Source: Emticicia sp. C21
GTDB taxonomy: Bacteria; Bacteroidota; Bacteroidia; Cytophagales; Spirosomataceae
Assembly (NCBI RefSeq): GCF_003418935.1
Contig: NZ_QVMT01000001.1
Coordinates: 846,063-910,062, forward strand
Length of the DNA stretch: 64,000 nt
Reading direction: 5' to 3'
Position 1 is the stretch's first letter; each line of letters opens with the position of its first letter. Position numbers and translations under genes: made by a program. This document shows positions 1 to 64,000 of this stretch, in pieces. The notes under the pieces are model-generated. The model saw only the letters and a list, made by a program, of their open reading frames with translations, had not been told where the DNA came from and searched no databases.

Positions 1-1507
1 CACTTACTTTCAACTTTATCTCATAAGGCCCTGGCTTGGTAAATGTAAATTCAGGATTCGGTTCTGTTGACTGATTAACCCCATCAAAATTCCATTCAAA
101 ACTGATTTTATCATTCTTATCAAAATCAATTGAGCCGTCAGAAGTAAACTTTACTTTTAAAGGCATATTTCCGGTTAATACATCTGCCGAGGCAATCGCA
201 ATCGGTTTACGATTAACTTCTGAATAATCTATTTTCTTTAGCTGATTATCTTCCAGAAAATATAGCCCTCCATCAGCCCCAAATGACAGGTCTTTAATGA
301 AATTAAACTTCATATCTGTCAGAAAAGGCTCTATGTTCTTCACATTGCCGTCTTCATCTAGTGTTTCCAATATCACGCCTTGTTCATCGACATATCTGAA
401 AGATTTCTTGTCGAAATACTTCGGTAACCGATACGGACTTTTAGCATATCTTTCAAAATCATATACCGCATTGCGTACTAAAGGATTCGTCGATTGACTG
501 GTAAAATCTGTCATCATAATGGTGGTGTCGCCAACCAATTGCATTCGCCCGATTTTATATTCATTCAGCGCTGTTTCAGCAAAAGTATAGATATAACCAT
601 TCTGATAAAATTCGGGGTCGAGCCTGATGGCTTTCATCTTAGGTATTTCAATCTTACCTAATAGGCTGGTCTTGCTTTTTTTGGCTTCATACATTTTCAC
701 ACTACCATCCTCTTCTACCAATAGCACATTCTCATTTCGCAAAGTCGCCAGAGCCAACGGATTCTGTAAATTATCTGATAATACAATTTTCAGGAAGTTC
801 TTTTCATCAGGTAAGGCAGTTCCGGCAATTTTCACATAATCAGGTAAGGCTTTTGCAGATACTTCTTCAATACCCGACCAGACATGGCTAATAAAATCCG
901 GGTTTGTATAGGCGGAGGGCTCACAGCCCAAAGCCGTATAAAACAGCTTTCCACCCTCGTCTGTGGTATAATACCAGGCCCAGGTTTTACCCATCACATC
1001 TAATAGTACAGGTTTGCAACGGGTGGGCAGATTATTAAAAACCAAAGGCTTATCATTTACTTTCCAGAGTGGCGGTAAGGCTGTTTTGCCTATACTGGCA
1101 TTAGTAATCAGGCTTAATTGAGCAGGATTTTCTAATTGAGTTTGGGCTAATGTACCTCCCAGAATTTTCTCGTACCAAAGCCATTTGTATGAATGCTCTG
1201 CTGCTTTGCCAATCCCCACAAAACCACCACCAGCTTGTATAAATCTTTGTAGCTCGGCCGCTTGTCTGAAATTCAGCCGATTGGCTGAGGTATTCAGAAA
1301 AACAATGGCATTGTAGTTTTTTAATGTATTTTCAGTAAATCTGGTCGGATTAGAAGTGGTATCCAGACTTATTTTTTTCGATGAAGCGGTTGCTGCCAAT
1401 GCGTTCAATTCGGGTGTATTGACCGCATCATAAAATACCAGTACTTTTTGCCCAAAAGCAAAGTGCGTAAGTAAACATAGTATAGTTAGGGATATTAATT
1501 GCTTCAT
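1..1507 (-). CDS. Secreted ThuA-like / PKD-domain protein (C-terminus outside window)
   Basis: The reading frame is open from an ATG at 1505-1507 to the window edge, giving 502 visible residues; the stop lies outside. The protein begins with a Sec signal peptide (MKQLISLTILCLLTHFAFGQ). The next ~180 residues look like a ThuA/glutamine-amidotransferase-like fold: KVLVFYDAVNTPELNALA, then AIVFLNTSANRLNF, a GGGFVGIG stretch, and HSYKWLWYEKILGG. A propeller-like middle follows (YIYTFAETALNEYKIGRMQL, FGADGGLYFLED). The visible end is a PKD-type immunoglobulin fold (EWNFDG, FTKPGPYEIKLKV). ThuA-PKD proteins of this kind are common secreted proteins in Bacteroidota and are often linked to sugar metabolism. 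The substrate is unknown here. A heme or further C-terminal domain may lie beyond the edge. Confidence 0.8.
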   Translation of the reverse strand, partial: MKQLISLTILCLLTHFAFGQKVLVFYDAVNTPELNALAATASSKKISLDTTSNPTRFTENTLKNYNAIVFLNTSANRLNFRQAAELQRFIQAGGGFVGIGKAAEHSYKWLWYEKILGGTLAQTQLENPAQLSLITNASIGKTALPPLWKVNDKPLVFNNLPTRCKPVLLDVMGKTWAWYYTTDEGGKLFYTALGCEPSAYTNPDFISHVWSGIEEVSAKALPDYVKIAGTALPDEKNFLKIVLSDNLQNPLALATLRNENVLLVEEDGSVKMYEAKKSKTSLLGKIEIPKMKAIRLDPEFYQNGYIYTFAETALNEYKIGRMQLVGDTTIMMTDFTSQSTNPLVRNAVYDFERYAKSPYRLPKYFDKKSFRYVDEQGVILETLDEDGNVKNIEPFLTDMKFNFIKDLSFGADGGLYFLEDNQLKKIDYSEVNRKPIAIASADVLTGNMPLKVKFTSDGSIDFDKNDKISFEWNFDGVNQSTEPNPEFTFTKPGPYEIKLKVS

Positions 1508-1565
1508 CTGTAACAGAATTCATATTCTACAAAAATAAGTAAGAATGAGCGTTTTTTTATATATC

Positions 1566-2492
1566 TTAAGTCTGAATCTGATGAATTATTTGATTGGCGA
1601 GATTTTCTGTTGCATCCATCCCATCTAACCAATAAATAGGCAGGTCTTTTTTCTCCATACTCCTAAAAAAAGTCATCTGGCGCTTGGCAAATTGGTGGAT
1701 GGCTACTTCCAGTTTTGTTACCATTTCCTCATAACCCAATTGACCCAATAGATATTCGGTAATGAACTTATATTCCAAACCATAAAAAATCAGTTTTTCA
1801 GCACTTATTCCCTTATCTAAAAGAGCCTGGACCTCTTCAATCATACCTTCTTCCAGGCGTTTATATAACCGCTTGGTAATCCGTTCCCGCCGCACTTCTG
1901 TCGGAATAGAAATACCAAAGATTAATGCCTCATAAGCTTCCTTTGCATCATTAACTTGCGGATTATTTCGCATAAAACGACCAATCTCAATAGCCCTGAT
2001 TAACCGCTTTTTAGTAGAAGTATCTGCGACAGGAGTAAATGTCTGATACTCTTGTTGAAACTGATTGAGTAAATCTTGATACTCTTTCGCTTCTAATTGC
2101 TCTCTTAATAGATTATCAATCGGAATCTGTGTATGCTGATAATTCTTTAACACTGCCTCAATATACATACCCGTGCCACCGCAAAGAATAGGTACTTTCC
2201 CTCTATCAATTATATCCTTATAAGCTTGCTGAAAGTCTTTCTGAAAACGAGCCACATGATACTCCTCCCCCGCTTCTACAACGTCAATTAAATGATAAGG
2301 AATTTTCAGACCCGATGGGTGATTATATTCTTCATAATCTTTACCCGTACCGATATTCATTCCTTTGTATACCTGTCGGCTATCGGCGCTGATAATCTCC
2401 CCTCCGATTGTAGCAGCTAATGCAACAGCCAGTTTTGTTTTGCCTGATGCCGTTGGGCCCAATATCACTATGAGTTTTTGCTGCGCTCCCAT
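1566..2492 (-). CDS. miaA: tRNA dimethylallyltransferase MiaA
   Basis: MiaA transfers the dimethylallyl group of DMAPP to N6 of A37 in tRNAs that read UNN codons. The 308-aa protein is normal family length. It has a Walker A loop GPTASGKT at residues 12-19, the substrate motif ADSRQVYKGMNIGTGK, the conserved GGTGMYIEA segment and the C-terminal YGLEYK / QFAKRQMTFFR signature. The start ATG directly abuts the TAA stop of the upstream gene (2493-3365) with no spacer, so the two are probably translationally coupled. Nothing is missing from the catalytic core. Confidence 0.97.
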   Translation of the reverse strand: MGAQQKLIVILGPTASGKTKLAVALAATIGGEIISADSRQVYKGMNIGTGKDYEEYNHPSGLKIPYHLIDVVEAGEEYHVARFQKDFQQAYKDIIDRGKVPILCGGTGMYIEAVLKNYQHTQIPIDNLLREQLEAKEYQDLLNQFQQEYQTFTPVADTSTKKRLIRAIEIGRFMRNNPQVNDAKEAYEALIFGISIPTEVRRERITKRLYKRLEEGMIEEVQALLDKGISAEKLIFYGLEYKFITEYLLGQLGYEEMVTKLEVAIHQFAKRQMTFFRSMEKKDLPIYWLDGMDATENLANQIIHQIQT

Positions 2493-3365
2493 TTATCCCT
2501 GCTTTAATTTCAACAAATACTTCCAACTCCCTGCATTCCACACTTGTTTCTCGCTTTTCTCTTCTCTTTTCCAGATTCTTCTATTATCTGCATCCAATCG
2601 AAATGACTGCGGAACTGTCAATTCTATTCGCTCAAAACCTAATTTTTCATAACTGGCACCATCCGACCAATCTGCATCAGCGTAAGTCATAATATCCTCG
2701 GGTCTTTGCTCTTTGATGAAAGTTTGTAACAACTTATCAAAACCACCTACTACCGTAAAGCCTTTCAGATTAGCAAACCGTATCAATTCAAAACTTCTGT
2801 AAGAAACACCCTCACGAACAAATGTTCTTGCCGTGCTGAAAGAGGCAGCTGCTATCAATATTTCTTCCTGTTGCTCCAATGCCTCACTTAAAGCCTGAGT
2901 GAAAATATTCTTATTTTTTTCAATCACTCTGAAATATCTCTTAGGCAAATATAGCCCGTATTTAAACTTAGCACCTGTTGGAATCTGCAAATGGTTTTCT
3001 AAAAGAAACCTATCCAAAGTCGGTTTATCAATACGTCTGCTTTTAGTCAATCTTGCCGGAATAGTAGCCGATTCACCTAAAATTGATAGCAAGCGTGACT
3101 GTACAATTCTTTGCTGTGTATACCAGACATCTTCCCAAAGATGAATCATACGCAGCCCTAGTTGTGTGAAGGCTTTACTTAAATGTTGAAAAAAATCCCC
3201 ATTCTGTATAGATGGCTCTATCGAAACGCAATGGATAACCAGCTGTTTTTCAGGCAGATAAATATATACAAAGGGTGATGGCGGAAAGGCATCAAAATTG
3301 TATAGAAATGGTATATTACTATGTTGTTGGATAAAGGTTGATATTTCGCTAATGAATCGTTTCAA
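2493..3365 (-). CDS. Hef/VSR-like endonuclease-related protein of unknown role
   Basis: This 290-aa cytoplasmic protein has no signal peptide. The central segment (MIHLWEDVWYTQQRIVQSRL, then a short PARLTKSRRID stretch) resembles the VSR/DUF559-like nuclease core of phage Hef-type free-standing endonucleases, in which W-E-D is followed by a K/R-rich strand. The C-terminal half (GFTVVGGFDKLLQTFIKEQ, DIMTYADADWSDGASYEKLG) resembles the segment that follows that core in the same proteins. The similarity is recognised by eye only. The gene is fused tip-to-tail with miaA and looks vertically maintained rather than mobile. It may be a domesticated nuclease or a nucleic-acid-binding protein. I cannot tell whether it is catalytically active. 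Confidence 0.6.
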   Translation of the reverse strand: MKRFISEISTFIQQHSNIPFLYNFDAFPPSPFVYIYLPEKQLVIHCVSIEPSIQNGDFFQHLSKAFTQLGLRMIHLWEDVWYTQQRIVQSRLLSILGESATIPARLTKSRRIDKPTLDRFLLENHLQIPTGAKFKYGLYLPKRYFRVIEKNKNIFTQALSEALEQQEEILIAAASFSTARTFVREGVSYRSFELIRFANLKGFTVVGGFDKLLQTFIKEQRPEDIMTYADADWSDGASYEKLGFERIELTVPQSFRLDADNRRIWKREEKSEKQVWNAGSWKYLLKLKQG

Positions 3366-3473
3366 AAAATTAATTAATTTTTAACGGTTTCTCTCAATTT
3401 TTTTATTATAATCGACGTTTATTTAACAAAATCAAATTTTAAAAACCGCTAAGAACTATAAAACTGTTTTCTT

Positions 3474-4166
3474 ATGAAGACTATGCGTTTTTTCTTGATG
3501 TTGGGAATAGTTTCACTCTCAATTTCAGCTTTTGGTCAAACATCCCGTGCGTATCTATTACAAGAGGCTGATGATTACTTTAAAGCCGGACGTTATTGGG
3601 ATGCCTTTTTCCGTTATCGTGAATGTGCGAAATTACCTGAATTTCAGTCGGAAAGCAAAATTTCTGACCAGGTCACTAATTCGTCTCATGCCATGTATCT
3701 GACTCAAAAATTCAAGGATTATTATGGTATGCGCAAGTATGAGCCTGCAAAAACCAATCTGATTGAGCTCATCAGCATGAATCCTGATGACCCGAATAAA
3801 GGTGAATTGCCTAAGATTACCCTGGCACAAGGAGCTGAATTACAGCGTCTGGCCTGGAGACAAAATACACCAAAGGCCACGGCTGATATGCTGAAAAGAG
3901 CGATTATGTTCTATCATCAGGCCATCAGAGAGGGTTTGATGGATGATGGTATCGCCATGACGATCAGACAATGTGAGGCTTCTATTAAAGATACTGGTGT
4001 AACTGATGCCGGCCCAATACTGGCAACGCAACCAGTTCAGAGCTCAACTACCCCATCTGCACAAAGTGCAGTTCCGGTGGCAAGTCCGAGAAAGCCATCA
4101 ACTGTTCCTCCGACGGTGATTATTCTCCCAAACGAGCAAGGTACCTCAACACCCAAACAGAATTAA
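3474..4166 (+). CDS. Secreted TPR-like protein of unknown function
   Basis: This 230-aa protein has a clear signal peptide (MKTMRFFLMLGIVSLSISAFGQ). Helical TPR-like segments follow: AYLLQEADDYFKAGRYWDAF and MKRAIMFYHQAIREGLMDD. The tail, from about residue 180, is rich in Pro, Ser, Thr and Gln and looks unstructured. The opening repeat resembles the N-terminal TPRs of Bacteroidota cell-envelope proteins associated with OmpA/PD40 proteins, but no OmpA domain is present. Another Met at residue 4 (MRFF) is an alternative start. The gene is monocistronic and followed by a strong hairpin. Its function is not recognised. Confidence 0.75.
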   Translation: MKTMRFFLMLGIVSLSISAFGQTSRAYLLQEADDYFKAGRYWDAFFRYRECAKLPEFQSESKISDQVTNSSHAMYLTQKFKDYYGMRKYEPAKTNLIELISMNPDDPNKGELPKITLAQGAELQRLAWRQNTPKATADMLKRAIMFYHQAIREGLMDDGIAMTIRQCEASIKDTGVTDAGPILATQPVQSSTTPSAQSAVPVASPRKPSTVPPTVIILPNEQGTSTPKQN

Positions 4167-4202
4167 TTTGCTTTAGATATAGAACCTAGGTTAAAGTAAA
4201 AG

Positions 4203-4240
4203 AAATGGGCATGCAAACTTTTCCGGTGCATGCCCATTTT
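4203..4240 (+). terminator. Intrinsic terminator after the TPR-like gene
   Basis: A 13-bp perfect stem (AAATGGGCATGCA, 4203-4215, with its complement at 4227-4239) and an 11-nt loop are followed by a T-rich tract. It lies 37 bp after the stop at 4166. Confidence 0.85.
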
Positions 4241-4299
4241 CATTTTCATCTTATAGTGATTGATTTTATCATCTTGATACATTAAGATTAATCTTTACT

Positions 4300-4432
4300 T
4301 TAATATATTATTCCTACGGGATATTTGAAATTAATGATGTTATTTACTTCTACCGCTGCGGCGGCCGCCGCAGCGGTAGAAAGTAGAAAGTGGAGCAAGA
4401 TAACTTTAAGTCCCGTAGGAACGATATATTAA
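4300..4432. repeat. Family A palindromic element, copy A1
   Basis: Outer arms at 4300-4322 (core TTCCTACGGGAT) and 4410-4432 (core GTCCCGTAGGAAC) are imperfect inverted repeats carrying the A-family core TCCCGTAGGGA and the flanking ATATAT. In the other two copies (29846-30001 and 61735-61907) a second, inner pair of cores lies inside the outer pair. Here the inner pair is absent and a GC-rich palindrome occupies its place. The flanking ACTTCTACC / GGTAGAAAGT segment is shared with the linkers of the other copies. The element fills the gap between the convergent TPR-like gene and the GH2 gene. Confidence 0.8.
4348..4381. repeat. 34-nt perfect GC-rich palindrome inside A1
   Basis: The segment is a perfect inverted repeat centred between 4364 and 4365. 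The centre reads GCGGCGGCCGCCGC and contains a NotI-type octamer. It is the most GC-rich non-coding stretch in this neighbourhood and replaces the inner cores found in copies A2 and A3. The 11-mer GCGGCGGCCGC (4358-4368) recurs at 51753-51763. Confidence 0.9.
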
Positions 4433-4470
4433 AACTTTAAAATTTATTTAATTTAACAGATACATTATCC

Positions 4471-7260
4471 TTATTTCAATACAAACGCTACAGTCGGGTT
4501 TAATGGATAACGGCCGAATTTATCACCATAAATCGCCAGACCTCCATTCATACTCTCAGGTACTTCCATTCTTACTACAATTTCCCCTGTCTTCTTCGCT
4601 TCCTCCAATGCTCTTGGTGGAATAATAATTCCCAGACGATACCCATAAGAGCCCGCTTCACGGAGTTTCTTATCTCTTAATTGGTTATGCCAAGAGAGAA
4701 CACCACGGTGGTCAGAAGGATCATCAGGCAAATCATGACGACTAACAAATATATTATTTACACTTATACCTACCGATGTCGGGAACTTGATCATGTCAGT
4801 CATGGCATACGCATTCGGGTTTTGCACAGGGTCTGCAATGGCACCTAGCATCCAGTTTTCATTGCCTTTCAGCTTTTTGTCCATGTCTTTAGCAAACAGT
4901 TGCTTCGCTCCTGCTTCTACTACAAAAGCCACGCTTTCCACTGTATTCAGGTCAAGGTTGTTTGGTATTTTAAATGCATACTCAAAATAGCCACTTCCGG
5001 CACCATTCACTTTCAAACCATCTAATACATTCCATTGCTTACCAGACCACTTGGCACCTTTGAAATTCTTCGCATCTACACTTACTAATTTAGCTTTTTT
5101 GCCTGAGAGTAATACGATTTCGCTAGGTGTTGGCGCATCCACAATAAAGTTCATTACATTATGGTGTAATTCATTACCTGCGTTATCTACCAATACCAGC
5201 GACATCGTTACAACTGCCTTTTCATTCGGCATTTTCACATCCAATGATGGTAGCTCTTTTTGTAACCAGGGCTGATAATCAACTGTGCGCTCCATGCTGC
5301 TCCAGGTTTTTTCCTGCCCCAAAGCATCATAGCCATATAGGTTTATTTTCAAAGTCAGTTTATTGCCAACATCCGTTCTATCAGTCATGAACGAAGCATA
5401 TAATGGCACAGTAATTACTTCGTTGGGCTGTGCTGTTTTAGAAATCGTATTGCCTGTTGAAATATAAAATGGCGAATGGAAGTCTTTCAGACTCATGCCT
5501 TTAACCATATCCTGTAAACCTAAGTCTTTCTCAGTACGGTCAAAACGCACGTAGCCGTTCCATTCATTAATCACATCATGATGCTCAGTGTATAACCAAC
5601 CCGCTACTTTCGGATACTTTCTGAACACATTAATCATCTGGTGATAATCCCAGCTCCAGTCGCAATCGCCTGTACTACCCTCGTAGCCCCATACGTTCCC
5701 GCATTCAGAGTTAATATTAGGTACATCTGTTTGCAGGTATCCTTTTTCGTAGTGGAAATCACTACCTACCGACGTTTTTTCAGTCAAATCTTTCAGATGG
5801 TCTTCCCATGCCCAACCTGGCAGATATTCGTGCCATGAATTAATATCAGTTTCGGTATGTCCTGCGCCGCAACAAATAGAGTTATCTTCTACCAGACGCG
5901 TACCATCCAATGATTTCGCCAGACGATACACTGAGGCCACCCATTTCTGTGTTTCAGGCGTATAAATATTCTCTACTTTACCATTCACCTCTTTCTTGGT
6001 GCGTAACCCCCATGTTTCGTTAAAAGTAATCCATGAGAAAATAGCAGGGTGATTATAATCTCGCTTAATCATTTCTTTGAGCGTAAATTCTGACTCCTGC
6101 TGGGCCTCTTTACCCGGTTCTCCCCAACTATTAGGTAGGTCAGACATCACTAGTACACCCAGTTTATCCGCCCAGTACAATTTACGAGGCACATCTACTT
6201 TAATGTGCGTACGGATGCCGTTCAAACCAATATTACGGGCAATCAGAATTTCTTTCTTCATAAATTCATCAGTCGGGAAAGTATAAAAACCCTCCGGATG
6301 ATAAGATTGGTCAAGTGCCAGCTGCATATATACAGGCTTGTTATTTAAGGCTATGTATTTATAATTAGTACCCGGCAGATTCACTGTAGAAATCTTGCGC
6401 ATACCAAAATAAGATTTCACGGCATCGTCGCCCAATTTTACAGTTGCATCATATAAATAAGGGTCTTCCAGATTCCATAAGCGAGCCGATGGGATTGGAA
6501 TAGTAAATGAATATTGAGTCTGTCCTTTCGGAAAAGTCTGTTTCACTGCAGTGCTTTGCGGACCATCTATACTTACCGATAAAGCAATATCCTGCGGAGC
6601 AGGTTTTGCCAGATAAGTAGTTACTTTTACTTCCGATTTATCAATATCAGGTGTAAAATGCACAGCATCAATATAATTTTGTCCGCGACCCTCTAAGTAA
6701 ATCGTCTGCCATAAACCACGGGCATTGCCGTAGCCTTGCTTGCCATATAAAGTAAAATCACGGCGTTTATCGTCTACCCTGATGACCAGATTTTGTTTCG
6801 CTCCGTGCTTTACATTTGTTAGTTCAAACGAAAACGGTGTATAACCACCTTTATGGCTACCTAACAATTTGCCATCAAGCCAAACAGTCGTTTCCCAATC
6901 AGAAGCACCGATGGTCACGAATACTTTCTTGCCTTTCCATGAGGGACTAACCGTGATTGACTTTTTATACCAGGCTATATCGGCTTCGTCTTTCACACCT
7001 GATAATGGTGAACCCCAAGGGAACGGCACACTGATAGTTTTGGTAAATGGTTTGGCAGAGGCATGCCATTTCTGAGTAACACCCACATCGTTTTTATCAA
7101 ATTCAAAAGCCCAGTTGCCGTTCAGGTTTTGCCAGTCGGCTCTTTCAAAATCAGGTCTTGGGTGTTCGGGTAAAGGAATAGTCTCCTGGGCAGAGAGATT
7201 AAAAATCAGGAAATAACAGAGTAGGTAAAGTAATTTTTTCGAATGGGTCATATGGTTCAT
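4471..7260 (-). CDS. Secreted glycoside hydrolase family 2 enzyme (beta-galactosidase/glucuronidase-like)
   Basis: This 929-aa protein starts at the ATG at 7258-7260; another ATG three codons downstream (7249-7251) is equally possible. The frame is open further upstream to 7398, but that part crosses a hairpin repeat and is not plausible coding sequence. A signal peptide (HSKKLLYLLCYFLIFNLSAQ) precedes the GH2 jelly-roll sugar-binding domain (about residues 35-200: NLNGNWAFEF, WYKKSITV, SDWETTVWLDGKLLGSHKGG). An Ig-like domain and the TIM barrel follow. The acid/base Glu is in FNETW (about E415) and the nucleophile in INSECG (about E519). A long C-terminal beta region follows. GH2 enzymes release beta-linked galactose, glucuronate or mannose; the exact sugar cannot be read here. 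No transporter or SusCD gene is adjacent. Confidence 0.9.
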   Translation of the reverse strand: MNHMTHSKKLLYLLCYFLIFNLSAQETIPLPEHPRPDFERADWQNLNGNWAFEFDKNDVGVTQKWHASAKPFTKTISVPFPWGSPLSGVKDEADIAWYKKSITVSPSWKGKKVFVTIGASDWETTVWLDGKLLGSHKGGYTPFSFELTNVKHGAKQNLVIRVDDKRRDFTLYGKQGYGNARGLWQTIYLEGRGQNYIDAVHFTPDIDKSEVKVTTYLAKPAPQDIALSVSIDGPQSTAVKQTFPKGQTQYSFTIPIPSARLWNLEDPYLYDATVKLGDDAVKSYFGMRKISTVNLPGTNYKYIALNNKPVYMQLALDQSYHPEGFYTFPTDEFMKKEILIARNIGLNGIRTHIKVDVPRKLYWADKLGVLVMSDLPNSWGEPGKEAQQESEFTLKEMIKRDYNHPAIFSWITFNETWGLRTKKEVNGKVENIYTPETQKWVASVYRLAKSLDGTRLVEDNSICCGAGHTETDINSWHEYLPGWAWEDHLKDLTEKTSVGSDFHYEKGYLQTDVPNINSECGNVWGYEGSTGDCDWSWDYHQMINVFRKYPKVAGWLYTEHHDVINEWNGYVRFDRTEKDLGLQDMVKGMSLKDFHSPFYISTGNTISKTAQPNEVITVPLYASFMTDRTDVGNKLTLKINLYGYDALGQEKTWSSMERTVDYQPWLQKELPSLDVKMPNEKAVVTMSLVLVDNAGNELHHNVMNFIVDAPTPSEIVLLSGKKAKLVSVDAKNFKGAKWSGKQWNVLDGLKVNGAGSGYFEYAFKIPNNLDLNTVESVAFVVEAGAKQLFAKDMDKKLKGNENWMLGAIADPVQNPNAYAMTDMIKFPTSVGISVNNIFVSRHDLPDDPSDHRGVLSWHNQLRDKKLREAGSYGYRLGIIIPPRALEEAKKTGEIVVRMEVPESMNGGLAIYGDKFGRYPLNPTVAFVLK

Positions 7261-7372
7261 ACAAATTTTAGGTGAATAGTTTTGAACAGCTAAGATAGTG
7301 AACTTGTTTAACATTTTTAATTTAAGTATTATAAAATGACATTCTGTATTCCAGAAATTGGCCATCCCGCTC

Positions 7373-7514
7373 AAAAAGGTTCCTACCATATCGGTCACCT
7401 TTTCTGATGTCGCTTGAGTGGCTTAAAAAAAAGGTTCCCACCATATCGGGAACCTTTTCCAACTCCAATCTGATTGTCTGCTAAAAAGGTAGCTACCGTA
7501 TTGGCTACCTTTTT
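7373..7514. repeat. Three tandem, diverged hairpins upstream of the GH2 gene
   Basis: Hairpins lie at 7373-7403, 7425-7458 and 7483-7514. All begin AAAAAGGT, end ACCTTTTT and share an ACC(A/G)TAT loop. The inner stem pairs differ between copies (GGTTCCC/GGGAACC in the second, GGTAGC/GCTACC in the third), yet remain complementary. The A-run and T-run on opposite sides would let each act as a terminator in either direction. They lie 110-250 bp upstream of the GH2 start and about 700 bp upstream of the TonB receptor, so they do not end any visible gene. Confidence 0.85.
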
Positions 7515-7571
7515 CGGTTCCGTTTGGTTGTCTATCTTGCCTTTCTCTTTCTCCATTGCAATAATTGTTAT

Positions 7572-7626
7572 GCAGACGGCTAGTTGCAGACGGCCAGTTG
7601 CGGACTGCTAGTTGCGACGGCCAGTC
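7572..7626. repeat. 14-bp minisatellite, four units
   Basis: Units are GCAGACGGCTAGTT (7572-7585), GCAGACGGCCAGTT (7586-7599), GCGGACTGCTAGTT (7600-7613) and a 13-nt GCGACGGCCAGTC (7614-7626). They are in direct orientation and more GC-rich than the surrounding gap. No reading frame is evident. Confidence 0.85.
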
Positions 7627-7850
7627 GTGAATGGTTATCCTCGAAATTTCTGACTTAGAATTTTGTTTTCAAAGTATTTGGGAAGATTTTGGTCTAATCA
7701 TACTGTTAGGTGTAGATGCAAAAGATTATTTTTTCCGAATTTCGAAAAATTTTAAAGAACACCTATTTCCTGAATCCTAATCGGCCTCTACTGTTTATAC
7801 TTTTTTAGTTTAATAGTTTATTTTATTCTTTGTTTATATATACTATTAGT

Positions 7851-7929
7851 GCTTTTGCATTGCTTTGTCAGGTGCTTTTACTTTGCTTTGATGTATGCTT
7901 TATCAATGCTTTGTCAAGTGCTTTATCAA
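7851..7929. repeat. Degenerate TGCTTTATCAA tandem repeat
   Basis: About seven occurrences of GCTTT are spaced 8-13 nt apart, with the clearest units TGCTTTATCAA, TGCTTTGTCAA and GTGCTTTATCAA at the 3' end. It lies in the long non-coding gap 7261-8224. A 64-codon open frame across it is a by-product of the repeat. Confidence 0.6.
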
Positions 7930-8045
7930 TTTTTGATAGAGCAACTATTCTAAATCAGCATTCTATTGTAACAATTTTTATTCACTCGCATCTAATAGTC
8001 TGTAATCCTTATCAATTTAAGTGAAATATTTTTTTACATATTACC

Positions 8046-8081
8046 TTGCATTACAAAGTACCTTATTATATATTTGTAATG
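8046..8081 (+). promoter_or_regulatory. Promoter of the TonB receptor with an inverted repeat across it
   Basis: TTG (8046-8048), a 20-nt spacer and TATATTTG (8069-8076) match the Bacteroidota primary sigma consensus (TTG, 19-21 nt, TAnnTTTG). The predicted leader is about 140 nt. A 9-bp inverted repeat, CATTACAAA (8049-8057) and TTTGTAATG (8073-8081), straddles the spacer and the -7 box, so a bound dimer would block the promoter. Confidence 0.6.
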
Positions 8082-8224
8082 TCATAGATTAAAATCACTA
8101 AACCGTATCACGAATAAAGGGTTCTTCACTTCATGACTTTGATGGGTCATGAGTGAAAATTTTAAGGGCATTTTGCCCTGATGGAAAACTATTGCTTTAT
8201 AAATACAAAAACGAATAAAAACTC

Positions 8225-10663
8225 ATGAAAAAGCTCTTACTTTCTTGCATGCTTGCTTTGGCAGGCTTGCTACTCACCGCTTATGCGCACGCACAAAAGG
8301 CCCCGAAAGGCCAGCAAATTATGGGGGTTCTTGTCGATTCATTATCACAAAAAAATCCTGATTTTATTACAGTTGCTCTCATGAAAGACAAAAATGTGTC
8401 CGTAAAAGTAGATTATTCTAAAGCGGATGGTTCATTCAAATTTGTCGGACTCAAACCTTATAAATATTATCTCGTCATATCAGGGGTTGGGTATAAAGGG
8501 AAAATACTGAAAGCCGATTTGTCTGATTCAACCAAAGCCGTTCTTGATTTAGGCAAAATATCTATTACTGAAGAAGCCCTTGGTTTGAAAGAAGTAAAAG
8601 TGAGCGCCACCAAACAAATAGTAAAACAGGAAGTTGACCGTATCTCCTACGATACACAGGCTGACCCTGAAAGTAAAGTATTCAGCGTATTGGATATGAT
8701 GAGAAAAGTGCCGTATCTTTCTCTTGACGCCGAAGATAATATCCAATTAAAGGGAAACACTGACTTCAGGATATTAATTAATGGCAAGCCATCAAGTATG
8801 GTCGAAAGAAGTTATAAAGATATACTCAGAAGTATGCCTGCTTCCTCTATTCAGCGCATTGAAGTAATCACTACTCCCCCTTCTAAATACGATGCTGAGG
8901 GCCTCTCAGGCATTATCAATATCATTACCAATAAGAATGTAACTAATGGATATAATGGTAGTTTAAACATAAGCGAACGTTTTCCTGTGGGCGGTCCTGG
9001 TGTTGGAGGTTCACTCTCTGCTAAAATGGGTAAATGGGGACTTTCGGCTTTTGGTGGTGGCAATCTGTATAAGAATCCTCAAACTGCTACCATTCTTACC
9101 CGAAATACTTTTGGCGAAACTTCAACCCTACTCGACCAGCGTGGGTTCAACAAGTCAGAAAATACGAGTGGATATCTGGGATTGGAGCTAAGTTATGAAT
9201 TAGATAGTCTGAACCTGATTTCCGGACAATTTAACATCAACGGCAACACCAATGATGCTGTAAGCAGCCAAAGTTCAGACCTGACACAAGGCAGTCAAAT
9301 CTTACAACGCTATTTTCTCAATAATACAGGCAATGGCACAGGTTCCGGCTTTGATGCAGCGCTGAATTATCAATTGGGTTTCAAGGCAGACAAAAATCGT
9401 TTGCTTACATTTTCTTACAGATACTATGGTTTTGACAGCGGACAAGATAACGTGATTGGCATTTCAGAGCGTATCAACTATGATTTACCCAATTATCGTC
9501 AATTAAACGACCAGCTGTTTTCTGAACATACCCTACAGGTCGATTATGTACATCCTATCAAAAAGCTGACGATAGAAGCAGGATTGAAAGGTATTCTAAG
9601 AGATAACAAGAGTAATTTTGAATATCGCACCTATAGTTCTGATACAGATGTTTATGAGGTTATAAACGAGCTTAGCAATAAATTTTCTAACACACAGAAT
9701 ATTTACGGAATCTATAATACCTATCAATATAATTTCAAGAAATGGGGTGTCAAAGCAGGTGTAAGAGTGGAGCAAACAGTGCTGGATGCTAATTTTGCTA
9801 CTACCAATTCAACAGTAAGTCAGAATTACTTTAATGTAATTCCAACGATTTCACTCAACCGGAAATTTAAAAAATCCGGACTGAACTTCGGTTATACGCA
9901 ACGTATCAGAAGACCTAATATTTATCAGCTCAATCCTTTTATTGATCGTTCAAATCCAAGTTTTGAGCGCACAGGTAATCCTGACTTGAAACCTTCTATT
10001 ATGAATGATATCAATATAGGTTACAACTGGTCGGGTAAAAGTTCTTTCAGTCTCAGTGTAGGACATACATTCATTAAAAATATGTTTTTCCCTGTTATTG
10101 TTTATGATCCGGCTACCAGAATTACACGCTCTTCCTTTGGTAATGTGGGGAAAGCTAAATTATTACCGATGGTTATGGTCAATTTCAACTATCCGATTAC
10201 AAAAAAATGGAACATGAGCATCAACCCTAGAATGGCTTATGCCATGACAGAGGGTATTATCAATGGCAAACTCATCAAAAATAAAGGCCTCATGTATGGC
10301 GCAAATCTTTCATCGGGCTATAGATTAGAGAAAAACTGGCGTGTAAATGTGAATATCAATTTTAATGGCCCGAATATTAATATTCAGGAAAAAACCAATG
10401 CTTTTTTGGGTTACTCGGCTAGTGTCAATAAAGATGTAGTAAAAGATAAGTTGTCGTTTTCGGCCTCTTTCAATAATCCTTTTAATAAATTCAGAAGAAA
10501 TATAAGAGACTCTTTTGGCCCCGATTTCCTGCAATACAGTGAGCAGCGGAATTATTTCAGATCATTCAACTTCAGCCTGAATTATAAATTTGGTAAACTC
10601 AAAGAATCAATCAAAAAGAACAAACGCGGTATCAAAAATGATGATGTGCAGGGAGATAATTGA
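8225..10663 (+). CDS. TonB-dependent outer-membrane receptor (outer membrane beta-barrel family)
   Basis: This 812-aa protein has a signal peptide (KLLLSCMLALAGLLLTAYAH, cut after AQ). A CarboxypepD_reg-like beta-sandwich follows at about residues 30-115 (IMGVLVDSLSQKNPDFITVA, KYYLVISGVGYKGK). The plug domain lies at about 130-235 (KIEV-like RIEVITTPPSKYDAEGLSGI, IINIITNKN) and the C-terminal beta-barrel from about 240. SPSSMVERS-like plug residues and the VPYLSLDAEDNIQLKGN segment fit the PF14905-type branch, not the SusC branch: there is no long GSRGANGV-type motif and no SusD partner. Substrate is unknown. It stands alone, with its own promoter and terminator. Confidence 0.9.
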   Translation: MKKLLLSCMLALAGLLLTAYAHAQKAPKGQQIMGVLVDSLSQKNPDFITVALMKDKNVSVKVDYSKADGSFKFVGLKPYKYYLVISGVGYKGKILKADLSDSTKAVLDLGKISITEEALGLKEVKVSATKQIVKQEVDRISYDTQADPESKVFSVLDMMRKVPYLSLDAEDNIQLKGNTDFRILINGKPSSMVERSYKDILRSMPASSIQRIEVITTPPSKYDAEGLSGIINIITNKNVTNGYNGSLNISERFPVGGPGVGGSLSAKMGKWGLSAFGGGNLYKNPQTATILTRNTFGETSTLLDQRGFNKSENTSGYLGLELSYELDSLNLISGQFNINGNTNDAVSSQSSDLTQGSQILQRYFLNNTGNGTGSGFDAALNYQLGFKADKNRLLTFSYRYYGFDSGQDNVIGISERINYDLPNYRQLNDQLFSEHTLQVDYVHPIKKLTIEAGLKGILRDNKSNFEYRTYSSDTDVYEVINELSNKFSNTQNIYGIYNTYQYNFKKWGVKAGVRVEQTVLDANFATTNSTVSQNYFNVIPTISLNRKFKKSGLNFGYTQRIRRPNIYQLNPFIDRSNPSFERTGNPDLKPSIMNDINIGYNWSGKSSFSLSVGHTFIKNMFFPVIVYDPATRITRSSFGNVGKAKLLPMVMVNFNYPITKKWNMSINPRMAYAMTEGIINGKLIKNKGLMYGANLSSGYRLEKNWRVNVNINFNGPNINIQEKTNAFLGYSASVNKDVVKDKLSFSASFNNPFNKFRRNIRDSFGPDFLQYSEQRNYFRSFNFSLNYKFGKLKESIKKNKRGIKNDDVQGDN

Positions 10664-10686
10664 TTAGTTGTTGAACCTATTACGAG

Positions 10687-10722
10687 GCGAACCAGGAGAC
10701 TAAAGACTGGTTCGCTTTTTTT
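10687..10722 (+). terminator. Intrinsic terminator of the TonB receptor gene
   Basis: The stem GCGAACCAG (10687-10695) pairs with CTGGTTCGC (10707-10715), with an 11-nt loop and a seven-T run. It starts 24 bp after the stop. Confidence 0.92.
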
Positions 10723-10887
10723 ATTTATAAATTTTAAAACCATAGGAATGAACAAATCAAAAAATAACAACTAAAAATGATAACCTTAAAACATCATTTC
10801 CTGTCTGAGTACGATTAAAAACCTAGAGAAAGTTTGTGCAATAAGAAGAGAAATAATAGGTTTTTAATTGTACGAGTTTAAATGATG

Positions 10888-10928
10888 GCTGCTTTTTTGG
10901 TTACTTTTTTGCAGCCCAAAAAAGTAAC
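10888..10928. repeat. GTTACTTTTTTG hairpin in the 10.7-11.0 kb gap
   Basis: A 12-bp inverted repeat (10900-10911 and 10917-10928) surrounds CAGCC, and a GGCTGC at 10888 could pair alternatively with GCAGCC at 10911-10916. Hairpins of this sequence type are recurrent intergenic repeats in Bacteroidota. The rest of the gap 10723-11073 shows only a TATATTTG box (11034-11041) upstream of the next gene. Confidence 0.6.
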
Positions 10929-11073
10929 ACCCGGGACTATGAAAACGAAAAATATAAGGCACACCCTAAATACTGGAAGTAACAACCATAACATCCACCA
11001 TTTCACCCAATAAAATAATAATAGACTAATTCCTATATTTGCACATCATTCCTAAAAAAACAAACCCATTCTT

Positions 11074-11481
11074 ATGCCTTTAGAAATTGGAGATACCTAT
11101 AAATATGAATTCCGCTTTTCGCAGGAAGATGTACAGAAATTTGCCGAAGTAACCGGAGACAAAAACCCTCTGCACCTTGACCCTGAGTATGCCGCTAAAA
11201 CCCGCTTCAAACGCCCGATTATTCATGGGCACTTGAGTAGTAGTGTTTTTACACGTATTCTGGGTATGGAGTTTCCGGGTGAGGGCTCGGTATATATGAA
11301 GCAGGAGACAGAATACCTCTTCCCGATGTTTGTAGATACAGATTACGAAGTAGTATTTAACGTAATGACTGTCGACCGTGAAAAACACGTAGCAGAGATA
11401 ACCGGAGAGGTATTTATCAAGGGTACTTCCCGCCGCACCATCAGAGGTTTAGCGACGTTGATGCACCCCGAAAAAATATAG
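11074..11481 (+). CDS. MaoC-family (R)-specific enoyl-CoA hydratase
   Basis: This 135-aa single hotdog domain matches PhaJ/FabZ-like MaoC hydratases, which hydrate trans-2-enoyl-CoA to (R)-3-hydroxyacyl-CoA. The catalytic signature TGDKNPLHLDPEYA places Asp29 and His34 in the usual positions, and the FKRPIIHGHL segment forms the substrate tunnel. Length is normal for the single-domain form. A TATATTTG box at 11034-11041 may be its promoter. The stop codon lies inside a strong hairpin terminator. No PHA synthase or beta-oxidation partner is adjacent, so the pathway is not evident. Confidence 0.85.
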   Translation: MPLEIGDTYKYEFRFSQEDVQKFAEVTGDKNPLHLDPEYAAKTRFKRPIIHGHLSSSVFTRILGMEFPGEGSVYMKQETEYLFPMFVDTDYEVVFNVMTVDREKHVAEITGEVFIKGTSRRTIRGLATLMHPEKI

Positions 11482-11517
11482 AGAGATAAGCTCTTTTTGT
11501 GAGCTTATCTCTCTATA
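11477..11517. terminator. 17-bp perfect hairpin overlapping the MaoC stop codon
   Basis: Left arm 11477-11493 and right arm 11501-11517 are perfectly complementary with a 7-nt T-rich loop. The TAG stop (11479-11481) is within the stem. The T-run after the stem is missing, so termination efficiency is uncertain; it may instead protect the 3' end. Confidence 0.75.
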
Positions 11518-11540
11518 CAAATCTTTAAACAAAAGCGGTT

Positions 11541-11717
11541 TTATTCACCATTTTTTATGGACTGAACTTCGGCTCTTGTAGCTTTTGCCCAAGCAGCCAG
11601 TTGTGCCATTCCGGCTCTAACTCTTGTGCCAGCAGCTTTGTTGCCTTTGTCATAAAATTTGTCAAAATCTCCTGCTAATGAAGCAACAAGGTCACTGAGT
11701 TCTTTGTACTTGTTCAT
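11541..11717 (-). CDS. Histone H1-like protein (Hc1 family), 58 aa
   Basis: An ATG at 11715-11717 opens a 58-codon frame ending with TAA at 11541-11543. The product begins MNKYKELSDLVASLAGDFDK and continues FYDKGNKAAGTRVRAGM, then AQLAAWAKATRAEVQSIKNG. This is the typical short Bacteroidota histone H1/Hc1-like sequence: a helical N-terminus, the KGNKAAGTRVR core, and a helical C-terminus. Such proteins are thought to bind DNA and are nearly universal in Cytophagia. The gene is too short for most ORF cut-offs and has its own terminator-like hairpin nearby at 11863-11890 on the upstream side. The identification rests on recalled family sequence. Confidence 0.85.
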   Translation of the reverse strand: MNKYKELSDLVASLAGDFDKFYDKGNKAAGTRVRAGMAQLAAWAKATRAEVQSIKNGE

Positions 11718-11862
11718 AGTAATTGTAACGGATTTGGTTAATGAATGAAATTATCTACTTAAATACGAAATAAACTACTTGCAAGTTAGATAGTTTGATG
11801 AAAATTACAAATTTTTCTACAAAAAATACCATGCAAAAATGCCCTTTTTTGTAAAAAAATGC

Positions 11863-11890
11863 AAAAAGTCAGGTCTTAGCCTGACTTTTT
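11863..11890. terminator. Bidirectional hairpin between the oxoamine synthase and the H1-like gene
   Basis: AAAAAGTCAGG (11863-11873) and CCTGACTTTTT (11880-11890) form an 11-bp stem with a 6-nt loop. On the minus strand it ends nothing coding downstream of 11953 except the oxoamine synthase, whose stop is 63 bp away, and it ends in a T-run in that direction. Confidence 0.85.
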
Positions 11891-11952
11891 AACGTCTATA
11901 TATGTAGAATGTTGTTTGGAGGGCAAAAAAATGGCTTTTTCCCTCTCTATAA

Positions 11953-13215
11953 CTAAGCCAATGTCAAAGGAGCATATTCGCCCGCCTGTAGCTTGGCCTG
12001 CACTTTTTCGAAGCAATCCATCGTGTATTCCACATCTTCCAGTGTATGAGAGGCTGTAGGGATAATACGCAACATAATTACACCTTTTGGCACTACCGGA
12101 TAGATGATAACCGAGCAGAAAATACCCATATTTTCTCTCAGGTCACGAATCAGATTCGTAACCGTTGGCAGGTCATAATTACCATGCAATAAAACCGGGG
12201 TAACAGGCGACGTAGTATCACCGATATCGAAACCACGCTTACGGAAACCATCCTGCAAAGCGTGAACAATTGTCCAAAGTTTCTCTCTGTATTCCGGGTG
12301 ATTTTTTATCAATTCCAGACGTTTCATTCCACCTAATACATATGGCATGGGCAATGCTTTGGCATAAGTTTGTGAACGCATATTGTATTTCAAAAACATC
12401 ACCACATCAGGGTCAGCCGCTATAAATGCACCAATAGCTGCCATTGATTTGGCAAATGTACAGAAGTGTAAATCTACTTCATCCTGCACACCAAAATGTT
12501 CAGGAACACCCGCGCCTGTAGCACCCATCGTTCCGAAACCATGCGCATCATCCACCAACAGACGGAAGCTATATTTTTTCTTTAACTCAACAATTTTATC
12601 CAGACTACCCACCTTGCCCGACATACCAAATACACCCTCGGTAATCACCAATATTCCTCCACCCGTTTCTTCTGCCAGTTTAGTCGCTCTGATTAAGTTT
12701 TTCTCAAGGCTATCCATATCATTATGCACAAACTTGTAGTATTCGCCTCCTTTGGCTTTGTGCAAACGGATACCATCTATCAAACAGGCATGGCTTTCGG
12801 CATCATAAACAATCACATCACGACGGTCAACAATACACTCAATTACCGACATTACTCCCTGATAGCCATAGTTCAACAAGAAAGAATCTTTTTTCCCTAC
12901 ATACGCTGCCAGTTCTTTTTCAAACGCCTCGTGCAATTCAGTATTACCTGTCATCATTCTGGCGCCCATCGGATAAGCCAGACCGTATTTTTCGGTTGCT
13001 TCTGTATCTGCCTGACGTACTTCCGGATGATTGGCTAAACCTAAATAATTATTCAACGACCAGTTTAATACAGGCTTTCCGTTAAATTGCATATGAGGCC
13101 CTAATTCGCCTGTCAATCTTGGAAAAGAGTAGTAATGGTGAGCACTAAGCTGTTTTGCAGCAGTACCAATAGATCCTAAATCGCTAATTGTTTTATCAAA
13201 AATATCTCTTGCCAT
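11953..13215 (-). CDS. Alpha-oxoamine synthase (serine palmitoyltransferase / cysteate acyltransferase-like)
   Basis: This 420-aa PLP enzyme starts at MARDIFDKTI (13213-13215); nine upstream in-frame codons look non-coding. Fold type I features are clear: LNYGYQGVMSV, the ring-stacking His in DAESHAC (about H142), DDAHGFGTMG (PLP Asp/His), and the Schiff-base Lys in CTFAKSMAAIGAFIAA (about K256). The family condenses an amino acid with an acyl-CoA or acyl-ACP: Gly (KBL), Ala (BioF), Ser (SPT) or cysteate (capnine synthesis). The FAKS-MAAIG lysine motif is nearest to SPT-like members. In this phylum such enzymes start sphingolipid or sulfonolipid synthesis. No other lipid gene is adjacent, so the amino-acid substrate is open. 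BioF is unlikely because no bio genes are nearby. Confidence 0.8.
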   Translation of the reverse strand: MARDIFDKTISDLGSIGTAAKQLSAHHYYSFPRLTGELGPHMQFNGKPVLNWSLNNYLGLANHPEVRQADTEATEKYGLAYPMGARMMTGNTELHEAFEKELAAYVGKKDSFLLNYGYQGVMSVIECIVDRRDVIVYDAESHACLIDGIRLHKAKGGEYYKFVHNDMDSLEKNLIRATKLAEETGGGILVITEGVFGMSGKVGSLDKIVELKKKYSFRLLVDDAHGFGTMGATGAGVPEHFGVQDEVDLHFCTFAKSMAAIGAFIAADPDVVMFLKYNMRSQTYAKALPMPYVLGGMKRLELIKNHPEYREKLWTIVHALQDGFRKRGFDIGDTTSPVTPVLLHGNYDLPTVTNLIRDLRENMGIFCSVIIYPVVPKGVIMLRIIPTASHTLEDVEYTMDCFEKVQAKLQAGEYAPLTLA

Positions 13216-13565
13216 TATAATAAGGAGGAAATGAAGGAACACAATTGTCCGTTGCCTGATTTATTAACAATAAAATGATGAAGAAATCTTCATTTTTTCA
13301 ACAAAAGTATCAATATTTTGGATGGATAACAAGCAGTCTACCCCTATGCTAGAGTATTTTATGAAAAATGTGCAAGATTTTTAATTAAATATTCAAAAAT
13401 AAATGAGATTTTGCTGTTACTTCGTAATCTAAAAACAAGAGTATGTTTAATAGATTCAAGAAATATAGGCCCGTTTAAAGTTTGCTTGCTGAAACGCAAT
13501 AGTTTTGGCTGCGTGGCGCCCATTATTATTCTTCATAAAATAAAAGTCTTTGGATTATCTTATTT

Positions 13566-13594
13566 GTAGAGACAGGGCATTGCCCTGTCTCTAC
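13566..13594. repeat. Perfect 13-bp inverted repeat of GTAGAGACAGGGC type
   Basis: GTAGAGACAGGGC (13566-13578) is complemented at 13582-13594 around ATT. Repeats of this kind are dispersed in several bacterial phyla. The gap 13216-13703 otherwise shows only AT-rich DNA and no supported gene. Confidence 0.85.
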
Positions 13595-13703
13595 GTTGCG
13601 CACCTTTAATAAGTATTTTATTTTAAATTTAATAAGGGCTATTTCTTGCATTCTAATAAATATACTCACAACCAGACAACGCTTTTACAGCCAGAAATTC
13701 AAT

Positions 13704-15212
13704 ATGCCGACCATCAAAAAAATTCTTGTAGCCAATAGAGGTGAAATCGCGCTTCGTGTCATGCGAACCTCCCGTGAAATGGGAATCAGTACCGTAGCGG
13801 TCTTCTCGGAAGCAGATAGAAACGCACCTCACGTAAAATATGCCGATGAAGCCGTGTGCATTGGCCCGCCCCCCTCTAAAGAATCTTATTTGTTAGGCGA
13901 TAAAATCATAGCAGTAGCCCAAAGCCTGGGTGTGGATGCTATTCATCCGGGCTATGGGTTTCTTTCTGAAAATGCAGGTTTTTCTAAGGCAGTAAAAGAT
14001 GCCGGACTCATTTTCATCGGCCCATCACCTGAATCTATTGAGATTATGGGGGATAAACTTTCTTCCAAACATGCCGTTGCCTCCTATAATATTCCAATGG
14101 TACCAGGCACGCCTGATGCCATTACCGACCGTGTGGCAGCCAAAGCCAAAGCAGCCGAAATCGGCTACCCGATTCTGATAAAAGCGAGTGCCGGTGGCGG
14201 TGGAAAAGGGATGCGGGTAGTAGAAAAAGAAGAAGAATTTGACGAACAAATGGACAGAGCGGTAGGCGAGGCTATTTCAGCCTTTGGCAATGGCTCTTGT
14301 TTCATTGAAAAATACATCACCAAGCCCAAGCATATAGAAATACAGGTAATGGGCGACCAGCACGGCAATGTAGTATATTTCTTTGAACGTGAATGCTCCA
14401 TCCAACGTCGCCATCAGAAAGTGATTGAGGAAGCGCCATCAGCAGTCTTAACTCCGGGTATCAGAGAAGCGATGGGGATTTGTGCCGTGAATGTGGCCAA
14501 AGCTTGCAATTATTATGGCGCGGGCACAGTAGAGTTTATTGTAGACGAAAATCTGGATTTTTACTTTCTGGAAATGAATACCCGCTTACAGGTAGAGCAT
14601 CCGGTTACGGAGTTAATTACAGGCGTTGATTTGGTAAAAGAAATGATTCATGTGGCAGAGGGGAAACCTTTGAGCATGAAACAGGAAGATTTACAGATAA
14701 ACGGTCACTCGATTGAAGTACGCGTCTGTGCAGAAGACCCTGCTAATAATTTCCTGCCCAACGTGGGCACACTTCAAACTTATGTTCGTCCGCAAGGAAA
14801 CGGGGTGCGAGTTGATGATGGCATCGAAGAAGGCATGGAGATTCCGATTTATTATGACCCGATGATAGCCAAGCTCATTACCTATGGCAACGACCGCACT
14901 GAGGCCATAGAAAAGATGATTCGCGCCATAGATGAATTCAAGATTACAGGTGTAGCTACTACCCTGCCTTTCTGCAAATTTGCCCTCAGACACGAAGCAT
15001 TCGTGAGCGGCAATTTTGATACCCGTTTCGTAAGCCTCTATTTCACCCCTGAAGTTCTGGAAGAAGAAACCGACAAAAGCGAACTGGAAATTGTGGCTGT
15101 ATTAGCAGCCGAATTATTGAACAATAAGAACAAACCAAAAGTTGCTGATAATAACGGCACGCTGGTTAATAACGCCAGCCAATGGCGAAAGAACCGCACA
15201 AAATTGAGATAA
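13704..15212 (+). CDS. accC: Biotin carboxylase subunit of an acyl-CoA carboxylase (AccC/PccA-like)
   Basis: This 502-aa protein starts at MPTIKKILVANRGEIA (13704); an upstream in-frame ATG at 13596 would add 36 residues of non-family sequence. It carries the N-terminal ANRGEIA biotin-carboxylase domain, ATP-grasp elements (KASAGGGGKGMR, ECSIQRRHQK) and the Biotin_carb_C domain. The catalytic MNTRLQVEHPVTE is intact. The reaction is ATP-dependent carboxylation of biotin on a carrier protein. About 50 residues extend beyond the usual AccC length, as seen in Bacteroidota acetyl/propionyl-CoA carboxylases. No biotin carrier or carboxyltransferase gene lies alongside, so the partner is encoded elsewhere and the acyl-CoA is uncertain. 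The 3' end was duplicated with the next gene. Confidence 0.92.
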   Translation: MPTIKKILVANRGEIALRVMRTSREMGISTVAVFSEADRNAPHVKYADEAVCIGPPPSKESYLLGDKIIAVAQSLGVDAIHPGYGFLSENAGFSKAVKDAGLIFIGPSPESIEIMGDKLSSKHAVASYNIPMVPGTPDAITDRVAAKAKAAEIGYPILIKASAGGGGKGMRVVEKEEEFDEQMDRAVGEAISAFGNGSCFIEKYITKPKHIEIQVMGDQHGNVVYFFERECSIQRRHQKVIEEAPSAVLTPGIREAMGICAVNVAKACNYYGAGTVEFIVDENLDFYFLEMNTRLQVEHPVTELITGVDLVKEMIHVAEGKPLSMKQEDLQINGHSIEVRVCAEDPANNFLPNVGTLQTYVRPQGNGVRVDDGIEEGMEIPIYYDPMIAKLITYGNDRTEAIEKMIRAIDEFKITGVATTLPFCKFALRHEAFVSGNFDTRFVSLYFTPEVLEEETDKSELEIVAVLAAELLNNKNKPKVADNNGTLVNNASQWRKNRTKLR

Positions 15213-15231
15213 GCTATACAAGTATGTGACT

Positions 15232-15963
15232 ATGAAAAAAGTAATTATTGCTGTGTTGATGTTTGGTGCATTGACAGCCCCAGGGCAGGAGTTGAAGAAA
15301 GTGCTTAAAAAGCATTCATCTAACCCTTTTACAAACGAAAGAGAAGAATATGAGGTATTAGCAGATGACAAAAAGGTGAAGCATGGTTTATATAAAAAAT
15401 GGGTAAATGATAAATTAACAGAAGAAGGTTATTATAAAAATAATAAGAAAGACAGCATTTGGACACGCTATTCCGGTCAAACCATCCTGAATATTGGAAA
15501 TTATGCCAATGATGAGAAAGTAGGTATATGGGAGTTTTATATAAACGCTACTGAACTCGACCAGGAATATGACTTTACGAAGAAAGTCCTTGTATCTTTT
15601 AAACCTCCAAAAAAAAATACCATTTATCAGATAATCAGTGATATAGATACTATATACGCTCCACTTAGCCGTCCACCTTTAATTATTGGTGGACAATACG
15701 CTTATCTGGAAAAAGTTGCCCAGAATCTTCGGTATCCTGTTGAAGCTATGAGAAATAATATCGGCGGAACTGTATTTGTCCGTTTTACGATTGATGAAGC
15801 CGGGAAAACCTCAGATTTTAAGGTAATAAATAAACGAAATAAGAGTTTGGATATGGAGGCACTCAGAGTAGTAAAATTAATTGATGACTGGTTGCCTGCA
15901 ATCAAGGATGGTAAGCCGGTAAAAGTCATTCATATTCTGCCAATTATATTTGCAAAAGATTGA
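15232..15963 (+). CDS. Secreted MORN-repeat protein with TonB C-terminal domain, paralogue 1
   Basis: This 243-aa protein begins at ATG 15232; a GTG two codons upstream is possible but the same GTGACTATG context occurs at the paralogue. A signal peptide (KKVIIAVLMFGALTAPGQ) replaces the membrane anchor of a true TonB. MORN-variant repeats at about residues 50-110 (GLYKKWVNDKLTEEGYYKNN, IWTRY, VGIWEFY) precede a TonB_C domain at about 155-240 (RYPVEAMRNNIGGTVFVRFT, ALRVVKLIDDWLPA). The protein is therefore periplasmic and probably not an energy transducer by itself. It is 80 bp from its tandem paralogue at 16047 and 19 bp after accC. Confidence 0.8.
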   Translation: MKKVIIAVLMFGALTAPGQELKKVLKKHSSNPFTNEREEYEVLADDKKVKHGLYKKWVNDKLTEEGYYKNNKKDSIWTRYSGQTILNIGNYANDEKVGIWEFYINATELDQEYDFTKKVLVSFKPPKKNTIYQIISDIDTIYAPLSRPPLIIGGQYAYLEKVAQNLRYPVEAMRNNIGGTVFVRFTIDEAGKTSDFKVINKRNKSLDMEALRVVKLIDDWLPAIKDGKPVKVIHILPIIFAKD

Positions 15964-16046
15964 AATGTGAATCGCCAATAGAATAGAAAATAATCAGCCA
16001 GATCGCACAAAATTAAAATAAACCATACAATAAACCTTTTGTGACT

Positions 16047-16775
16047 ATGAAAAAACTAATAATCCTAGCATTAATGCTCAGCACATCGACTGCCTTTTGT
16101 CAGGAATTAAAGAAAGTGACGGATACCTCCTCCCCCAGCCCATTCACCAACATTAAAGAGGAGTATTATGTAATGAAAGATGCCAAAAAGATAAAGAATG
16201 GCTTATATAAAAAGTGGGTGAATAATAAGCTGGCGGAAGAAGGTTATTATAAAGACAATCAGAAAGACAGTACCTGGATTCGCTATGGTGTCAATCAGAA
16301 TGTGTTAGCTATCGGGAATTATGCAAAAGATGAGAAAACAGGCATCTGGAAATACTTCTTACCCGGAGGTGAATTAGAACAGGCATATGATTATGCCGAC
16401 AAGAAATTTGTATCAGTCAAGGCTGACCCATCCAAAACTACTTATCAGGTAATTAGTGGAAGTGATACTACTTATGAAGCCCTTAGCCGACCACCAACAG
16501 TAATTGGGGGTAGCAGTGTCTATCTACAAGTAATTGCCCGAAATCTGCGGATACCTCCGGGCGCTTTTAAAAGAGGTGCCAATGGAAGAGTATATGTGCG
16601 ATTCATCATTGACGAAACGGGAAAAGCCTCTGATTACAGCGTACTCAAAAAAGGAGACAAAGACCTGGATGCTGAGGCTATCAGAGTAGTGAAGCTGATT
16701 GAAGGCTGGCAACCGGCAATGAAAGGCGATACCCCCGTAAAAGTTATCCATACTATCCCGATTAGCTTTCTATAA
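16047..16775 (+). CDS. Secreted MORN-repeat protein with TonB C-terminal domain, paralogue 2
   Basis: This 242-aa protein has the same layout as its upstream neighbour: signal peptide (KKLIILALMLSTSTAFCQ), MORN-variant repeats (GLYKKWVNNKLAEEGYYKDN, TGIWKYF) and a TonB_C domain (IPPGAFKRGANGRVYVRFII, AIRVVKLIEGWQPA). The two proteins align end to end without gaps of note. The leader at 16003-16030 matches the last codons of accC and its downstream spacer (15193-15220), showing that the duplicated unit began inside accC. Function is not recognised. Confidence 0.8.
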   Translation: MKKLIILALMLSTSTAFCQELKKVTDTSSPSPFTNIKEEYYVMKDAKKIKNGLYKKWVNNKLAEEGYYKDNQKDSTWIRYGVNQNVLAIGNYAKDEKTGIWKYFLPGGELEQAYDYADKKFVSVKADPSKTTYQVISGSDTTYEALSRPPTVIGGSSVYLQVIARNLRIPPGAFKRGANGRVYVRFIIDETGKASDYSVLKKGDKDLDAEAIRVVKLIEGWQPAMKGDTPVKVIHTIPISFL

Positions 16776-16837
16776 TGGCGTAATTTGGGCAGTTGAGTTT
16801 ATTTTGAAAAAAATTAATAAAAAATAGGGTTCAGTTT

Positions 16838-16867
16838 TTGATTAAATAAAATGAGCCTGTATATTTG
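16838..16867 (+). promoter_or_regulatory. Promoter of tRNA-Ser
   Basis: TTG (16838-16840), a 19-nt spacer and TATATTTG (16860-16867) match the Bacteroidota consensus exactly, 17 bp before the mature tRNA 5' end. Confidence 0.85.
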
Positions 16868-16884
16868 CAGTCCCAAACGGGAAA

Positions 16885-16973
<89 letters not shown>

Positions 16974-17004
16974 GAGATGAGTAGAAATTTTTAAAAATAA
17001 ATTT

Positions 17005-17034
17005 TTGATTTAAAAATAAATTTTTCTACCTTTG
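17005..17034 (+). promoter_or_regulatory. Promoter of tRNA-Pro
   Basis: TTG (17005-17007), a 19-nt spacer and TACCTTTG (17027-17034) match the Bacteroidota consensus. The two tRNA genes therefore have separate promoters rather than forming one transcript. Confidence 0.85.
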
Positions 17035-17061
17035 CACTCTCAAATTTTTAGATACCGCCCT

Positions 17062-17135
17062 CGGGGTGTAGCGTAGCCCGGTATCGCGTCTGCTTTGGGA
17101 GCAGAAGGTCGTCAGTTCGAATCTGGCCACCCCGA
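17062..17135 (+). tRNA. tRNA-Pro (anticodon UGG)
   Basis: The acceptor stem CGGGGTG (17062-17068) pairs with CACCCCG (17128-17134), with discriminator A. The anticodon loop TTTGGGA carries TGG. D-arm (GCGTAGCCCGGTATCGC) and T-arm (GTTCGAAT) are complete. CCA is not encoded. Confidence 0.97.
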
Positions 17136-17140
17136 CACAC

Positions 17141-17175
17141 AAAACCCTCTTAGAAGTGATTCTGAGAGGGTTTTT
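17141..17175 (+). terminator. Terminator of tRNA-Pro
   Basis: AAAACCCTCT (17141-17150) pairs with AGAGGGTTTT (17165-17174), followed by T residues, six bases after the tRNA. Confidence 0.9.
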
Positions 17176-17227
17176 GGTTTTTATCCTAAAATTTGCAAAT
17201 AGTTATTTGCCAATTATCATGATGTTG

Positions 17228-17269
17228 GGTCGTCAACGGTCCGCCGCTGCGGTTCGAATCTGGCCACCC
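17228..17269 (+). pseudogene. Broken duplicate of the tRNA-Pro 3' end with a 16-bp GC-rich insertion
   Basis: GGTCGTCA (17228-17235) and GTTCGAATCTGGCCACCC (17252-17269) reproduce consecutive bases of tRNA-Pro, from the variable loop through the T-arm to the acceptor. Between them is ACGGTCCGCCGCTGCG, absent from the intact gene. No 5' half precedes it. Such 3' fragments are the usual footprint of site-specific integration at a tRNA gene, or of a decayed tandem tRNA. No integrase is present. Confidence 0.75.
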
Positions 17270-17317
17270 TCTGAGTAACTGATAATGATTATTAGTTCAA
17301 TTTCGTCTTTAAAACCT

Positions 17318-17512
17318 TTATTCATCAACATTAGAAGCCCTGTAAGGCTTTCTTATGTAATCTATCTCGTCATTATTAATTACACCAATGATTGATCGGG
17401 CATCAATCTCCTGTTCTGCCAATAAATTCATAGCGGCTATAACAGAATCACAATCATGGAAGTCTTTTTCTAGTAATATCCCCCTTTCTTCATACACTAC
17501 TTTTACATTCAT
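17318..17512 (-). CDS. Small hypothetical protein, 64 aa
   Basis: The frame begins MNVKVVYEERGILLEKDFHD and ends KPYRASNVDE. It is acidic overall, with no signal peptide or membrane segment. The predicted pattern is a beta hairpin followed by a helix (CDSVIAAMNLLAEQE). The codon composition looks like that of the neighbouring genes. I do not recognise the family, and coding status is likely but unproven. Confidence 0.5.
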   Translation of the reverse strand: MNVKVVYEERGILLEKDFHDCDSVIAAMNLLAEQEIDARSIIGVINNDEIDYIRKPYRASNVDE

Positions 17513-17540
17513 ATTTCATTATTGATTATAGATGAAGTAT

Positions 17541-17569
17541 AAACAAAAAAGGCAAACATAAGTTTGCCT
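17541..17569 (-). terminator. Terminator of the 17.6-kb lipoprotein gene
   Basis: AGGCAAAC (17550-17557) pairs with GTTTGCCT (17562-17569) with a 4-nt loop. In the minus direction it is followed by TTTTTTGTTT (complement of 17541-17550). Confidence 0.8.
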
Positions 17570-17631
17570 GACAAAACAATTATATCTCAATTTCTATTGA
17601 AAACAGCCGTTGCTAATTCCCAAGGGAATTA

Positions 17632-17991
17632 TCACTTAGGTTTAGATTTCGCATATTCCCGTCCATCCGGTGTAAACCATTTCAAACTTCCATCTTTATC
17701 AATGACCATGTATTGATCTGCTATAATCTCTTTATATTTTAATGTGATTACATTCGTAGTTGACTCTACTACCATTTCTTCGTTCAATACCGAGTTGTCT
17801 TTAAAATTCTCGTGAAGAAATACTTTGCCTCCTTTTTTATAAATGGTCAAGTCTTTAATATTTTCATCAGGCGGCGTCCATTGCCCCACAGCGGTACTAT
17901 CAGCAGAATGGAGTGCGTGCGCTTTATCTTTTAATTGTTGTCCGCAGGAAGTAAGAAATATAACAAAAACCAACAGTAAATATCGGCTCAT
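17632..17991 (-). CDS. Small lipoprotein of unknown function
   Basis: This 119-aa protein has a lipoprotein signal (MSRYLLLVFVIFLTSCGQQ, lipobox LTSC, Cys16). The mature part is short and beta-rich (GKVFLHENFKDN, DQYMVIDKDGSLKWFTPDGR). It has its own terminator. No family is recognised. It is likely anchored in the outer or inner membrane facing the periplasm. Confidence 0.75.
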   Translation of the reverse strand: MSRYLLLVFVIFLTSCGQQLKDKAHALHSADSTAVGQWTPPDENIKDLTIYKKGGKVFLHENFKDNSVLNEEMVVESTTNVITLKYKEIIADQYMVIDKDGSLKWFTPDGREYAKSKPK

Positions 17992-18201
17992 TGGGTTAGG
18001 TTTAAAATGAGCTGTGAAATTAGTGAAAAAGGGTGGTTTTTGATGAAAAGGGCAAGGACATTATTTGGGAGCGGTAGAAAAATATAAGCAGCTTGGATTT
18101 GGTTGCCGTAATGTAAAAGTTTTCTTAAGTTACTTTAATAGAACTTTCTATCGTTTACTTTATTTATTGCTCCTTAGCCACAAACAAAATTCTTACTTAG
18201 A

Positions 18202-18762
18202 TTATCTTCTTAGTTTCCAAGCATCCCTCATTTTATTTATAATCTTCGTAGTCATTTCAAACTCTTCTTTTTTTGATAAGTTTAATTTTTTACAAAATTT
18301 TTCTTTTACTGTATAAAAGAACAATTGTTCCCATTTTTCTCTAAAGTCAGTACTGGAGACTTCTATCATAATACTATCATTTTTTTGTTCTGAAACTTTA
18401 TCTCCTTTCTTACCAACTTGCAAATAGAACGCATTTGCATGAATAATTCCATCTATAGTAGCACAATGATTTACTAAAGAAAATTCAATGGCAAAGTCTA
18501 TTTTCATAGGTTTAATAAAGTTAAGAGAGAGAAACACATTCTTTGGTTTAAAAAAAGTATCTGGTAATCCCCAAGTAGTTATTGAATCTCCAGGCAATGT
18601 ATCTTTATGAAGTTTAATTAATTCGTTAATCTCAAAGTGATTTCCCGTATCAATTACTAATGAAGGTATAAGTCTGCCTTCTCCTACACTTACGTTGGAT
18701 ATACTTCCGTCTGAAACTATTCTGAAAAACGGGCAATTTAACTTTACTTTTCTAGGCTTCAT
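18202..18762 (-). CDS. Unrecognised soluble protein of an AT-rich overlapping gene pair
   Basis: This 186-aa protein has no signal peptide or membrane segment. It is probably beta-rich through residue 130 (PFFRIVSDGSISNV, IDFAIEFSLVNHCATIDGII) and helical at the end (EEFEMTTKIINKMRDAWKLR). Its start lies 11 bases inside the upstream gene at 18752, so the two are translationally coupled. The pair is visibly more AT-rich than adjacent genes and uses many AAA/ATA/TTA codons, which suggests recent acquisition. Function unknown. Confidence 0.65.
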   Translation of the reverse strand: MKPRKVKLNCPFFRIVSDGSISNVSVGEGRLIPSLVIDTGNHFEINELIKLHKDTLPGDSITTWGLPDTFFKPKNVFLSLNFIKPMKIDFAIEFSLVNHCATIDGIIHANAFYLQVGKKGDKVSEQKNDSIMIEVSSTDFREKWEQLFFYTVKEKFCKKLNLSKKEEFEMTTKIINKMRDAWKLRR

Positions 18763-19330
18763 TTTTTAATTCTCTTAAAATTAATACTTCTATAGTCTCT
18801 TCATTATTGAAAACATCTATTACTTTCACTAAATAACTTGCTATTCTGTATTCATTTGAAATAACTAATGGTTGCTTAAAAATTAGCCATTTAGATAGTC
18901 TTGCTCTTTCTTCAATTCTAATATCATTAGAAAACGTAGGAAATTTTTCATTAGAAACTAGCAAATTTTCTCCATGAGGAATTATAACCTTAATAGTCTC
19001 TTCGTTATTTTTTATACATTCGATTTCAAGTTCCGCTCTAAAAGAACTTTTACTATCCGAACTGTTTATAATTGTCATATTAAATAAGAAAAAATGTTGT
19101 TTATTCTCTTTATCTAATTTTAAAAGATAACTATCAATCAAATAAAGATTAAAGTTGGCTTGTCTATCATTATATGTTTGTCTTGCTATAGTTGCTGACC
19201 TACCAGCCATAATACTACTTCTAAATGCAGATAAAGCAGCAATTATAGCAACAAGTAAAGTTATTAAATTCCAAATACTAACTTTAGAAGAAAAGTCTAT
19301 TATTATATCAATTGTTGTCATTACTATCAA
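18752..19330 (-). CDS. Unrecognised membrane-anchored protein of the AT-rich pair
   Basis: This 192-aa protein has one N-terminal membrane helix at about residues 18-38 (SIWNLITLLVAIIAALSAF), then a short basic linker (GRSATIARQTYNDRQANF) and a beta-rich domain (FFLFNMTIINSSDSKSSFRA). A second Met at residue 4 is another possible start. The topology is a single anchor with a roughly 150-residue C-terminal domain. It overlaps the next gene by 11 bp. Similar anchored beta-sandwich proteins are frequent in accessory regions, but I cannot assign a family. It lies about 1.5 kb from the tRNA-Pro fragment. Confidence 0.65.
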   Translation of the reverse strand: MIVMTTIDIIIDFSSKVSIWNLITLLVAIIAALSAFRSSIMAGRSATIARQTYNDRQANFNLYLIDSYLLKLDKENKQHFFLFNMTIINSSDSKSSFRAELEIECIKNNEETIKVIIPHGENLLVSNEKFPTFSNDIRIEERARLSKWLIFKQPLVISNEYRIASYLVKVIDVFNNEETIEVLILRELKNEA

Positions 19331-19447
19331 TTTTATTCTTATGCAAATTTATATCTTTCAAATAAATAATTACTAATAGTAATAATATACAACAAAAAAT
19401 CCCACTAACAAAGCCAGCAGGATTCAATATAAATCTATTTCTAATAC

Positions 19448-20131
19448 TCAACAAGTAAACCTAAACCCTATTCCATGCACGTTTTCAATCTTGATTTTCG
19501 GATCGTCGGAGAGCATTTTTCTCAGGCGAGTAATGAATACGTCCAGACTTCGGCCTAAGAAATAATCGTCTCTGCCCCAAATGGCCGTTAGTATCTCTTC
19601 ACGTTTGATAACCTGATGCTTCCTTTCACAGAGAAACTTTAATACCTCTGCCTCACGGTGAGTCAGTTGCTCGGCCTTATCATCTGATTTGAGTGAGAGT
19701 TGGTTGTAGTTAAATTCGTAATCACCCAATTTCCATTTGCCATTGCCTTCGGTTACTTCTTTGCTTACTTCTTTTCGTTTAAGAAAGACCTTAATACGAA
19801 GGTTGAGTTCTTCTATGCTGAATGGCTTGGTTACGTAGTCGTCTCCGCCCACCTTTAGTCCGGTAATGCGGTCTTCCTGCATCCCTTTGGCGGTCAGGAA
19901 AATAATCGGTATCTGTTGGTTCTGTTTTCTGATTTTTTCGGCCAATGAAAACCCGTCCAATTCAGGTAGCATGACATCCAGCAGGCAAAGGTCATATTTT
20001 TCTTTGGTAAAGCTCTTCCAGGCTTCTTTTCCATCCGGAAAATGTGTCACCTCATATCCTTCCATTTCAAGATTATCTTTGGTCACATAGCTCAGGTTGG
20101 GGTCGTCTTCGACGTACAAAATTTTAGGCAT
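19448..20131 (-). CDS. OmpR-family response regulator (RprY-like)
   Basis: This 227-aa protein has an N-terminal receiver domain with acidic pocket VEDD, phosphoacceptor Asp52 (LLDVMLPELDGF), Thr in FLTAKG and Lys in VTKPFS. A winged-helix DNA-binding domain follows (LTHREAEVLKFLCERKHQVI, RSLDVFITRLRKML). It lies 37 bp downstream of its cognate kinase gene and is probably co-transcribed with it. RprXY of Bacteroides is the nearest named match by layout. The target genes are unknown; the sodium/solute symporter is divergent to the kinase. Confidence 0.92.
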   Translation of the reverse strand: MPKILYVEDDPNLSYVTKDNLEMEGYEVTHFPDGKEAWKSFTKEKYDLCLLDVMLPELDGFSLAEKIRKQNQQIPIIFLTAKGMQEDRITGLKVGGDDYVTKPFSIEELNLRIKVFLKRKEVSKEVTEGNGKWKLGDYEFNYNQLSLKSDDKAEQLTHREAEVLKFLCERKHQVIKREEILTAIWGRDDYFLGRSLDVFITRLRKMLSDDPKIKIENVHGIGFRFTC

Positions 20132-20168
20132 ATTTTAGTTTATGGTAGTAGAAACGATGCTCCGTTTC

Positions 20169-21419
20169 TTATTCTTGTTTCATCACAATAGTAAACGTAC
20201 TCCCCTTGCCCGGCTCGCTATCCACTTTAATCTCCCACTTATGCGCTCGCACAATTTCTCTCACATAGCTGAGTCCCAGACCAAAACCTTTTACATTATG
20301 CGTATTGCCTGTGGGTACCCGATAAAACTTATTGAAAATCTTGCTCTGGTGTTCCTTGGCGATGCCAATCCCGTTATCGCTGATAGAAAGCACCAGACTA
20401 TCCTCAGTATTCTCGGTTTTTATTCTGATACAGGGCTTTTTACCTGAGTATTTAATGGCATTTTCCAGAAGGTTTCTTATCAGACTTATTAATTGTGTAC
20501 GGTCGGCATAAATACTGGTGCGGGAGGCATTCAGTTCTATACTCAGCGAGTCTTCCAGTTCGGCTTTTATGCCTTCTGTTACATCGTCAATGATGCTGTG
20601 CAATTCCTGCAACTGAATATCTAACTGCATTTTACCTCGCTCCATGCGCGCCGTATTCAGCACCGATTCTACCTGATTTTTCAGCCGATTGTTTTCCTGC
20701 CTGATGATGTGCACATATTTCTTCAAACGCTCGGGTTGTTCCATTATTTTAGTCTGGCTCAAAACATCTGTGGCCACTCTGATAGTTGAAATAGGCGTCT
20801 GAAACTCATGGGTCATATTATTGATAAAATCGCGCTGTACTTCGCTGAGCCGCTTTTGCCGTAGAATGACAAACATGGAATAACCGAAAAAGGCTGTTAC
20901 AACCAGGGTTATGAGCGACGAAATCACCCAGATGTCCAAACGGGCAGCCAGAAAGCTTGTTTTGCTGGGGAATCGGACACCGAAATAATTGAGATACTTA
21001 TCGGTTTTTGGCAAAGTCTTTTTCAATGCCGAACTTTCAAAATCAGAATTGATGTGTGCCCCGTCTACGATTTTGTCGGTATTACAATCGTAAATACCAT
21101 ACTCAAAATCGGTCTGCAGGTTTTGTTTCTTGAATTCTTCTTTGAGGTAATGCTCCAGCACATCGGCATCGAGCGGGATTCTTAAATTGGCTACGTAGTA
21201 ATCGGAAGAAAGCTGACTAACGGGGTTTTCGATACTGGAAAGTTTGTAGAGGGAAGAGATTTTGTTCGCGACGTTTCGTAAAGAGATCATGACAGTTTGC
21301 CGAAACTGCTGTTCTTTTAAATCGAAAGCGCGCTTTACCCAATAGGCCTGTACTGCAATAATTCCCGTAATAGAAAGCGTGCCCAGTATAATCAGAAGTC
21401 GGATGGTATTTCTGTTCAA
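20169..21419 (-). CDS. Sensor histidine kinase (RprX-like)
   Basis: This 416-aa protein has two membrane helices at about residues 7-27 and 162-187 with a ~135-residue periplasmic sensor between them. The HisKA box NNMTHEFQTPISTI carries phosphoacceptor His204, and the HATPase_c domain has N box NLLENAIKYS, G1 box DNGIGI and GFGLGLSYV. There is no HAMP domain. It is upstream of the OmpR-family regulator in the same operon. The periplasmic ligand is unknown. Confidence 0.92.
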   Translation of the reverse strand: MNRNTIRLLIILGTLSITGIIAVQAYWVKRAFDLKEQQFRQTVMISLRNVANKISSLYKLSSIENPVSQLSSDYYVANLRIPLDADVLEHYLKEEFKKQNLQTDFEYGIYDCNTDKIVDGAHINSDFESSALKKTLPKTDKYLNYFGVRFPSKTSFLAARLDIWVISSLITLVVTAFFGYSMFVILRQKRLSEVQRDFINNMTHEFQTPISTIRVATDVLSQTKIMEQPERLKKYVHIIRQENNRLKNQVESVLNTARMERGKMQLDIQLQELHSIIDDVTEGIKAELEDSLSIELNASRTSIYADRTQLISLIRNLLENAIKYSGKKPCIRIKTENTEDSLVLSISDNGIGIAKEHQSKIFNKFYRVPTGNTHNVKGFGLGLSYVREIVRAHKWEIKVDSEPGKGSTFTIVMKQE

Positions 21420-21638
21420 AACGGGATAGTTTTTTCGTAAAATTATATAAGAAAAGATTTAATGACAAAATTTTAATCATAAGTTTAGTGAGTGGTTATT
21501 AAAAAAGTTATGTAAAATCTGAATATTCTTTTAATTTAATCGTCTGCCCTTTGAAAAAGCAAATTTTCTACCTTAATTTGCTCTACTCAAAGAATCTTAT
21601 TCTAAAACAAAATTCTATTTCCCATTTCCCTAAGCACT

Positions 21639-23261
21639 ATGCAAAAATTACAAACCCTCGATTACTTTGTATTCCTCTTCTATTTTATTCTAGTGTCAGG
21701 TTACGGCTATTGGATTTATAAGAAAAAACAAGCCAAACAAACTTCTACTACAGACTTTTTCCTTGCTGAGGGCTCGCTTACCTGGTGGGCAATTGGGGCC
21801 TCGTTGATTGCTTCGAACATCTCGGCTGAACAGATGATTGGTATGTCGGGTAATGGTTTCTCTATGGGTTTGGCGATTTCTACCTATGAGTGGATGGCAG
21901 CAGCCACGCTTATCGTAGTAGGTATTGTTTTTATGCCTATTTACTTGAAAAACAAGATCTTTACGATGCCACAATTCCTTAATCAACGCTACAACTCTAC
22001 TGTGAGCTTGATTATGGCAATCTTCTGGCTGGCTTTATATATTCTCGTAAACCTTACTTCTATTTTGTATTTAGGAGCTTTGGCAGTATCGGGTATTTCT
22101 GGGATTGACTTCACTGTCTGTATGATTGGACTGGCGATTTTCGCCATTATTATTACGATTGGGGGTATGAAAGTAATCGGTTTTACCGATGTTATTCAGG
22201 TGTTCTTCCTGATTATAGGTGGTTTAGCTACTACTTATCTGGCGGTAATGTTGGTTTCAAGCCAGTATGATGGCATAGAAAGTTTAACCAATGGTTTGAA
22301 ATTGATGACTGAAAAATCGGAAGACCACTTTCATATGATTTTCAAAAAAGGAGATCCGCATTATATGGCATTGCCGGGTTTAACGGTATTGATTGGTGGT
22401 ATGTGGATTGTGAATCTGAATTACTGGGGCTGTAACCAATATATAACCCAACGTGCTTTGGGAGCCGATCTTGATACAGCCCGTAAAGGGATTTTGTTTG
22501 CGGCATTCCTGAAATTATTAATGCCGGTGATTGTAACACTTCCGGGTATTGCGGCTTATACACTTTATCAGAAAGGCTTATTCCAACAGGAAATGTTAGG
22601 CGCTGATGGCACATTGAATCAGGATAATGCCTATCCGGTATTGTTGAATCTATTACCTATCGGTTTGAAAGGTCTATCATTTGCCGCCTTGACAGCCGCT
22701 ATCGTAGCCTCATTAGCAGGTAAAGCCAATAGTATTTCAACTATCTTTACGCTTGATGTTTTCAAAAACTATATAGGCAAAAATGCGACTGAAAAACATC
22801 TGGTTTGGATAGGTCGCGTGACCATCGTGGTATCCATGATTCTGGCGATTGTGATTTCTCCTTATATGGGTATCGATAAAAAAGGTGGTTTCCAGTTTAT
22901 TCAGGAAATGACTGGTTTATTATCTCCGGGTATTTTTGCGGCATTTGTAATGGGCTTTTTCTGGAAACGTACTAACTCGGCAGGTGCTTTGTTTGCCATT
23001 GTGGGTGGCTTCTTAATCGCGCTTTCAATGCACAATAACTGGCTGCCATTTGCCGACTGGACAACCGTACCATTCCTTGATCGTATGGGTATTGTATTCC
23101 TGATTTGTGTGGCGGTAATGTTTGTTTTAGGCTATGTATTACCAGATGAAGGCAAAGGGCTTGAAATTGATGCAAGCATGTTCAGAGTAAAAGGCGTATT
23201 TGCCGTTGGTGCAGTTTCAGTTGTATTGATTCTTACTTTCTTATACTGGTATTTCTGGTAA
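21639..23261 (+). CDS. Sodium/solute symporter, SSS family (SGLT-like)
   Basis: This 540-aa polytopic membrane protein belongs to the SSS/SLC5 family. The hallmark ASLIASNISAEQMIGMSGNG near residue 60 includes the sodium-site and unwound-helix residues, and FSMGLAISTYEWMAAATLIV follows it. GGMKVIGFTDVIQVFFLIIG, NYWGCNQYITQRALGA and the AALTAAIVASLAGKANS segment fit the galactose/glucose-type branch (vSGLT-like). About 14 transmembrane helices are expected. It probably imports a sugar with Na+. It is divergent from the sensor kinase and ends in a very strong bidirectional terminator. Confidence 0.9.
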   Translation: MQKLQTLDYFVFLFYFILVSGYGYWIYKKKQAKQTSTTDFFLAEGSLTWWAIGASLIASNISAEQMIGMSGNGFSMGLAISTYEWMAAATLIVVGIVFMPIYLKNKIFTMPQFLNQRYNSTVSLIMAIFWLALYILVNLTSILYLGALAVSGISGIDFTVCMIGLAIFAIIITIGGMKVIGFTDVIQVFFLIIGGLATTYLAVMLVSSQYDGIESLTNGLKLMTEKSEDHFHMIFKKGDPHYMALPGLTVLIGGMWIVNLNYWGCNQYITQRALGADLDTARKGILFAAFLKLLMPVIVTLPGIAAYTLYQKGLFQQEMLGADGTLNQDNAYPVLLNLLPIGLKGLSFAALTAAIVASLAGKANSISTIFTLDVFKNYIGKNATEKHLVWIGRVTIVVSMILAIVISPYMGIDKKGGFQFIQEMTGLLSPGIFAAFVMGFFWKRTNSAGALFAIVGGFLIALSMHNNWLPFADWTTVPFLDRMGIVFLICVAVMFVLGYVLPDEGKGLEIDASMFRVKGVFAVGAVSVVLILTFLYWYFW

Positions 23262-23273
23262 GACAACGAAACC

Positions 23274-23325
23274 ATATAAAACGTAGAAAGGCCCGGGAGT
23301 TCCCGGGCCTTTCTACGTTTTATAT
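23274..23325. terminator. 52-nt perfect palindromic bidirectional terminator
   Basis: Bases 23274-23325 are perfectly self-complementary apart from a GT loop at 23299-23300, giving a 25-bp stem. The GC-rich tip is GGCCCGGGA and the outer part is AAAACGT. It lies 13 bp from each convergent stop codon. Confidence 0.95.
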
Positions 23326-23338
23326 CGTGGCTACAAAA

Positions 23339-24004
23339 TTATTTCAACAATTTCGGAAACATAGCCTGTGCTCTCTCAATTCGTGGGATTGAAACCGAAG
23401 CTACATAAGGCTCGTCGGCATGGTGCTGGTCATAGTTCTGATGATAATCTTCTGCTTTATAAAAGGCTTTAAATGGCACAATCTGCACAACGATAGGCTT
23501 TTTGTATTTGCCAGATGCTGTTAGGTTATTCTTATAATCATTGGCTAATTTTTGCTCTTCTGCATTAGTATAAAAAATAACCGAACGATACGAATCTCCG
23601 TGGTCGGGGCCTTGTCCGTTTACCTGTGTTGGGTCTTGTGAGGCAAAATAAACCTCCAGTAAAGTAGCATAACTGATAATCGCAGGATCATAATGTACCG
23701 CTACTGTTTCAGCATGACCTGTGGTTTCATTACTTACTTCCCGATAAGTCGGGTTCTTGGTATTTCCGCCACTATAACCTGACTCGGCTTCTTTTACGCC
23801 TTTAAGACTATCGAAAATCCCCTCTACAGCCCAGAAACAACCCGAAGCAAAATAGGCGGTTTCTAATTTACCATAATTGGTATTATCTACTGCCGGAACT
23901 TTATATTTTTCTTTTTTGTCACCATTCGCGTCTGTAGTAGAACTACAGGAGAAAACGCCGATAAATGCACCAATAGTGATTATAAGAGCAATTGCTTTAT
24001 TCAT
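23339..24004 (-). CDS. msrA: Lipoprotein peptide-methionine (S)-S-oxide reductase MsrA
   Basis: This 221-aa protein reduces the S-epimer of methionine sulfoxide. The catalytic GCFW motif has Cys56, and the family features SGYSGG, HAETVAVHYDP and the C-terminal EDYHQNYDQ are intact. The N-terminus is a lipoprotein signal with Cys20 (IGVFSCSSTTD), so the enzyme works in the periplasm or at the cell surface instead of the cytoplasm. No MsrB domain is fused and no msrB lies alongside. The two upstream genes on the same strand are also exported. Confidence 0.95.
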   Translation of the reverse strand: MNKAIALIITIGAFIGVFSCSSTTDANGDKKEKYKVPAVDNTNYGKLETAYFASGCFWAVEGIFDSLKGVKEAESGYSGGNTKNPTYREVSNETTGHAETVAVHYDPAIISYATLLEVYFASQDPTQVNGQGPDHGDSYRSVIFYTNAEEQKLANDYKNNLTASGKYKKPIVVQIVPFKAFYKAEDYHQNYDQHHADEPYVASVSIPRIERAQAMFPKLLK

Positions 24005-24114
24005 TTGTATTAATAGTTAAATTGAATCATTCTCTACTAATATAAACGTAATTCTGCTGATTTTGGTTTGCTCTCTTTACTCTTAAAATCTCTTAAAAAG
24101 CACCTCATTCATAC

Positions 24115-24897
24115 CTACACACTAAAACCCAGTTTCACTTTATAGCGCCAGCGGTCTTTGCCTATTTCATTTTCCAGTTTGAGCACTTCATGCGTTTTCT
24201 TACTTATCCAGAATACTTCTCTATACCCCTTCGATTCATGGGTGAGCAACCAGCAATCTACTTTCTGGTTATCATATCCGGCTAATTCCCCTGAACCTGT
24301 TACTGTATAAGATTCAAATTTGGGTGCCAGAGACCCCGGCTCATAAAAAGGAATCATATAAGTAGTATTGGCTTTATAAGGCATCAAAGGAAATACTTCA
24401 AGGTCGAGATGCCAGTTTAAAGTATATTGGTTCAAAGCTTTCTCAAATGCCTGCCAGACAAACTTTTTGTTTTTTGTGGTATCGGCCTCAGTAATCGGTG
24501 AATTATTGACTTTGGCAGTTTTGTTCACAAAATCAAACTCGCCAGTTCCCCGAGCCTTCCACCAACTTTGGTGATACAATGGCGCAAAAGTCTTTTTATC
24601 GCAAACCGACTTTACGGTATGTACCACGCTGTCTCTATCTTCCCATTCCTGTTTTACCACAATGGCTTCTTTGCCATTGTAGTTTTCAAATGATACATTT
24701 CTCGTCCAGAATTGCGGCCTTGACCTTCCGGCATCTTTGTTCATTTTGAAATAGACCAAGTAGCGGTTAGTGCCTTCTTTCAAGAATTTGGTGTTTACTT
24801 TAGTGGCGTCTACCCACACGGTATCCTGAGCATAAGATGCAAAAGAAAAGCAAAGCCCTATCAGGGCATAGAGCAGTTTAGTTAGTAATAGCTTCAT
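24115..24897 (-). CDS. Secreted DUF3108-like protein
   Basis: This 260-aa protein has a signal peptide (LLYALIGLCFSFASYAQ). The mature sequence is beta-rich and resembles DUF3108-like lipocalin-shaped proteins: NRYLVYFKMNKDAGRSRPQF, FAPLYHQSWW, DCWLLTHESKGYREVFWISK, HEVLKLENEIGKDRWRYKVK. Proteins of this type may bind or shuttle lipids or polymer, but there is no experimental function that I can attach. It is 29 bp downstream of the PD40 gene and is probably co-transcribed. Confidence 0.6.
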   Translation of the reverse strand: MKLLLTKLLYALIGLCFSFASYAQDTVWVDATKVNTKFLKEGTNRYLVYFKMNKDAGRSRPQFWTRNVSFENYNGKEAIVVKQEWEDRDSVVHTVKSVCDKKTFAPLYHQSWWKARGTGEFDFVNKTAKVNNSPITEADTTKNKKFVWQAFEKALNQYTLNWHLDLEVFPLMPYKANTTYMIPFYEPGSLAPKFESYTVTGSGELAGYDNQKVDCWLLTHESKGYREVFWISKKTHEVLKLENEIGKDRWRYKVKLGFSV

Positions 24898-24926
24898 AAT
24901 AATTTGTATAAGAAAAGATGTTATTG

Positions 24927-25895
24927 TTACTTTTTAAAGCCCTCTATTACCTTATCAAAACTCACCCAATAAATATCCCCGGTGCCATTTTGAGGGGATG
25001 TAAAAGTTTTAAATAAATCATCTATTTTAACCGCAGCACTTGCATAAGCATTCGGTATATTTATTCTTTCGCTGGTAAAGAAAAGCATCTTTTTATCCGG
25101 ACTTACATACGGACAATAGTCTAATCGATTAGAATTAAGCATGCTTAAATGCTGCGCAGGTAACCATTTACCGGTGGCATCTCTGATACTCATATATAAA
25201 TCTCCCCTACCTTTATCATCTTTCCGGCCATAAGAAGTAAAAATGATATAGTCTTCATCAGGTGACACAAAGGCATTGAATTCATAGGTTTTAGAGTTAA
25301 TGGCCGTATCTAAAGGCGTAGGTTGTGTGTATTTACCCTGTTCAAACCTTGACACAAAAATATCTTCTTTACCTACGGCCATTTGATAGGCCGCCGTAAA
25401 ATATAAATTCCCATTTCTGGCAATAGCCGGATAAAATTCATCTTCCGGGGTATTGATGGGTGAACCCAGGTTTTGTGCTTCTCTCCACTGGCCATTTTCT
25501 CTACTCACAACCCATATATCAAAGTCTTTTGGGGTTGTACCTTGCATAGGTCGGTTTGAAGCAAAGTAAAGTTTTTGACCATCAGCTGAAAAAGCAGGTT
25601 CTAAATCACTGAACTTTCCGGCAAAGGGGGCAATTTCGGGTTTGCTCCAGGTACCATTGGGTGCTTTTCTGCAATAAACAATGGTCTGAAAAATGCCTTG
25701 TGGGGATTGTAGCGTATAAAAAATCTCATTACCATCAGGCGAAATAGCAAAATCTCTTTCGCTGAATCCGGTGCTGATACCGAATATTTCTGCCTGTGCA
25801 GGTGGGTTTGTCAGAGCAAAAGGTTTTTGGGCTATCAATGTCAAAGTCCAGAAATATACTATAAATGTTGATAGAAGTTTTAGGTTCAGAAACAT
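24927..25895 (-). CDS. Secreted PD40/TolB-like beta-propeller protein
   Basis: This 322-aa protein has a signal peptide ending AQ. It has repeated PD40 motifs of the SPDG type: FAISPDGNEIFYTL, FSADGQKLYFASNR, FYPAIARNGNLYFTA, FVSPDEDYIIFTS, YVSPDKKMLFFTSE. That is about five blades, consistent with a six-bladed propeller. No OmpA or TPR domain is attached, unlike the PorE-type proteins with similar repeats. It probably serves as a periplasmic or surface binding scaffold. The neighbour at 24115 shares the transcript. Confidence 0.8.
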   Translation of the reverse strand: MFLNLKLLSTFIVYFWTLTLIAQKPFALTNPPAQAEIFGISTGFSERDFAISPDGNEIFYTLQSPQGIFQTIVYCRKAPNGTWSKPEIAPFAGKFSDLEPAFSADGQKLYFASNRPMQGTTPKDFDIWVVSRENGQWREAQNLGSPINTPEDEFYPAIARNGNLYFTAAYQMAVGKEDIFVSRFEQGKYTQPTPLDTAINSKTYEFNAFVSPDEDYIIFTSYGRKDDKGRGDLYMSIRDATGKWLPAQHLSMLNSNRLDYCPYVSPDKKMLFFTSERINIPNAYASAAVKIDDLFKTFTSPQNGTGDIYWVSFDKVIEGFKK

Positions 25896-26123
25896 AGCCG
25901 TTGAGTTTATAGCATAAAAGTACAGGCTTTGTTTATATAAATCTATTCATAAGCATAGACAACCAGCATCTACTCATAAAAAGCAGTTTTTATCGTATTT
26001 TGGCAGATTCAACACAGAAACTGTTACTTGTAGGGAGGAAAAGGCTGTTGGTAGACCAAAGTCTTTTTATCAGGATATTTTCTCTTAATTTTATACTTTT
26101 AAAGTCAGTCCATTATCTTTTTA

Positions 26124-27185
26124 ATGCAAAAACGAATTATTCATCATATAGCTTTCTGGATAGCCTATGTACTGTTTAAAGCCTATCTCAATTTTGAGTC
26201 ATTGGCTTATAACAAGCCTAAGGAGAATGTCTTCTATCTGTTCTTTCTGGCAATTGGTATTCAGTCTACTTATCTGATTGTTAAGATACCCTTGGTATAT
26301 ACCATATTTCATATTACCGACCAGTTTCTGTCCAAAAAATGGAGTATTATAAAATCGCTTGTCAGCACTATTCTGGTATTTGTACTGGCTATCCCTGTTT
26401 TCTTGTTTATCACCCATATCGCACAGAAGTATATTTTAAAACATACCTCTATGACTGATGCGAGCTATTATACGCTTGCCAGTATTTTCTATGCATTTTT
26501 CTTGCTGTGTTTTCTGTGTGGGGTGGCGCTGGCTATTAAACTTATCAGGCAAAATCTTCTGGCAAAAGAAATTGAACAGGAATTGACTAAAAAACGACTG
26601 GAAACTGAACTTCGCTTCCTGAAAGCACAGACCAATCCCCACTTCTTATTCAACACGCTTAATAATATCTATGGATTGGCTCGTAAAAAATCGGACGATA
26701 CAGCAGAAGTAGTGATGAAACTTTCAAAGCTATTGCGGTTTATGCTTTATGAAACCAACAAACCATACATAGCGATTGAAGAGGAACTGAGGGTAATGGA
26801 AGACTATATTGAGTTGGAAAAAATACGCTACAACCAACGGCTGAAAATTGATTTCATCAAGTTTATCGATAACCAGCATGAGCCGATAGGTCCTCTGATT
26901 TTATTACCCTTTATAGAAAATGCCTTTAAACATGGCGCAGGTGAAACTATTAATGAATCTTATATTACCATCAAAATTCAATTACAAAAAGGCCATCTGC
27001 ATTTTAGTGTAGAAAACTCTAAATCAGAAGATAACCAATCAGAAATTACAGAAAAAATAGGTTTGAGCAATGTAAGACGACAATTAGAGTTAATGTACCC
27101 CGAACACCAATTAACTATCGAAAACCACGTTTCTACGTTTAAAATTGTACTGGAATTAAACCTGAACAGCCATGCAAAAATTTAA
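26124..27185 (+). CDS. LytS-like sensor histidine kinase
   Basis: This 353-aa protein has four membrane helices in its first ~145 residues, a coiled-coil linker (KEIEQELTKKRLETELRFLK) and the His_kinase domain with phosphoacceptor His173 in QTNPHFLFNTLNNIY. The ATPase N box PFIENAFKHGAG and G-loop IGLSNVRRQLELMYP are present. It overlaps the LytTR regulator by 14 bp, so the two are translated together. This layout is the common Bacteroidota LytS/LytTR pair. Signal and targets are unknown. Confidence 0.92.
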   Translation: MQKRIIHHIAFWIAYVLFKAYLNFESLAYNKPKENVFYLFFLAIGIQSTYLIVKIPLVYTIFHITDQFLSKKWSIIKSLVSTILVFVLAIPVFLFITHIAQKYILKHTSMTDASYYTLASIFYAFFLLCFLCGVALAIKLIRQNLLAKEIEQELTKKRLETELRFLKAQTNPHFLFNTLNNIYGLARKKSDDTAEVVMKLSKLLRFMLYETNKPYIAIEEELRVMEDYIELEKIRYNQRLKIDFIKFIDNQHEPIGPLILLPFIENAFKHGAGETINESYITIKIQLQKGHLHFSVENSKSEDNQSEITEKIGLSNVRRQLELMYPEHQLTIENHVSTFKIVLELNLNSHAKI

Positions 27186-27867
27186 CTGCATTATTGTAGA
27201 AGATGAGCCATTAGCCGCAGAAATTCTGCAGGACTATGTGATGCAGATTCCCTTTTTGCAATTAAAAGCGGTTTGTGACAATGCCATTCTAGCCACGGAA
27301 ATCTTAAGAAGCCACTCAATAGATCTGATTTTCCTTGATATTAATCTCCCCAAACTCAAAGGATTAGACTTCATTAAAACCTTACAAAATCCACCTTGCA
27401 TCATTCTTACCACTGCGTACCACGAATATGCATTGCAAGGTTATGAGCACAATGTATTAGATTATCTGCTGAAACCAATCGAGTTCAGTCGTTTTCTCAA
27501 AGCTGTCAATAAACTGACTTTCCCAACGGTTGTTACCTCGCCTATTGCCACAGAAGACAGAAAATACCATTTCTTTAATGTGAATAAGAAAATGGTAAAG
27601 GTGTTTTTTGATGAAATTCTGTACATCGAAAGTCAGAGAGAATATGTAAAAATCACTTCCAAAACACAAACTATACTAACTAAGCTCCCTTTGAGTGAAA
27701 TAGAAGCGTTGCTACCAAATGAAAACTTTCTGCGAGTGCATCGCTCATTTATTGTGGCAAAAAATAAAATTGAAGCGTATTCAGCTACTGATGTGGATAT
27801 AGCCGGAAAACAAATTCCGATAGGAAGAGGTTATAAAGAGGCAATTTGGGACGTTTTGTCGAATTAG
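27172..27867 (+). CDS. LytTR-family response regulator
   Basis: This 231-aa protein has a receiver domain (VEDEP pocket, phosphoacceptor Asp56 in FLDINLP, Lys in LLKPIEF) and a C-terminal LytTR DNA-binding domain (FFDEILYIESQREYVKI, NFLRVHRSFIVAKNKI). Its ATG is inside the kinase gene. LytTR regulators of this type bind imperfect direct repeats, but none was identified nearby. Confidence 0.93.
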   Translation: MQKFNCIIVEDEPLAAEILQDYVMQIPFLQLKAVCDNAILATEILRSHSIDLIFLDINLPKLKGLDFIKTLQNPPCIILTTAYHEYALQGYEHNVLDYLLKPIEFSRFLKAVNKLTFPTVVTSPIATEDRKYHFFNVNKKMVKVFFDEILYIESQREYVKITSKTQTILTKLPLSEIEALLPNENFLRVHRSFIVAKNKIEAYSATDVDIAGKQIPIGRGYKEAIWDVLSN

Positions 27868-27891
27868 CCGACAATTTTTTCATAAAAAACG

Positions 27892-27899
27892 TACTTTTG
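27892..27899 (+). promoter_or_regulatory. -7 element upstream of the Ppx/GppA gene
   Basis: TACTTTTG matches the TAnnTTTG consensus, 30 bp before the start codon. No good TTG lies at the right spacing, so only the -7 part is supported. Confidence 0.45.
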
Positions 27900-27929
27900 C
27901 AAATCCACTAAATACTGAACAAAGTTTTA

Positions 27930-28814
27930 ATGAAAATTGCCGCCATTGACATAGGTTCAAATGCAGCCCGAATGCAGATTTCGTCGGTATTGCATGATAA
28001 AAACAAAATCAATTTCAAGAAAGTAGAATACGTGCGCTTTGCCCTGCGCTTGGGGATGGACGTATTCAATACCGGAAAAATATCTTACGAAAGCGAAGCC
28101 CGCATTAAAAAACTGCTGATGGCTTACCGCTTATTAATGGAACTCCACGAAGTAGATGCCTACATGATTTGTGCTACCTCGGCCATGCGTGAAGCCGAAA
28201 ACGGCGCCAATATTGTAGAAAGAATCAGAAATGAGTTGGGCATGGAAATCCACCTGATAGAGGGTGATAAGGAAGCCGAACTCATCAATGATGTGATAAA
28301 AGTGGTTTTAGAAGATGATAAAACCTATCTGCACATTGATGTGGGCGGTGGTAGCACCGAGCTGAACATTTATAAAGGCCGAACCAAAATAGCTGCTAAG
28401 TCTTTCAAAATTGGTTCTGTTCGTCTGCTTGAGCATAAAGAAGCACCTGATGTTTGGAATAAAATGAAAGCCTGGGTAGACGAAACCATTCCAACACATG
28501 AAAATGTAATTGCCGTTGGTACAGGAGGTAATATCTCTAAATTATTCAATCTGATTGAGCATAAAGTTGACGGTAAAGCGACTCTGGAGGAATTAGAGAA
28601 AAAACGCAATTATATCAGCCAATTCAGCTTAGAAGACCGTATTAACAAACTACAACTCAATGCCGACCGTGCCGATGTGATTGTTCCGGCGTCTGATATT
28701 TATATATCTGTCATGAAATGGGCCGGTGCCAACGAAATCATTGTACCAGATTTAGGTCTGAAAGACGGTATATTGTTGTTGGTTTACGAAACTCTGATGA
28801 GCGAAGAAGATTAA
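27930..28814 (+). CDS. Exopolyphosphatase/Ppx-GppA family phosphatase (short form)
   Basis: This 294-aa protein has the ASKHA fold of Ppx/GppA: N-terminal phosphate loop AIDIGSNAARMQISS, phosphate 2 loop HIDVGGGSTELNIY and AVGTGGNISKLF. It lacks the C-terminal HD domain of the long Ppx enzymes, so it is a short form of ordinary Ppx/GppA length. It may hydrolyse polyphosphate or pppGpp. No ppk is adjacent. It is 9 bp from the next gene. Confidence 0.88.
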   Translation: MKIAAIDIGSNAARMQISSVLHDKNKINFKKVEYVRFALRLGMDVFNTGKISYESEARIKKLLMAYRLLMELHEVDAYMICATSAMREAENGANIVERIRNELGMEIHLIEGDKEAELINDVIKVVLEDDKTYLHIDVGGGSTELNIYKGRTKIAAKSFKIGSVRLLEHKEAPDVWNKMKAWVDETIPTHENVIAVGTGGNISKLFNLIEHKVDGKATLEELEKKRNYISQFSLEDRINKLQLNADRADVIVPASDIYISVMKWAGANEIIVPDLGLKDGILLLVYETLMSEED

Positions 28815-28823
28815 AATACAAAT

Positions 28824-29825
28824 ATGAAAAAGAGAATTTTTACCTATACAGCCCTTATTGTTACAAGTTTTAGTCTTCTATTGATGCTCTCTTCATGGGG
28901 TATGTGGGGTCATCAGCATATCAATAAATCAGCGATTTTTGCTTTGCCGGAAGAGCTAAGAATTTTCTTCTATAATCATCTCGATTTTGTGGTAGAAGAA
29001 TCAAATGTACCTGATCTAAGAAAATATACGCTAAGCGACAAGGCCGAAAACCCTCGCCACTATATTGATATTGAAGATTTTGGCAGCATTGATAGCTTGC
29101 CACTAACTAGCAAACAGGCTAATGCTAAATATGATGCCAAGGTTTTGCAGACAAACGGAATATTACCCTGGTATATTCTGGATGTAATGGAGAAACTGAC
29201 TAAATCAATGCAGGGCCTGAGAAAAACAGAAGCTTTGTTTCTGGCTGCCGATTTAGGACATTATCTGGCTGATGCCCACATGCCTTTACATACCTCAAGC
29301 AATCACAATGGACAATTGACCAATCAGGCAGGTATTCATGCGTTCTGGGAAGCACAAATGCCGGAACTCTATGGTGAGGCTTACAACGTGCATACAGGTA
29401 AAGCCCATTATATTGATGATGTAACGAAAGAAACCTGGCGAATTATCAGACATTCTCATGCATTGGCAGATACATTACTAGCTAAAGAAAGAGAATTAAG
29501 AAAGACTTTTCCGGCAGATAAAATCTTTCAGAAAGATGCGAATGGCAAAATAGCCAGAAATAAATTCAATCAGCCGGTTTATACAAGAGAATACGCAGAT
29601 TTGTATCATAAAGCCTTAAATGGCATGATTGAAAATCAGTTAAGAGGTGCTATTTCAGCCACGGCCAATTTCTGGTATACTGCCTGGGTTAATGCAGGAA
29701 AACCTGATTTGAAATCATTAGATGACGAGGGACTGACCAAAAGAAACAAGTCTAACTACAAAAAAGACATCAAAGCCTGGGAAAAAGGAAAACTGACGGT
29801 ATTGAAAGTTGAACCGGAGTTTTAA
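28824..29825 (+). CDS. S1/P1 nuclease or zinc-dependent phospholipase C-like protein
   Basis: This 333-aa protein has an N-terminal signal/anchor (KRIFTYTALIVTSFSLLLML) followed by SWGMWGHQHINKSAI, in which the mature Trp and His are typical of the first zinc site. Further metal ligands are D/H in PRHYIDIEDFG, the LAADLGHYLADAHMPLHTSS segment and IHAFWEA. This ligand order matches the S1/P1 nuclease and zinc phospholipase C superfamily. The mid-part (KIARNKFNQPVYTREYADLY) is a lineage insertion. Substrate is unresolved. It forms a close pair with Ppx/GppA (9 bp), which may mean a shared role in phosphate recovery. Confidence 0.8.
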   Translation: MKKRIFTYTALIVTSFSLLLMLSSWGMWGHQHINKSAIFALPEELRIFFYNHLDFVVEESNVPDLRKYTLSDKAENPRHYIDIEDFGSIDSLPLTSKQANAKYDAKVLQTNGILPWYILDVMEKLTKSMQGLRKTEALFLAADLGHYLADAHMPLHTSSNHNGQLTNQAGIHAFWEAQMPELYGEAYNVHTGKAHYIDDVTKETWRIIRHSHALADTLLAKERELRKTFPADKIFQKDANGKIARNKFNQPVYTREYADLYHKALNGMIENQLRGAISATANFWYTAWVNAGKPDLKSLDDEGLTKRNKSNYKKDIKAWEKGKLTVLKVEPEF

Positions 29826-29845
29826 AAAGAGAATTATTTCAATAT

Positions 29846-30001
29846 AATAAATCCCGTAGGGATGGTATATCGGTAGAAATAAGAAAGCTTTAGAAATTGA
29901 GTCCCGTTGGGACGGTATATTGAATTAATATATCGTCCCAACGGGACTTTAAATTTGCTTTTTATGTTTTTTATCGATATACCATCCCTACGGGATTTAT
30001 T
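29846..30001. repeat. Family A palindromic element, copy A2 (nested)
   Basis: Outer arms at 29846-29872 and 29975-30001 are perfect complements (27 bp) with core TCCCGTAGGGA and GGTATAT. Inner arms at 29900-29921 and 29927-29948 carry core TCCCGTTGGGA, with one mismatch. All four units keep the core palindrome, and the CCCGTTGGG variant is paired with its own complement. The linker has GGTAGAAATAAGAAAGC, also seen in A1. It fills the convergent gap between 28824-29825 and 30021-30950. Confidence 0.92.
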
Positions 30002-30020
30002 TAATATCATGCTGTGCTAA

Positions 30021-30950
30021 TCATTTCTCTATCTCCACCTTCGACTTCCGCTTTACAGTCTGGCTGGTAAACGTACTTTCAAAAATCTTATCAGCATTAC
30101 CTGTTTCAAAACCTTCACGACGATGCTCTCTTTTGATTTCAGCAGGTTTCAGATGCTGAAATTGTGGCAAGACCTTGCGTTCGGCAAATTCAACATAGCT
30201 ACCAGAAATCGGATGCACTTCTCCTCCGGCAAATTCAGCATCAATAATTTCGGCCACTGTTGAGCTTTGCAACAAACCCCCATCCGGACTAATCTTGATT
30301 TTTCCACCTGCATCATTGAGCTTAATCCCTGTTTTTTCAAGAAAATCATTAAATTCCTGAATCGAATTATAGCCCTCTTTCAGGTTATGCACGCTAATCG
30401 TATAATGATTCAGGTAGTAGCGGTTATAGATTACCCATGCAGCATATTCACTTTCTTTCAACAAGGCCGAATAATCTTCCCATGTTGGCATGCTCCAGAG
30501 AGGTCTGTGCAAAAACTCATCCACAGCAGCCCCATCATTCAAATCCAGCCTATCAACAGGGTCTGATTTTACTTCATCTGTATAGCTTCTGATAATGTCC
30601 TGAATATTTTGTGGCAAATCATTTACCCGCAATTCACTTACAAATATTCGAGGGTATTCGGGCTTAGGTGGCGAAAACCAGTAGGCATCCAGTTTCTTGC
30701 CCTCAAAATAAAAGTAATCGCGCTTTTCATATCCTAAATGAAGAAAAATCTTCTCGAATGATTTTATCCCCAATTGCGGCACACCCATCGTACGGAAAGC
30801 TATGTGGTCGTTTTCAATTTCGCTGGCGTTGGCAATAATATCCTCGGCAATCATGGCGTCTGATACTTTTTGTACATCAGGCACACGCTCACGGTATCGG
30901 CGCATTAAGCCATTTAATACGTACTCTAAAGTTGCTTTTTTATTTTCCAT
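30021..30950 (-). CDS. DUF1338 2-oxoadipate dioxygenase/decarboxylase-like protein (HglS-type)
   Basis: This 309-aa protein belongs to the DUF1338 family, in which HglS/YdcJ converts 2-oxoadipate to D-2-hydroxyglutarate using Fe(II) and O2. The likely metal ligands are His49 (ENDHIAFRT), His182 (LNHYTISVHNL) and Glu254 (SYVEFAERK), all present. Bacteroidota members are shorter (about 300 aa) than the Pseudomonas enzymes. It is 6 bp downstream of a saccharopine-dehydrogenase-family gene in the same operon, consistent with a lysine-to-2-oxoadipate degradation route. The reaction is known for the family; its use here is inferred. Confidence 0.85.
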   Translation of the reverse strand: MENKKATLEYVLNGLMRRYRERVPDVQKVSDAMIAEDIIANASEIENDHIAFRTMGVPQLGIKSFEKIFLHLGYEKRDYFYFEGKKLDAYWFSPPKPEYPRIFVSELRVNDLPQNIQDIIRSYTDEVKSDPVDRLDLNDGAAVDEFLHRPLWSMPTWEDYSALLKESEYAAWVIYNRYYLNHYTISVHNLKEGYNSIQEFNDFLEKTGIKLNDAGGKIKISPDGGLLQSSTVAEIIDAEFAGGEVHPISGSYVEFAERKVLPQFQHLKPAEIKREHRREGFETGNADKIFESTFTSQTVKRKSKVEIEK

Positions 30951-30956
30951 TATTTA

Positions 30957-32018
30957 TTATTCTTCTACTTTAAAAAATTGCCCGTTAGTAGTTTCCAGAT
31001 AAGCATCTAACGGAATGTCTTCTTGTTTAATAAATCCTTTTTGTGGCAGTTTGCCATCGGCTACCATCTCAACTACGGCTGCTATGGATGCTGCTGTTGT
31101 CCACGAAATAGCCCGCCAGTGTTTACCATCAATTTCTATCGGGTGATAGGCTTCGTAAAATTCTTCACGTGCCAGTTCTTCTCCTTTCCAGCCTTCTACT
31201 ACGGCATATACATATACTACATCGTCCTGTACCGGCGGTTTGGCTTCTGTAAGTATTTGTTCAACTAATTCACGTTTATCTTTCAGAATTAATTCATACA
31301 ACAAAAACTTCATCAGTTTAGCATGACCCGGATAGCGGATAGTTTTATAATTGAGTGTATCTACTTTGCCTTCATACGTTTCGCACATGGTACCCAATCC
31401 ACCTGATGTACTGAATGCCTCAAATTCCTGTCCCTCAATCTGGATATGCTCGATACCATCTAAAGAAGGCACCATCTTCTTGGTTCCGTTATGAATTACT
31501 TCAGCATCATTAATATATTCGTTGATTACCCCAGCCGGAGACCAGGTAAATGAATAGCCCATCAGACCATTTGGATACCGAGGTAGTGCACCTACACGAA
31601 GCTCTATATCACGCAATTTGGTGAAGCGTTTGGCTAAATCTGACCCTACAATGCCAATCAGACCCGGGGCAAGTCCACATTGTGGTGCCATGACAGATTT
31701 GGCAGTTTTAGCCATTTCTCTGATTGCCGTAGTCGTAGGTACGTCTTCTGTCAAATCAAAATAATGGATACCGAATTTATGTGCAGTCTGTGCAATAGGC
31801 AGGTTCAGATTATACGGCATGGCCGATACCACAGCATCAAAACTAGGGATGGTTCTCTCTAAGAAGCTGATGTCGTTTACATCACCTAAGATGATGTCAA
31901 AGGGTAGGTCGGTATTTGGGTGGCGTTTATCCATACCCATCACGGCAAAGCGTTTAGAGAGCAATACGCCCACCAACGAACCCACTTTGCCCATACCAAT
32001 CACAAGTACGTTTTTCAT
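30957..32018 (-). CDS. Saccharopine-dehydrogenase-family oxidoreductase (lysine 6-dehydrogenase-like)
   Basis: This 353-aa protein has an N-terminal Rossmann fold (VLVIGMGKVGSLVGVLLSKR, GDVNDISFLERTI, FDAVVSAMPYNLN) and the catalytic-domain segment MAPQCGLAPGLIGIVGSDLA, which matches lysine 6-dehydrogenase and related enzymes more closely than the fused eukaryotic saccharopine enzymes. It probably oxidises L-lysine or saccharopine with NAD(P). The length fits the single-domain form. The gene is first in a two-gene operon with the DUF1338 dioxygenase. An alternative role in another amino-acid pathway cannot be excluded. Confidence 0.78.
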   Translation of the reverse strand: MKNVLVIGMGKVGSLVGVLLSKRFAVMGMDKRHPNTDLPFDIILGDVNDISFLERTIPSFDAVVSAMPYNLNLPIAQTAHKFGIHYFDLTEDVPTTTAIREMAKTAKSVMAPQCGLAPGLIGIVGSDLAKRFTKLRDIELRVGALPRYPNGLMGYSFTWSPAGVINEYINDAEVIHNGTKKMVPSLDGIEHIQIEGQEFEAFSTSGGLGTMCETYEGKVDTLNYKTIRYPGHAKLMKFLLYELILKDKRELVEQILTEAKPPVQDDVVYVYAVVEGWKGEELAREEFYEAYHPIEIDGKHWRAISWTTAASIAAVVEMVADGKLPQKGFIKQEDIPLDAYLETTNGQFFKVEE

Positions 32019-32349
32019 GTCTGGTTTGAAATAAAGTTTATGATGAAACTAAAAACAACAAACAATACTCTAGACTCTTTCCTATGGAAATATAAACTAT
32101 AATGCTGAAATAATGTTAAATCAGTTCAATAGCAATATACACACCATGAAAATCATTTAGTAGAATTATCTGTCAATAAATGATAAAGATTGATTAAGAC
32201 CCCTGACGTATATCAGGAACAAATGAGCAGGCACTACGAAGATAGGCGAGGCGTGCTAAATGATATTTAAGGTCTTTGAACAAGTGGAAGATTTATTTTT
32301 CTGACAAATGTAGACAATTGAAAATAATTTACAAGTTTTTTTTATTAGT

Positions 32350-32478
32350 ATAACGGTGAATAAATTCACCGGCTAAGGCAACAAAGGAACAAATTATATA
32401 TATACGCCGGACTTAAGTCCGGCTTTGTATGCAAAAAGACCTTTGTTGCTTTAGTCACCGAATTCATTCGGTGAACAC
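32350..32478. repeat. Family B palindromic element, copy B1
   Basis: A left hairpin (CGGTGAATAAATTCACCG, 32354-32371), a central perfect palindrome (GCCGGACTTAAGTCCGGC, 32406-32423) and a right hairpin (TCACCGAATTCATTCGGTGA, 32455-32474) are separated by arms CTAAGGCAACAAAGG and CCTTTGTTGCTTTAG that pair with each other. The whole folds as a branched cruciform. It lies in the 32019-32572 gap, which otherwise holds a weak CCTGA/TCAGG hairpin near 32200 and no gene. Confidence 0.9.
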
Positions 32479-32516
32479 AGGATTATGAGAAGATTTTTTA
32501 ATTATAAAGTACAAAA

Positions 32517-32543
32517 AGAACCATCCCCCGAAGAAGATGGCTC
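32517..32543 (-). terminator. Terminator of the iorAB-like operon
   Basis: Arms 32518-32525 and 32536-32543 pair (one mismatch). In the minus direction a T-run (complement of AAAAAG at 32513-32518) follows. Confidence 0.7.
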
Positions 32544-32572
32544 ATGTATGGGTAAGGAATCGTAATGGGCAA

Positions 32573-34726
32573 TTAAGATATACCTTCCAGGAGTTTTTCC
32601 TCCTGCTCAATAAACGGCTGATTTTTCAGACGCTTACCGGTAGCTTTGAAGATAGCGTTAGCAATTGAACCTCCGGTTGGTGGCAAAGCAGGTTCACCTA
32701 AACCTGTTGGATCGATGCCATTATCAACAAAGTGTACATCAACAGCCGGAATCTCGTTCATCTTAATGAGGCGGAAGGTATTGAAGTTGCTTTGGTTAGG
32801 TTTCCCTTCACTAAATGTCAGGTTACCATACATCGCGTGCCCCATACCGTCTACTATCCCGCCTATTATCTGATTTCTCGCACCACTCTGGTTGATTACT
32901 ACGCCGCAGTCAACAGCAGCATAGATTTTCTGCAAGACAGGCTTGCCTTTTTTCATCACCACTTCTCCTACCTGTGCTACATAAGAAGCATGAGAGAAAT
33001 AGACACTGAAACCAAGACTCACACCTTTACGTTTTTTGTTCCAGCCCGATTTTTCTGCGGCTAATTCAATCACCGCTTTCATACGGTCAATATCATAACG
33101 AACAGGGCCGGCTGGTGCTGTTTTGGCTTTCTCCAATAGTTCCAATCTGAACTGTACCGCATCTTTACCAGCGGCACTAGCTACTTCATCTAGGAAAGAC
33201 TGCTCCGCAAAGGCCAGGAAGTTAGTAATTGGAGCTCTCCACGGGCCGGTAGTGATTGGCGATTTATGGTCAACTGAATCAATCAATAAATTAGGTACGG
33301 CACCTGATGGGAAGTTATTTTCACGTGTAGGATTTCCGGCGTTGATCCCTACGCCACGTAGGGTATAGCCTATCATATTACCTTGTTTATCCAAGGCCGC
33401 ACGGAAACGGTAACGCACAGCTGGACGGTAGCTACCACCAGTCATGTCGTCCTCACGTGTCCATATTACTTTTACCGGGGCTTTTACTAAGTTTGAAACC
33501 TCTACGGCCTCCAACACATAATCAGTACCTAAGCGGCGACCAAAACCTCCACCCATACGGGTTAATTCTACGGTCACTTTCTCAGGAGCAATATTCAGCA
33601 ATTTTGCCGTTTGTCCTTGTGCGTTTGCTGGTGTCTGTGTTGGGCCAACTAATTCTACGCCATCTTCTCTCACATGGGCAAAGAAGTTCATCGGCTCCAT
33701 CGGGTTATGCGGCAGGAACGGGCATTGGTATTCTGATTCTATTATCTTGGCCGCATTCTTAAACGCCTCTTCTACGTTCCCCTCTTTTCTTCTCACTTCT
33801 GCCTTTGGCGAATCCAGTAATTCCTTGAAAAGTTTGTTATGGTCATCGGTACTTTCCAGATTCCCTTCTTTCTCCCATTCTATTTTCAGGACATCTTTCG
33901 CCTTTTTCACTTCCCAGGTCGATTTACCAACTACCGCCACCTTGTTTTTGAACGATACCACATCTACAATACCCGGCATAGCTTTAGCCGCCGTGGCATC
34001 AAAAGATTTCAGTTTCAATCCAAAAGCAGGTGGACGCTGAATCATCGAGAAAAGCATTCCTTCCCGATAAAAGTCTATCCCGAAAAGTGGCTGCCCCGTT
34101 AAGATAGGCTTATTATCCACGTTTTTAACAGTTGAGCCTATCAGTTTAAAATCTTTGATGTCTTTTAGCTTTACATCCGTTGGCGGTGTAATTTGAGCAG
34201 CATCAGTAGCTAACTCGCCATAACTCAATCTTTTGTTTGAGGTGATATGTATCACATAACCTTTTTCGGTTTTACATTCAGCAGCCGACACATTCCATTT
34301 TTTGGCGGCGGCTTCTATCAGCATCTGGCGTGCAGTTGCTCCGGCTTTGCGGAGTCGTTGCCATGAGTGCGGAATCGACCCACTACCTCCGGCCACCTGA
34401 CGCTCAAATTTCTTGGTATCTAAAGGGGCCTGTAAAACTTTTACATTCGCCCAGTCAACATCTAATTCTTCTGCTACAATAATCGGGAAGGCAGTTTTGA
34501 TACCCTGACCGACTTCCGGGTTTGGCGAAAATATACTTACAATTCCATCTGGGCTAATTGATAAATACGCATTCGGAGCAAAATCCCCGGCTGCCGTCGT
34601 AGCAGCAACTGCTGAGTCCGCTGCCAATACTTCCTTACCGAACCAGTTAAAACTCAACATGAAACCACCACCGGCAAGCGCGGCCGATTTCAAAAAATCT
34701 CTACGGCTGTTGTCTGTCTTTTGCAT
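32573..34726 (-). CDS. Molybdenum hydroxylase large subunit (isoquinoline 1-oxidoreductase beta / IorB-like)
   Basis: This 717-aa protein carries a Tat signal (SRRDFLKSAALAGGGFML), so it is exported folded, with the molybdopterin cytosine dinucleotide cofactor. Aldehyde oxidase/xanthine dehydrogenase family segments follow: PNPEVGQGIKTAFP, GGSGSIPHSWQRLRKAGATA, RMGGGFGRRLGTDY, GPWRAPITNFLAFAEQSF, and the C-terminal LPPTGGSIANAIFKATG near the active-site Glu region. It is 1 bp from the (2Fe-2S) subunit gene. IorAB-type enzymes hydroxylate N-heterocycles or oxidise aldehydes; the substrate here is unknown. No accessory chaperone or cytochrome subunit follows. Confidence 0.9.
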   Translation of the reverse strand: MQKTDNSRRDFLKSAALAGGGFMLSFNWFGKEVLAADSAVAATTAAGDFAPNAYLSISPDGIVSIFSPNPEVGQGIKTAFPIIVAEELDVDWANVKVLQAPLDTKKFERQVAGGSGSIPHSWQRLRKAGATARQMLIEAAAKKWNVSAAECKTEKGYVIHITSNKRLSYGELATDAAQITPPTDVKLKDIKDFKLIGSTVKNVDNKPILTGQPLFGIDFYREGMLFSMIQRPPAFGLKLKSFDATAAKAMPGIVDVVSFKNKVAVVGKSTWEVKKAKDVLKIEWEKEGNLESTDDHNKLFKELLDSPKAEVRRKEGNVEEAFKNAAKIIESEYQCPFLPHNPMEPMNFFAHVREDGVELVGPTQTPANAQGQTAKLLNIAPEKVTVELTRMGGGFGRRLGTDYVLEAVEVSNLVKAPVKVIWTREDDMTGGSYRPAVRYRFRAALDKQGNMIGYTLRGVGINAGNPTRENNFPSGAVPNLLIDSVDHKSPITTGPWRAPITNFLAFAEQSFLDEVASAAGKDAVQFRLELLEKAKTAPAGPVRYDIDRMKAVIELAAEKSGWNKKRKGVSLGFSVYFSHASYVAQVGEVVMKKGKPVLQKIYAAVDCGVVINQSGARNQIIGGIVDGMGHAMYGNLTFSEGKPNQSNFNTFRLIKMNEIPAVDVHFVDNGIDPTGLGEPALPPTGGSIANAIFKATGKRLKNQPFIEQEEKLLEGIS

Positions 34727-34727
34727 G

Positions 34728-35192
34728 TTATTGTTTCATTTTGGTTGCGGCTAATTGAACGGCTTCTCTGATGCGGTGGTAAGTACCACAACGGCACAAG
34801 TTATTTGACATAGCAGTCTCTATCTCTTCCGTAGTTGGTTTAGGGTTGCTTTTCAAAAACGCCGCGGCAGTCATGATTTGCCCGGCCTGGCAATACCCAC
34901 ATTGAGGAACATCCACCTCATTCCACGCGGTTTGCACCGGATGGTCTCCTTTCTCTGATAATCCTTCAATGGTAGTTATCTTAGCGGCGCTAACCGACGA
35001 AACAGGTAAGATACAGGTACGGGTTGCTTCGCCATTGATATGAACCGTACAGGCACCACACATGGCCATTCCGCAGCCATATTTTGTACCTAAAAGTCCT
35101 AAATGATCACGTAAAACCCAAAGCAGAGGTGTGTCGGGGGCTACGTCTGTTTTATAGACTTTCCCGTTAATGTTAAGGTTGTAAACTGCCAT
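34728..35192 (-). CDS. (2Fe-2S) subunit of the molybdenum hydroxylase (IorA-like)
   Basis: This 154-aa protein has the N-terminal plant-type ferredoxin domain (KYGCGMAMCGACTVHING) and the C-terminal [2Fe-2S] domain (QCGYCQAGQIMTAAAFL, NNLCRCGTYHRI). All eight cluster cysteines appear present. It passes electrons from the molybdenum site to an outside acceptor. No export signal of its own is visible, so it is probably carried across by the Tat-targeted large subunit. It precedes iorB-like with a 1-bp gap. Confidence 0.93.
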   Translation of the reverse strand: MAVYNLNINGKVYKTDVAPDTPLLWVLRDHLGLLGTKYGCGMAMCGACTVHINGEATRTCILPVSSVSAAKITTIEGLSEKGDHPVQTAWNEVDVPQCGYCQAGQIMTAAAFLKSNPKPTTEEIETAMSNNLCRCGTYHRIREAVQLAATKMKQ

Positions 35193-35432
35193 AGTAATTT
35201 ATTAAGTTGACTGTCAATAGATTAACCAAAATTAAAGAAAATACTTAGAGATTGGAAAGAATTTTGATGGTATTTATTTTGTTAGATGGAAAAAGTAGAC
35301 CAATTGCCTAAATAATCCAACCACATTTTGAGCATTTTTTTCCACATACGTATATAAATTCCTGAAAAACGTAGATGGATTACTAATTTACTAAATTTAC
35401 TTTGATAACTTTGAGGCGCCGTATCTCCACTA

Positions 35433-36230
35433 ATGCATGAAAATATGAGTTCACATACAAAGAAAAATTTGTTCTCCGAGAAAATAGACGACTGGCTGAT
35501 TGGATTTAAAGATGGTGCCGACTTCCTGCTGTTATTCTTTAAAGAAACACTTAGTGGAAATTTTGAATTTAAAGAGTTTGTCAATCAGTGTTATCGTATC
35601 GGTAACAGTTCATTGCTATTAATATCATTAACGGGTTTTGTCACAGGTTTCGTATTTACCAAACAATCACGTCCATCATTAGAGAGTTTTGGAGCAACCT
35701 CATGGCTTCCTTCACTGGTAACTATTGCCATCATCAGAGCCCTTGCACCTTTAGTTACGTCTTTGATATGTGCAGGTAAAGTAGGGTCAAGCATTGGGGC
35801 AGAATTAGGCTCCATGAAAGTTACCGAGCAGGTAGATGCGATGGAGGTATCAGCCGTTAATCCGATTAAGTTTTTAGTGGTTACACGAGTGCTGGCTACA
35901 ACGATTACTATCCCTATTCTGTCTTTTTATTGTGGATTGATGGCCATGACAGGAGTATTTCTGAATGTAACTACCAACGAAGACACTAGTTTCCCGGCTT
36001 TTCTTGAGCAGGCATTTAATAGTATTGTTTACCTGGATTTATGGACAGCTGTCATCAAATCGGTGGCATATGGTTTTACAATTGGTATAGTAGGTTGTTA
36101 TAAAGGATACAATGCCACCAATGGTACTTTAGGTGTAGGTAAAGCCGCCAATGCATCGGTTGTCATGTCGATGTTTTTGATATTTATTGAAGAAGTATTT
36201 ATAGTACAGGTAACTAACTGGTTTAGATAG
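35433..36230 (+). CDS. mlaE: ABC transporter permease MlaE
   Basis: This 265-aa protein is the permease of the Mla phospholipid transport ABC system in the inner membrane. The first 12 bases could instead be skipped for a second ATG at 35445. MlaE/Ttg2B signatures are SLTGFVTGFVF, ICAGKVGSSIGAELGSMKVT and EQVDAMEVSAVNPIKFLVVT. About five to six membrane helices. It is first in the operon with mlaF and mlaD. A hairpin of family C lies between mlaE and mlaF. Confidence 0.92.
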   Translation: MHENMSSHTKKNLFSEKIDDWLIGFKDGADFLLLFFKETLSGNFEFKEFVNQCYRIGNSSLLLISLTGFVTGFVFTKQSRPSLESFGATSWLPSLVTIAIIRALAPLVTSLICAGKVGSSIGAELGSMKVTEQVDAMEVSAVNPIKFLVVTRVLATTITIPILSFYCGLMAMTGVFLNVTTNEDTSFPAFLEQAFNSIVYLDLWTAVIKSVAYGFTIGIVGCYKGYNATNGTLGVGKAANASVVMSMFLIFIEEVFIVQVTNWFR

Positions 36231-36340
36231 AATCATTGAGTGATTTAGTGAATGATTGATTTAGTAATTAGATAAAATCTGATACGCTTCAAATAATAAA
36301 ATTTAATCACTCAATCACACAATCACTCAATCACTCAATA
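36231..36340. repeat. Family C hairpin element, copy C1
   Basis: The left arm (AATCATTGAGTGATT and onward, 36231-36266) and the right arm (ATTTAATCACTCAATCACAC and onward, 36300-36340) are imperfect tetranucleotide-periodic inverted repeats of GAGTGATT/AATCACTC. The right arm ends 6 bp before the mlaF start. Confidence 0.85.
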
Positions 36341-36346
36341 GACAAC

Positions 36347-37102
36347 ATGAACAAAGCAATAGAAATAGAACATCTGTATAAGGCATTTGGCGATAGAAAG
36401 GTTTTAATAGATGCCAATCTGGATGTCTATGAGAGCGAGAACATGGTGGTTCTGGGTAGATCAGGAACAGGGAAATCGGTTCTGATTAAAATCATTGCCG
36501 GATTACTCCCTGCCGACAAAGGAAATGTAAAGGTACTAGGGCAAGAGGTAACAGAATTGGATAAAAAAGCCATGAACGAACTACGCTTGAAAATAGGCTT
36601 TTCGTTTCAGAATAGTGCCTTATATGATAGTATGACCGTGAGAGAAAATCTGGAGTTTCCGTTGGTAAGAAATGTGCGGAATATGAGTAGAGGCGAAATA
36701 AACAAAGCGGTGAATAAGGTATTAGACTCAGTAGGCTTATTGAAATCTATTGACCAGATGCCGGCCGAGTTATCAGGGGGACAAAAGAAACGGATAGGGA
36801 TTGCCCGTACGCTTATCATGAATCCGAAGATTATGCTGTATGATGAGCCTACTGCTGGTCTTGACCCTATTACCTGTATGGAAATTAATCAGTTAATTAA
36901 CGAAGTAAAAGAAAATTATAAGACAAGTTCTATTATTATCACACACGACCTGACCTGTGCTAAAGAGACAGGCGACCGCGTAGCAGTATTGTTTGACGGC
37001 AACTTTAAGTTTCAGGGAACATTTGACGAAGTGTTTACGAATCCTGATCCGAGAATCAAGAATTTTTACGATTACAATTTTATAGAAAATCAAAAGAAAT
37101 AG
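36347..37102 (+). CDS. mlaF: ABC transporter ATP-binding protein MlaF
   Basis: This 251-aa cytoplasmic ATPase of the Mla system has Walker A GRSGTGKSV, Q loop FQNSALYDSMTVRENLEFP, signature ELSGGQKKRIGIARTL and Walker B MLYDEPTAGLDP. It lies between mlaE and mlaD and powers the transfer of phospholipids by the MlaD hexamer. The start codon is 6 bp after the family C repeat, so the hairpin probably affects its translation or mRNA stability. Confidence 0.95.
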   Translation: MNKAIEIEHLYKAFGDRKVLIDANLDVYESENMVVLGRSGTGKSVLIKIIAGLLPADKGNVKVLGQEVTELDKKAMNELRLKIGFSFQNSALYDSMTVRENLEFPLVRNVRNMSRGEINKAVNKVLDSVGLLKSIDQMPAELSGGQKKRIGIARTLIMNPKIMLYDEPTAGLDPITCMEINQLINEVKENYKTSSIIITHDLTCAKETGDRVAVLFDGNFKFQGTFDEVFTNPDPRIKNFYDYNFIENQKK

Positions 37103-37106
37103 GTAT

Positions 37107-38150
37107 ATGGCGAACCCAGAATCTTCATCGAGAGTAGCGGCTAAAGTTGGTTTATTTATCTTAATAGGTGTGATAATCTTAGCTGCTGCCATTCTGACAC
37201 TCGGAACCATGCGTAAAACGTTCATCACACGTATTGATGCTACGGCTACGTTCGGTAGTGTCAATGGACTTACCAAAGGTAATAATGTATGGTTTGCTGG
37301 TGTGAAAGTAGGCACAGTACAAGAAATCTCCTTTACACCCGACTCTAAAGTGCGGGTATTATTCAGTATTGAAGACAAGTCTCAGCCTTTTATCAAGAAA
37401 GATGCCACAGTAAGAGTAAGTTCTGACGGTTTGATTGGGAATCCAATCATCCTGATTTCTGGTGGTTCAGCTAATACGCCAATGATACAAAGTGGCCATA
37501 ATTTTGTTGTAGAGAATGATGTTTCACAACAGGAAATGCTATCAACTTTACAGGCCAACAATAAAAATATTCTGGCTATCACCAGCGATTTAAAAGGATT
37601 AACGGCTGATATTCGCGCAGGACAAGGCTCTTTGGGTAAACTGATGAAAGACGAGGCGCTTTACGCCAGTATCTCTAAAAGTATGTCGACCGTTGAAGCT
37701 GCCACCAGAGATTTGAAAAAAGGCGCTGCTTCTCTAGCATCTCTCACTGATAAATTAACTGCTGAGGGTAATTTTATCAACTCATTAGCGACTGACAAAG
37801 AGATTTATCCATCTATCAAAAATACAGTTGCTTCGCTACAAAGCACCTCACAGACTTTGAAAGAAACGACGGCTTCGGCTCAGAAAACAGTGGGCAACCT
37901 TGAGCAAACAACCAATGCGTTGTTGAATAATCCTAATAATACAATTGGGGTATTATTGCACGACCCGAAAGCGGCTAATAATATCAGACAAACCATCAGT
38001 AATCTGGAAAGCAGCAGCGCAAAACTAGACCAGAATCTGGAGGCTTTAAAACATAATTTCTTATTCAGAAGATATTTCAGAAAGCAGGCCGAGGAAAATG
38101 AGAAGAAAAAGAAAGAAGAACAGAAGATGCAAACGGCTAATCCGCAGTGA
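37107..38150 (+). CDS. mlaD: MCE-domain lipid-binding protein MlaD
   Basis: This 347-aa protein has an N-terminal membrane anchor (GLFILIGVIILAAAILTLGT) and an MCE domain (ATATFGSVNGLTKGNNVWFA, GVKVGTVQEISFTPDSKVRV, VRVSSDGLIGNPIILISGGS). A long helical, repetitive C-terminal tail follows (AATRDLKKGAASLASL, SAQKTVGNLEQTTNALLNNP) and ends in a lysine- and glutamate-rich stretch. Longer MCE proteins with a helical tail form a needle across the periplasm. It is 4 bp from mlaF. No mlaB or mlaC homologue lies alongside. Confidence 0.92.
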   Translation: MANPESSSRVAAKVGLFILIGVIILAAAILTLGTMRKTFITRIDATATFGSVNGLTKGNNVWFAGVKVGTVQEISFTPDSKVRVLFSIEDKSQPFIKKDATVRVSSDGLIGNPIILISGGSANTPMIQSGHNFVVENDVSQQEMLSTLQANNKNILAITSDLKGLTADIRAGQGSLGKLMKDEALYASISKSMSTVEAATRDLKKGAASLASLTDKLTAEGNFINSLATDKEIYPSIKNTVASLQSTSQTLKETTASAQKTVGNLEQTTNALLNNPNNTIGVLLHDPKAANNIRQTISNLESSSAKLDQNLEALKHNFLFRRYFRKQAEENEKKKKEEQKMQTANPQ

Positions 38151-38209
38151 TAATAGAAACACAAATGCCTTCATGATTCGAATCATGAAGGCATTTGTGT
38201 TTCTATTAT
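38150..38209. terminator. 60-nt perfect palindrome joining two convergent stop codons
   Basis: Bases 38150-38209 read the same on both strands without any mismatch, centred at 38179/38180. The palindrome includes the last base of the mlaD TGA and the complete TAA (38206-38208) of the convergent gene. It would form a 30-bp hairpin with a T-rich end in each direction. Confidence 0.95.
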
Positions 38210-38751
38210 TGCAAATTTATTATCTCACCTTTATAGAAAAGTTTAACCTTTTTGCCATTTTCATCAACACATTCTAAAGCCACTTCATAAATAGAATTAT
38301 TCTTTTTTACGGTTAATTTTCCAATATTCAGGTAAGCTTCAAAATCATCTGTTGGGTCATTCGGGTCAGCATTCAATTCAATGCCCCCTGAAAATGTATT
38401 TGGTTTCTCTTCGTAGTTGGTATCGGCAATATATTCTCCAGGTTCTAGTCCTTTACTACCCTTTTTTGTGTAAACCCATAAATACACTCCGGTCATTGTC
38501 CCGCTAAACGATTCTATCTTTCCATCCTTATGTTGTACTTTAAAAGAAGAGGTTAAGAGTGTCAGGATAATTTCTTCTTTATCTTTGTCATTATTTTCTT
38601 CTAAATGCGTAAATCCTTGAGATATATCATAGGTTTTACCATCATAACCCATCTGATTGGCAGGTGAAATTTCTTCATTCTTTTTGTCACAACTGAGTGT
38701 TAATAGTCCAGCAGTAAAAATTACCAACAGCTTTGTAATTGTTTTGCGCAT
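38206..38751 (-). CDS. Lipoprotein of unknown function, 181 aa
   Basis: This protein has a lipoprotein signal (KLLVIFTAGLLTLSCDKKNE, Cys21). The mature domain is beta-rich with charged loops: TLLTSSFKVQHKDGKIESFS, GVYLWVYTKKGSKGLEPGEY, NIGKLTVKKNNSIYEVALEC. It resembles small Bacteroidota envelope lipoproteins, but no family was recognised. Its stop codon sits in the shared palindrome with mlaD. Confidence 0.75.
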   Translation of the reverse strand: MRKTITKLLVIFTAGLLTLSCDKKNEEISPANQMGYDGKTYDISQGFTHLEENNDKDKEEIILTLLTSSFKVQHKDGKIESFSGTMTGVYLWVYTKKGSKGLEPGEYIADTNYEEKPNTFSGGIELNADPNDPTDDFEAYLNIGKLTVKKNNSIYEVALECVDENGKKVKLFYKGEIINLQ

Positions 38752-39456
38752 AATTGTTAAAAATTGGTTTGATATAATTGAAAAATAATGTTCGCATCAA
38801 AGTACCGTAAAAACAAACATTCTATCAAGCAATTCCATTGCAATTATTCTAAAAACTTATGCTAATCTCATTTTCACCAATTGGATTATTAAGAAATTAA
38901 GAAAAAATTAAGAATTAAGCTTGCATACTTTATAAAGTAGAAAATTTTTACTTATTTCGCGGTTAGATAAGTCATTTGTCTTTTTCGCTGAAAGACTAAA
39001 AAAGTTAAAAACTGCTGAATTGTATTATGTTTCTTACATTATTTTACTTGTTGTTCTCACAAGTCAGGCATATATCCATCCCATTGCCCATCTTGATACT
39101 GAATAAAATAAGCGAAACTATTCTATTCGCCAATAATGGCAGCAAATCCATTCATCAGGGTTTCTTAGCTGTTCTAAAAAAGTTAACATCATCTTATCTC
39201 TATCAGTATTTTTCTGCTGATACATCACACATTTTCAAAACCAATGGCGGTTTAGCTTCATTGCGTTAATCTGTCCCATTACAGATTTAATTCCGGTGTT
39301 ATAAACTGTTATACCAAGAGAAGTAAAGATTCAGGTCTGAATCTGCCAAACTTCTACCAATAGCCAGATTTAAAACTAATACTCCTTAGGCATTTCATGA
39401 CTAAGGATGCGCTATGACTATTTTATTTTTTACCATAAACACTTATGTAATACCTT
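38752..39456. other. 700-bp gap without a supported gene
   Basis: The stretch is very AT-rich with only short chance frames. One hairpin is visible (AGATTCAG, 39327-39334, with CTGAATCT, 39337-39344). The 80-codon frame at 39027-39269 has no signal or family and reads like random translation. A promoter for the secreted pair at 39457 should be here, but I did not find a convincing TTG/TAnnTTTG match. Confidence 0.6.
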
Positions 39457-40593
39457 ATGAGAAAACTCCTTACGCTTGCCTTAATAGCATCGTTTTCAGC
39501 GAGCTATGCGCAGAAAGTAGATTTAGACAAATTTCACTTCAAAGTCAGTTACCAACGCCTGCCAAAAGAATATGTGCCCTTAGAAAAACGCACCTACGGG
39601 GCCAGAGTCGTAGTGGGCGGTGCCTTACGTTCATACACTGACGAAAACATCGTTTATGACAAAATCAGAATCGATGGCTGGAAAAAAGTAGAAGCCAGCC
39701 CAACCGTAGGTATTGAAATGAATCTTGACGATTTTGCTTACAGAGGTGCAAGCACAAAATCAGAAACGAGCGAACAGAAAGACAAAGACGGCAAAGTAAC
39801 TTCAAGAACCACCAACTATTGGGTTGAAGCCGGTTATGAGGCAAGAGGTATAGCACGTATAAAAGGCCCTGTAACTCCTAAACCATTAACAGAAAAGGAA
39901 CAACAGGAGCTAAAGAAAAAAGAAGAAGCCAAAACGAACAATCGTTTCTTAGCCAATGTGAGTGTGAACAAAGAACCGGAAGTAACCGGTGGTTTCAATA
40001 TTGGTCTGGGCATTTCTGAAACTTATACGACCGGTAAAAACACCAGTTCGGCAGCTGTAAGTAAAGAGTTTGAAGGCCAAAAAGAAGCAATTTATTCAGA
40101 GAAATTAAGAAGTTTTGTTGATGGCTCAATCAACAGAGTAAATAACAATCTGAATTTTACCTATGGATTCACCCCAATTGAAACCGATGATTATTTGTGG
40201 ATACTGAACTCAAAAGATCATCCTGAATACCAGACTCAGCAAGAGGCTATTCAGGCAGTGAAAGAGTTGTTCAAAACCATGAAAGCCGACCAGCCTATTA
40301 CTGATTTAGAAAACAACCTTGCTCCATTGATTGATTACTTACAGTCTTTGAAAACGAAGTATAAAGGCGATGATAAACGTAATAGAAAACTTCGTTACTC
40401 GGCTTATTACAACCTGTCAACTATCTACTATTATTTGGATAAACCTGAAAAAGCAAGAGAAGAGGCAGAAGGGTTAATCAAGAATGAATTTGACGAAAAA
40501 GATGGCGAGAAACTGGCTGAATATGCCAATATAATGGCCGATGCGATGAAACTAGCTAAAACCAATACCAGACATAACCCGAGTTTACAATAA
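39457..40593 (+). CDS. Secreted protein with TPR-like C-terminus, 378 aa (paired with 40720 gene)
   Basis: This protein has a signal peptide (KLLTLALIASFSASYAQ). The N-terminal half has a distinctive beta pattern (KVDLDKFHFKVSYQRLPKEY, KVEASPTVGIEMNLDDFAYR), and the C-terminal half ends in a TPR-like region (SAYYNLSTIYYYLDKPEKAR, EEAEGLIKNEFDEKDGEKL). The domain order (beta section, then helical repeats) recurs in the downstream gene. I do not recognise the family. It is followed by a family C hairpin and then the related gene. Confidence 0.7.
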   Translation: MRKLLTLALIASFSASYAQKVDLDKFHFKVSYQRLPKEYVPLEKRTYGARVVVGGALRSYTDENIVYDKIRIDGWKKVEASPTVGIEMNLDDFAYRGASTKSETSEQKDKDGKVTSRTTNYWVEAGYEARGIARIKGPVTPKPLTEKEQQELKKKEEAKTNNRFLANVSVNKEPEVTGGFNIGLGISETYTTGKNTSSAAVSKEFEGQKEAIYSEKLRSFVDGSINRVNNNLNFTYGFTPIETDDYLWILNSKDHPEYQTQQEAIQAVKELFKTMKADQPITDLENNLAPLIDYLQSLKTKYKGDDKRNRKLRYSAYYNLSTIYYYLDKPEKAREEAEGLIKNEFDEKDGEKLAEYANIMADAMKLAKTNTRHNPSLQ

Positions 40594-40595
40594 AT

Positions 40596-40706
40596 AATTG
40601 AGTGAATGAGCGATTGAGTGAATGAGTGATTAAACTTCTAATCTAATCTAATCTATTCAATCACTCAATCACTAACTCACTCAATCACTCAATACTACCA
40701 ATCACT
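40596..40706. repeat. Family C hairpin element, copy C2
   Basis: The left arm (40596-40630) has tetranucleotide periodicity, ANTG with GAGTGATT-type super-units. The right arm (40655-40706) carries the complementary AATCACTC units. TAATC repeated three times (40638-40653) forms the loop. It ends 14 bp before the next start codon, the same position as C1. Confidence 0.88.
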
Positions 40707-40719
40707 AAATAGATTTCCA

Positions 40720-42267
40720 ATGAAAAAACATTTAATGCTTATCCTACTTCTTTTGACTACTGTTGTAGGTTATTCTCAAAAAAGAGACCCAAAAAGTATC
40801 AATATGCGAGGGCCTGTAGCTCCTGTTGACCTTAATTATGCTAATTATAAAAGCTACACTTTAAAACTGAATGCCCCTACTACTTTTGAGGCGATGGTTA
40901 GTCGGAATGGTGGTGCTTACAGCGCTTCATCATGGGCAGAAGATATGGTTATTTATGGTTTAAAACATGAAATTGACGGCGATTTCAAGATAACCTATAA
41001 TGTCAGCAAATTTGAATTTCTTGATTCAAAAAGTATTTCGCGTTCTCCGGCCTTTGTAATGGGAATTGAGGCCAATGTAGAAGTGAAAGACAAAGAAGGC
41101 AAGATTATCTACCAACGTTTTCAGGCGCCGAAAGTAAATACTTTTATCGTGGATAGCGACGTAAGACCTTATCAGGTTATGTATAGCGTTTTGTATACTA
41201 CATATCAGGAGCTTATCAATGACTTTACTTTATACTACCTATATGGCCCTGTATTAAAAGCACAATATGTTGATCTGAAATTGCCTAAGAAAACTGATCT
41301 GACAGATTTCAACCTTTCTACGCAGGTATTTCCGTCTATCTCAGGTGTAAGCCGCGACCAATGGCCTAATCTATTTGGTGAAGCACAAAAATATTGGGAA
41401 ACATTGTTGAAATATCAGGTAAAAGATGAAGACGACACAAAAGATGTAAGAATGGCTGCTGCCTACAACCTTGCCTTTTCGAACTTGTTATTAGGTAATA
41501 TGCCAGCCACTGAGAAATATGCAGCTATAGTAAAAGAAAACGATCGTAAGTTTTTAGGTATGGCTTCTAACCATAATATGTTAATGGATAATATCAAGGC
41601 GGTGAAAGAGTATACTACCGAATCGAAAGAAGCCAAAAATATCAGTCCTATCGCAGAAGCTCCTGTTTTACCTGAATACAAAAAATCAGCCGATGTTTTC
41701 AGATATGTGCAGATAGAAGGTGAACTACTGGATAACAAAGGCGATAAATTTGTAGGTAAAATAAAGTTGATGAATGATAACCCTCCGGTGAAAGACTATA
41801 GAAGAAGTGAGGGTGGTGCATTGACTTTAGGTGGTGTATTAAGCGCCTTCAAAACTGATAATGCCTCTGTACAAATCGAAATTGAAGGCCAGAAAAAACC
41901 CGTGAAAAGAAAAATAGACGACATTGCTCACATCAAAACCAAAGATGGCAAAACCTATAAAGTAGGTGTAGTAGGTGATGTACTTCAGGACAGCGACCGT
42001 TATGCCTTGATGGAAGAGGTGAAAATTCACCCAAGACTATCTGTTTACAACGAGGTTTTTCCGCAAAGCGATTGGGCATTGAAAAAACCAAAGGAAGAGA
42101 AATACTATCAGATTCCGGCATTGACCGCTAAAAAATCATTGAAATCATACTTCGCTGATTGTCCGGCTATGCAAAAAAGAATTGATACAGGTGAGTTTAA
42201 CTCTGTAACAGGCCAGAATTATATTAATATTTTTGAAGCCTATCTGGCTGCCTGTGTGAAGAAGTAA
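40720..42267 (+). CDS. Secreted protein of the same layout as its upstream neighbour, 515 aa
   Basis: This protein has a signal peptide (HLMLILLLLTTVVGYSQ). It has a beta-rich N-terminal half (GDFKITYNVSKFEFLDSKSI, EANVEVKDKEGKIIYQRFQA) and a helical segment with TPR character (DVRMAAAYNLAFSNLLLGNM). A beta-rich C-terminal part follows (FRYVQIEGELLDNKGDKFVG, KDGKTYKVGVVGDVLQDSDR). The order resembles the 39457 gene, which precedes it through a family C hairpin. Both are probably exported and co-transcribed. I cannot assign a family, and no partner receptor is alongside. Confidence 0.65.
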   Translation: MKKHLMLILLLLTTVVGYSQKRDPKSINMRGPVAPVDLNYANYKSYTLKLNAPTTFEAMVSRNGGAYSASSWAEDMVIYGLKHEIDGDFKITYNVSKFEFLDSKSISRSPAFVMGIEANVEVKDKEGKIIYQRFQAPKVNTFIVDSDVRPYQVMYSVLYTTYQELINDFTLYYLYGPVLKAQYVDLKLPKKTDLTDFNLSTQVFPSISGVSRDQWPNLFGEAQKYWETLLKYQVKDEDDTKDVRMAAAYNLAFSNLLLGNMPATEKYAAIVKENDRKFLGMASNHNMLMDNIKAVKEYTTESKEAKNISPIAEAPVLPEYKKSADVFRYVQIEGELLDNKGDKFVGKIKLMNDNPPVKDYRRSEGGALTLGGVLSAFKTDNASVQIEIEGQKKPVKRKIDDIAHIKTKDGKTYKVGVVGDVLQDSDRYALMEEVKIHPRLSVYNEVFPQSDWALKKPKEEKYYQIPALTAKKSLKSYFADCPAMQKRIDTGEFNSVTGQNYINIFEAYLAACVKK

Positions 42268-42375
42268 GGGTGCACCCTAAAAAAGGAAATTTTATATATG
42301 AAAGCCGGACTTGAGTCCGGCTATGCAAGCAACATATTCCTTTGTTATTTTAGCCGGCGAATTTATTCGCTGAAC
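42268..42375. repeat. Family B element, copy B2
   Basis: A short left hairpin (GGGTGCACCC), a central palindrome (AGCCGGACTTGAGTCCGGCT around 42303-42322) and a right arm with CCTTTGTTATTTTAGCC and CGAATTTATTCG form the B layout. The left hairpin differs from other copies and the central palindrome has TTGA rather than TTAA at its centre. Confidence 0.85.
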
Positions 42376-42397
42376 TTCCGAGAATTAGACAGATAGC

Positions 42398-42439
42398 AAA
42401 AATAAAACGAGAACTTTGATGGGTTCTCGTTTTATTTTT
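42398..42439 (-). terminator. Terminator between the 40720 gene and aspS
   Basis: AAAAATAAAACGAGAAC (42398-42414) pairs with its complement at 42423-42439 with an 8-nt loop, and poly-T in both directions. It lies between B2 and B3, so these repeats flank the terminator. Confidence 0.85.
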
Positions 42440-42452
42440 GCCCGAAGACAGT

Positions 42453-42533
42453 TAGTGTGTCAGCGAATAAATTCGCTGGCTAAAATAACAAAGGATTTTT
42501 ATTGCGGTGCCGACTCAAGTCGGCACGTATGTT
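42453..42533. repeat. Family B half-element, copy B3
   Basis: A single hairpin (CAGCGAATAAATTCGCTG) plus GCTAAAATAACAAAGGA and a palindrome (TGCCGACTCAAGTCGGCA) repeat half of a B element. The arm at 42454-42490 is complementary to the right arm of B2 (42339-42375) with about one mismatch, so the two would fold together around the terminator. It ends 2 bp before the aspS stop. Confidence 0.85.
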
Positions 42534-42534
42534 A

Positions 42535-44286
42535 TTACAACACCGTCTTAATCTTCAATTCATCCATTTGTTTCTGGTCAATGGTTGATGGCGAGTCAAT
42601 CATCATATCGCGGCCTGAATTGTTTTTAGGGAACGCAATAAAGTCGCGAATTGAATCTGCGCCACCGAAAATTGAACAGAGACGGTCGAAACCAAAGGCG
42701 ATACCTGCATGTGGAGGTGCACCAAATTCAAAAGCATCCATCAGGAAGCCGAATTGTTTTTTAGCTTCTTCTTCGGTAAAACCTAAGATACCAAACATCT
42801 TTTGTTGCAATGGTCTCTGGAAGATACGTACCGAGCCCCCTCCTACTTCAGTTCCGTTGATAACCATATCATAGGCATTGGCTCTTACGTTACCTAAATC
42901 TGCTGTCTCCAATAAAGGAATGTCTTCCGGTTTAGGACTAGTGAACGGGTGGTGCATAGCAAACCAGCGGTTTTCTTCTTCGCCATATTCTAATAATGGG
43001 AAGTCTAAAACCCACAACGCCTTGAATTCATCCGGCTTACGTAAACCCAGACGGCTACCCATTTCCAGGCGTAGTTCGTTTAACTGTTTACGTGTTTTAT
43101 TGGCTTCTCCGGCAAGAATCAAAATCAAGTCACCTGCTTTGGCATCAAATTTCTCAGCGATTTGTTTCAAAGCTGCTTCATCAAAGAATTTATCGAATGA
43201 TGATTTCAGAGTGCCATCAGCATTGAATCTGATATAAGCTAATCCCTTCGCTCCTACCTGTGGGCGTTTCACCCACTCCGTTATTTCATCTATTTGTTTA
43301 CGGGTATATTCTGCACAACCTGTTGCATTAATACCTACCACTAATTCAGCAGAATCGAACACAACGAAATCTTTACCTTTTACTACGTCGTTCAATTCTA
43401 CAAACTGCATTCCGAAGCGGGTATCTGGCTTATCAGAACCATATAATCGCATAGCATCAGCATAGGTCATACGTGGTACTTCAGGCATATCAATGTTTTT
43501 CACAGTCTTGAATAAATGACGAATCAAGCCCTCAAACATCTGCAGAATATCTTCCTGCTTCACAAAAGACATCTCGCAGTCTATCTGTGTAAATTCAGGC
43601 TGGCGATCCGCACGTAAGTCTTCATCACGGAAACATTTTACAATCTGGTAATATCGGTCAAAACCCGATACCATCAACAATTGCTTAAAGGTCTGTGGTG
43701 ATTGCGGTAAAGCATAAAACTCACCCGGATTCATACGGCTTGGCACCACAAAGTCTCTCGCACCCTCTGGTGTAGACTTAATCAAAACCGGAGTTTCTAC
43801 CTCAATAAAATCCTGGCCATCAAGAAAATTTCGGGTTTGTTGAGCCATTTTATGGCGCAATTGTAAGTTCTGACGAACGGCGTTACGACGTAAATCAAGG
43901 TAACGGTATTTCATACGAATATCGTCGCCACCGTCGGTTTCATCCTGAATCAGGAATGGAGGTAATTTAGCAGGGTTCAATATCTCTAAAGTAGAAACTT
44001 TAATTTCAACATCTCCTGTCAGAATTTTATCATTTTTTGATACACGCTCAATCACTTCACCCGTAGCTTGAATTACAAATTCACGGCTTAATGTACGAGC
44101 AAGAGCTATCACGTCGGCATCGCTGCTATTTTCATTTAATATTAGTTGTGTAATACCATAGCGGTCGCGAAGGTCAATATAAATAATACCACCTTTATCC
44201 CGAACAACTTGTACCCATCCGCATAAGGTAACTGTCTGATTTACATCTGCGATACGCAATTGTCCGCAGGTATGAGTTCTTAACAT
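42535..44286 (-). CDS. aspS: Aspartyl-tRNA synthetase
   Basis: This 583-aa class II synthetase charges tRNA-Asp (or tRNA-Asx) with aspartate. It has an N-terminal OB-fold anticodon-binding domain ([20 protein letters not shown]), motif 2 ([20 protein letters not shown]), the bacterial GAD insertion and motif 3 ([15 protein letters not shown]). Length and insertion fit the bacterial type. A TACTTTTG box on the minus strand (complement of 44321-44328) lies 35 bp upstream of the start and is a plausible -7 element. Whether it is discriminating cannot be read. Confidence 0.97.
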
Positions 44287-44320
44287 TACGTTTAAAGAAT
44301 TATGTTGAGCAATTTTTTTG

Positions 44321-44328
44321 CAAAAGTA
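44321..44328 (-). promoter_or_regulatory. -7 element of the aspS promoter
   Basis: TACTTTTG on the minus strand matches TAnnTTTG. The -33 TTG is not at ideal spacing, so the site is probable but incomplete. Confidence 0.5.
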
Positions 44329-44510
44329 AGCATTTTAAAGGAAAGGTTTTAGACCGTATCCAAAAATTATGGCTTTTATTCAAATACCAAATATCATCCC
44401 AATTCTACCAACTACTCACACAGGTTACCAAATACTCATTCATGCTTTCTTGGGGGTTTCTAATTGATTTATTTAGCGTTCTCAAACTCTTCTAAATCGA
44501 TTTTATTACC

Positions 44511-45140
44511 ATGAAAAAAATCTTTACCCTTTTGGCTACTTGCCTGATAGCAAGCAGTTACGCTATTGCCCAACATTCAGAGGCACTCCCTGGTACACTC
44601 AAAGCAACTACTTTAAGTGGTGTTGGTAAAAGGCCCGTTTTCTCAGACCCTGATGGGGTATTAATCAACCAGTCTTCAAGCGATGAATTATTCATTTCTA
44701 TTCCGGCAGCCGATTTCAGAAGTATCAATGACCAGGGACCAGTCAATTTCAATATTGGAGAGATAGCCGGAAATGGGAGTACAAATATGCGTCTGATAGC
44801 TCCGGCCGGGTATTTACCATATATCGTAAAGATAAATAAAATGCGGGTCTGTTTTAAAGACAATATTTTGTCGAATCTGGAGGTGAGCTTATTTGAAGTA
44901 TATCCCGACCCCAGCCTTACCGCGCTTACCACCACGACTCTAACTACCATCACTTCTTCTGGCGCTGATGCTAAGTATCGTTGTCTGGATAAAGAAGTAG
45001 GAAAAGTTTTTGACTATGCTAAATTCAGCTATTATTTACAGGCGAGACCCGTACCCAACCAAACAGATAATGGGATATGGTCGAGCAAAATTGAAGATAT
45101 GTCTTTGGTACACGTGATTTTGTTTTACAGCTATTTGTAG
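44511..45140 (+). CDS. Secreted protein of unknown function, 209 aa
   Basis: This protein has a signal peptide (KKIFTLLATCLIASSYAIAQ). The mature part is a beta-rich domain (LIAPAGYLPYIVKINKMRVC, NLEVSLFEVYPDPSLTALTT) with a Thr-rich linker. No family was recognised. A strong terminator follows about 150 bp downstream, with no gene between. Confidence 0.65.
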   Translation: MKKIFTLLATCLIASSYAIAQHSEALPGTLKATTLSGVGKRPVFSDPDGVLINQSSSDELFISIPAADFRSINDQGPVNFNIGEIAGNGSTNMRLIAPAGYLPYIVKINKMRVCFKDNILSNLEVSLFEVYPDPSLTALTTTTLTTITSSGADAKYRCLDKEVGKVFDYAKFSYYLQARPVPNQTDNGIWSSKIEDMSLVHVILFYSYL

Positions 45141-45286
45141 CATTATAGTTGCAGAAAAATCTTGAAATCGGAATAATATCCGCATGAATCTAGGCAGAAA
45201 GTAGACACATCAGGCAGATTTGTTGCCTGTTAAAAATATAATTGCTAAATTGCGAACTTTAGTCACAGCAAAACATTTTGGAATAG

Positions 45287-45317
45287 GGCTGCTCATTGAG
45301 CGGCTTTTATTTTTTTG
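45287..45317 (+). terminator. Terminator of the 44511 gene
   Basis: GGCTGCTC (45287-45294) pairs with GAGCGGCT (45298-45305) with a 3-nt loop, followed by a T-rich run. Confidence 0.8.
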
Positions 45318-45339
45318 TGACTATAAGGAGGAATTAAAT

Positions 45340-45585
45340 CTATGAGTAAACGAGCAAGGAACCTTTCTCTTGCATTCTTTTACGTTCATCTTTCATATGA
45401 TTTCTGACCACAATGCAGGCTTCAAAGCGCTCCTTAAATTCGTAGAAATGTAGAAGTTCAATGAGTTCATCCATATCTAAACTAGTTACGAATCTCGCTA
45501 AATCTTCTAAAGAAAGGCTCAATAGCAGTTTTTGGGTAGGTAATGTAAGTACATCACCTCCATTTTGTTGATGGGGGCTTGGCAT
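45340..45585 (-). CDS. Small hypothetical protein, 81 aa
   Basis: The protein is helical with a hydrophobic pattern (TQKLLLSLSLEDLARFVTSL, DMDELIELLHFYEFKERFEA, HMKDERKRMQEKGS). There is no signal peptide. It resembles small cytoplasmic adaptor proteins, but none was recognised. It sits between the terminator of the upstream gene and the LysR regulator. Confidence 0.55.
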   Translation of the reverse strand: MPSPHQQNGGDVLTLPTQKLLLSLSLEDLARFVTSLDMDELIELLHFYEFKERFEACIVVRNHMKDERKRMQEKGSLLVYS

Positions 45586-45664
45586 TATCTGGGATTCTTT
45601 AAAGTGTATATACGTAACTCATGGAATTACGCAATTGTTTAACAAACATAAATAATATTTCTGA

Positions 45665-46558
45665 CTATTTTAAACAATTATTCTTTATTACTTCATCTAC
45701 AATATCAAAAAAGCGGTTCAGTTCTTTTTCTCTACCCCGAAGCCATACCATACGCATTTCTGACTTGATACTGAGGTCAGTAAGCTCAATGTGGCGCACA
45801 TTCATACTTTGTCCACTCAAAGCTGATTTAGGTTCTATAGATACTCCGACACCCGCTTCTACCAAACGTAGTACTGTATTCGTATTACCAGATTGATAGG
45901 CAACTTTCGGAATAAAGCCATAATTCTGGCATAAGGCTTCAATACTTTCTACATACCCCGAGCTTTCACTGCGTGAGGGCAATATAAAATTCTCATCAGC
46001 TAATTGTGCCAATGAATGAAAATTTTCGTCGTTCAGCCAATGATTTTGCGGCAACAGTATCACAAAGTTTTCGGCATAAAGTGTACGTGCATTGATTTCT
46101 TTGGGTACAATCATATTAGGCCCGAAACCTACATCTATCGTTCGATTCATTAAGGCATTGATTTCATATACATTTGTCGATTCTATCAGCACCGTTTGCA
46201 TAGAAGGTATTTCTTTCTGAATCTTGGCTAAGATGGCAGGTAATAAAAATTGCATTGATGAACTTGAATGGGCTATGCGAATCTCACCTCCCTCTCCCCT
46301 GTGTATCTGTGTCGTCCGTTGGCATACTCTTTCAAAATCTTCTAAAATCCGTTTGGCCTCATCTCTGAAATACATACCTGCTTCGGTAAGCTCTACCTTT
46401 CTTTTATGACGATTGAATAATTGCACGCCCAATTCTTCTTCCAATTGCATAATCTGGCGGCTCAGGGCAGGTTGGGCAATGTATATATCTTCGGCTGTTT
46501 TTCGATAGTTCAGCCTTTCGGTCAGTTTCAGAAAATTCTCTAAGGTTCGTAAATCCAT
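45665..46558 (-). CDS. LysR-family transcriptional regulator
   Basis: This 297-aa protein starts at MDLRTLENFLKLTERL (46556-46558). The 16 upstream in-frame residues are not typical of the family. It has the N-terminal helix-turn-helix (TAEDIYIAQPALSRQIMQLE) and a LysR substrate-binding domain (HSSSSMQFLLPAILAKIQKE, GVGVSIEPKSALSG). It is divergent from the GNAT/decarboxylase operon at 46676, with a 10-bp inverted repeat in the 117-bp gap, so it most likely controls that operon. The inducer is unknown. The architecture suits an amino-acid or aromatic compound. Confidence 0.92.
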   Translation of the reverse strand: MDLRTLENFLKLTERLNYRKTAEDIYIAQPALSRQIMQLEEELGVQLFNRHKRKVELTEAGMYFRDEAKRILEDFERVCQRTTQIHRGEGGEIRIAHSSSSMQFLLPAILAKIQKEIPSMQTVLIESTNVYEINALMNRTIDVGFGPNMIVPKEINARTLYAENFVILLPQNHWLNDENFHSLAQLADENFILPSRSESSGYVESIEALCQNYGFIPKVAYQSGNTNTVLRLVEAGVGVSIEPKSALSGQSMNVRHIELTDLSIKSEMRMVWLRGREKELNRFFDIVDEVIKNNCLK

Positions 46559-46580
46559 AGTATAAATATGCAAGCAAGAA

Positions 46581-46611
46581 ATTAATTGATTCCTAAAACG
46601 CATCAATTAAT
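46581..46611. promoter_or_regulatory. LysR-type operator between divergent genes
   Basis: ATTAATTGAT (46581-46590) and ATCAATTAAT (46602-46611) are perfect complements separated by 11 nt. This is the T-N11-A layout of LysR recognition sites, and it lies between the LysR gene and the GNAT/decarboxylase operon. Confidence 0.75.
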
Positions 46612-46675
46612 CAAAATTAAGTATTTTTTGTTATCATAAATAAATATTTGCTTTGCACTACTAATCTTATGAATC

Positions 46676-47161
46676 ATGAGCGAGCTATTATCTATTATTC
46701 CCGTTATTTCCTTAACTGAAAACATCCAGATTGTACAAGCCGAATTGCAGCACGTTGATGCCGTGGCTGCGGTATTTGATGCTTACCGTCAACATTATGG
46801 ACAAGCACCAGATATTGAGGGAGCCAAACAGTTTCTGGCAGAACGAATAGCGAATAAGGAGTCCGTTATTTTTCTGGCTTTAGAAGATAATCAGCCTTTA
46901 GGATTCACACAATTATATCCGATGTTTTCATCGGTTTCCATGCGTCGCTCATGGACACTCAATGATTTATTTGTTAAAGAAACGCTCAGAAGTAAGGGCA
47001 TAGGCAAGATTCTCTTAGCTACTGCGCAGCATTTCATCCAACAACAGGGCCATAAAGGCCTATTATTAGAAACTACCCCCGATAATACTAAAGCCCAGAG
47101 TTTATACGAGCGTCTGGGTTGGGTGCGCGAGCAGAATTATTATTATTTCTGGCAGGCGTAG
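46676..47161 (+). CDS. GNAT-family N-acetyltransferase
   Basis: This 161-aa protein has the GNAT fold: acetyl-CoA loop LRSKGIGKILLATAQHF with R/QxxGxG/A, the ETTPDNTKAQSLYERLGWV segment and a C-terminal aromatic tail (YYYFWQA). An early Met in another frame at 46669 is not used. It is first in the operon with the PLP decarboxylase (22-bp gap) and divergent from LysR. It may acetylate the amine or amino acid that the decarboxylase handles. No substrate can be read from the sequence. Confidence 0.87.
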   Translation: MSELLSIIPVISLTENIQIVQAELQHVDAVAAVFDAYRQHYGQAPDIEGAKQFLAERIANKESVIFLALEDNQPLGFTQLYPMFSSVSMRRSWTLNDLFVKETLRSKGIGKILLATAQHFIQQQGHKGLLLETTPDNTKAQSLYERLGWVREQNYYYFWQA

Positions 47162-47183
47162 TACAACAAACCACAATACCGTC

Positions 47184-48605
47184 ATGGAATCTCTCCTACA
47201 AAAAGCCTTTTCCCCAGACCTTTTTCGTCAACAAGCGCACAACTTAGTTGACCAATTGGCTGATTATCTTGAACAAGCCCAAAGCGGCTCGTTAGAAATG
47301 GTTATCCCCTACAAAGACCCGGAAGAAAGCCTGGCTTTCTGGCAGGAAGATTATGAGCAAGGGCAAGGTGATGTAACTGAATTTTTCAGCAAGACTATTC
47401 AATATTCTAATCATCTGCATCATCCACGGTATATGGGGCATCAGGTGACACCACCTGTCCCTATCTCGGCATTGGCAGGTATGCTTAGCAGCATGCTCAA
47501 CAATGGCATGGCGGTTTATGAAATGGGTCTCGTTTCGAATCCACTGGAACGTATCCTTTCAGAACTATTAGCCAAAAAAATTGGGTTTGATAAAAACGGC
47601 GGTGGTTTGCTTACTTCAGGTGGTACATTAGCTAACCTAACGGCATTATTAGCCGCAAGAGCTGCCAAAACCGATGTCTGGGAAGATGGCACCAACGAAC
47701 GATTGGCAGTAATGGTATCAGAAGAAGCCCATTATTGTATCGACCGTGCCGCTCGCATTATGGGGATGGGCAACGAGGGGATTATCAAAGTACCAACCAA
47801 TGAACTACTGCAAATAAGAACCGATTTATTGGAACAATACTATCAGGAGGCCACCGACAAAGGCTTGCATGTTATAGCTATTATTGGAAGCGCCTGCTCT
47901 ACCTCTACCGGAAGTTATGATGATCTGGAAGCCATTGCTGCTTTTGCGCAAAAGCATGAACTGTGGTTTCATGCCGATGGGGCACATGGTGGCGCAGTCG
48001 TGTTCTCTGATAAATACAAATATCTGGTAAAAGGCATTAATCAAGCAGATTCGGTGGTGATAGACTGGCATAAAATGTTAATGGCACCCGCCTTGATAAC
48101 AGCTGTAATATTTAAAAGAAATGACGATGCCTTCAGAACTTTCCAACAGAAAGCCCAATACCTATGGGCCAATCAGCATTCAAAAGACTGGTTCAATTCA
48201 GGTAAACGAACTTTTGAATGTACGAAGTTAATGATGAGTGTGAAAGTATATGCGATACTAAAAGCACACGGAGAACAGATTTTTACGGATAATGTAGAAT
48301 ACCTCTACGATTTAGGAAAGCAATTTGCAACACTCTTGAAAGCCCGCCCAAACTTTGAATTAGCCCTGGAGCCGGAAAGCAATATTGTTTGCTTCCGTCT
48401 GAAATCTACATCCGGCACATTGAATGAATTAAATGCTAATATCAGAAAACGGCTTTTGGAAGAAGGTAAATTCTATATTGTGCAAACTACTTTGGGTGAT
48501 AAGCTTTATCTGAGAGTCTCTCTAATGAACCCGCTTACGACTGAAACTGATTTGATAGCTTTGTTGGATGAAGTGGAGAGGCTTGGGAAGGTTGTAGCTT
48601 CTTAA
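47184..48605 (+). CDS. PLP-dependent group II decarboxylase
   Basis: This 473-aa protein is a group II pyridoxal decarboxylase: LLTSGGTLANLTALLAARAA, the PLP-stacking His in SEEAHYC (about H183), HADGAHGG (Asp265 to PLP N1) and the Schiff-base Lys in IDWHKMLMAP (about K297). Relatives act on glutamate, aspartate, 2,4-diaminobutyrate, aromatic amino acids or sulfinoalanine. The order of the motifs is closest to the diaminobutyrate/aspartate group, but the substrate cannot be fixed. It follows a GNAT gene and is followed 45 bp later by trmN6. Confidence 0.9.
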   Translation: MESLLQKAFSPDLFRQQAHNLVDQLADYLEQAQSGSLEMVIPYKDPEESLAFWQEDYEQGQGDVTEFFSKTIQYSNHLHHPRYMGHQVTPPVPISALAGMLSSMLNNGMAVYEMGLVSNPLERILSELLAKKIGFDKNGGGLLTSGGTLANLTALLAARAAKTDVWEDGTNERLAVMVSEEAHYCIDRAARIMGMGNEGIIKVPTNELLQIRTDLLEQYYQEATDKGLHVIAIIGSACSTSTGSYDDLEAIAAFAQKHELWFHADGAHGGAVVFSDKYKYLVKGINQADSVVIDWHKMLMAPALITAVIFKRNDDAFRTFQQKAQYLWANQHSKDWFNSGKRTFECTKLMMSVKVYAILKAHGEQIFTDNVEYLYDLGKQFATLLKARPNFELALEPESNIVCFRLKSTSGTLNELNANIRKRLLEEGKFYIVQTTLGDKLYLRVSLMNPLTTETDLIALLDEVERLGKVVAS

Positions 48606-48650
48606 TTTACTCAAAAAGCCTTATCTTCGCCCCTTTTAAAGCCAAAAGGT

Positions 48651-49373
48651 GTGCCTAAATCATATTTCCAGTTCAAGCAATTCATCATAAATCAGGACAA
48701 ATGTGCTATGAAAGTATGCACTGATGCCTGTATTTTAGGTGCGTATGCTGACGTATCGAATACTCAGAAAATATTGGATATTGGCACCGGGACAGGGCTT
48801 CTCTCGTTAATGCTGGCACAAAGAAGCAAATCTACCATTGATGCGGTTGAAATAGATGATGATGCCTTTGCACAGGCAAAAGTCAATATAGCCGAAAGCG
48901 CATTTATAGATAGAATCAGCCTTTACCATCAGTCTGTACAGATTTTCAGTAGACAATATCAAGAAAATACTCCTTATGATTTAATCATTTCGAACCCACC
49001 TTTTTATCAGAATTCTCTGCAATCTCCTGATTTGCAAACCAATAAAGCCTTGCATGCCACAACACTGACATTCGATGAATTAATTGATGCGGTTATTAAT
49101 CTATTAAGCGTTGACGGAAAGTTTATTGTATTACTTCCACCCTTTGAGGCAGACCAGTTAACAGGCGTAGCTCAGAAAAAAGGTTTATATTTGTGGGATA
49201 AATTGGCGATACAACACAATCCACAGAAAGCCGTATTCAGGCATATCCTAAGCTTTGGCAGAATGCCTGTATCAGAATACACAGAAGATACGTTAGTGAT
49301 TCATCCGGAAAATTCGAATGCGTATTCGGATAAATTCCGGCAACTGTTGAGCGATTATTACACGATTTTTTAG
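48651..49373 (+). CDS. trmN6: tRNA1(Val) (adenine(37)-N6)-methyltransferase TrmN6
   Basis: This 240-aa SAM-dependent enzyme methylates A37 of tRNA1-Val. It has a GTG start with the typical PKSYFQFKQFIINQD opening, motif I LDIGTGTGLLSLMLAQ, an acidic D/E in AVEIDD and catalytic NPPF (IISNPPFYQNSLQS, N115). Length is normal. The gene is 45 bp after the decarboxylase and 13 bp before a glycosyltransferase gene, so it may share their transcript. Confidence 0.93.
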   Translation: MPKSYFQFKQFIINQDKCAMKVCTDACILGAYADVSNTQKILDIGTGTGLLSLMLAQRSKSTIDAVEIDDDAFAQAKVNIAESAFIDRISLYHQSVQIFSRQYQENTPYDLIISNPPFYQNSLQSPDLQTNKALHATTLTFDELIDAVINLLSVDGKFIVLLPPFEADQLTGVAQKKGLYLWDKLAIQHNPQKAVFRHILSFGRMPVSEYTEDTLVIHPENSNAYSDKFRQLLSDYYTIF

Positions 49374-49386
49374 AACTTTGCTCCTA

Positions 49387-50352
49387 ATGACTCAAACACT
49401 TCAAATATCGGTCGTTATACCTTTATATAACGAAGCAGAATCTTTGCCCGAACTTCATGACTGGATTGTGAGGGTAATGCAGGAAAATAACTTTACTTAC
49501 GAAATTCTTTTTGTTGACGATGGCAGTAATGATGGCTCATGGGAGGTCATTCAGAATCTTGCCCATAAAAATACCAAAGTCAGGGGCTTTAAATTTGTGC
49601 GTAATTACGGTAAAACAGCTGCCCTGCAAACAGCCTTTGCACAGGCCAAAGGCAATGTAGTGATTACGATGGATGCTGACTTACAGGATAGCCCCGACGA
49701 AATACCGGAACTATACCGCATGATTACCGAAGATAAGTATGATCTGGTATCAGGCTGGAAAAAGAAACGCTACGACCCAATCACTAAAACGCTTCCTACC
49801 AAGTTGTTTAATGCAGTATCCCGTTGGGTATCAGGTGTATATTTACATGACTTTAATTGCGGTCTGAAAGCCTATCAATCACGAGTTGTAAAAAATATAA
49901 CGATTTATGGCGAAATGCATCGGAATATACCCATTATCGCCAAATGGAATGGTTTCAAGAAAATAGGTGAAAAGGTAGTGCAACACCGCCCGCGTAAATA
50001 TGGTAGCACTAAATTTGGCTTAGAGCGCTTCATTTTTGGTTTTCTTGATTTATTGACCGTAGCATTTGTCAATAAATTCGGCCGCCGCCCCATGCATTTT
50101 TTTGGTACTATGGGTGTGCTATCGTTCGTAATAGGAAGTTTAATGGCCTTATATCTGCTTTTTGAAAAACTCTATAACATCAGCCAGGGACTTCGCTATC
50201 GTAATGTGACTGACAATCCGTTTTTCTTTTTAGCCTTAGTGGCTATTATCATCGGTTCGCAGCTATTTCTGGCAGGCTTTATTGGCGAATTATTTGTGAA
50301 ACAAACCTTTAAAAAAGACGAATATTTAATCGAAGAAAAAACAGAGCAATAA
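49387..50352 (+). CDS. Polyprenyl-phosphate glycosyltransferase, GT2 family (DPM/GtrB-like)
   Basis: This 321-aa membrane-anchored GT2 enzyme transfers a sugar from a nucleotide donor to polyprenyl phosphate. The start chosen is ATG (MTQTLQISVVIPLYNEAESL); a TTG nine bases upstream is possible. Motifs: DDGSNDGS, the donor/metal motif VVITMDADLQDSPDEIPELY, and the acceptor region GLKAYQSRV. Two C-terminal membrane helices follow (GVLSFVIGSLMALYLLF, FFLALVAIIIGSQLFLAGFI). The sugar is unknown. It is close to trmN6 and the M28 peptidase. Confidence 0.9.
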   Translation: MTQTLQISVVIPLYNEAESLPELHDWIVRVMQENNFTYEILFVDDGSNDGSWEVIQNLAHKNTKVRGFKFVRNYGKTAALQTAFAQAKGNVVITMDADLQDSPDEIPELYRMITEDKYDLVSGWKKKRYDPITKTLPTKLFNAVSRWVSGVYLHDFNCGLKAYQSRVVKNITIYGEMHRNIPIIAKWNGFKKIGEKVVQHRPRKYGSTKFGLERFIFGFLDLLTVAFVNKFGRRPMHFFGTMGVLSFVIGSLMALYLLFEKLYNISQGLRYRNVTDNPFFFLALVAIIIGSQLFLAGFIGELFVKQTFKKDEYLIEEKTEQ

Positions 50353-50374
50353 CTCATCAAACCCAGCAAACTAT

Positions 50375-51673
50375 ATGAAAATCATCAGACTGTCCCTTAT
50401 CCTCTTTTGTATCACGTATGTCTCTCAGGCTCAAAAGGTCAATAAACTCATTAAAGAAGATGAAGTAAAACGTATCATCAGCACCCTGGCTGCTGACGAT
50501 ATGATGGGTAGAAGTTCCATGCATCCACAGCAAATTGAAAAAGCTACAGCTTTTATTGCTGACGAATTTAAGAAAATCGGTTTACAGCCATTGAAAGGAG
50601 CAAACGATTTCAGACAGGAGTTCCCAATTACCAAGATAGATGGATTTGAAAGAGCGGAGGTAATGATTAACGGACAGGTGATTCCGAAAGATAAATACAT
50701 CTTTATGTCGGATAATGAAGAAATCAACTGGACATCCAATATCCCTGTGGTAATTGTAGGTGCGGGAGATACTTTTTCACCCAACCAATACATGAGCGAT
50801 TCTACCAGTAAAATCGTGGTGATTGACGCCGCACATGAAGCAAAACTGGCAGGTCTGAAACGTTTTATGGGTCGTGCAAGGTTATTGTCGAAGCCTTATC
50901 CAAAAATCGCAGGCAATATTCTATTTGTATCAGGTATCGGTTCGGTAGATAATTATTCGGTAAAAATCAAACAACGCAAAGAAGCGTTTATGATGACTAA
51001 TGTAGTGGGTGTATTGCCGGGTAAAAGCAAACCTGATGAAATGGTTGTCTTTTCAGGCCACTATGATCATTTAGGGATTCAAAAAGCCGTAGATGGTGAC
51101 TCTATTGCCAATGGTGCTGATGATGATGCTTCGGGTACAACGGCAGTTATCACTCTAGCCAACTATTTCAAAAAGCTAAAAAATAATGAGAGGACTATCG
51201 TATTTGCCGCTTTCACGGCAGAAGAAATCGGTGGTTTTGGCTCAAAATATTTCTCGCAACAATTAGATGCTGATAAAGTAGTGGCCATGTTTAATATCGA
51301 AATGATAGGTAAAGCGTCTAAATGGGGTATTAATTCAGCGTTCATTACAGGCTTTGAGCGCTCGGATTTCGGAACTATCTTACAGAAAAACCTGAAAGGC
51401 ACAGCCTTTACGTTTAATCCGGACCCTTATCCGCAACAAAACCTTTTCTATCGTTCGGATAACGCGACTCTTGCGCGCCTGGGAGTTCCTGCTCATACTA
51501 TCTCTACCGACCAGATTGATTCTGATAAATTGTATCATAGCGTGAACGACGAAGTAGAATCATTAGATATTCAGAATATTGTGGCTACCATCAGAGCCAT
51601 CGCCCTAAGTTCTCAGACAATTGTGGCGGGGACTGATACGCCGACTCGGATTGATAAGAGTACGGTGAAATAA
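50375..51673 (+). CDS. Secreted M28-family metallopeptidase
   Basis: This 432-aa protein has a signal peptide (IIRLSLILFCITYVSQAQ) and an M28 zinc aminopeptidase core. The zinc ligands are in VVFSGHYDHLG, IANGADDDASGTTA (bridging Asp) and FTAEEIGGFGSKYF (catalytic Glu), with a final His at LYHSVNDE. A PA-like insert lies in the middle. Such enzymes cut N-terminal residues in the periplasm or outside. It is 22 bp after the GT2 gene and precedes a family B element. Confidence 0.9.
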   Translation: MKIIRLSLILFCITYVSQAQKVNKLIKEDEVKRIISTLAADDMMGRSSMHPQQIEKATAFIADEFKKIGLQPLKGANDFRQEFPITKIDGFERAEVMINGQVIPKDKYIFMSDNEEINWTSNIPVVIVGAGDTFSPNQYMSDSTSKIVVIDAAHEAKLAGLKRFMGRARLLSKPYPKIAGNILFVSGIGSVDNYSVKIKQRKEAFMMTNVVGVLPGKSKPDEMVVFSGHYDHLGIQKAVDGDSIANGADDDASGTTAVITLANYFKKLKNNERTIVFAAFTAEEIGGFGSKYFSQQLDADKVVAMFNIEMIGKASKWGINSAFITGFERSDFGTILQKNLKGTAFTFNPDPYPQQNLFYRSDNATLARLGVPAHTISTDQIDSDKLYHSVNDEVESLDIQNIVATIRAIALSSQTIVAGTDTPTRIDKSTVK

Positions 51674-51689
51674 TAGGGGCATTTTATAG

Positions 51690-51826
51690 TAACGGCGACT
51701 GAAGTCACCGCCTAAGATAACAACGGAATATTTTATATGTAAGCCGGACCGCGCGGCGGCCGCTTAAGTCCGGCGATGTGTGAAAAATACCTTTGTTTGC
51801 TTAGACGGCGACTTCAGTCGCTGATA
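51690..51826. repeat. Family B element, copy B4, with a GC-rich insertion
   Basis: Left hairpin CGGCGACTGAAGTCACCG, arm CTAAGATAACAACGG, central half-palindromes GCCGGAC (51743-51749) and TTAAGTCCGGC (51764-51774), arm CCTTTGTTTGCTTAG and right hairpin CGGCGACTTCAGTCGC follow the B1 layout. Between GCCGGAC and TTAAGTCCGGC, which are contiguous in B1, is the 14-base block CGCGCGGCGGCCGC (51750-51763). This contains the same 11-mer GCGGCGGCCGC as the A1 centre. Confidence 0.88.
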
Positions 51827-52008
51827 CTAATAGTAATAGTTCCATACAATCATTCCTTCCACACAATAATCAACCAAATCTTTCGTATGTTAGGTATCAT
51901 TTGCAAGGGTGAAAGGTAGATAAAATGATATTTTAACCTGCTAACCTTTTGCAACAATACACAAAAATGCTTACGTTTGCTTTAATATAACACCCTTTCC
52001 TCACCAAG

Positions 52009-54339
52009 ATGAAGTTTACATTCCCGGAATTAGAAGCAGGTAGATTTAAAAAATTAATTTCAAGGATCTGGAAGTTTACAGGATTTGCGGCGCTCGCCTT
52101 TGTGGTGTATCTGATAGCCGTAAGTTTCAACTTGTTCTGGCTATTCGGTAAAATGCCAAGCCCTGAAGAAATCGAAAATCCGAAAAGTGATGTGGCATCT
52201 GAAATTATCTCTGCTGATGGAAAAGTAATTGGTAAGTTTCTGTACGAAAACCGTAGTCCTATCGAGTTCAGTGAACTCTCTCCCAATATTATTAATGCCC
52301 TGGTAGCAACCGAAGATGTTCGTTTCACGGTGCATTCGGGTATCGATGCCCGCAGTACCCTTCGTGTGGTAACTGGTCTTTTTACCGGTCAGAGAAAAGG
52401 GGGTGGTAGTACTATTTCACAACAGCTGGCAAAAAACCTGTTTAAGCTGCGTGAAATTGACTACTATAAAGGCCCTTTATATTCAGTACTGGGTATCAGA
52501 CAGATTATTATCAAGACCAAAGAATGGATAACCGCCATTAAATTGGAAAGAAGGTATACCAAGCAGGAGATTATGGAGAAATACCTGAACACCATCGAAT
52601 TCAGTAGTGGTGCTTTCGGTATTCGTTCGGCTACTAAAACGTATTTCAAAAAAGAACCAAGTGAAGTAACACTGGAAGAAGCCGCTGTATTGGTAGGTAT
52701 GATTCAGAATCCGTCGCGCTTTAATCCTAAGTTTCATCCACAGGCTTCAAAAGCCCGTCGGAATATCGTTTTCGACCAGATGGTAAAATATGATAAGTTG
52801 TCTCCAGCCAAAGCAGAATCTCTAAAGAAAGTAGCTATTACCTTAAATTATCAACCTGAAAGCCATAATACCGGCCCTGCACCTTATTTCAGAGAGTTTC
52901 TGAAAGGTTGGCTAAAAGAAGAAATTGCCAAAGAGGGCTACGAGCCTGACGACATTTACACTAAAGGTTTTAAGATTTATACAACCATAGACTCCCGGAT
53001 GCAGGTGTATGCAGAAGAAGCCTTGCGGGAAAATATGAGAGAGCAGCAGAAGAAATTCTACGAACACTGGAAAGGGCGTAATCCTTGGACGATTGAAAAA
53101 GCGGGTACTTCTGGTGTCTATACCGAAATTCCAAACTTCATCCAGAACATTGCTAAGACAACCCCTCGCTATCGCGAATTAAGAGAGGAATATGATGGAG
53201 ATATGGATAAAGTATGGAAAGAGATGAATCGCCCGACTAGGATGCGCGTATTTTCCTGGAATGGTGAAAGAGATACAGTGATGTCGTCGATGGATTCTAT
53301 CAGATATTATAAGTATTACTTACATTCAAGCTTCTTAGCGATGGATCCGCGTAACGGGCAGATTAAGGCTTGGGTGGGTGGTATCAACTACAAATATTTT
53401 AAATATGACCACGTAAAACAGGGGAAAAGACAACCGGGCTCAACATTCAAGCCATTTGTGTATGTTACAGCTATTGATAATGGTTTCTCAACCTGTGAGC
53501 ACGTAGTTGACCAACCTATTACAATTTCAGTACCGGGGGGCAGTTGGACACCTAAAAACTCTGATGGGGTTTATAGCTACAGGTCTCTTACTCTCCGACA
53601 GGCATTAGGACAGTCTATTAATACCGTCAGCGCCTATCTGATTAACCAGTTTAAAGCAGGGAATGTGATAAATTATGCCCACAAACTAGGTATCAAGAGT
53701 AAACTCGATGAAGTACCCGCGCTTTGTCTGGGCATCAGTAATGTTTCTCTCTATGAAATGCTGGCAGGTTATTGTGTTTTTGCCAACTCAGGTAAATATA
53801 CCGAACCTATATTTGTAACACGTATTGAAGATAAAAACGGAGAGTTAATAAAAGAATATTATTCTGACAGCAAAGAGGTAATCAGTCAGGAGACAGCTTA
53901 TAAAATGATACACCTCATGCGTGGGGCTACCCAACCGGGTGGTACTGCCTATGGTGGGCTATCAAGATACGGGGTTTTAGAGGGCAATGAAATTGCCGCC
54001 AAAACAGGTACAACTTCTAACTATTCTGACGGTTGGTTTATGGGCATTACTCCTACATTGGTGGCAGGTGGCTGGACTGGTGGAGATGACCCGACCATTC
54101 ACTTCCGGACAATTGCCCTGGGGCAAGGTGCGAGAGTATCATTACCTACCTGGGGGGGGTTCTTTCAACGGGTATATGCTGATAAGAATCTGGAATACAA
54201 AAAGGGCTCATTCCTAAAGCCCTCTACTGTCTCAATATCCGGTGACTGTGTGTTTGCCGCTGGAGAAGGGTATCATATTGATTCGACTCAAAAGTATACC
54301 CCGCCCACTGCAAAACCCGCTGATGATGACCAATTATAG
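52009..54339 (+). CDS. Penicillin-binding protein 1A-type bifunctional peptidoglycan synthase
   Basis: This 776-aa class A PBP has a short N-terminal membrane helix (GFAALAFVVYLIAVSFNLFW), the GT51 glycosyltransferase domain with catalytic Glu102 in VATEDVRFTVHSGID and GGSTISQQLAKNLF, and the transpeptidase domain with SxxK at Ser478 (RQPGSTFKPFVY), SxN in GQSINTVSAY, and KTG at K665 (AAKTGTTSNYSDGWFMG). It builds glycan strands and cross-links peptides in the periplasm. A hairpin terminator follows at 54626. Confidence 0.94.
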   Translation: MKFTFPELEAGRFKKLISRIWKFTGFAALAFVVYLIAVSFNLFWLFGKMPSPEEIENPKSDVASEIISADGKVIGKFLYENRSPIEFSELSPNIINALVATEDVRFTVHSGIDARSTLRVVTGLFTGQRKGGGSTISQQLAKNLFKLREIDYYKGPLYSVLGIRQIIIKTKEWITAIKLERRYTKQEIMEKYLNTIEFSSGAFGIRSATKTYFKKEPSEVTLEEAAVLVGMIQNPSRFNPKFHPQASKARRNIVFDQMVKYDKLSPAKAESLKKVAITLNYQPESHNTGPAPYFREFLKGWLKEEIAKEGYEPDDIYTKGFKIYTTIDSRMQVYAEEALRENMREQQKKFYEHWKGRNPWTIEKAGTSGVYTEIPNFIQNIAKTTPRYRELREEYDGDMDKVWKEMNRPTRMRVFSWNGERDTVMSSMDSIRYYKYYLHSSFLAMDPRNGQIKAWVGGINYKYFKYDHVKQGKRQPGSTFKPFVYVTAIDNGFSTCEHVVDQPITISVPGGSWTPKNSDGVYSYRSLTLRQALGQSINTVSAYLINQFKAGNVINYAHKLGIKSKLDEVPALCLGISNVSLYEMLAGYCVFANSGKYTEPIFVTRIEDKNGELIKEYYSDSKEVISQETAYKMIHLMRGATQPGGTAYGGLSRYGVLEGNEIAAKTGTTSNYSDGWFMGITPTLVAGGWTGGDDPTIHFRTIALGQGARVSLPTWGGFFQRVYADKNLEYKKGSFLKPSTVSISGDCVFAAGEGYHIDSTQKYTPPTAKPADDDQL

Positions 54340-54353
54340 TTAATACAAGTTTA

Positions 54354-54548
54354 TTAAGCTGCCATTGGTACAAAGTCCATATCTGGTACTGCTTCTACTT
54401 CAGTAGATTCAACGACCATATAAGCGGTCTTAGGTTGTTTTCTCTTAGCTGCGAATTCATTCCAGTTTGATATTACAACGCTTATTCCGCAGACCAGACT
54501 CAATATTATATACGGAATTTGGATTAGTATAACAAAGAAGTGTGACAT
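54354..54548 (-). CDS. Small membrane protein, 64 aa
   Basis: The protein has one N-terminal hydrophobic helix (FVILIQIPYIILSLVCGISV) and a basic then acidic tail. No family is recognised. It is convergent with PBP1A (gap 14 bp), and the PBP1A transcript would cross it if the terminator at 54626 is the one used, making it antisense to that mRNA. Confidence 0.5.
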   Translation of the reverse strand: MSHFFVILIQIPYIILSLVCGISVVISNWNEFAAKRKQPKTAYMVVESTEVEAVPDMDFVPMAA

Positions 54549-54625
54549 ACAAATATTAGTTTCATGGTATTGCCATAAATAACTAAAATTCTATGCCATA
54601 GGAATTATATGGATAGAAATAGAAA

Positions 54626-54652
54626 GGTGAGGAAAATAATCCTCATCTTTTT
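54626..54652 (+). terminator. Intrinsic terminator beyond the small membrane gene, + strand
   Basis: GGTGAGGA (54626-54633) pairs with TCCTCATC (54640-54647) with one wobble, followed by a run of T. The nearest + strand gene upstream is PBP1A, whose stop is 290 bp away on the far side of the opposite-strand gene. Confidence 0.75.
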
Positions 54653-55007
54653 GTTTATTGATATATGATCGCAGAAATATCAGGCTCATTAATAATCCTA
54701 TTAAGACAAAATCTATGCCAATTGGCAAGATATTAAACAAGTGCTAACCTAATATAGCCTGAGAATTAGTCACATAGTCAAAGACCCCGATTTAGTAAAA
54801 TTCTATCCTTAATACTCCTTTAATCCCTCCCTACTTAACAATTGCTTAATAAACCGGTAACATTCGCAGAATACTAAAAGCCTACTTTTGCGCTTGAAAA
54901 TTAATAAAATCAAAGCTTTACCGAACAAAGTGCAGGGAATTTCATCAACTGATAGTGCTAGTCTTCTAATTATCTATTATTCCATTTTTTGGCCCGATTT
55001 CTCAAAA

Positions 55008-55045
55008 GATTTAAAACGTTTGCAGAACGATTTAAAACGTTTGCA
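55008..55045 (+). promoter_or_regulatory. Tandem LacI-like operator upstream of susC-susD
   Basis: GATTTAAAACGTTTGCA occurs at 55008-55024 and again at 55029-55045, 21 bp apart centre to centre (two helical turns). Its centre AAACGTTT is the palindromic core of LacI-family operators. A TACTTTTG box lies at 54883-54890. The 54549-55287 gap has no supported gene. The regulator is not in the window. Confidence 0.65.
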
Positions 55046-55287
55046 TAAAAAAACGTAAGAATAATAATATTTTTTATTGTTAAAATGCAACAGATTTTAA
55101 GAAATTAGCAACTAAACACCGATAATCTGAAGATTCATAGCTACCTGAACAGAAGCAGCCATTACTGTCGCTGACTCTGCAGGTCGGAATTGTTTCTCTT
55201 TTCTTTATGCACTATTATTTATCGAAATACCTCACCCTTTGTAAGTCAATTGCTAAAACAATTAATTGTTTAATTAACCATTACATC

Positions 55288-58200
55288 ATGAAACACCTTT
55301 CTACCTCTCCCCCACCGTTGAAGTACCTGTTGGGAGTAATTTTGTTTGCTGCTGTGTGTATGCCACAGGTATATGCGCAAAAAGCAATATTCGCCAGTGT
55401 GAAAGACTCACGTAGCGTAAGCAACGTTGATAGTAAAATTGTAGAACTTACCGTAAAAGGCAAGGTAACAGATGCCGGAACAGGCGAGCCTCTAGTAGGT
55501 TGTAGTGTTATTCTGAAAGGTACACAAAAAGGTACGACTACTGATGTAAACGGTAGCTACTCAATTACAGTACCCGACGAAAAATCAGTATTAGTATTTG
55601 GTTTTATTGGCTATACCAAACAAGAGGTTACAGTTGGCAACAACTCTACACTTGATGTACAGTTGAAGTCTGAAGCGGCTGATCTGGCACAAGTAGTAGT
55701 AATTGGTTATGGTAGCGCTGCTAAAAAAGATATGACAGGTGCCGTAAAATCGTTGAAAAGCAGCGAGTTTAACAAGGGTATCATCAACTCGCCTGAGCAA
55801 TTATTACAGGGTAAAGTAGCGGGTGTAAACGTTACTTCGGCTAGTGGTGAGCCTGGTGCTTCACAAAGCATTACTATCCGTGGTCCGGGAGGGCTTCGTA
55901 CAGGTAGTACACCTTTATTTATCCTGGATGGTATGGCTTTGGATAACTCTAGCACAGGTGGCGCCACCAACCCATTGACATTCCTGAACCCACAGGATAT
56001 TGAGTCGATAGACGTATTGAAAGATGCTTCTGCTACCGCTATCTACGGTTCGCGTGGGGCCAATGGCGTAGTTTTAATCACTACCAAAAAAGGCAAAGCA
56101 GGTTTCGGAACTCTTACCTATTCAGGAAGCGTGGGTATCTCAAAAATCGCAAGAGCTTTACCGGTTTTTACGGCTGATGAGTTCAGAACTCAGGTAAAAG
56201 CTGTAGGTGGTGTATTAGAAGACTTAAACGGAAATACCGACTGGCAAAAAGAAGTAACACAAACAGCTGTTACTCAAAACCACAACTTATCTTTTGGTGG
56301 TGGTGCTGATAAATTGACCTATTACGGTTCATTTGGCATTCAGAATCAGGAAGGGATTTTGAAAAACAGTAATCTGAATCGTTATACAGGTCGTATCAAC
56401 GTTTCACAAAAATTCCTGGACGACCGTCTGACAGTTGATGTAAATCTGAATGCTACTTATACTTCCAATTCAAGACCTCCGACCGAAAGCATGATTGGTG
56501 GCGCTATCTCGGCAAACCCAACGTATCCTGCCTATGATGCCACTACCGGTAAACCTAAGAATTATCCGAACTTTACTAATCCATTAATCACGCTTCGTTT
56601 ACAGAAAGATGCTTCGACCATCAACCGTGTCATTGGTAATATCTCTCCATCGTTCAAAATCACTAAAGATTTAGTATATAAACTAAACTTCGGTATCGAT
56701 AACTCGACAGGGGTACGTGATATTCAATCATTGGCTAATGTAGAACCACAACAAGATGGGAGATTAGAAACGTATAACACCTGGAACAGAAATAAGTTGA
56801 TAGAAAACTACCTGACTTATACCCTGAACACAGGTGCGCACAACATGACAGCTTTGGTGGGTCATTCATACCAGAAAATCTTTGTACAAGGTCGCAATAC
56901 AAGTATCAACAAATTCCCGATTACAGACATCGAGCCTATTTATAATCCGGGTTTAGGTCAGGAGTTGACTCTGGCCAATAATAAACCGGGTGGCTATGCC
57001 CTGGTAAATGAGCTACAATCGTTCTTCGGTCGTGTGAATTACCAATACAAAGACAAGTATCTGGCTACTGCAACCGTACGTGCCGATGGTTCTTCTAAAT
57101 TCGGTGCCAACAATAAATATGGGGTATTCCCATCGTTCTCATTAGGTTGGAGAATCTCGGAAGAAGAGTTTATGAAAAATGCAGGTTTCACAGATTTGAA
57201 ACTGAGAGCAGGTTGGGGACAAACCGGTAACCAGGAGATTCCGGCAAAAATTACGCAGGCCTTGTTTACTTCGCAAGTATCGGCTTCAACAAGTTATCCA
57301 TTATACCCAACAGGTGCATTCCCTGCCGGAACTTCCTATACGCGTTTAGCTAACCCGAATATTCAGTGGGAGGTTTCCACACAAACAAACGTAGGTTTGG
57401 ATTTTGGATTGTTCCGTGGTGCATTAACAGGGGCGATTGATTACTTCGATAAAGTATCTAACAATATTCTATTAGAAGTAATTCCTGCTGATCCGGTTCA
57501 GCCGGCAGGTACTTTCTGGACTAACGTTGAAGATATGAAAATTTCTAACAAAGGTCTTGAGATCGAATTAAACTACCGCTATTCAGCAGGTAACGGATTA
57601 AGATTTGATATTGGTGGTAACGTTACATTTATCAAAAATATCGTTAAAAACTCTCCTTATACCGTTATTCCATCAGGTAATGCTTCCGGTTCTGGTTTGA
57701 CTTCTGCAACCATCAATGGTTATGTAAGCGGACAACCAATCGGTACATTCTTCCTGAAAGAATTTACAGGATTTGATGATAAAGGTATCAGTACATACAG
57801 AGACGTAAATGGTGACGGTGTAGTAGGTGATAACGATCGTATTGCAGCAGGTAGCGCCTTACCAACCAGACAATACAATATCAATGGTAATATCGCTTTC
57901 AAAGGTTTCGATCTTGCGGTGAACTTCAATGGTGTATCTGGTAACAAAATCTATGATAATACAGCTAATGCTAACTTCTATAAACTGAGATTATCGAAAA
58001 GCCTGAACACTACTCCTGAGGCAATTGCTAATGCCAACGAATCGATCAATAACTCAGCTCCGGTATCTACCAGATTCCTGAAAGATGGTGCATTCTTCCG
58101 TTTGAACAACTTGTCGTTAGGGTATAATGTAAATACCAAAGCTATCGGCCTTGGCAAGTGGGTGAATGGTTTGAGATTGTCAGTAACCGGACAAAACCTG

Positions 58201-58341
58201 TTTGTAATTACTAAATATGATGGCTTCGACCCTGAAGTAAACATTGATAGAACTATCGGAGGTATTACTTCTTATGGTATCGATTATTTAAGTTATCCTA
58301 AAGCACGTTCGGTAGTATTCGGCCTGAACGTAACATTATAA
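55288..58341 (+). CDS. SusC/RagA-family TonB-linked outer-membrane transporter
   Basis: This 1017-aa protein starts at MKHLSTSPPPLKYLLG (55288); the upstream in-frame 27 codons look like leader. A signal peptide ends YAQ. A CarboxypepD_reg domain (about 48-120: VKGKVTDAGTGEPLVGCSVI) precedes the plug (VVVIGYGSAAKKDMTGAVKS, SQSITIRGPGGLRTGSTPLF, GSRGANGVVLITTKKGKAG) and the barrel. It is the TonB-driven half of a SusCD pair that imports glycans or peptides, with SusD 12 bp downstream. No CAZyme is adjacent, so the ligand cannot be inferred. The promoter region holds a tandem LacI-like operator. Confidence 0.95.
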   Translation: MKHLSTSPPPLKYLLGVILFAAVCMPQVYAQKAIFASVKDSRSVSNVDSKIVELTVKGKVTDAGTGEPLVGCSVILKGTQKGTTTDVNGSYSITVPDEKSVLVFGFIGYTKQEVTVGNNSTLDVQLKSEAADLAQVVVIGYGSAAKKDMTGAVKSLKSSEFNKGIINSPEQLLQGKVAGVNVTSASGEPGASQSITIRGPGGLRTGSTPLFILDGMALDNSSTGGATNPLTFLNPQDIESIDVLKDASATAIYGSRGANGVVLITTKKGKAGFGTLTYSGSVGISKIARALPVFTADEFRTQVKAVGGVLEDLNGNTDWQKEVTQTAVTQNHNLSFGGGADKLTYYGSFGIQNQEGILKNSNLNRYTGRINVSQKFLDDRLTVDVNLNATYTSNSRPPTESMIGGAISANPTYPAYDATTGKPKNYPNFTNPLITLRLQKDASTINRVIGNISPSFKITKDLVYKLNFGIDNSTGVRDIQSLANVEPQQDGRLETYNTWNRNKLIENYLTYTLNTGAHNMTALVGHSYQKIFVQGRNTSINKFPITDIEPIYNPGLGQELTLANNKPGGYALVNELQSFFGRVNYQYKDKYLATATVRADGSSKFGANNKYGVFPSFSLGWRISEEEFMKNAGFTDLKLRAGWGQTGNQEIPAKITQALFTSQVSASTSYPLYPTGAFPAGTSYTRLANPNIQWEVSTQTNVGLDFGLFRGALTGAIDYFDKVSNNILLEVIPADPVQPAGTFWTNVEDMKISNKGLEIELNYRYSAGNGLRFDIGGNVTFIKNIVKNSPYTVIPSGNASGSGLTSATINGYVSGQPIGTFFLKEFTGFDDKGISTYRDVNGDGVVGDNDRIAAGSALPTRQYNINGNIAFKGFDLAVNFNGVSGNKIYDNTANANFYKLRLSKSLNTTPEAIANANESINNSAPVSTRFLKDGAFFRLNNLSLGYNVNTKAIGLGKWVNGLRLSVTGQNLFVITKYDGFDPEVNIDRTIGGITSYGIDYLSYPKARSVVFGLNVTL

Positions 58342-58353
58342 AATTTTAGAAAT

Positions 58354-60039
58354 ATGAAAAAGAAAATATATTCAATATTGGCACTTTCAGGCTTGTTGGT
58401 TCTGAACAGCTGTACAGACCTGAATGAGATAATTCTGGATGAAACCTTTGGCTCAAACCTTACTGATAAACAAGCGGTAGAGGGAATCATAGCACCGGTG
58501 TATGCCCGCCTTCCCGACATCTTTTTACACACTAACTATTTTGCCTTACAGGAGATTTCGACTGACGAAGCTATCCTACCATACCGCGGTGGTACCGATT
58601 GGGGTGATAATGGTATCTATCTGGCCATGCACGCCCATACACATGGCGCCAACGACCCGAATATCCGTAATACCTGGAACCTGATTCTACAAGGTATGTC
58701 AAGGTCTATTACGGCTATCAATACTCTGCCTACTATGAACGACCCGACAGCTAAAACATTCTTAGCTGAGGCCAGAGGCATGAGAGCCTATTACTCAATG
58801 CTTACGCTTGATTTGTTTGGTTTGGTTTTCGTTAAAAACGATGTGGGCGAAACCTCAAAAATCATCAGAGGCGAAGAGGCATTTGAGTATATTAAAAGTG
58901 AATTGCTGGCAGTTGAACCAAACCTTGAAACCAATGTAGGCCCAGGCCGCTTAACTAAAGGCGGCGTATGGTCTTTATTGGCTCGTTTGTATCTGAATGC
59001 AGCAGTGTATCGCGATAGATATGCAACGCAATTCAACTTTAAGCCTGAAGACATGGATAAAGTAATTGAGTATTGCGATAAAATCATTTCTTCAGGTCAG
59101 TATCAGTTATCAAGAGATTATTTCTCAATCTTCAATGATGATAATCATGATAACAAAGAGTTGATTTTTGCGGTAGACCAGAGAGCAGAGTTGAACGGCC
59201 ACAACCGTATGGCGTATTTCTCAATCTCAGGCGACCAGTTCCCATTGTACAACTTCCCTGCTGCCAATGGTACTGATGGCCCTGCCATTACCTCTGATTA
59301 TTATCGTACATGGGTAGCTGCTTATGGAGATCAGGATCCGAAGGTTGATCCACGTTTCTATAAACAAAATATATCTATCTATACTAATCCTGGTGACTCT
59401 TGTGTAGTCGGAACTGATTTTAATATTGATCGTGGTATCTTACGCGGCCAACAATATGGTTTAGTGAGAAAGAATGGTGTATTTGTGAAATGTTCGAATG
59501 GGAATTTCAAAGTTGCCAAATTGAATTACGATACCCGTAACAGATCAGATTTACCGGTTAACTTCTCAGAAAAAGTTGACTTTACCGTAGAAGGAAGTAA
59601 CTACAATACTGGTTACCGCGTTGAAAAATATCAGTTCAGCAAGAAATCGGCCAGTGGTAGAAACTTTGGTGATGCTGATATTGTAATCACTCGTCTGGCA
59701 GATATTTATCTGATGCGTGCAGAAGCTAAATTGCGTAAAAGCAACGATGCTGCTAGTGCATTGGCTGACGTAAACACCGTGAGAGCAGCAAGAAATATTA
59801 CTACGCCTCCTCCGGCTTTAGCAACTATGACATTAGATTTATTATTCCGTGAGCGTGGTTTCGAATTCTATTGGGAAATGGTTCGTCGTCCGGATATGAT
59901 TCGCTTCGGTAAATACGAAGGAACATGGACAGAGAAAACCAATAATGATCCTAAGAAAAGAATCTTCCCGATTCCGCAGACAGCTATAGATGGAGCCTCT
60001 AATATCCCGGGTTATTTAAAACAAAACGACGGATATTAA
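58354..60039 (+). CDS. SusD/RagB-family surface lipoprotein
   Basis: This 561-aa protein has a lipoprotein signal (SILALSGLLVLNSCTDLNE, Cys20). The SusD TPR-like scaffold has characteristic GVWSLLARLYLNAAVYRDR, ITRLADIYLMRAEAKLRKSN and a C-terminal RPDMIRFGKYEG / RIFPIPQTAIDG motif. It caps SusC and binds the substrate outside the cell. It is 12 bp after susC and followed by a terminator. Confidence 0.95.
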   Translation: MKKKIYSILALSGLLVLNSCTDLNEIILDETFGSNLTDKQAVEGIIAPVYARLPDIFLHTNYFALQEISTDEAILPYRGGTDWGDNGIYLAMHAHTHGANDPNIRNTWNLILQGMSRSITAINTLPTMNDPTAKTFLAEARGMRAYYSMLTLDLFGLVFVKNDVGETSKIIRGEEAFEYIKSELLAVEPNLETNVGPGRLTKGGVWSLLARLYLNAAVYRDRYATQFNFKPEDMDKVIEYCDKIISSGQYQLSRDYFSIFNDDNHDNKELIFAVDQRAELNGHNRMAYFSISGDQFPLYNFPAANGTDGPAITSDYYRTWVAAYGDQDPKVDPRFYKQNISIYTNPGDSCVVGTDFNIDRGILRGQQYGLVRKNGVFVKCSNGNFKVAKLNYDTRNRSDLPVNFSEKVDFTVEGSNYNTGYRVEKYQFSKKSASGRNFGDADIVITRLADIYLMRAEAKLRKSNDAASALADVNTVRAARNITTPPPALATMTLDLLFRERGFEFYWEMVRRPDMIRFGKYEGTWTEKTNNDPKKRIFPIPQTAIDGASNIPGYLKQNDGY

Positions 60040-60064
60040 TCGCTTACTTACCTATTCTTTACAC

Positions 60065-60098
60065 AGCCCTGTTTCCAGATGGAGACAGGGCTTTTTTG
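60065..60098 (+). terminator. Terminator of susC-susD
   Basis: AGCCCTGT (60065-60072) pairs with ACAGGGCT (60085-60092), followed by a T-run. Starts 26 bp after the susD stop. Confidence 0.88.
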
Positions 60099-60118
60099 TG
60101 TATGATCGTTTCACCATA

Positions 60119-60472
60119 TTACCCCACAACAAAATTGCTCTTATCTTTCAGATAAAACCCTATCCAGGTTAAAGCTATCAGTGCAAATGCAACAGGATTA
60201 ACACCTCCGCCAACTTCAACTGCGGCTGCACCACCCAAATAAGATAAAATAAGATAGAACCCGATTTTATAAGTCTTTGGTATCCAGAAAAGAATCACAA
60301 AAACGATCTCGGCTATACCAAAAATAGTAATATAAGGGCCATACCCCCCTTTAGTCATACCTGCTACCACTTGCTCACTCCCAATAATTTTCATGATACC
60401 ACTCATGACCAACATGAATGATGGAATTGCCATAAAGATAATGGCCAGAATTTTCTGTGTTTTACTTGACAT
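60119..60472 (-). CDS. DoxX-family membrane protein
   Basis: This 117-aa protein has four membrane helices (ILAIIFMAIPSFMLVMSGIM, IFGIAEIVFVILFWI, GFYLILSYLGGAAAVEV, FALIALTWIGFYL), the normal DoxX size. It is divergent from the HxlR regulator with a palindrome between them. HxlR-family regulators often control quinone or oxidative stress genes, and DoxX relatives are quinol-oxidase or redox-linked. The exact role is unknown. Confidence 0.8.
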   Translation of the reverse strand: MSSKTQKILAIIFMAIPSFMLVMSGIMKIIGSEQVVAGMTKGGYGPYITIFGIAEIVFVILFWIPKTYKIGFYLILSYLGGAAAVEVGGGVNPVAFALIALTWIGFYLKDKSNFVVG

Positions 60473-60556
60473 GTTTTTATATGTTTTAAGAATTTAGAAA
60501 TAAAGTCTATGGTAATACAATTAGCAGAAAAAATAAGTTTACGTTTGGAAGTTAAT

Positions 60557-60589
60557 TTCTTTTAGAAAGTAGTTTCCTTTAAGAAACTA
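60557..60589. promoter_or_regulatory. Inverted repeats in the doxX-hxlR gap
   Basis: TTTC-N5-GAAA at 60557-60569 and TAGTTTC-N6-GAAACTA at 60570-60589 are adjacent palindromes in the 295-bp divergent gap, likely operator half-sites for HxlR. The link to HxlR is inferred only from position. Confidence 0.5.
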
Positions 60590-60767
60590 TTTATTTAAGC
60601 AGAAGATTCAGAATAATTTGTTAAGGTGGTTACAGAGACGAAACCAGATATATGTCGGATAGTATCGTTTGCTAGAACTTTGTGAGTATATTTGTTAATC
60701 TTTCTATCGTATTGTGAAATTGAATAGGGGTAGACTGCCCTATGAGGTTTTGATGATTTAAAATATT

Positions 60768-61142
60768 ATGACAAAAAAAATTGCTGAAACTATAGAGACA
60801 GTAGAGCATAATCCTGCGCAATGTAGCCAACACATGATGGCCGTGCAGGATGCCATGGATATTCTGAGTGGTAAGTGGAAGATTATGATTATAGGCTCGT
60901 TGAGCTTTGGTAAAAAGCGTTTCATGGAATTGATCCGCGAGGTGAATGGTATTGGTGCAAAAATGCTCTCAAAAGAGCTAAAAGACCTGGAAGACAACGA
61001 ATTAGTAAAACGAACGGTCTACGACACTAAACCCGTAACGGTTGAATACGAACTAACCGAATACGGACATACCTTAAAAGAAGTAATAGGCTCTATCGCC
61101 CAATGGGGTTCTGAGCACCGGAAACGGATTTTTGGGAAGTGA
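60768..61142 (+). CDS. HxlR-family transcriptional regulator
   Basis: This 124-aa winged-helix protein has the HxlR signature (DAMDILSGKWKIMIIGSLSF, KRFMELIREVNGIGAKMLSK, YELTEYGHTLKEVI). The N-terminal Cys (QCSQH) is at the position of a redox-sensing Cys in YodB/HypR-type members, which suggests a redox or quinone signal. It is divergent from doxX and its 3' end overlaps the convergent P-loop gene by 50 bp. Confidence 0.88.
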   Translation: MTKKIAETIETVEHNPAQCSQHMMAVQDAMDILSGKWKIMIIGSLSFGKKRFMELIREVNGIGAKMLSKELKDLEDNELVKRTVYDTKPVTVEYELTEYGHTLKEVIGSIAQWGSEHRKRIFGK

Positions 61143-61662
61143 GGGTTTGCAAAATCACCCTCATTCTCTCCTCTACCGAATAATCCCCTCTAATCTCCAA
61201 AACAGAACAGGTCTGTCGAGATAGCCAGCTTTCATGCGCCCTTAAAGTCCTGCCTTGTGTAGTATTGTCATCATATCCCCTGGCCCATTCCATAAAATCA
61301 AGGTACTGCTTGTGCCTGACAGGGTCAGAAAATATAACATCACCATAGCGTTCCAACTCACGTTTTCTCAGCCGCTCCATTCTTATTTCATGTGGAATGT
61401 ATAAGAATACAATCAGGTCGAAATGTAATTCCAAATCCCATTTTAACAATGAGCCACCGATTACCCAACTATCATATTGACTAATATCAGCCATGAGCAT
61501 CTCATTCCTTAAAGCAGGATTTCGTCTGGTAGTAAAAGGGGGATTTGCTTTTTCCCAGAAGTATTCGTCACTATCGAAATAAGGGATTTGAAGGTGATTA
61601 GCAAGTACCTGTCCTAAAGTTGTGACACCGCTGCAGGATGCGCCGAGAATATGCAGTTTCAT
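61093..61662 (-). CDS. P-loop kinase-like protein (FlaR/adenylate-kinase-like)
   Basis: This 189-aa protein has an N-terminal nucleotide-binding loop GASCSGVTTLG (residues 7-17), where the invariant Lys of Walker A is Val, followed by the DSDEYFW motif. The remainder has a Lid-like ERLRKRELERYGDVIFSDPV and YLDFMEWARGYDDN. It matches P-loop proteins often annotated as adenylate or shikimate kinase-like, whose Walker A is commonly GSGTTT rather than GSGKST. Its last 16 codons run antisense over the hxlR 3' end. Substrate unknown. Confidence 0.75.
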   Translation of the reverse strand: MKLHILGASCSGVTTLGQVLANHLQIPYFDSDEYFWEKANPPFTTRRNPALRNEMLMADISQYDSWVIGGSLLKWDLELHFDLIVFLYIPHEIRMERLRKRELERYGDVIFSDPVRHKQYLDFMEWARGYDDNTTQGRTLRAHESWLSRQTCSVLEIRGDYSVEERMRVILQTLTSQKSVSGAQNPIGR

Positions 61663-61734
61663 CAGTTAAGTTATGTGTTCAGGACACTAATATACATTAC
61701 AACAAGGGTTGAAGGAAATTAGCTTTAAAGGTTA

Positions 61735-61907
61735 AATATATCGTTCCTACAGGACTTAAGCATGACCTTAACTATTTTTACTACCAATATATTATCCCTA
61801 CGGGATATTTTACACAGTATTTTAGAGGTTTAGTCCCGTAGGGACGATATATGGGTAGTAAATTTAATAGTATCAAAATTCAATATCCCGTAGGGATAAT
61901 ATATTAT
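61735..61907. repeat. Family A palindromic element, copy A3 (nested)
   Basis: Four cores follow one another: TTCCTACAGGAC (u1, ~61744), TATCCCTACGGGATA (u2, ~61793), GTCCCGTAGGGAC (u3, ~61833) and ATCCCGTAGGGAT (u4, ~61884). Pairs u1-u4 (outer) and u2-u3 (inner) are complementary, the inner pair extending through ACTACC / GGTAGT. The same nesting is seen in A2. Together with A1 it defines the family. It fills the convergent-upstream gap 61663-62087 before ffh, with no gene. Confidence 0.88.
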
Positions 61908-62087
61908 ATCAAAGATAATAGTTTAAGGCAATTAATCTCTTAATTAATATAAATTCAATTTTGAACCAAACCACTAAAAAAACTATTACGCTTTTATTGC
62001 TAAAATCTTAACTTTGCAGATTATTATGCATTCTGTTCCTTTTGCATCCGATGTTTCGCAAAGGAATACTTATTAACAATCCGAAAG

Positions 62088-63404
62088 ATGTTTGAAAATT
62101 TAAGCGATAAACTCAATAAAGCCGTTAAAACCCTGAAGGGGCAAGGTAGAATTTCTGATATTAACATTGCTGCTACGATAAAAGAAGTGCGCCGAGCCTT
62201 AATGGATGCCGACGTAAACTATAAAGTTGCCAAAGATGTAACCGACCGTGTAAGAGAAAAAGCTATCGACCGCAAGGTGATGATTGCCGTAGAACCAGGT
62301 CAGTTATTTGTTAAAATCATTCAGGAAGAGTTAACGGAGCTAATGGGTGGACAAGCCCAGAGCGCCAACCTGAAAGGCTCTCCTGCCATTGTTCTCATTG
62401 CAGGTTTGCAGGGTTCGGGTAAAACTACTTTCTCAGGCAAATTTGCCAATTACCTGAAAAAACAAGGGCGTCAGATACTATTAGTAGCCTGTGATATTTA
62501 CCGCCCTGCGGCGATTACTCAGCTACAAGTATTAGGCGAGCAGATTGGTGTAGAAGTATATGCCGAGCCCGAAAGTAAAGATGCCGTTTCAATTGCCAAA
62601 AATGCTGTTGCGTATGGTAAAAGCAAAGGGAAAAATATAGTCATCATAGATACAGCCGGACGTTTGGCTGTGGACGAAGTGATGATGCAAGAAGTAGAAA
62701 ACATCAAAAAAGCCATAACTCCAAGTGAAATCCTGTTTGTGGTTGACTCCATGACTGGTCAGGATGCGGTGAATACGGCCAAAACTTTCAACGATCGTCT
62801 GGATTTTGATGGGGTAGTATTAACCAAACTCGATGGTGATGCCCGTGGTGGTGCGGCGCTTTCTATCAAAACTGTAGTAAATAAACCAATCAAGTTTATT
62901 TCGACAGGTGAAAAGATGGAAGCGTTGGATGTATTCTACCCTGATCGTATGGCGAGCCGTATCTTAGGTATGGGTGACGTAATCTCGTTAGTAGAACGTG
63001 CACAACAGGCCTTTGATGAAGACGAAGCCAAACGTCTGAACAAGAAAATGCGTGAGAACAAGTTCGACCTGAACGATTTTCTGACGCAATTAGAACAAAT
63101 CAAGAAAATGGGTAATATCAAAGATTTGATGGGGATGATTCCGGGTGTTGGGTCTCAGATCAAAGACCTCGATATCAGCAATGATTCATTCAAACCAATT
63201 GAAGCCATTATTCGCTCTATGACTCCAAAAGAGCGTGAAAAACCGGATATTATCGATGGTAGTCGCAAGAAAAGAATTGCTACTGGTAGTGGTACTCAGA
63301 TTTTGCAGGTAAACAACCTACTGAAACAATTTGACCAGATGCGTTCCATGATGAAGAAAGTGAATCAGATGCAAACGGGTGGTAAATTGAAAGGATTTAA
63401 ATAA
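62088..63404 (+). CDS. ffh: Signal recognition particle protein Ffh
   Basis: This 438-aa SRP GTPase binds signal peptides and 4.5S/SRP RNA during co-translational export. It has the N domain, the G domain (Walker A GLQGSGKTT at 106-113, DTAGR, TKLDGDARGG) and a C-terminal M domain with methionine-rich helices (MRSMMKKVNQMQTGGK). A TAACTTTG box at 62009-62016 is a possible -7 element. Length is normal. It ends in a strong hairpin before a convergent OmpA-family gene. Confidence 0.97.
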   Translation: MFENLSDKLNKAVKTLKGQGRISDINIAATIKEVRRALMDADVNYKVAKDVTDRVREKAIDRKVMIAVEPGQLFVKIIQEELTELMGGQAQSANLKGSPAIVLIAGLQGSGKTTFSGKFANYLKKQGRQILLVACDIYRPAAITQLQVLGEQIGVEVYAEPESKDAVSIAKNAVAYGKSKGKNIVIIDTAGRLAVDEVMMQEVENIKKAITPSEILFVVDSMTGQDAVNTAKTFNDRLDFDGVVLTKLDGDARGGAALSIKTVVNKPIKFISTGEKMEALDVFYPDRMASRILGMGDVISLVERAQQAFDEDEAKRLNKKMRENKFDLNDFLTQLEQIKKMGNIKDLMGMIPGVGSQIKDLDISNDSFKPIEAIIRSMTPKEREKPDIIDGSRKKRIATGSGTQILQVNNLLKQFDQMRSMMKKVNQMQTGGKLKGFK

Positions 63405-63416
63405 TTGGTTAAATAA

Positions 63417-63458
63417 CATAAAAAAATACCTCGTCAGCCGACGAGGTATTTTTTTATG
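63417..63458. terminator. Bidirectional terminator between ffh and the OmpA-family gene
   Basis: A 19-bp stem (63417-63435 and 63440-63458) with loop AGCC carries A- and T-runs on both sides and lies between convergent stop codons. Confidence 0.95.
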
Positions 63459-63478
63459 TTGGAATTATGATACTTATC

Positions 63479-64000
63479 TTATTTCGTTACAATTTTTATA
63501 TCGGCTTTATCTCCACTACCCTGAATCCCAATAGCATCAATACGTGTATCGGTGATTCCTGCTACCAATAATCTTTTCTTGATAGCAAAAGATCTTTTGG
63601 TTGCCATCACTTTATTATCAAGACCAACGGCATCAGTCGAGTGTGCCTGGATTCTGATTTGCATTTTAGGATATTTCTTCAACAATTCAGCCAATTCGTT
63701 GATTGATGTTGCTGATTTATCATCTAATGCCTGAGAACCTTTTACGAAAGAAACATCCTTTAACGTAAATATTTGTCCCACAGGTTTAGTTTTATCAGTC
63801 AGGTATGGTTCTATCTCCTGAGTCAAAGATCCGGCACCCGTCGATGCACCAGCAGTTGATGCTGGCGTGGTAGCCACTGGCGTTGCTGCTTTAGCGCTAT
63901 CTTTCAAAGCTACAGAGTCAACGGTCGCTGTTGCTGAATTATCCGGGCTGACAGTGGTTGAATCAATAACGGTGGTTTCTTCCTGAGTTGCAGCAGCCTG
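63479..64000 (-). CDS. OmpA-family envelope protein (N-terminus outside window)
   Basis: The frame is open to the window edge, with 173 visible residues. A low-complexity Ala/Thr/Ser linker (TTVIDSTTVSPDNSATAT, TPVATTPASTAGASTGAGS) precedes an OmpA-like peptidoglycan-binding domain (FVKGSQALDDKSATSINELA, MQIRIQAHSTDAVGLDNKVM, SFAIKKRLLVAGITDTRIDA, GSGDKADIKI). The TTG at 63905-63907 is an internal codon and not the start. It probably anchors the outer membrane to peptidoglycan. Confidence 0.85.
   Translation of the reverse strand, partial: QAAATQEETTVIDSTTVSPDNSATATVDSVALKDSAKAATPVATTPASTAGASTGAGSLTQEIEPYLTDKTKPVGQIFTLKDVSFVKGSQALDDKSATSINELAELLKKYPKMQIRIQAHSTDAVGLDNKVMATKRSFAIKKRLLVAGITDTRIDAIGIQGSGDKADIKIVTK

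Follow-up and report, generated by a model that had tools for sequence, protein, structure and literature searches.

A probable mobile element of 14-15 bp nested in repeats and tRNA genes of Emticicia

Why does the same 11-mer, GCGGCGGCCGC, stand inside two different repeat families of Emticicia sp. C21 (the source genome, G000)? In the window, the whole 64,000-nt stretch of DNA analysed here, it lies at 4358-4368, within a repeat of family A, and at 51753-51763, within the B repeat B4; the 4358 site being a palindrome, a further reading on the minus strand falls at 4361-4371. A first-pass annotation of this DNA considered such a coincidence between two families unlikely to arise by chance, and the counts bear this out. 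In the window, which has a GC content of 0.393, 100 dinucleotide shuffles gave a mean of 0.00 occurrences, and across the genome (6.64 Mb, 33 contigs) the 11-mer is found at 22 places, corresponding to 21 loci since the palindrome is counted twice, versus 0 in the reversed control. The same annotation described the centre of B4 as interrupted and those of B1 and B2 as contiguous; this was confirmed, exactly for B1 and with one mismatch for B2. It also took the 11-mer as the inserted block. The 11-mer does recur at the two positions, but the unit to which it belongs is a 14-15-mer. The relevant features of the window are the following.

4299-4433, unstranded: A repeat, a host; arms 4299-4321 and 4411-4433, 91% complementary
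4354-4375, unstranded: 15-bp form CGCTGCGGCGGCCGC on both strands, as two inverted copies that overlap and, with the host arms, make up the palindrome 4348-4381
17237-17251, minus strand: variant element copy CGCAGCGGCGGACCG, directly after GATTCGAAC
32406-32423, plus strand: uninterrupted centre of B1 (18-mer), a paralogous empty site
42304-42321, plus strand: uninterrupted centre of B2, one mismatch to the B1 18-mer, a paralogous empty site
51687-51829, unstranded: B4 repeat, a host; arms 51687-51733 and 51783-51829, 81% complementary
51743-51749, plus strand: half of the B4 palindrome left of the interruption, GCCGGAC
51750-51763, plus strand: 14-bp element copy CGCGCGGCGGCCGC, directly after GCCGGAC; the orthologous site in E. 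agri is exactly empty
51764-51774, plus strand: half of the B4 palindrome right of the interruption, TTAAGTCCGGC

The two copies in the A repeat and the host arms together make a perfect palindrome of 34 bp, which may have originated by templated symmetrisation after insertion. The variant copy at 17237-17251 cuts the T-arm of a fragment (17237-17275, minus strand) that by eye resembles the 3' part of a tRNA and lies ~100 bp downstream of an intact tRNA-Pro gene (17062-17136). At 36227-36339 and 40597-40693 the window also contains arrays of 7-8 bp units in inverted pairs (ATTGAGTGA / TCACTCAAT), which are free of the element; in the source genome, no other type of host carries it as often as arrays of this kind.

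The repeated unit and its settings

At the 21 loci the 11-mer is part of a near-constant 14- or 15-mer, mostly CGC(A)GCGGCGGCCGC, with a C directly before it. On this ground, and by the length test described below, the 11-mer was rejected as the unit in favour of the 14-15-mer. Six or seven settings can be distinguished among these loci (^ marks the insertion point): arrays built from AATCACTC-like units, which account for 12 sites, the A repeat with the junction CTAC^CGATATAT, the centre of B with the junction GGAC^TTAAGTCC, the settings CCTTCGAC^TCCGCTCAGG and GGCTTCGGC^TCCG, which may be related to each other, GCGAACGTC^, and a tRNA T-arm. Mismatch searches of the source genome brought out sub-types of the element, and its commonest forms end in GGCGGCCGC, GGCGTCCGC, GACGGTCGC, GACGTCCGC and GGCGACCGC. 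The family consensus is CG(N)1-2GCG-R-CG-K-Y-CGC, a GC-rich unit of 14-15 bp.

A search of the source genome with the pattern CG(N)1-2GCGNCGNNCGC returned 49 + 15 = 64 places, all in distinct contexts, versus 3 + 1 in the reversed controls. Variants of the kind GGCGGNCCG exist beyond this strict pattern, one of them being the minus-strand copy at 17237-17251. We kept 62 of the 64 places, the palindrome at 4358 accounting for two of them; the 15-mers at 1017201 and 1017283 of contig C1, whose flanks look tRNA-like by eye, were dropped before this count and that of the 170 copies used below. Stop-free stretches of at least 200 codons hold 7 of the 62 sites. From their sequences, and as a reading rather than a count, the hosts appear to be mainly repeats between genes and sometimes tRNA or transposase genes.

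Exact borders, empty sites and the target

We rejoined the flanks (13 + 13) of 170 copies from the four rich genomes, comprising 62 from the source genome, 54 from G033 (the genome of another Spirosomataceae genus), 42 from E. agri (G094) and 12 from BO119 (G074); these are part of the total in these genomes, and a few are probably chance matches within genes. For 69 of the 170 copies the rejoined flanks agreed with an uninterrupted sequence in at least 22 of 26 positions, as compared with 8 of 339 control cuts, in which 14 nt were removed elsewhere in the same flanks. Shifting both borders together by 1-2 bases lowered the mean match only slightly, from 23.5 to 22.2-23.4, and any change of the excised length reduced it to ~19-20. 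Since the match is lost at any other length, the unit measures exactly 14 or 15 bp and is accompanied by no target duplication beyond a one-base C ambiguity; the border itself is uncertain by 1-2 bases, mostly because base -1 and the last base of the element are both C. The 170 copies fall into 79 flank clusters. Within the hairpin CCCTCTCCCCAACTGTGGGGAGAGGG and its relatives the element stands at differing positions, and in the B repeat it is found either in the centre (L056, L258 and L266) or in an arm (L420 and L426); these differing positions look like independent events. On this sequence evidence, we regard precise insertion into many unrelated hosts as established.

Comparison with sister genomes supports the same view. 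Three sites of the source genome are empty in sisters by exactly 14 bp: that of B4 in the window, C23:614938, which lies in an array, and C6:53243, which lies in a tRNA-Tyr gene. At the B4 site E. agri is empty and retains the B repeat, and BO119 has no B repeat there; C23:614938 is empty in E. agri, and C6:53243 is empty in both E. agri and BO119. The element at C6:53243 falls within the T-arm of the tRNA-Tyr gene, part of an accessory tRNA array, and ARAGORN calls a tRNA-Tyr at this locus in both sisters and not in the source genome, which has a second tRNA-Tyr on contig C28. Absence in a sister could in principle reflect precise loss, but for C6:53243 the absence in two sisters favours gain. 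Other copies are shared: C6:53022 is common to three species, the variant copy at C3:154565 is common to the source genome and E. agri, and C28:188532 is probably common to E. agri as well, in which the corresponding stretch also matches a second place of the source genome. Because some sites are common to several species, not all of the insertions are recent. The orthologous stretches of L116, L094 and L089, and of L276, L277 and L280 for E. agri, showed too much divergence for scoring or did not contain the host.

The accessory array itself occupies ~53000-58100 of contig C6 (L294, L474) and is partly present in E. agri and BO119. Its tRNAs include Leu, Phe, Arg, Pro, Glu, His, Asn, Gln, Lys, Ile, Met and others, and two of its tRNA-like genes have the element in their T-arm.

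These empty sites also bear on whether the 14-mer was simply copied along with its hosts, the REPIN-like A and B repeats and the arrays, and spread by recombination between them. Several host copies do carry the element at the same position, in clusters of 18, 10 and 8 sites, so part of the copies may indeed be passengers of this kind. As an explanation of the family, however, such hitchhiking is improbable: it is at odds with 79 flank clusters and with different positions inside one host family, and it is largely refuted by the tRNA-Tyr gene, which is intact in both sisters and has gained exactly 14 bp in the source genome. The suggestion of the first-pass annotation that the block is a tiny mobile insertion instead agrees with the unrelated hosts, the exact junctions and the exactly empty orthologous sites, and we consider the element family very probably mobile. 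Of the two properties that the annotation would have looked for genome-wide, absence of the block from sisters was found at the three sites above, but a position at the tip of a palindrome is not general. Random scatter of the block, or its absence from every other family, would in that annotation's view have spoken against insertion; the copies do show scatter, but with a target rule, and many unrelated hosts carry them.

With regard to this rule, base -1 is C in 68 of the 79 clusters. Insertion appears to take place 3' of a C, mostly in AC and otherwise in CC or TC, so that the target would comprise only about two bases. The consensus base K covaries with target base -2. Over all copies, 53 of 69 elements with K = G have A at -2, 65 of 94 with K = T have C or T there, and 5 of 7 with K = A have A. 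When one random member per cluster was taken, K = G was found 21 times with A and 9 times with another base at -2, and K = T 11 and 36 times, respectively (p = 1e-4). The covariation over all copies is seen both for R = A (p = 0.004) and for R = G (p = 2e-11), and after splitting by genome and R it reaches p < 0.05 in 5 of 8 small tables. The correspondence is not one of Watson-Crick pairing. The covariation implies that the element may help to choose its target: either the target is chosen by the element sequence, or sub-types persist that are moved by enzymes differing in preference. If the element is mobile, it would provide a test system with a defined target rule and sub-types of different targets.

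Hairpins were the other candidate for a target, the first-pass annotation having proposed insertion or template switching at extruded hairpin tips. A perfect stem of at least 7 bp occurs near the junction at 9 of the 62 source sites versus 14 of 2480 random control positions. With one copy per cluster and controls placed in the same flanks, the figures were 2 of 79 versus 36 of 1250 (p = 1), and a test of insertion at the 3' foot of a hairpin also gave a negative result. Targeting to hairpin tips, positive in the first test and negative in the dereplicated one with nearby controls, was therefore rejected as a rule. In the arrays of 7-8 bp units, which make up the largest host class, the junction shows no local palindrome; where tips are hit, this reflects the hairpin nature of some hosts. 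The excess in the first test, together with the two window copies lying in mid-palindrome, might also suggest a binding or structural block that was grown repeatedly in hairpins by selection or template switching, with no mobility at all. We find this very hard to credit, as the tip enrichment is gone after dereplication and the 14-mer is identical, with exact borders, in unrelated hosts, a constancy that template switching does not explain.

The element itself can form a GCGR/YCGC hairpin, but its folding did not surpass that of shuffles in any of 4 variants. R and Y remain paired in the K = G class (G-C 37 and A-T 17 versus A-C 8); in the K = T class the two bases are mostly unpaired (A-C 13, A-T 2). 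Element pairs within 300 bp of each other are inverted in 11 cases versus 3 (p = 0.057), as counted on partial lists (60 source sites, 33 of 85 in E. agri, 10 of 18 in BO119 and, for G033, only contigs with several sites). Close neighbours are thus mostly inverted, perhaps because their hosts are inverted repeats. Examples are C1:510247/510372 and C19:14837/15007 in the source genome, and pairs on contigs C2, C4 and C12 of E. agri and C393, C402, C405 and C476 of G033.

Distribution among genomes and candidate routes of movement

The strict 14-mer CGCGCGNCGNNCGC has 32 copies in the source genome, 85 in E. agri, 18 in BO119 and 54 in G033, with 0 in the reversed controls, and 0-1 copies in each of six other Emticicia genomes. 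At least one match was found in 67 of 120 family genomes; such low counts mean little, because the reversed control is equally high in many of them. The form ACCGCGCGGCGGCCGC occurs in 3 of 296 genomes across the phylum, with 7 copies in the source genome and 1 in each of two others. Loci in other genera are mixed: several, from GC-rich genomes, fall within long open frames and resemble chance matches, and others are the same 14-mers after AC or CC. By eye, 14-mers lie in tRNA-like sequence of G032 and G087, where ARAGORN finds an intact tRNA-Ser and tRNA-Lys alongside, and in G055 a 14-mer is located inside an integrase-core transposase frame, with rve upstream (below the cut-off) and rve_3 downstream. 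Judged by these counts, the distribution among genomes is demonstrably patchy. If the element is indeed mobile, one genus spans strains with 0 and 85 strict copies, and dispensable tRNA genes serve as landing sites. An assembly or library artefact might be suspected, as the GC-only block contains the 8-bp palindrome GCGGCCGC, which is used in cloning linkers. Its presence in several separately sequenced genomes, with sub-types, and at orthologous sites common to different species makes this the least credible of all the explanations weighed.

A unit of 14-15 bp is too small for a gene and would have to be moved in trans; mobility together with a trans-acting enzyme, here left unspecified, is in our view probable. 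We propose more tentatively that a HuH/Y1-type enzyme of the IS200/IS605-like kind, acting in trans, would move the element through a single-stranded DNA step and insert it exactly 3' of a C without target duplication. Such a mechanism is favoured by the strand-specific targeting after C, the lack of duplication, the possible small hairpin and the element-target covariation. The main rival is an RNA-mediated copy-and-paste, in which a transcript of the unit would be inserted at the target and reverse-transcribed. A gene-less unit at high copy number and an orientation fixed relative to the target would suit this route, which one study discusses for GC42 of yeast mitochondria (PMC4478555). Yet C-specific insertion without duplication needs no RNA, and we rate the RNA route as unlikely. 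Should the family prove mobile, the question of how gene-less tiny repeats move would become directly testable.

Returning to the single-strand route, Y1 genes do adjoin some of the hosts. A B repeat flanks a Y1 transposase gene of 143 aa (L353, G000:C23:460419-463757), where the B repeat next to the gene contains a variant 14-mer and a strict copy is close by, and A-type sequences adjoin Y1 genes in L336, L337 and L338. Given these neighbours, the A and B families look REPIN-like. In L338 and L336 the A matches recur every ~201-203 bp, resembling a tandem array. Of the Y1 proteins, two were compared with models: both pass that for IS200/IS605, and both fall short of the cut-off for REP_Tyr_transpos. 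As for the element, a strict copy was found near only 1 of 30 Y1 loci (L353) and at none of the other 29, and the number of Y1 genes showed no relation to element copy number in 13 genomes, all of which have IS200/IS605-type Y1 genes (1-10 each). No element-specific enzyme was found, this census of 13 genomes showing no correlate. A bolder reading, which we put forward as conceivable and somewhat against the odds, is that of a complete 14-bp mobile element whose own K reads base -2 (G/A for A; T for C/T), which parasitises mobile REPIN-like repeats, and which would be the smallest mobile DNA known. If the element is mobile, the lower size limit for mobile DNA behaviour would be ~14 bp, and the unit would be among the smallest mobile DNA described.

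Relation to known small repeats

The small dispersed repeats (SDR) of Nostoc and relatives are the closest known system. They were reportedly described by Elhai and colleagues in 2008 as units of 21-27 nt nested in heptamer arrays and mini-transposons; they are said to belong to a cyanobacterial subgroup, with compensatory changes supporting structure in three families, and an RNA-mediated route has reportedly been proposed for them. The present element is likewise gene-less, very small, dispersed, nested in unrelated repeats that include short-unit arrays, and precisely inserted. Unlike the SDRs it measures 14-15 bp, only the removal of 14-15 nt restoring the host, and it differs from them in sequence, target rule and phylum (Emticicia, Bacteroidota). 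We know of no element-target covariation in SDRs. A search of the open-licence literature by sequence and by topic found no such element in Bacteroidota; strings of four variants occur in published papers that by title look unrelated. If the present reading is true, very small mobile repeats would extend to this phylum. For one cyanobacterial family, SDR5, precise insertion into HIP1 is described in a published study (PMC4390886).

REP and REPIN sequences are characterised as palindromes of 20-40 bp, one end of which bears GTAG or CGTC as an unpaired motif (PMC3733652), and as mostly intergenic, gene-less units for whose movement tyrosine transposases (RAYT) acting in trans are held responsible (PMC3116915, PMC3733652). 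The element resembles them as a palindromic, gene-less unit that appears to be mostly intergenic and would likewise be moved in trans. In contrast to them it is shorter, carries no GTAG or CGTC tag at its end and is itself inserted in REPIN-like repeats; it starts with CGC or CGCA and ends with CGC, and CGTC is internal and present in one sub-type only. The single Y1 locus of 30 with a strict copy, and the scores of the tested Y1 proteins against REP_Tyr_transpos, set it further apart.

IS200/IS605 elements duplicate no sequence when they insert 3' of a short target, which their internal bases read; they consist of two ends with subterminal hairpins plus a transposase gene. The present element appears to insert after a C, likewise with no duplication, but its target is only about two bases, and K covaries with base -2 in a correspondence that is not Watson-Crick; unlike IS200/IS605, 14 bp allows at most one small hairpin. 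A further parallel is provided by the GC clusters of yeast mitochondria, which are short, GC-rich, hairpin-forming mobile units in AT-rich DNA, much as is proposed for the Emticicia element; GC42 has 42 nt and is flanked by AG/ACT direct repeats (PMC4478555), whereas the Emticicia unit has 14-15 bp and is inserted without duplication.
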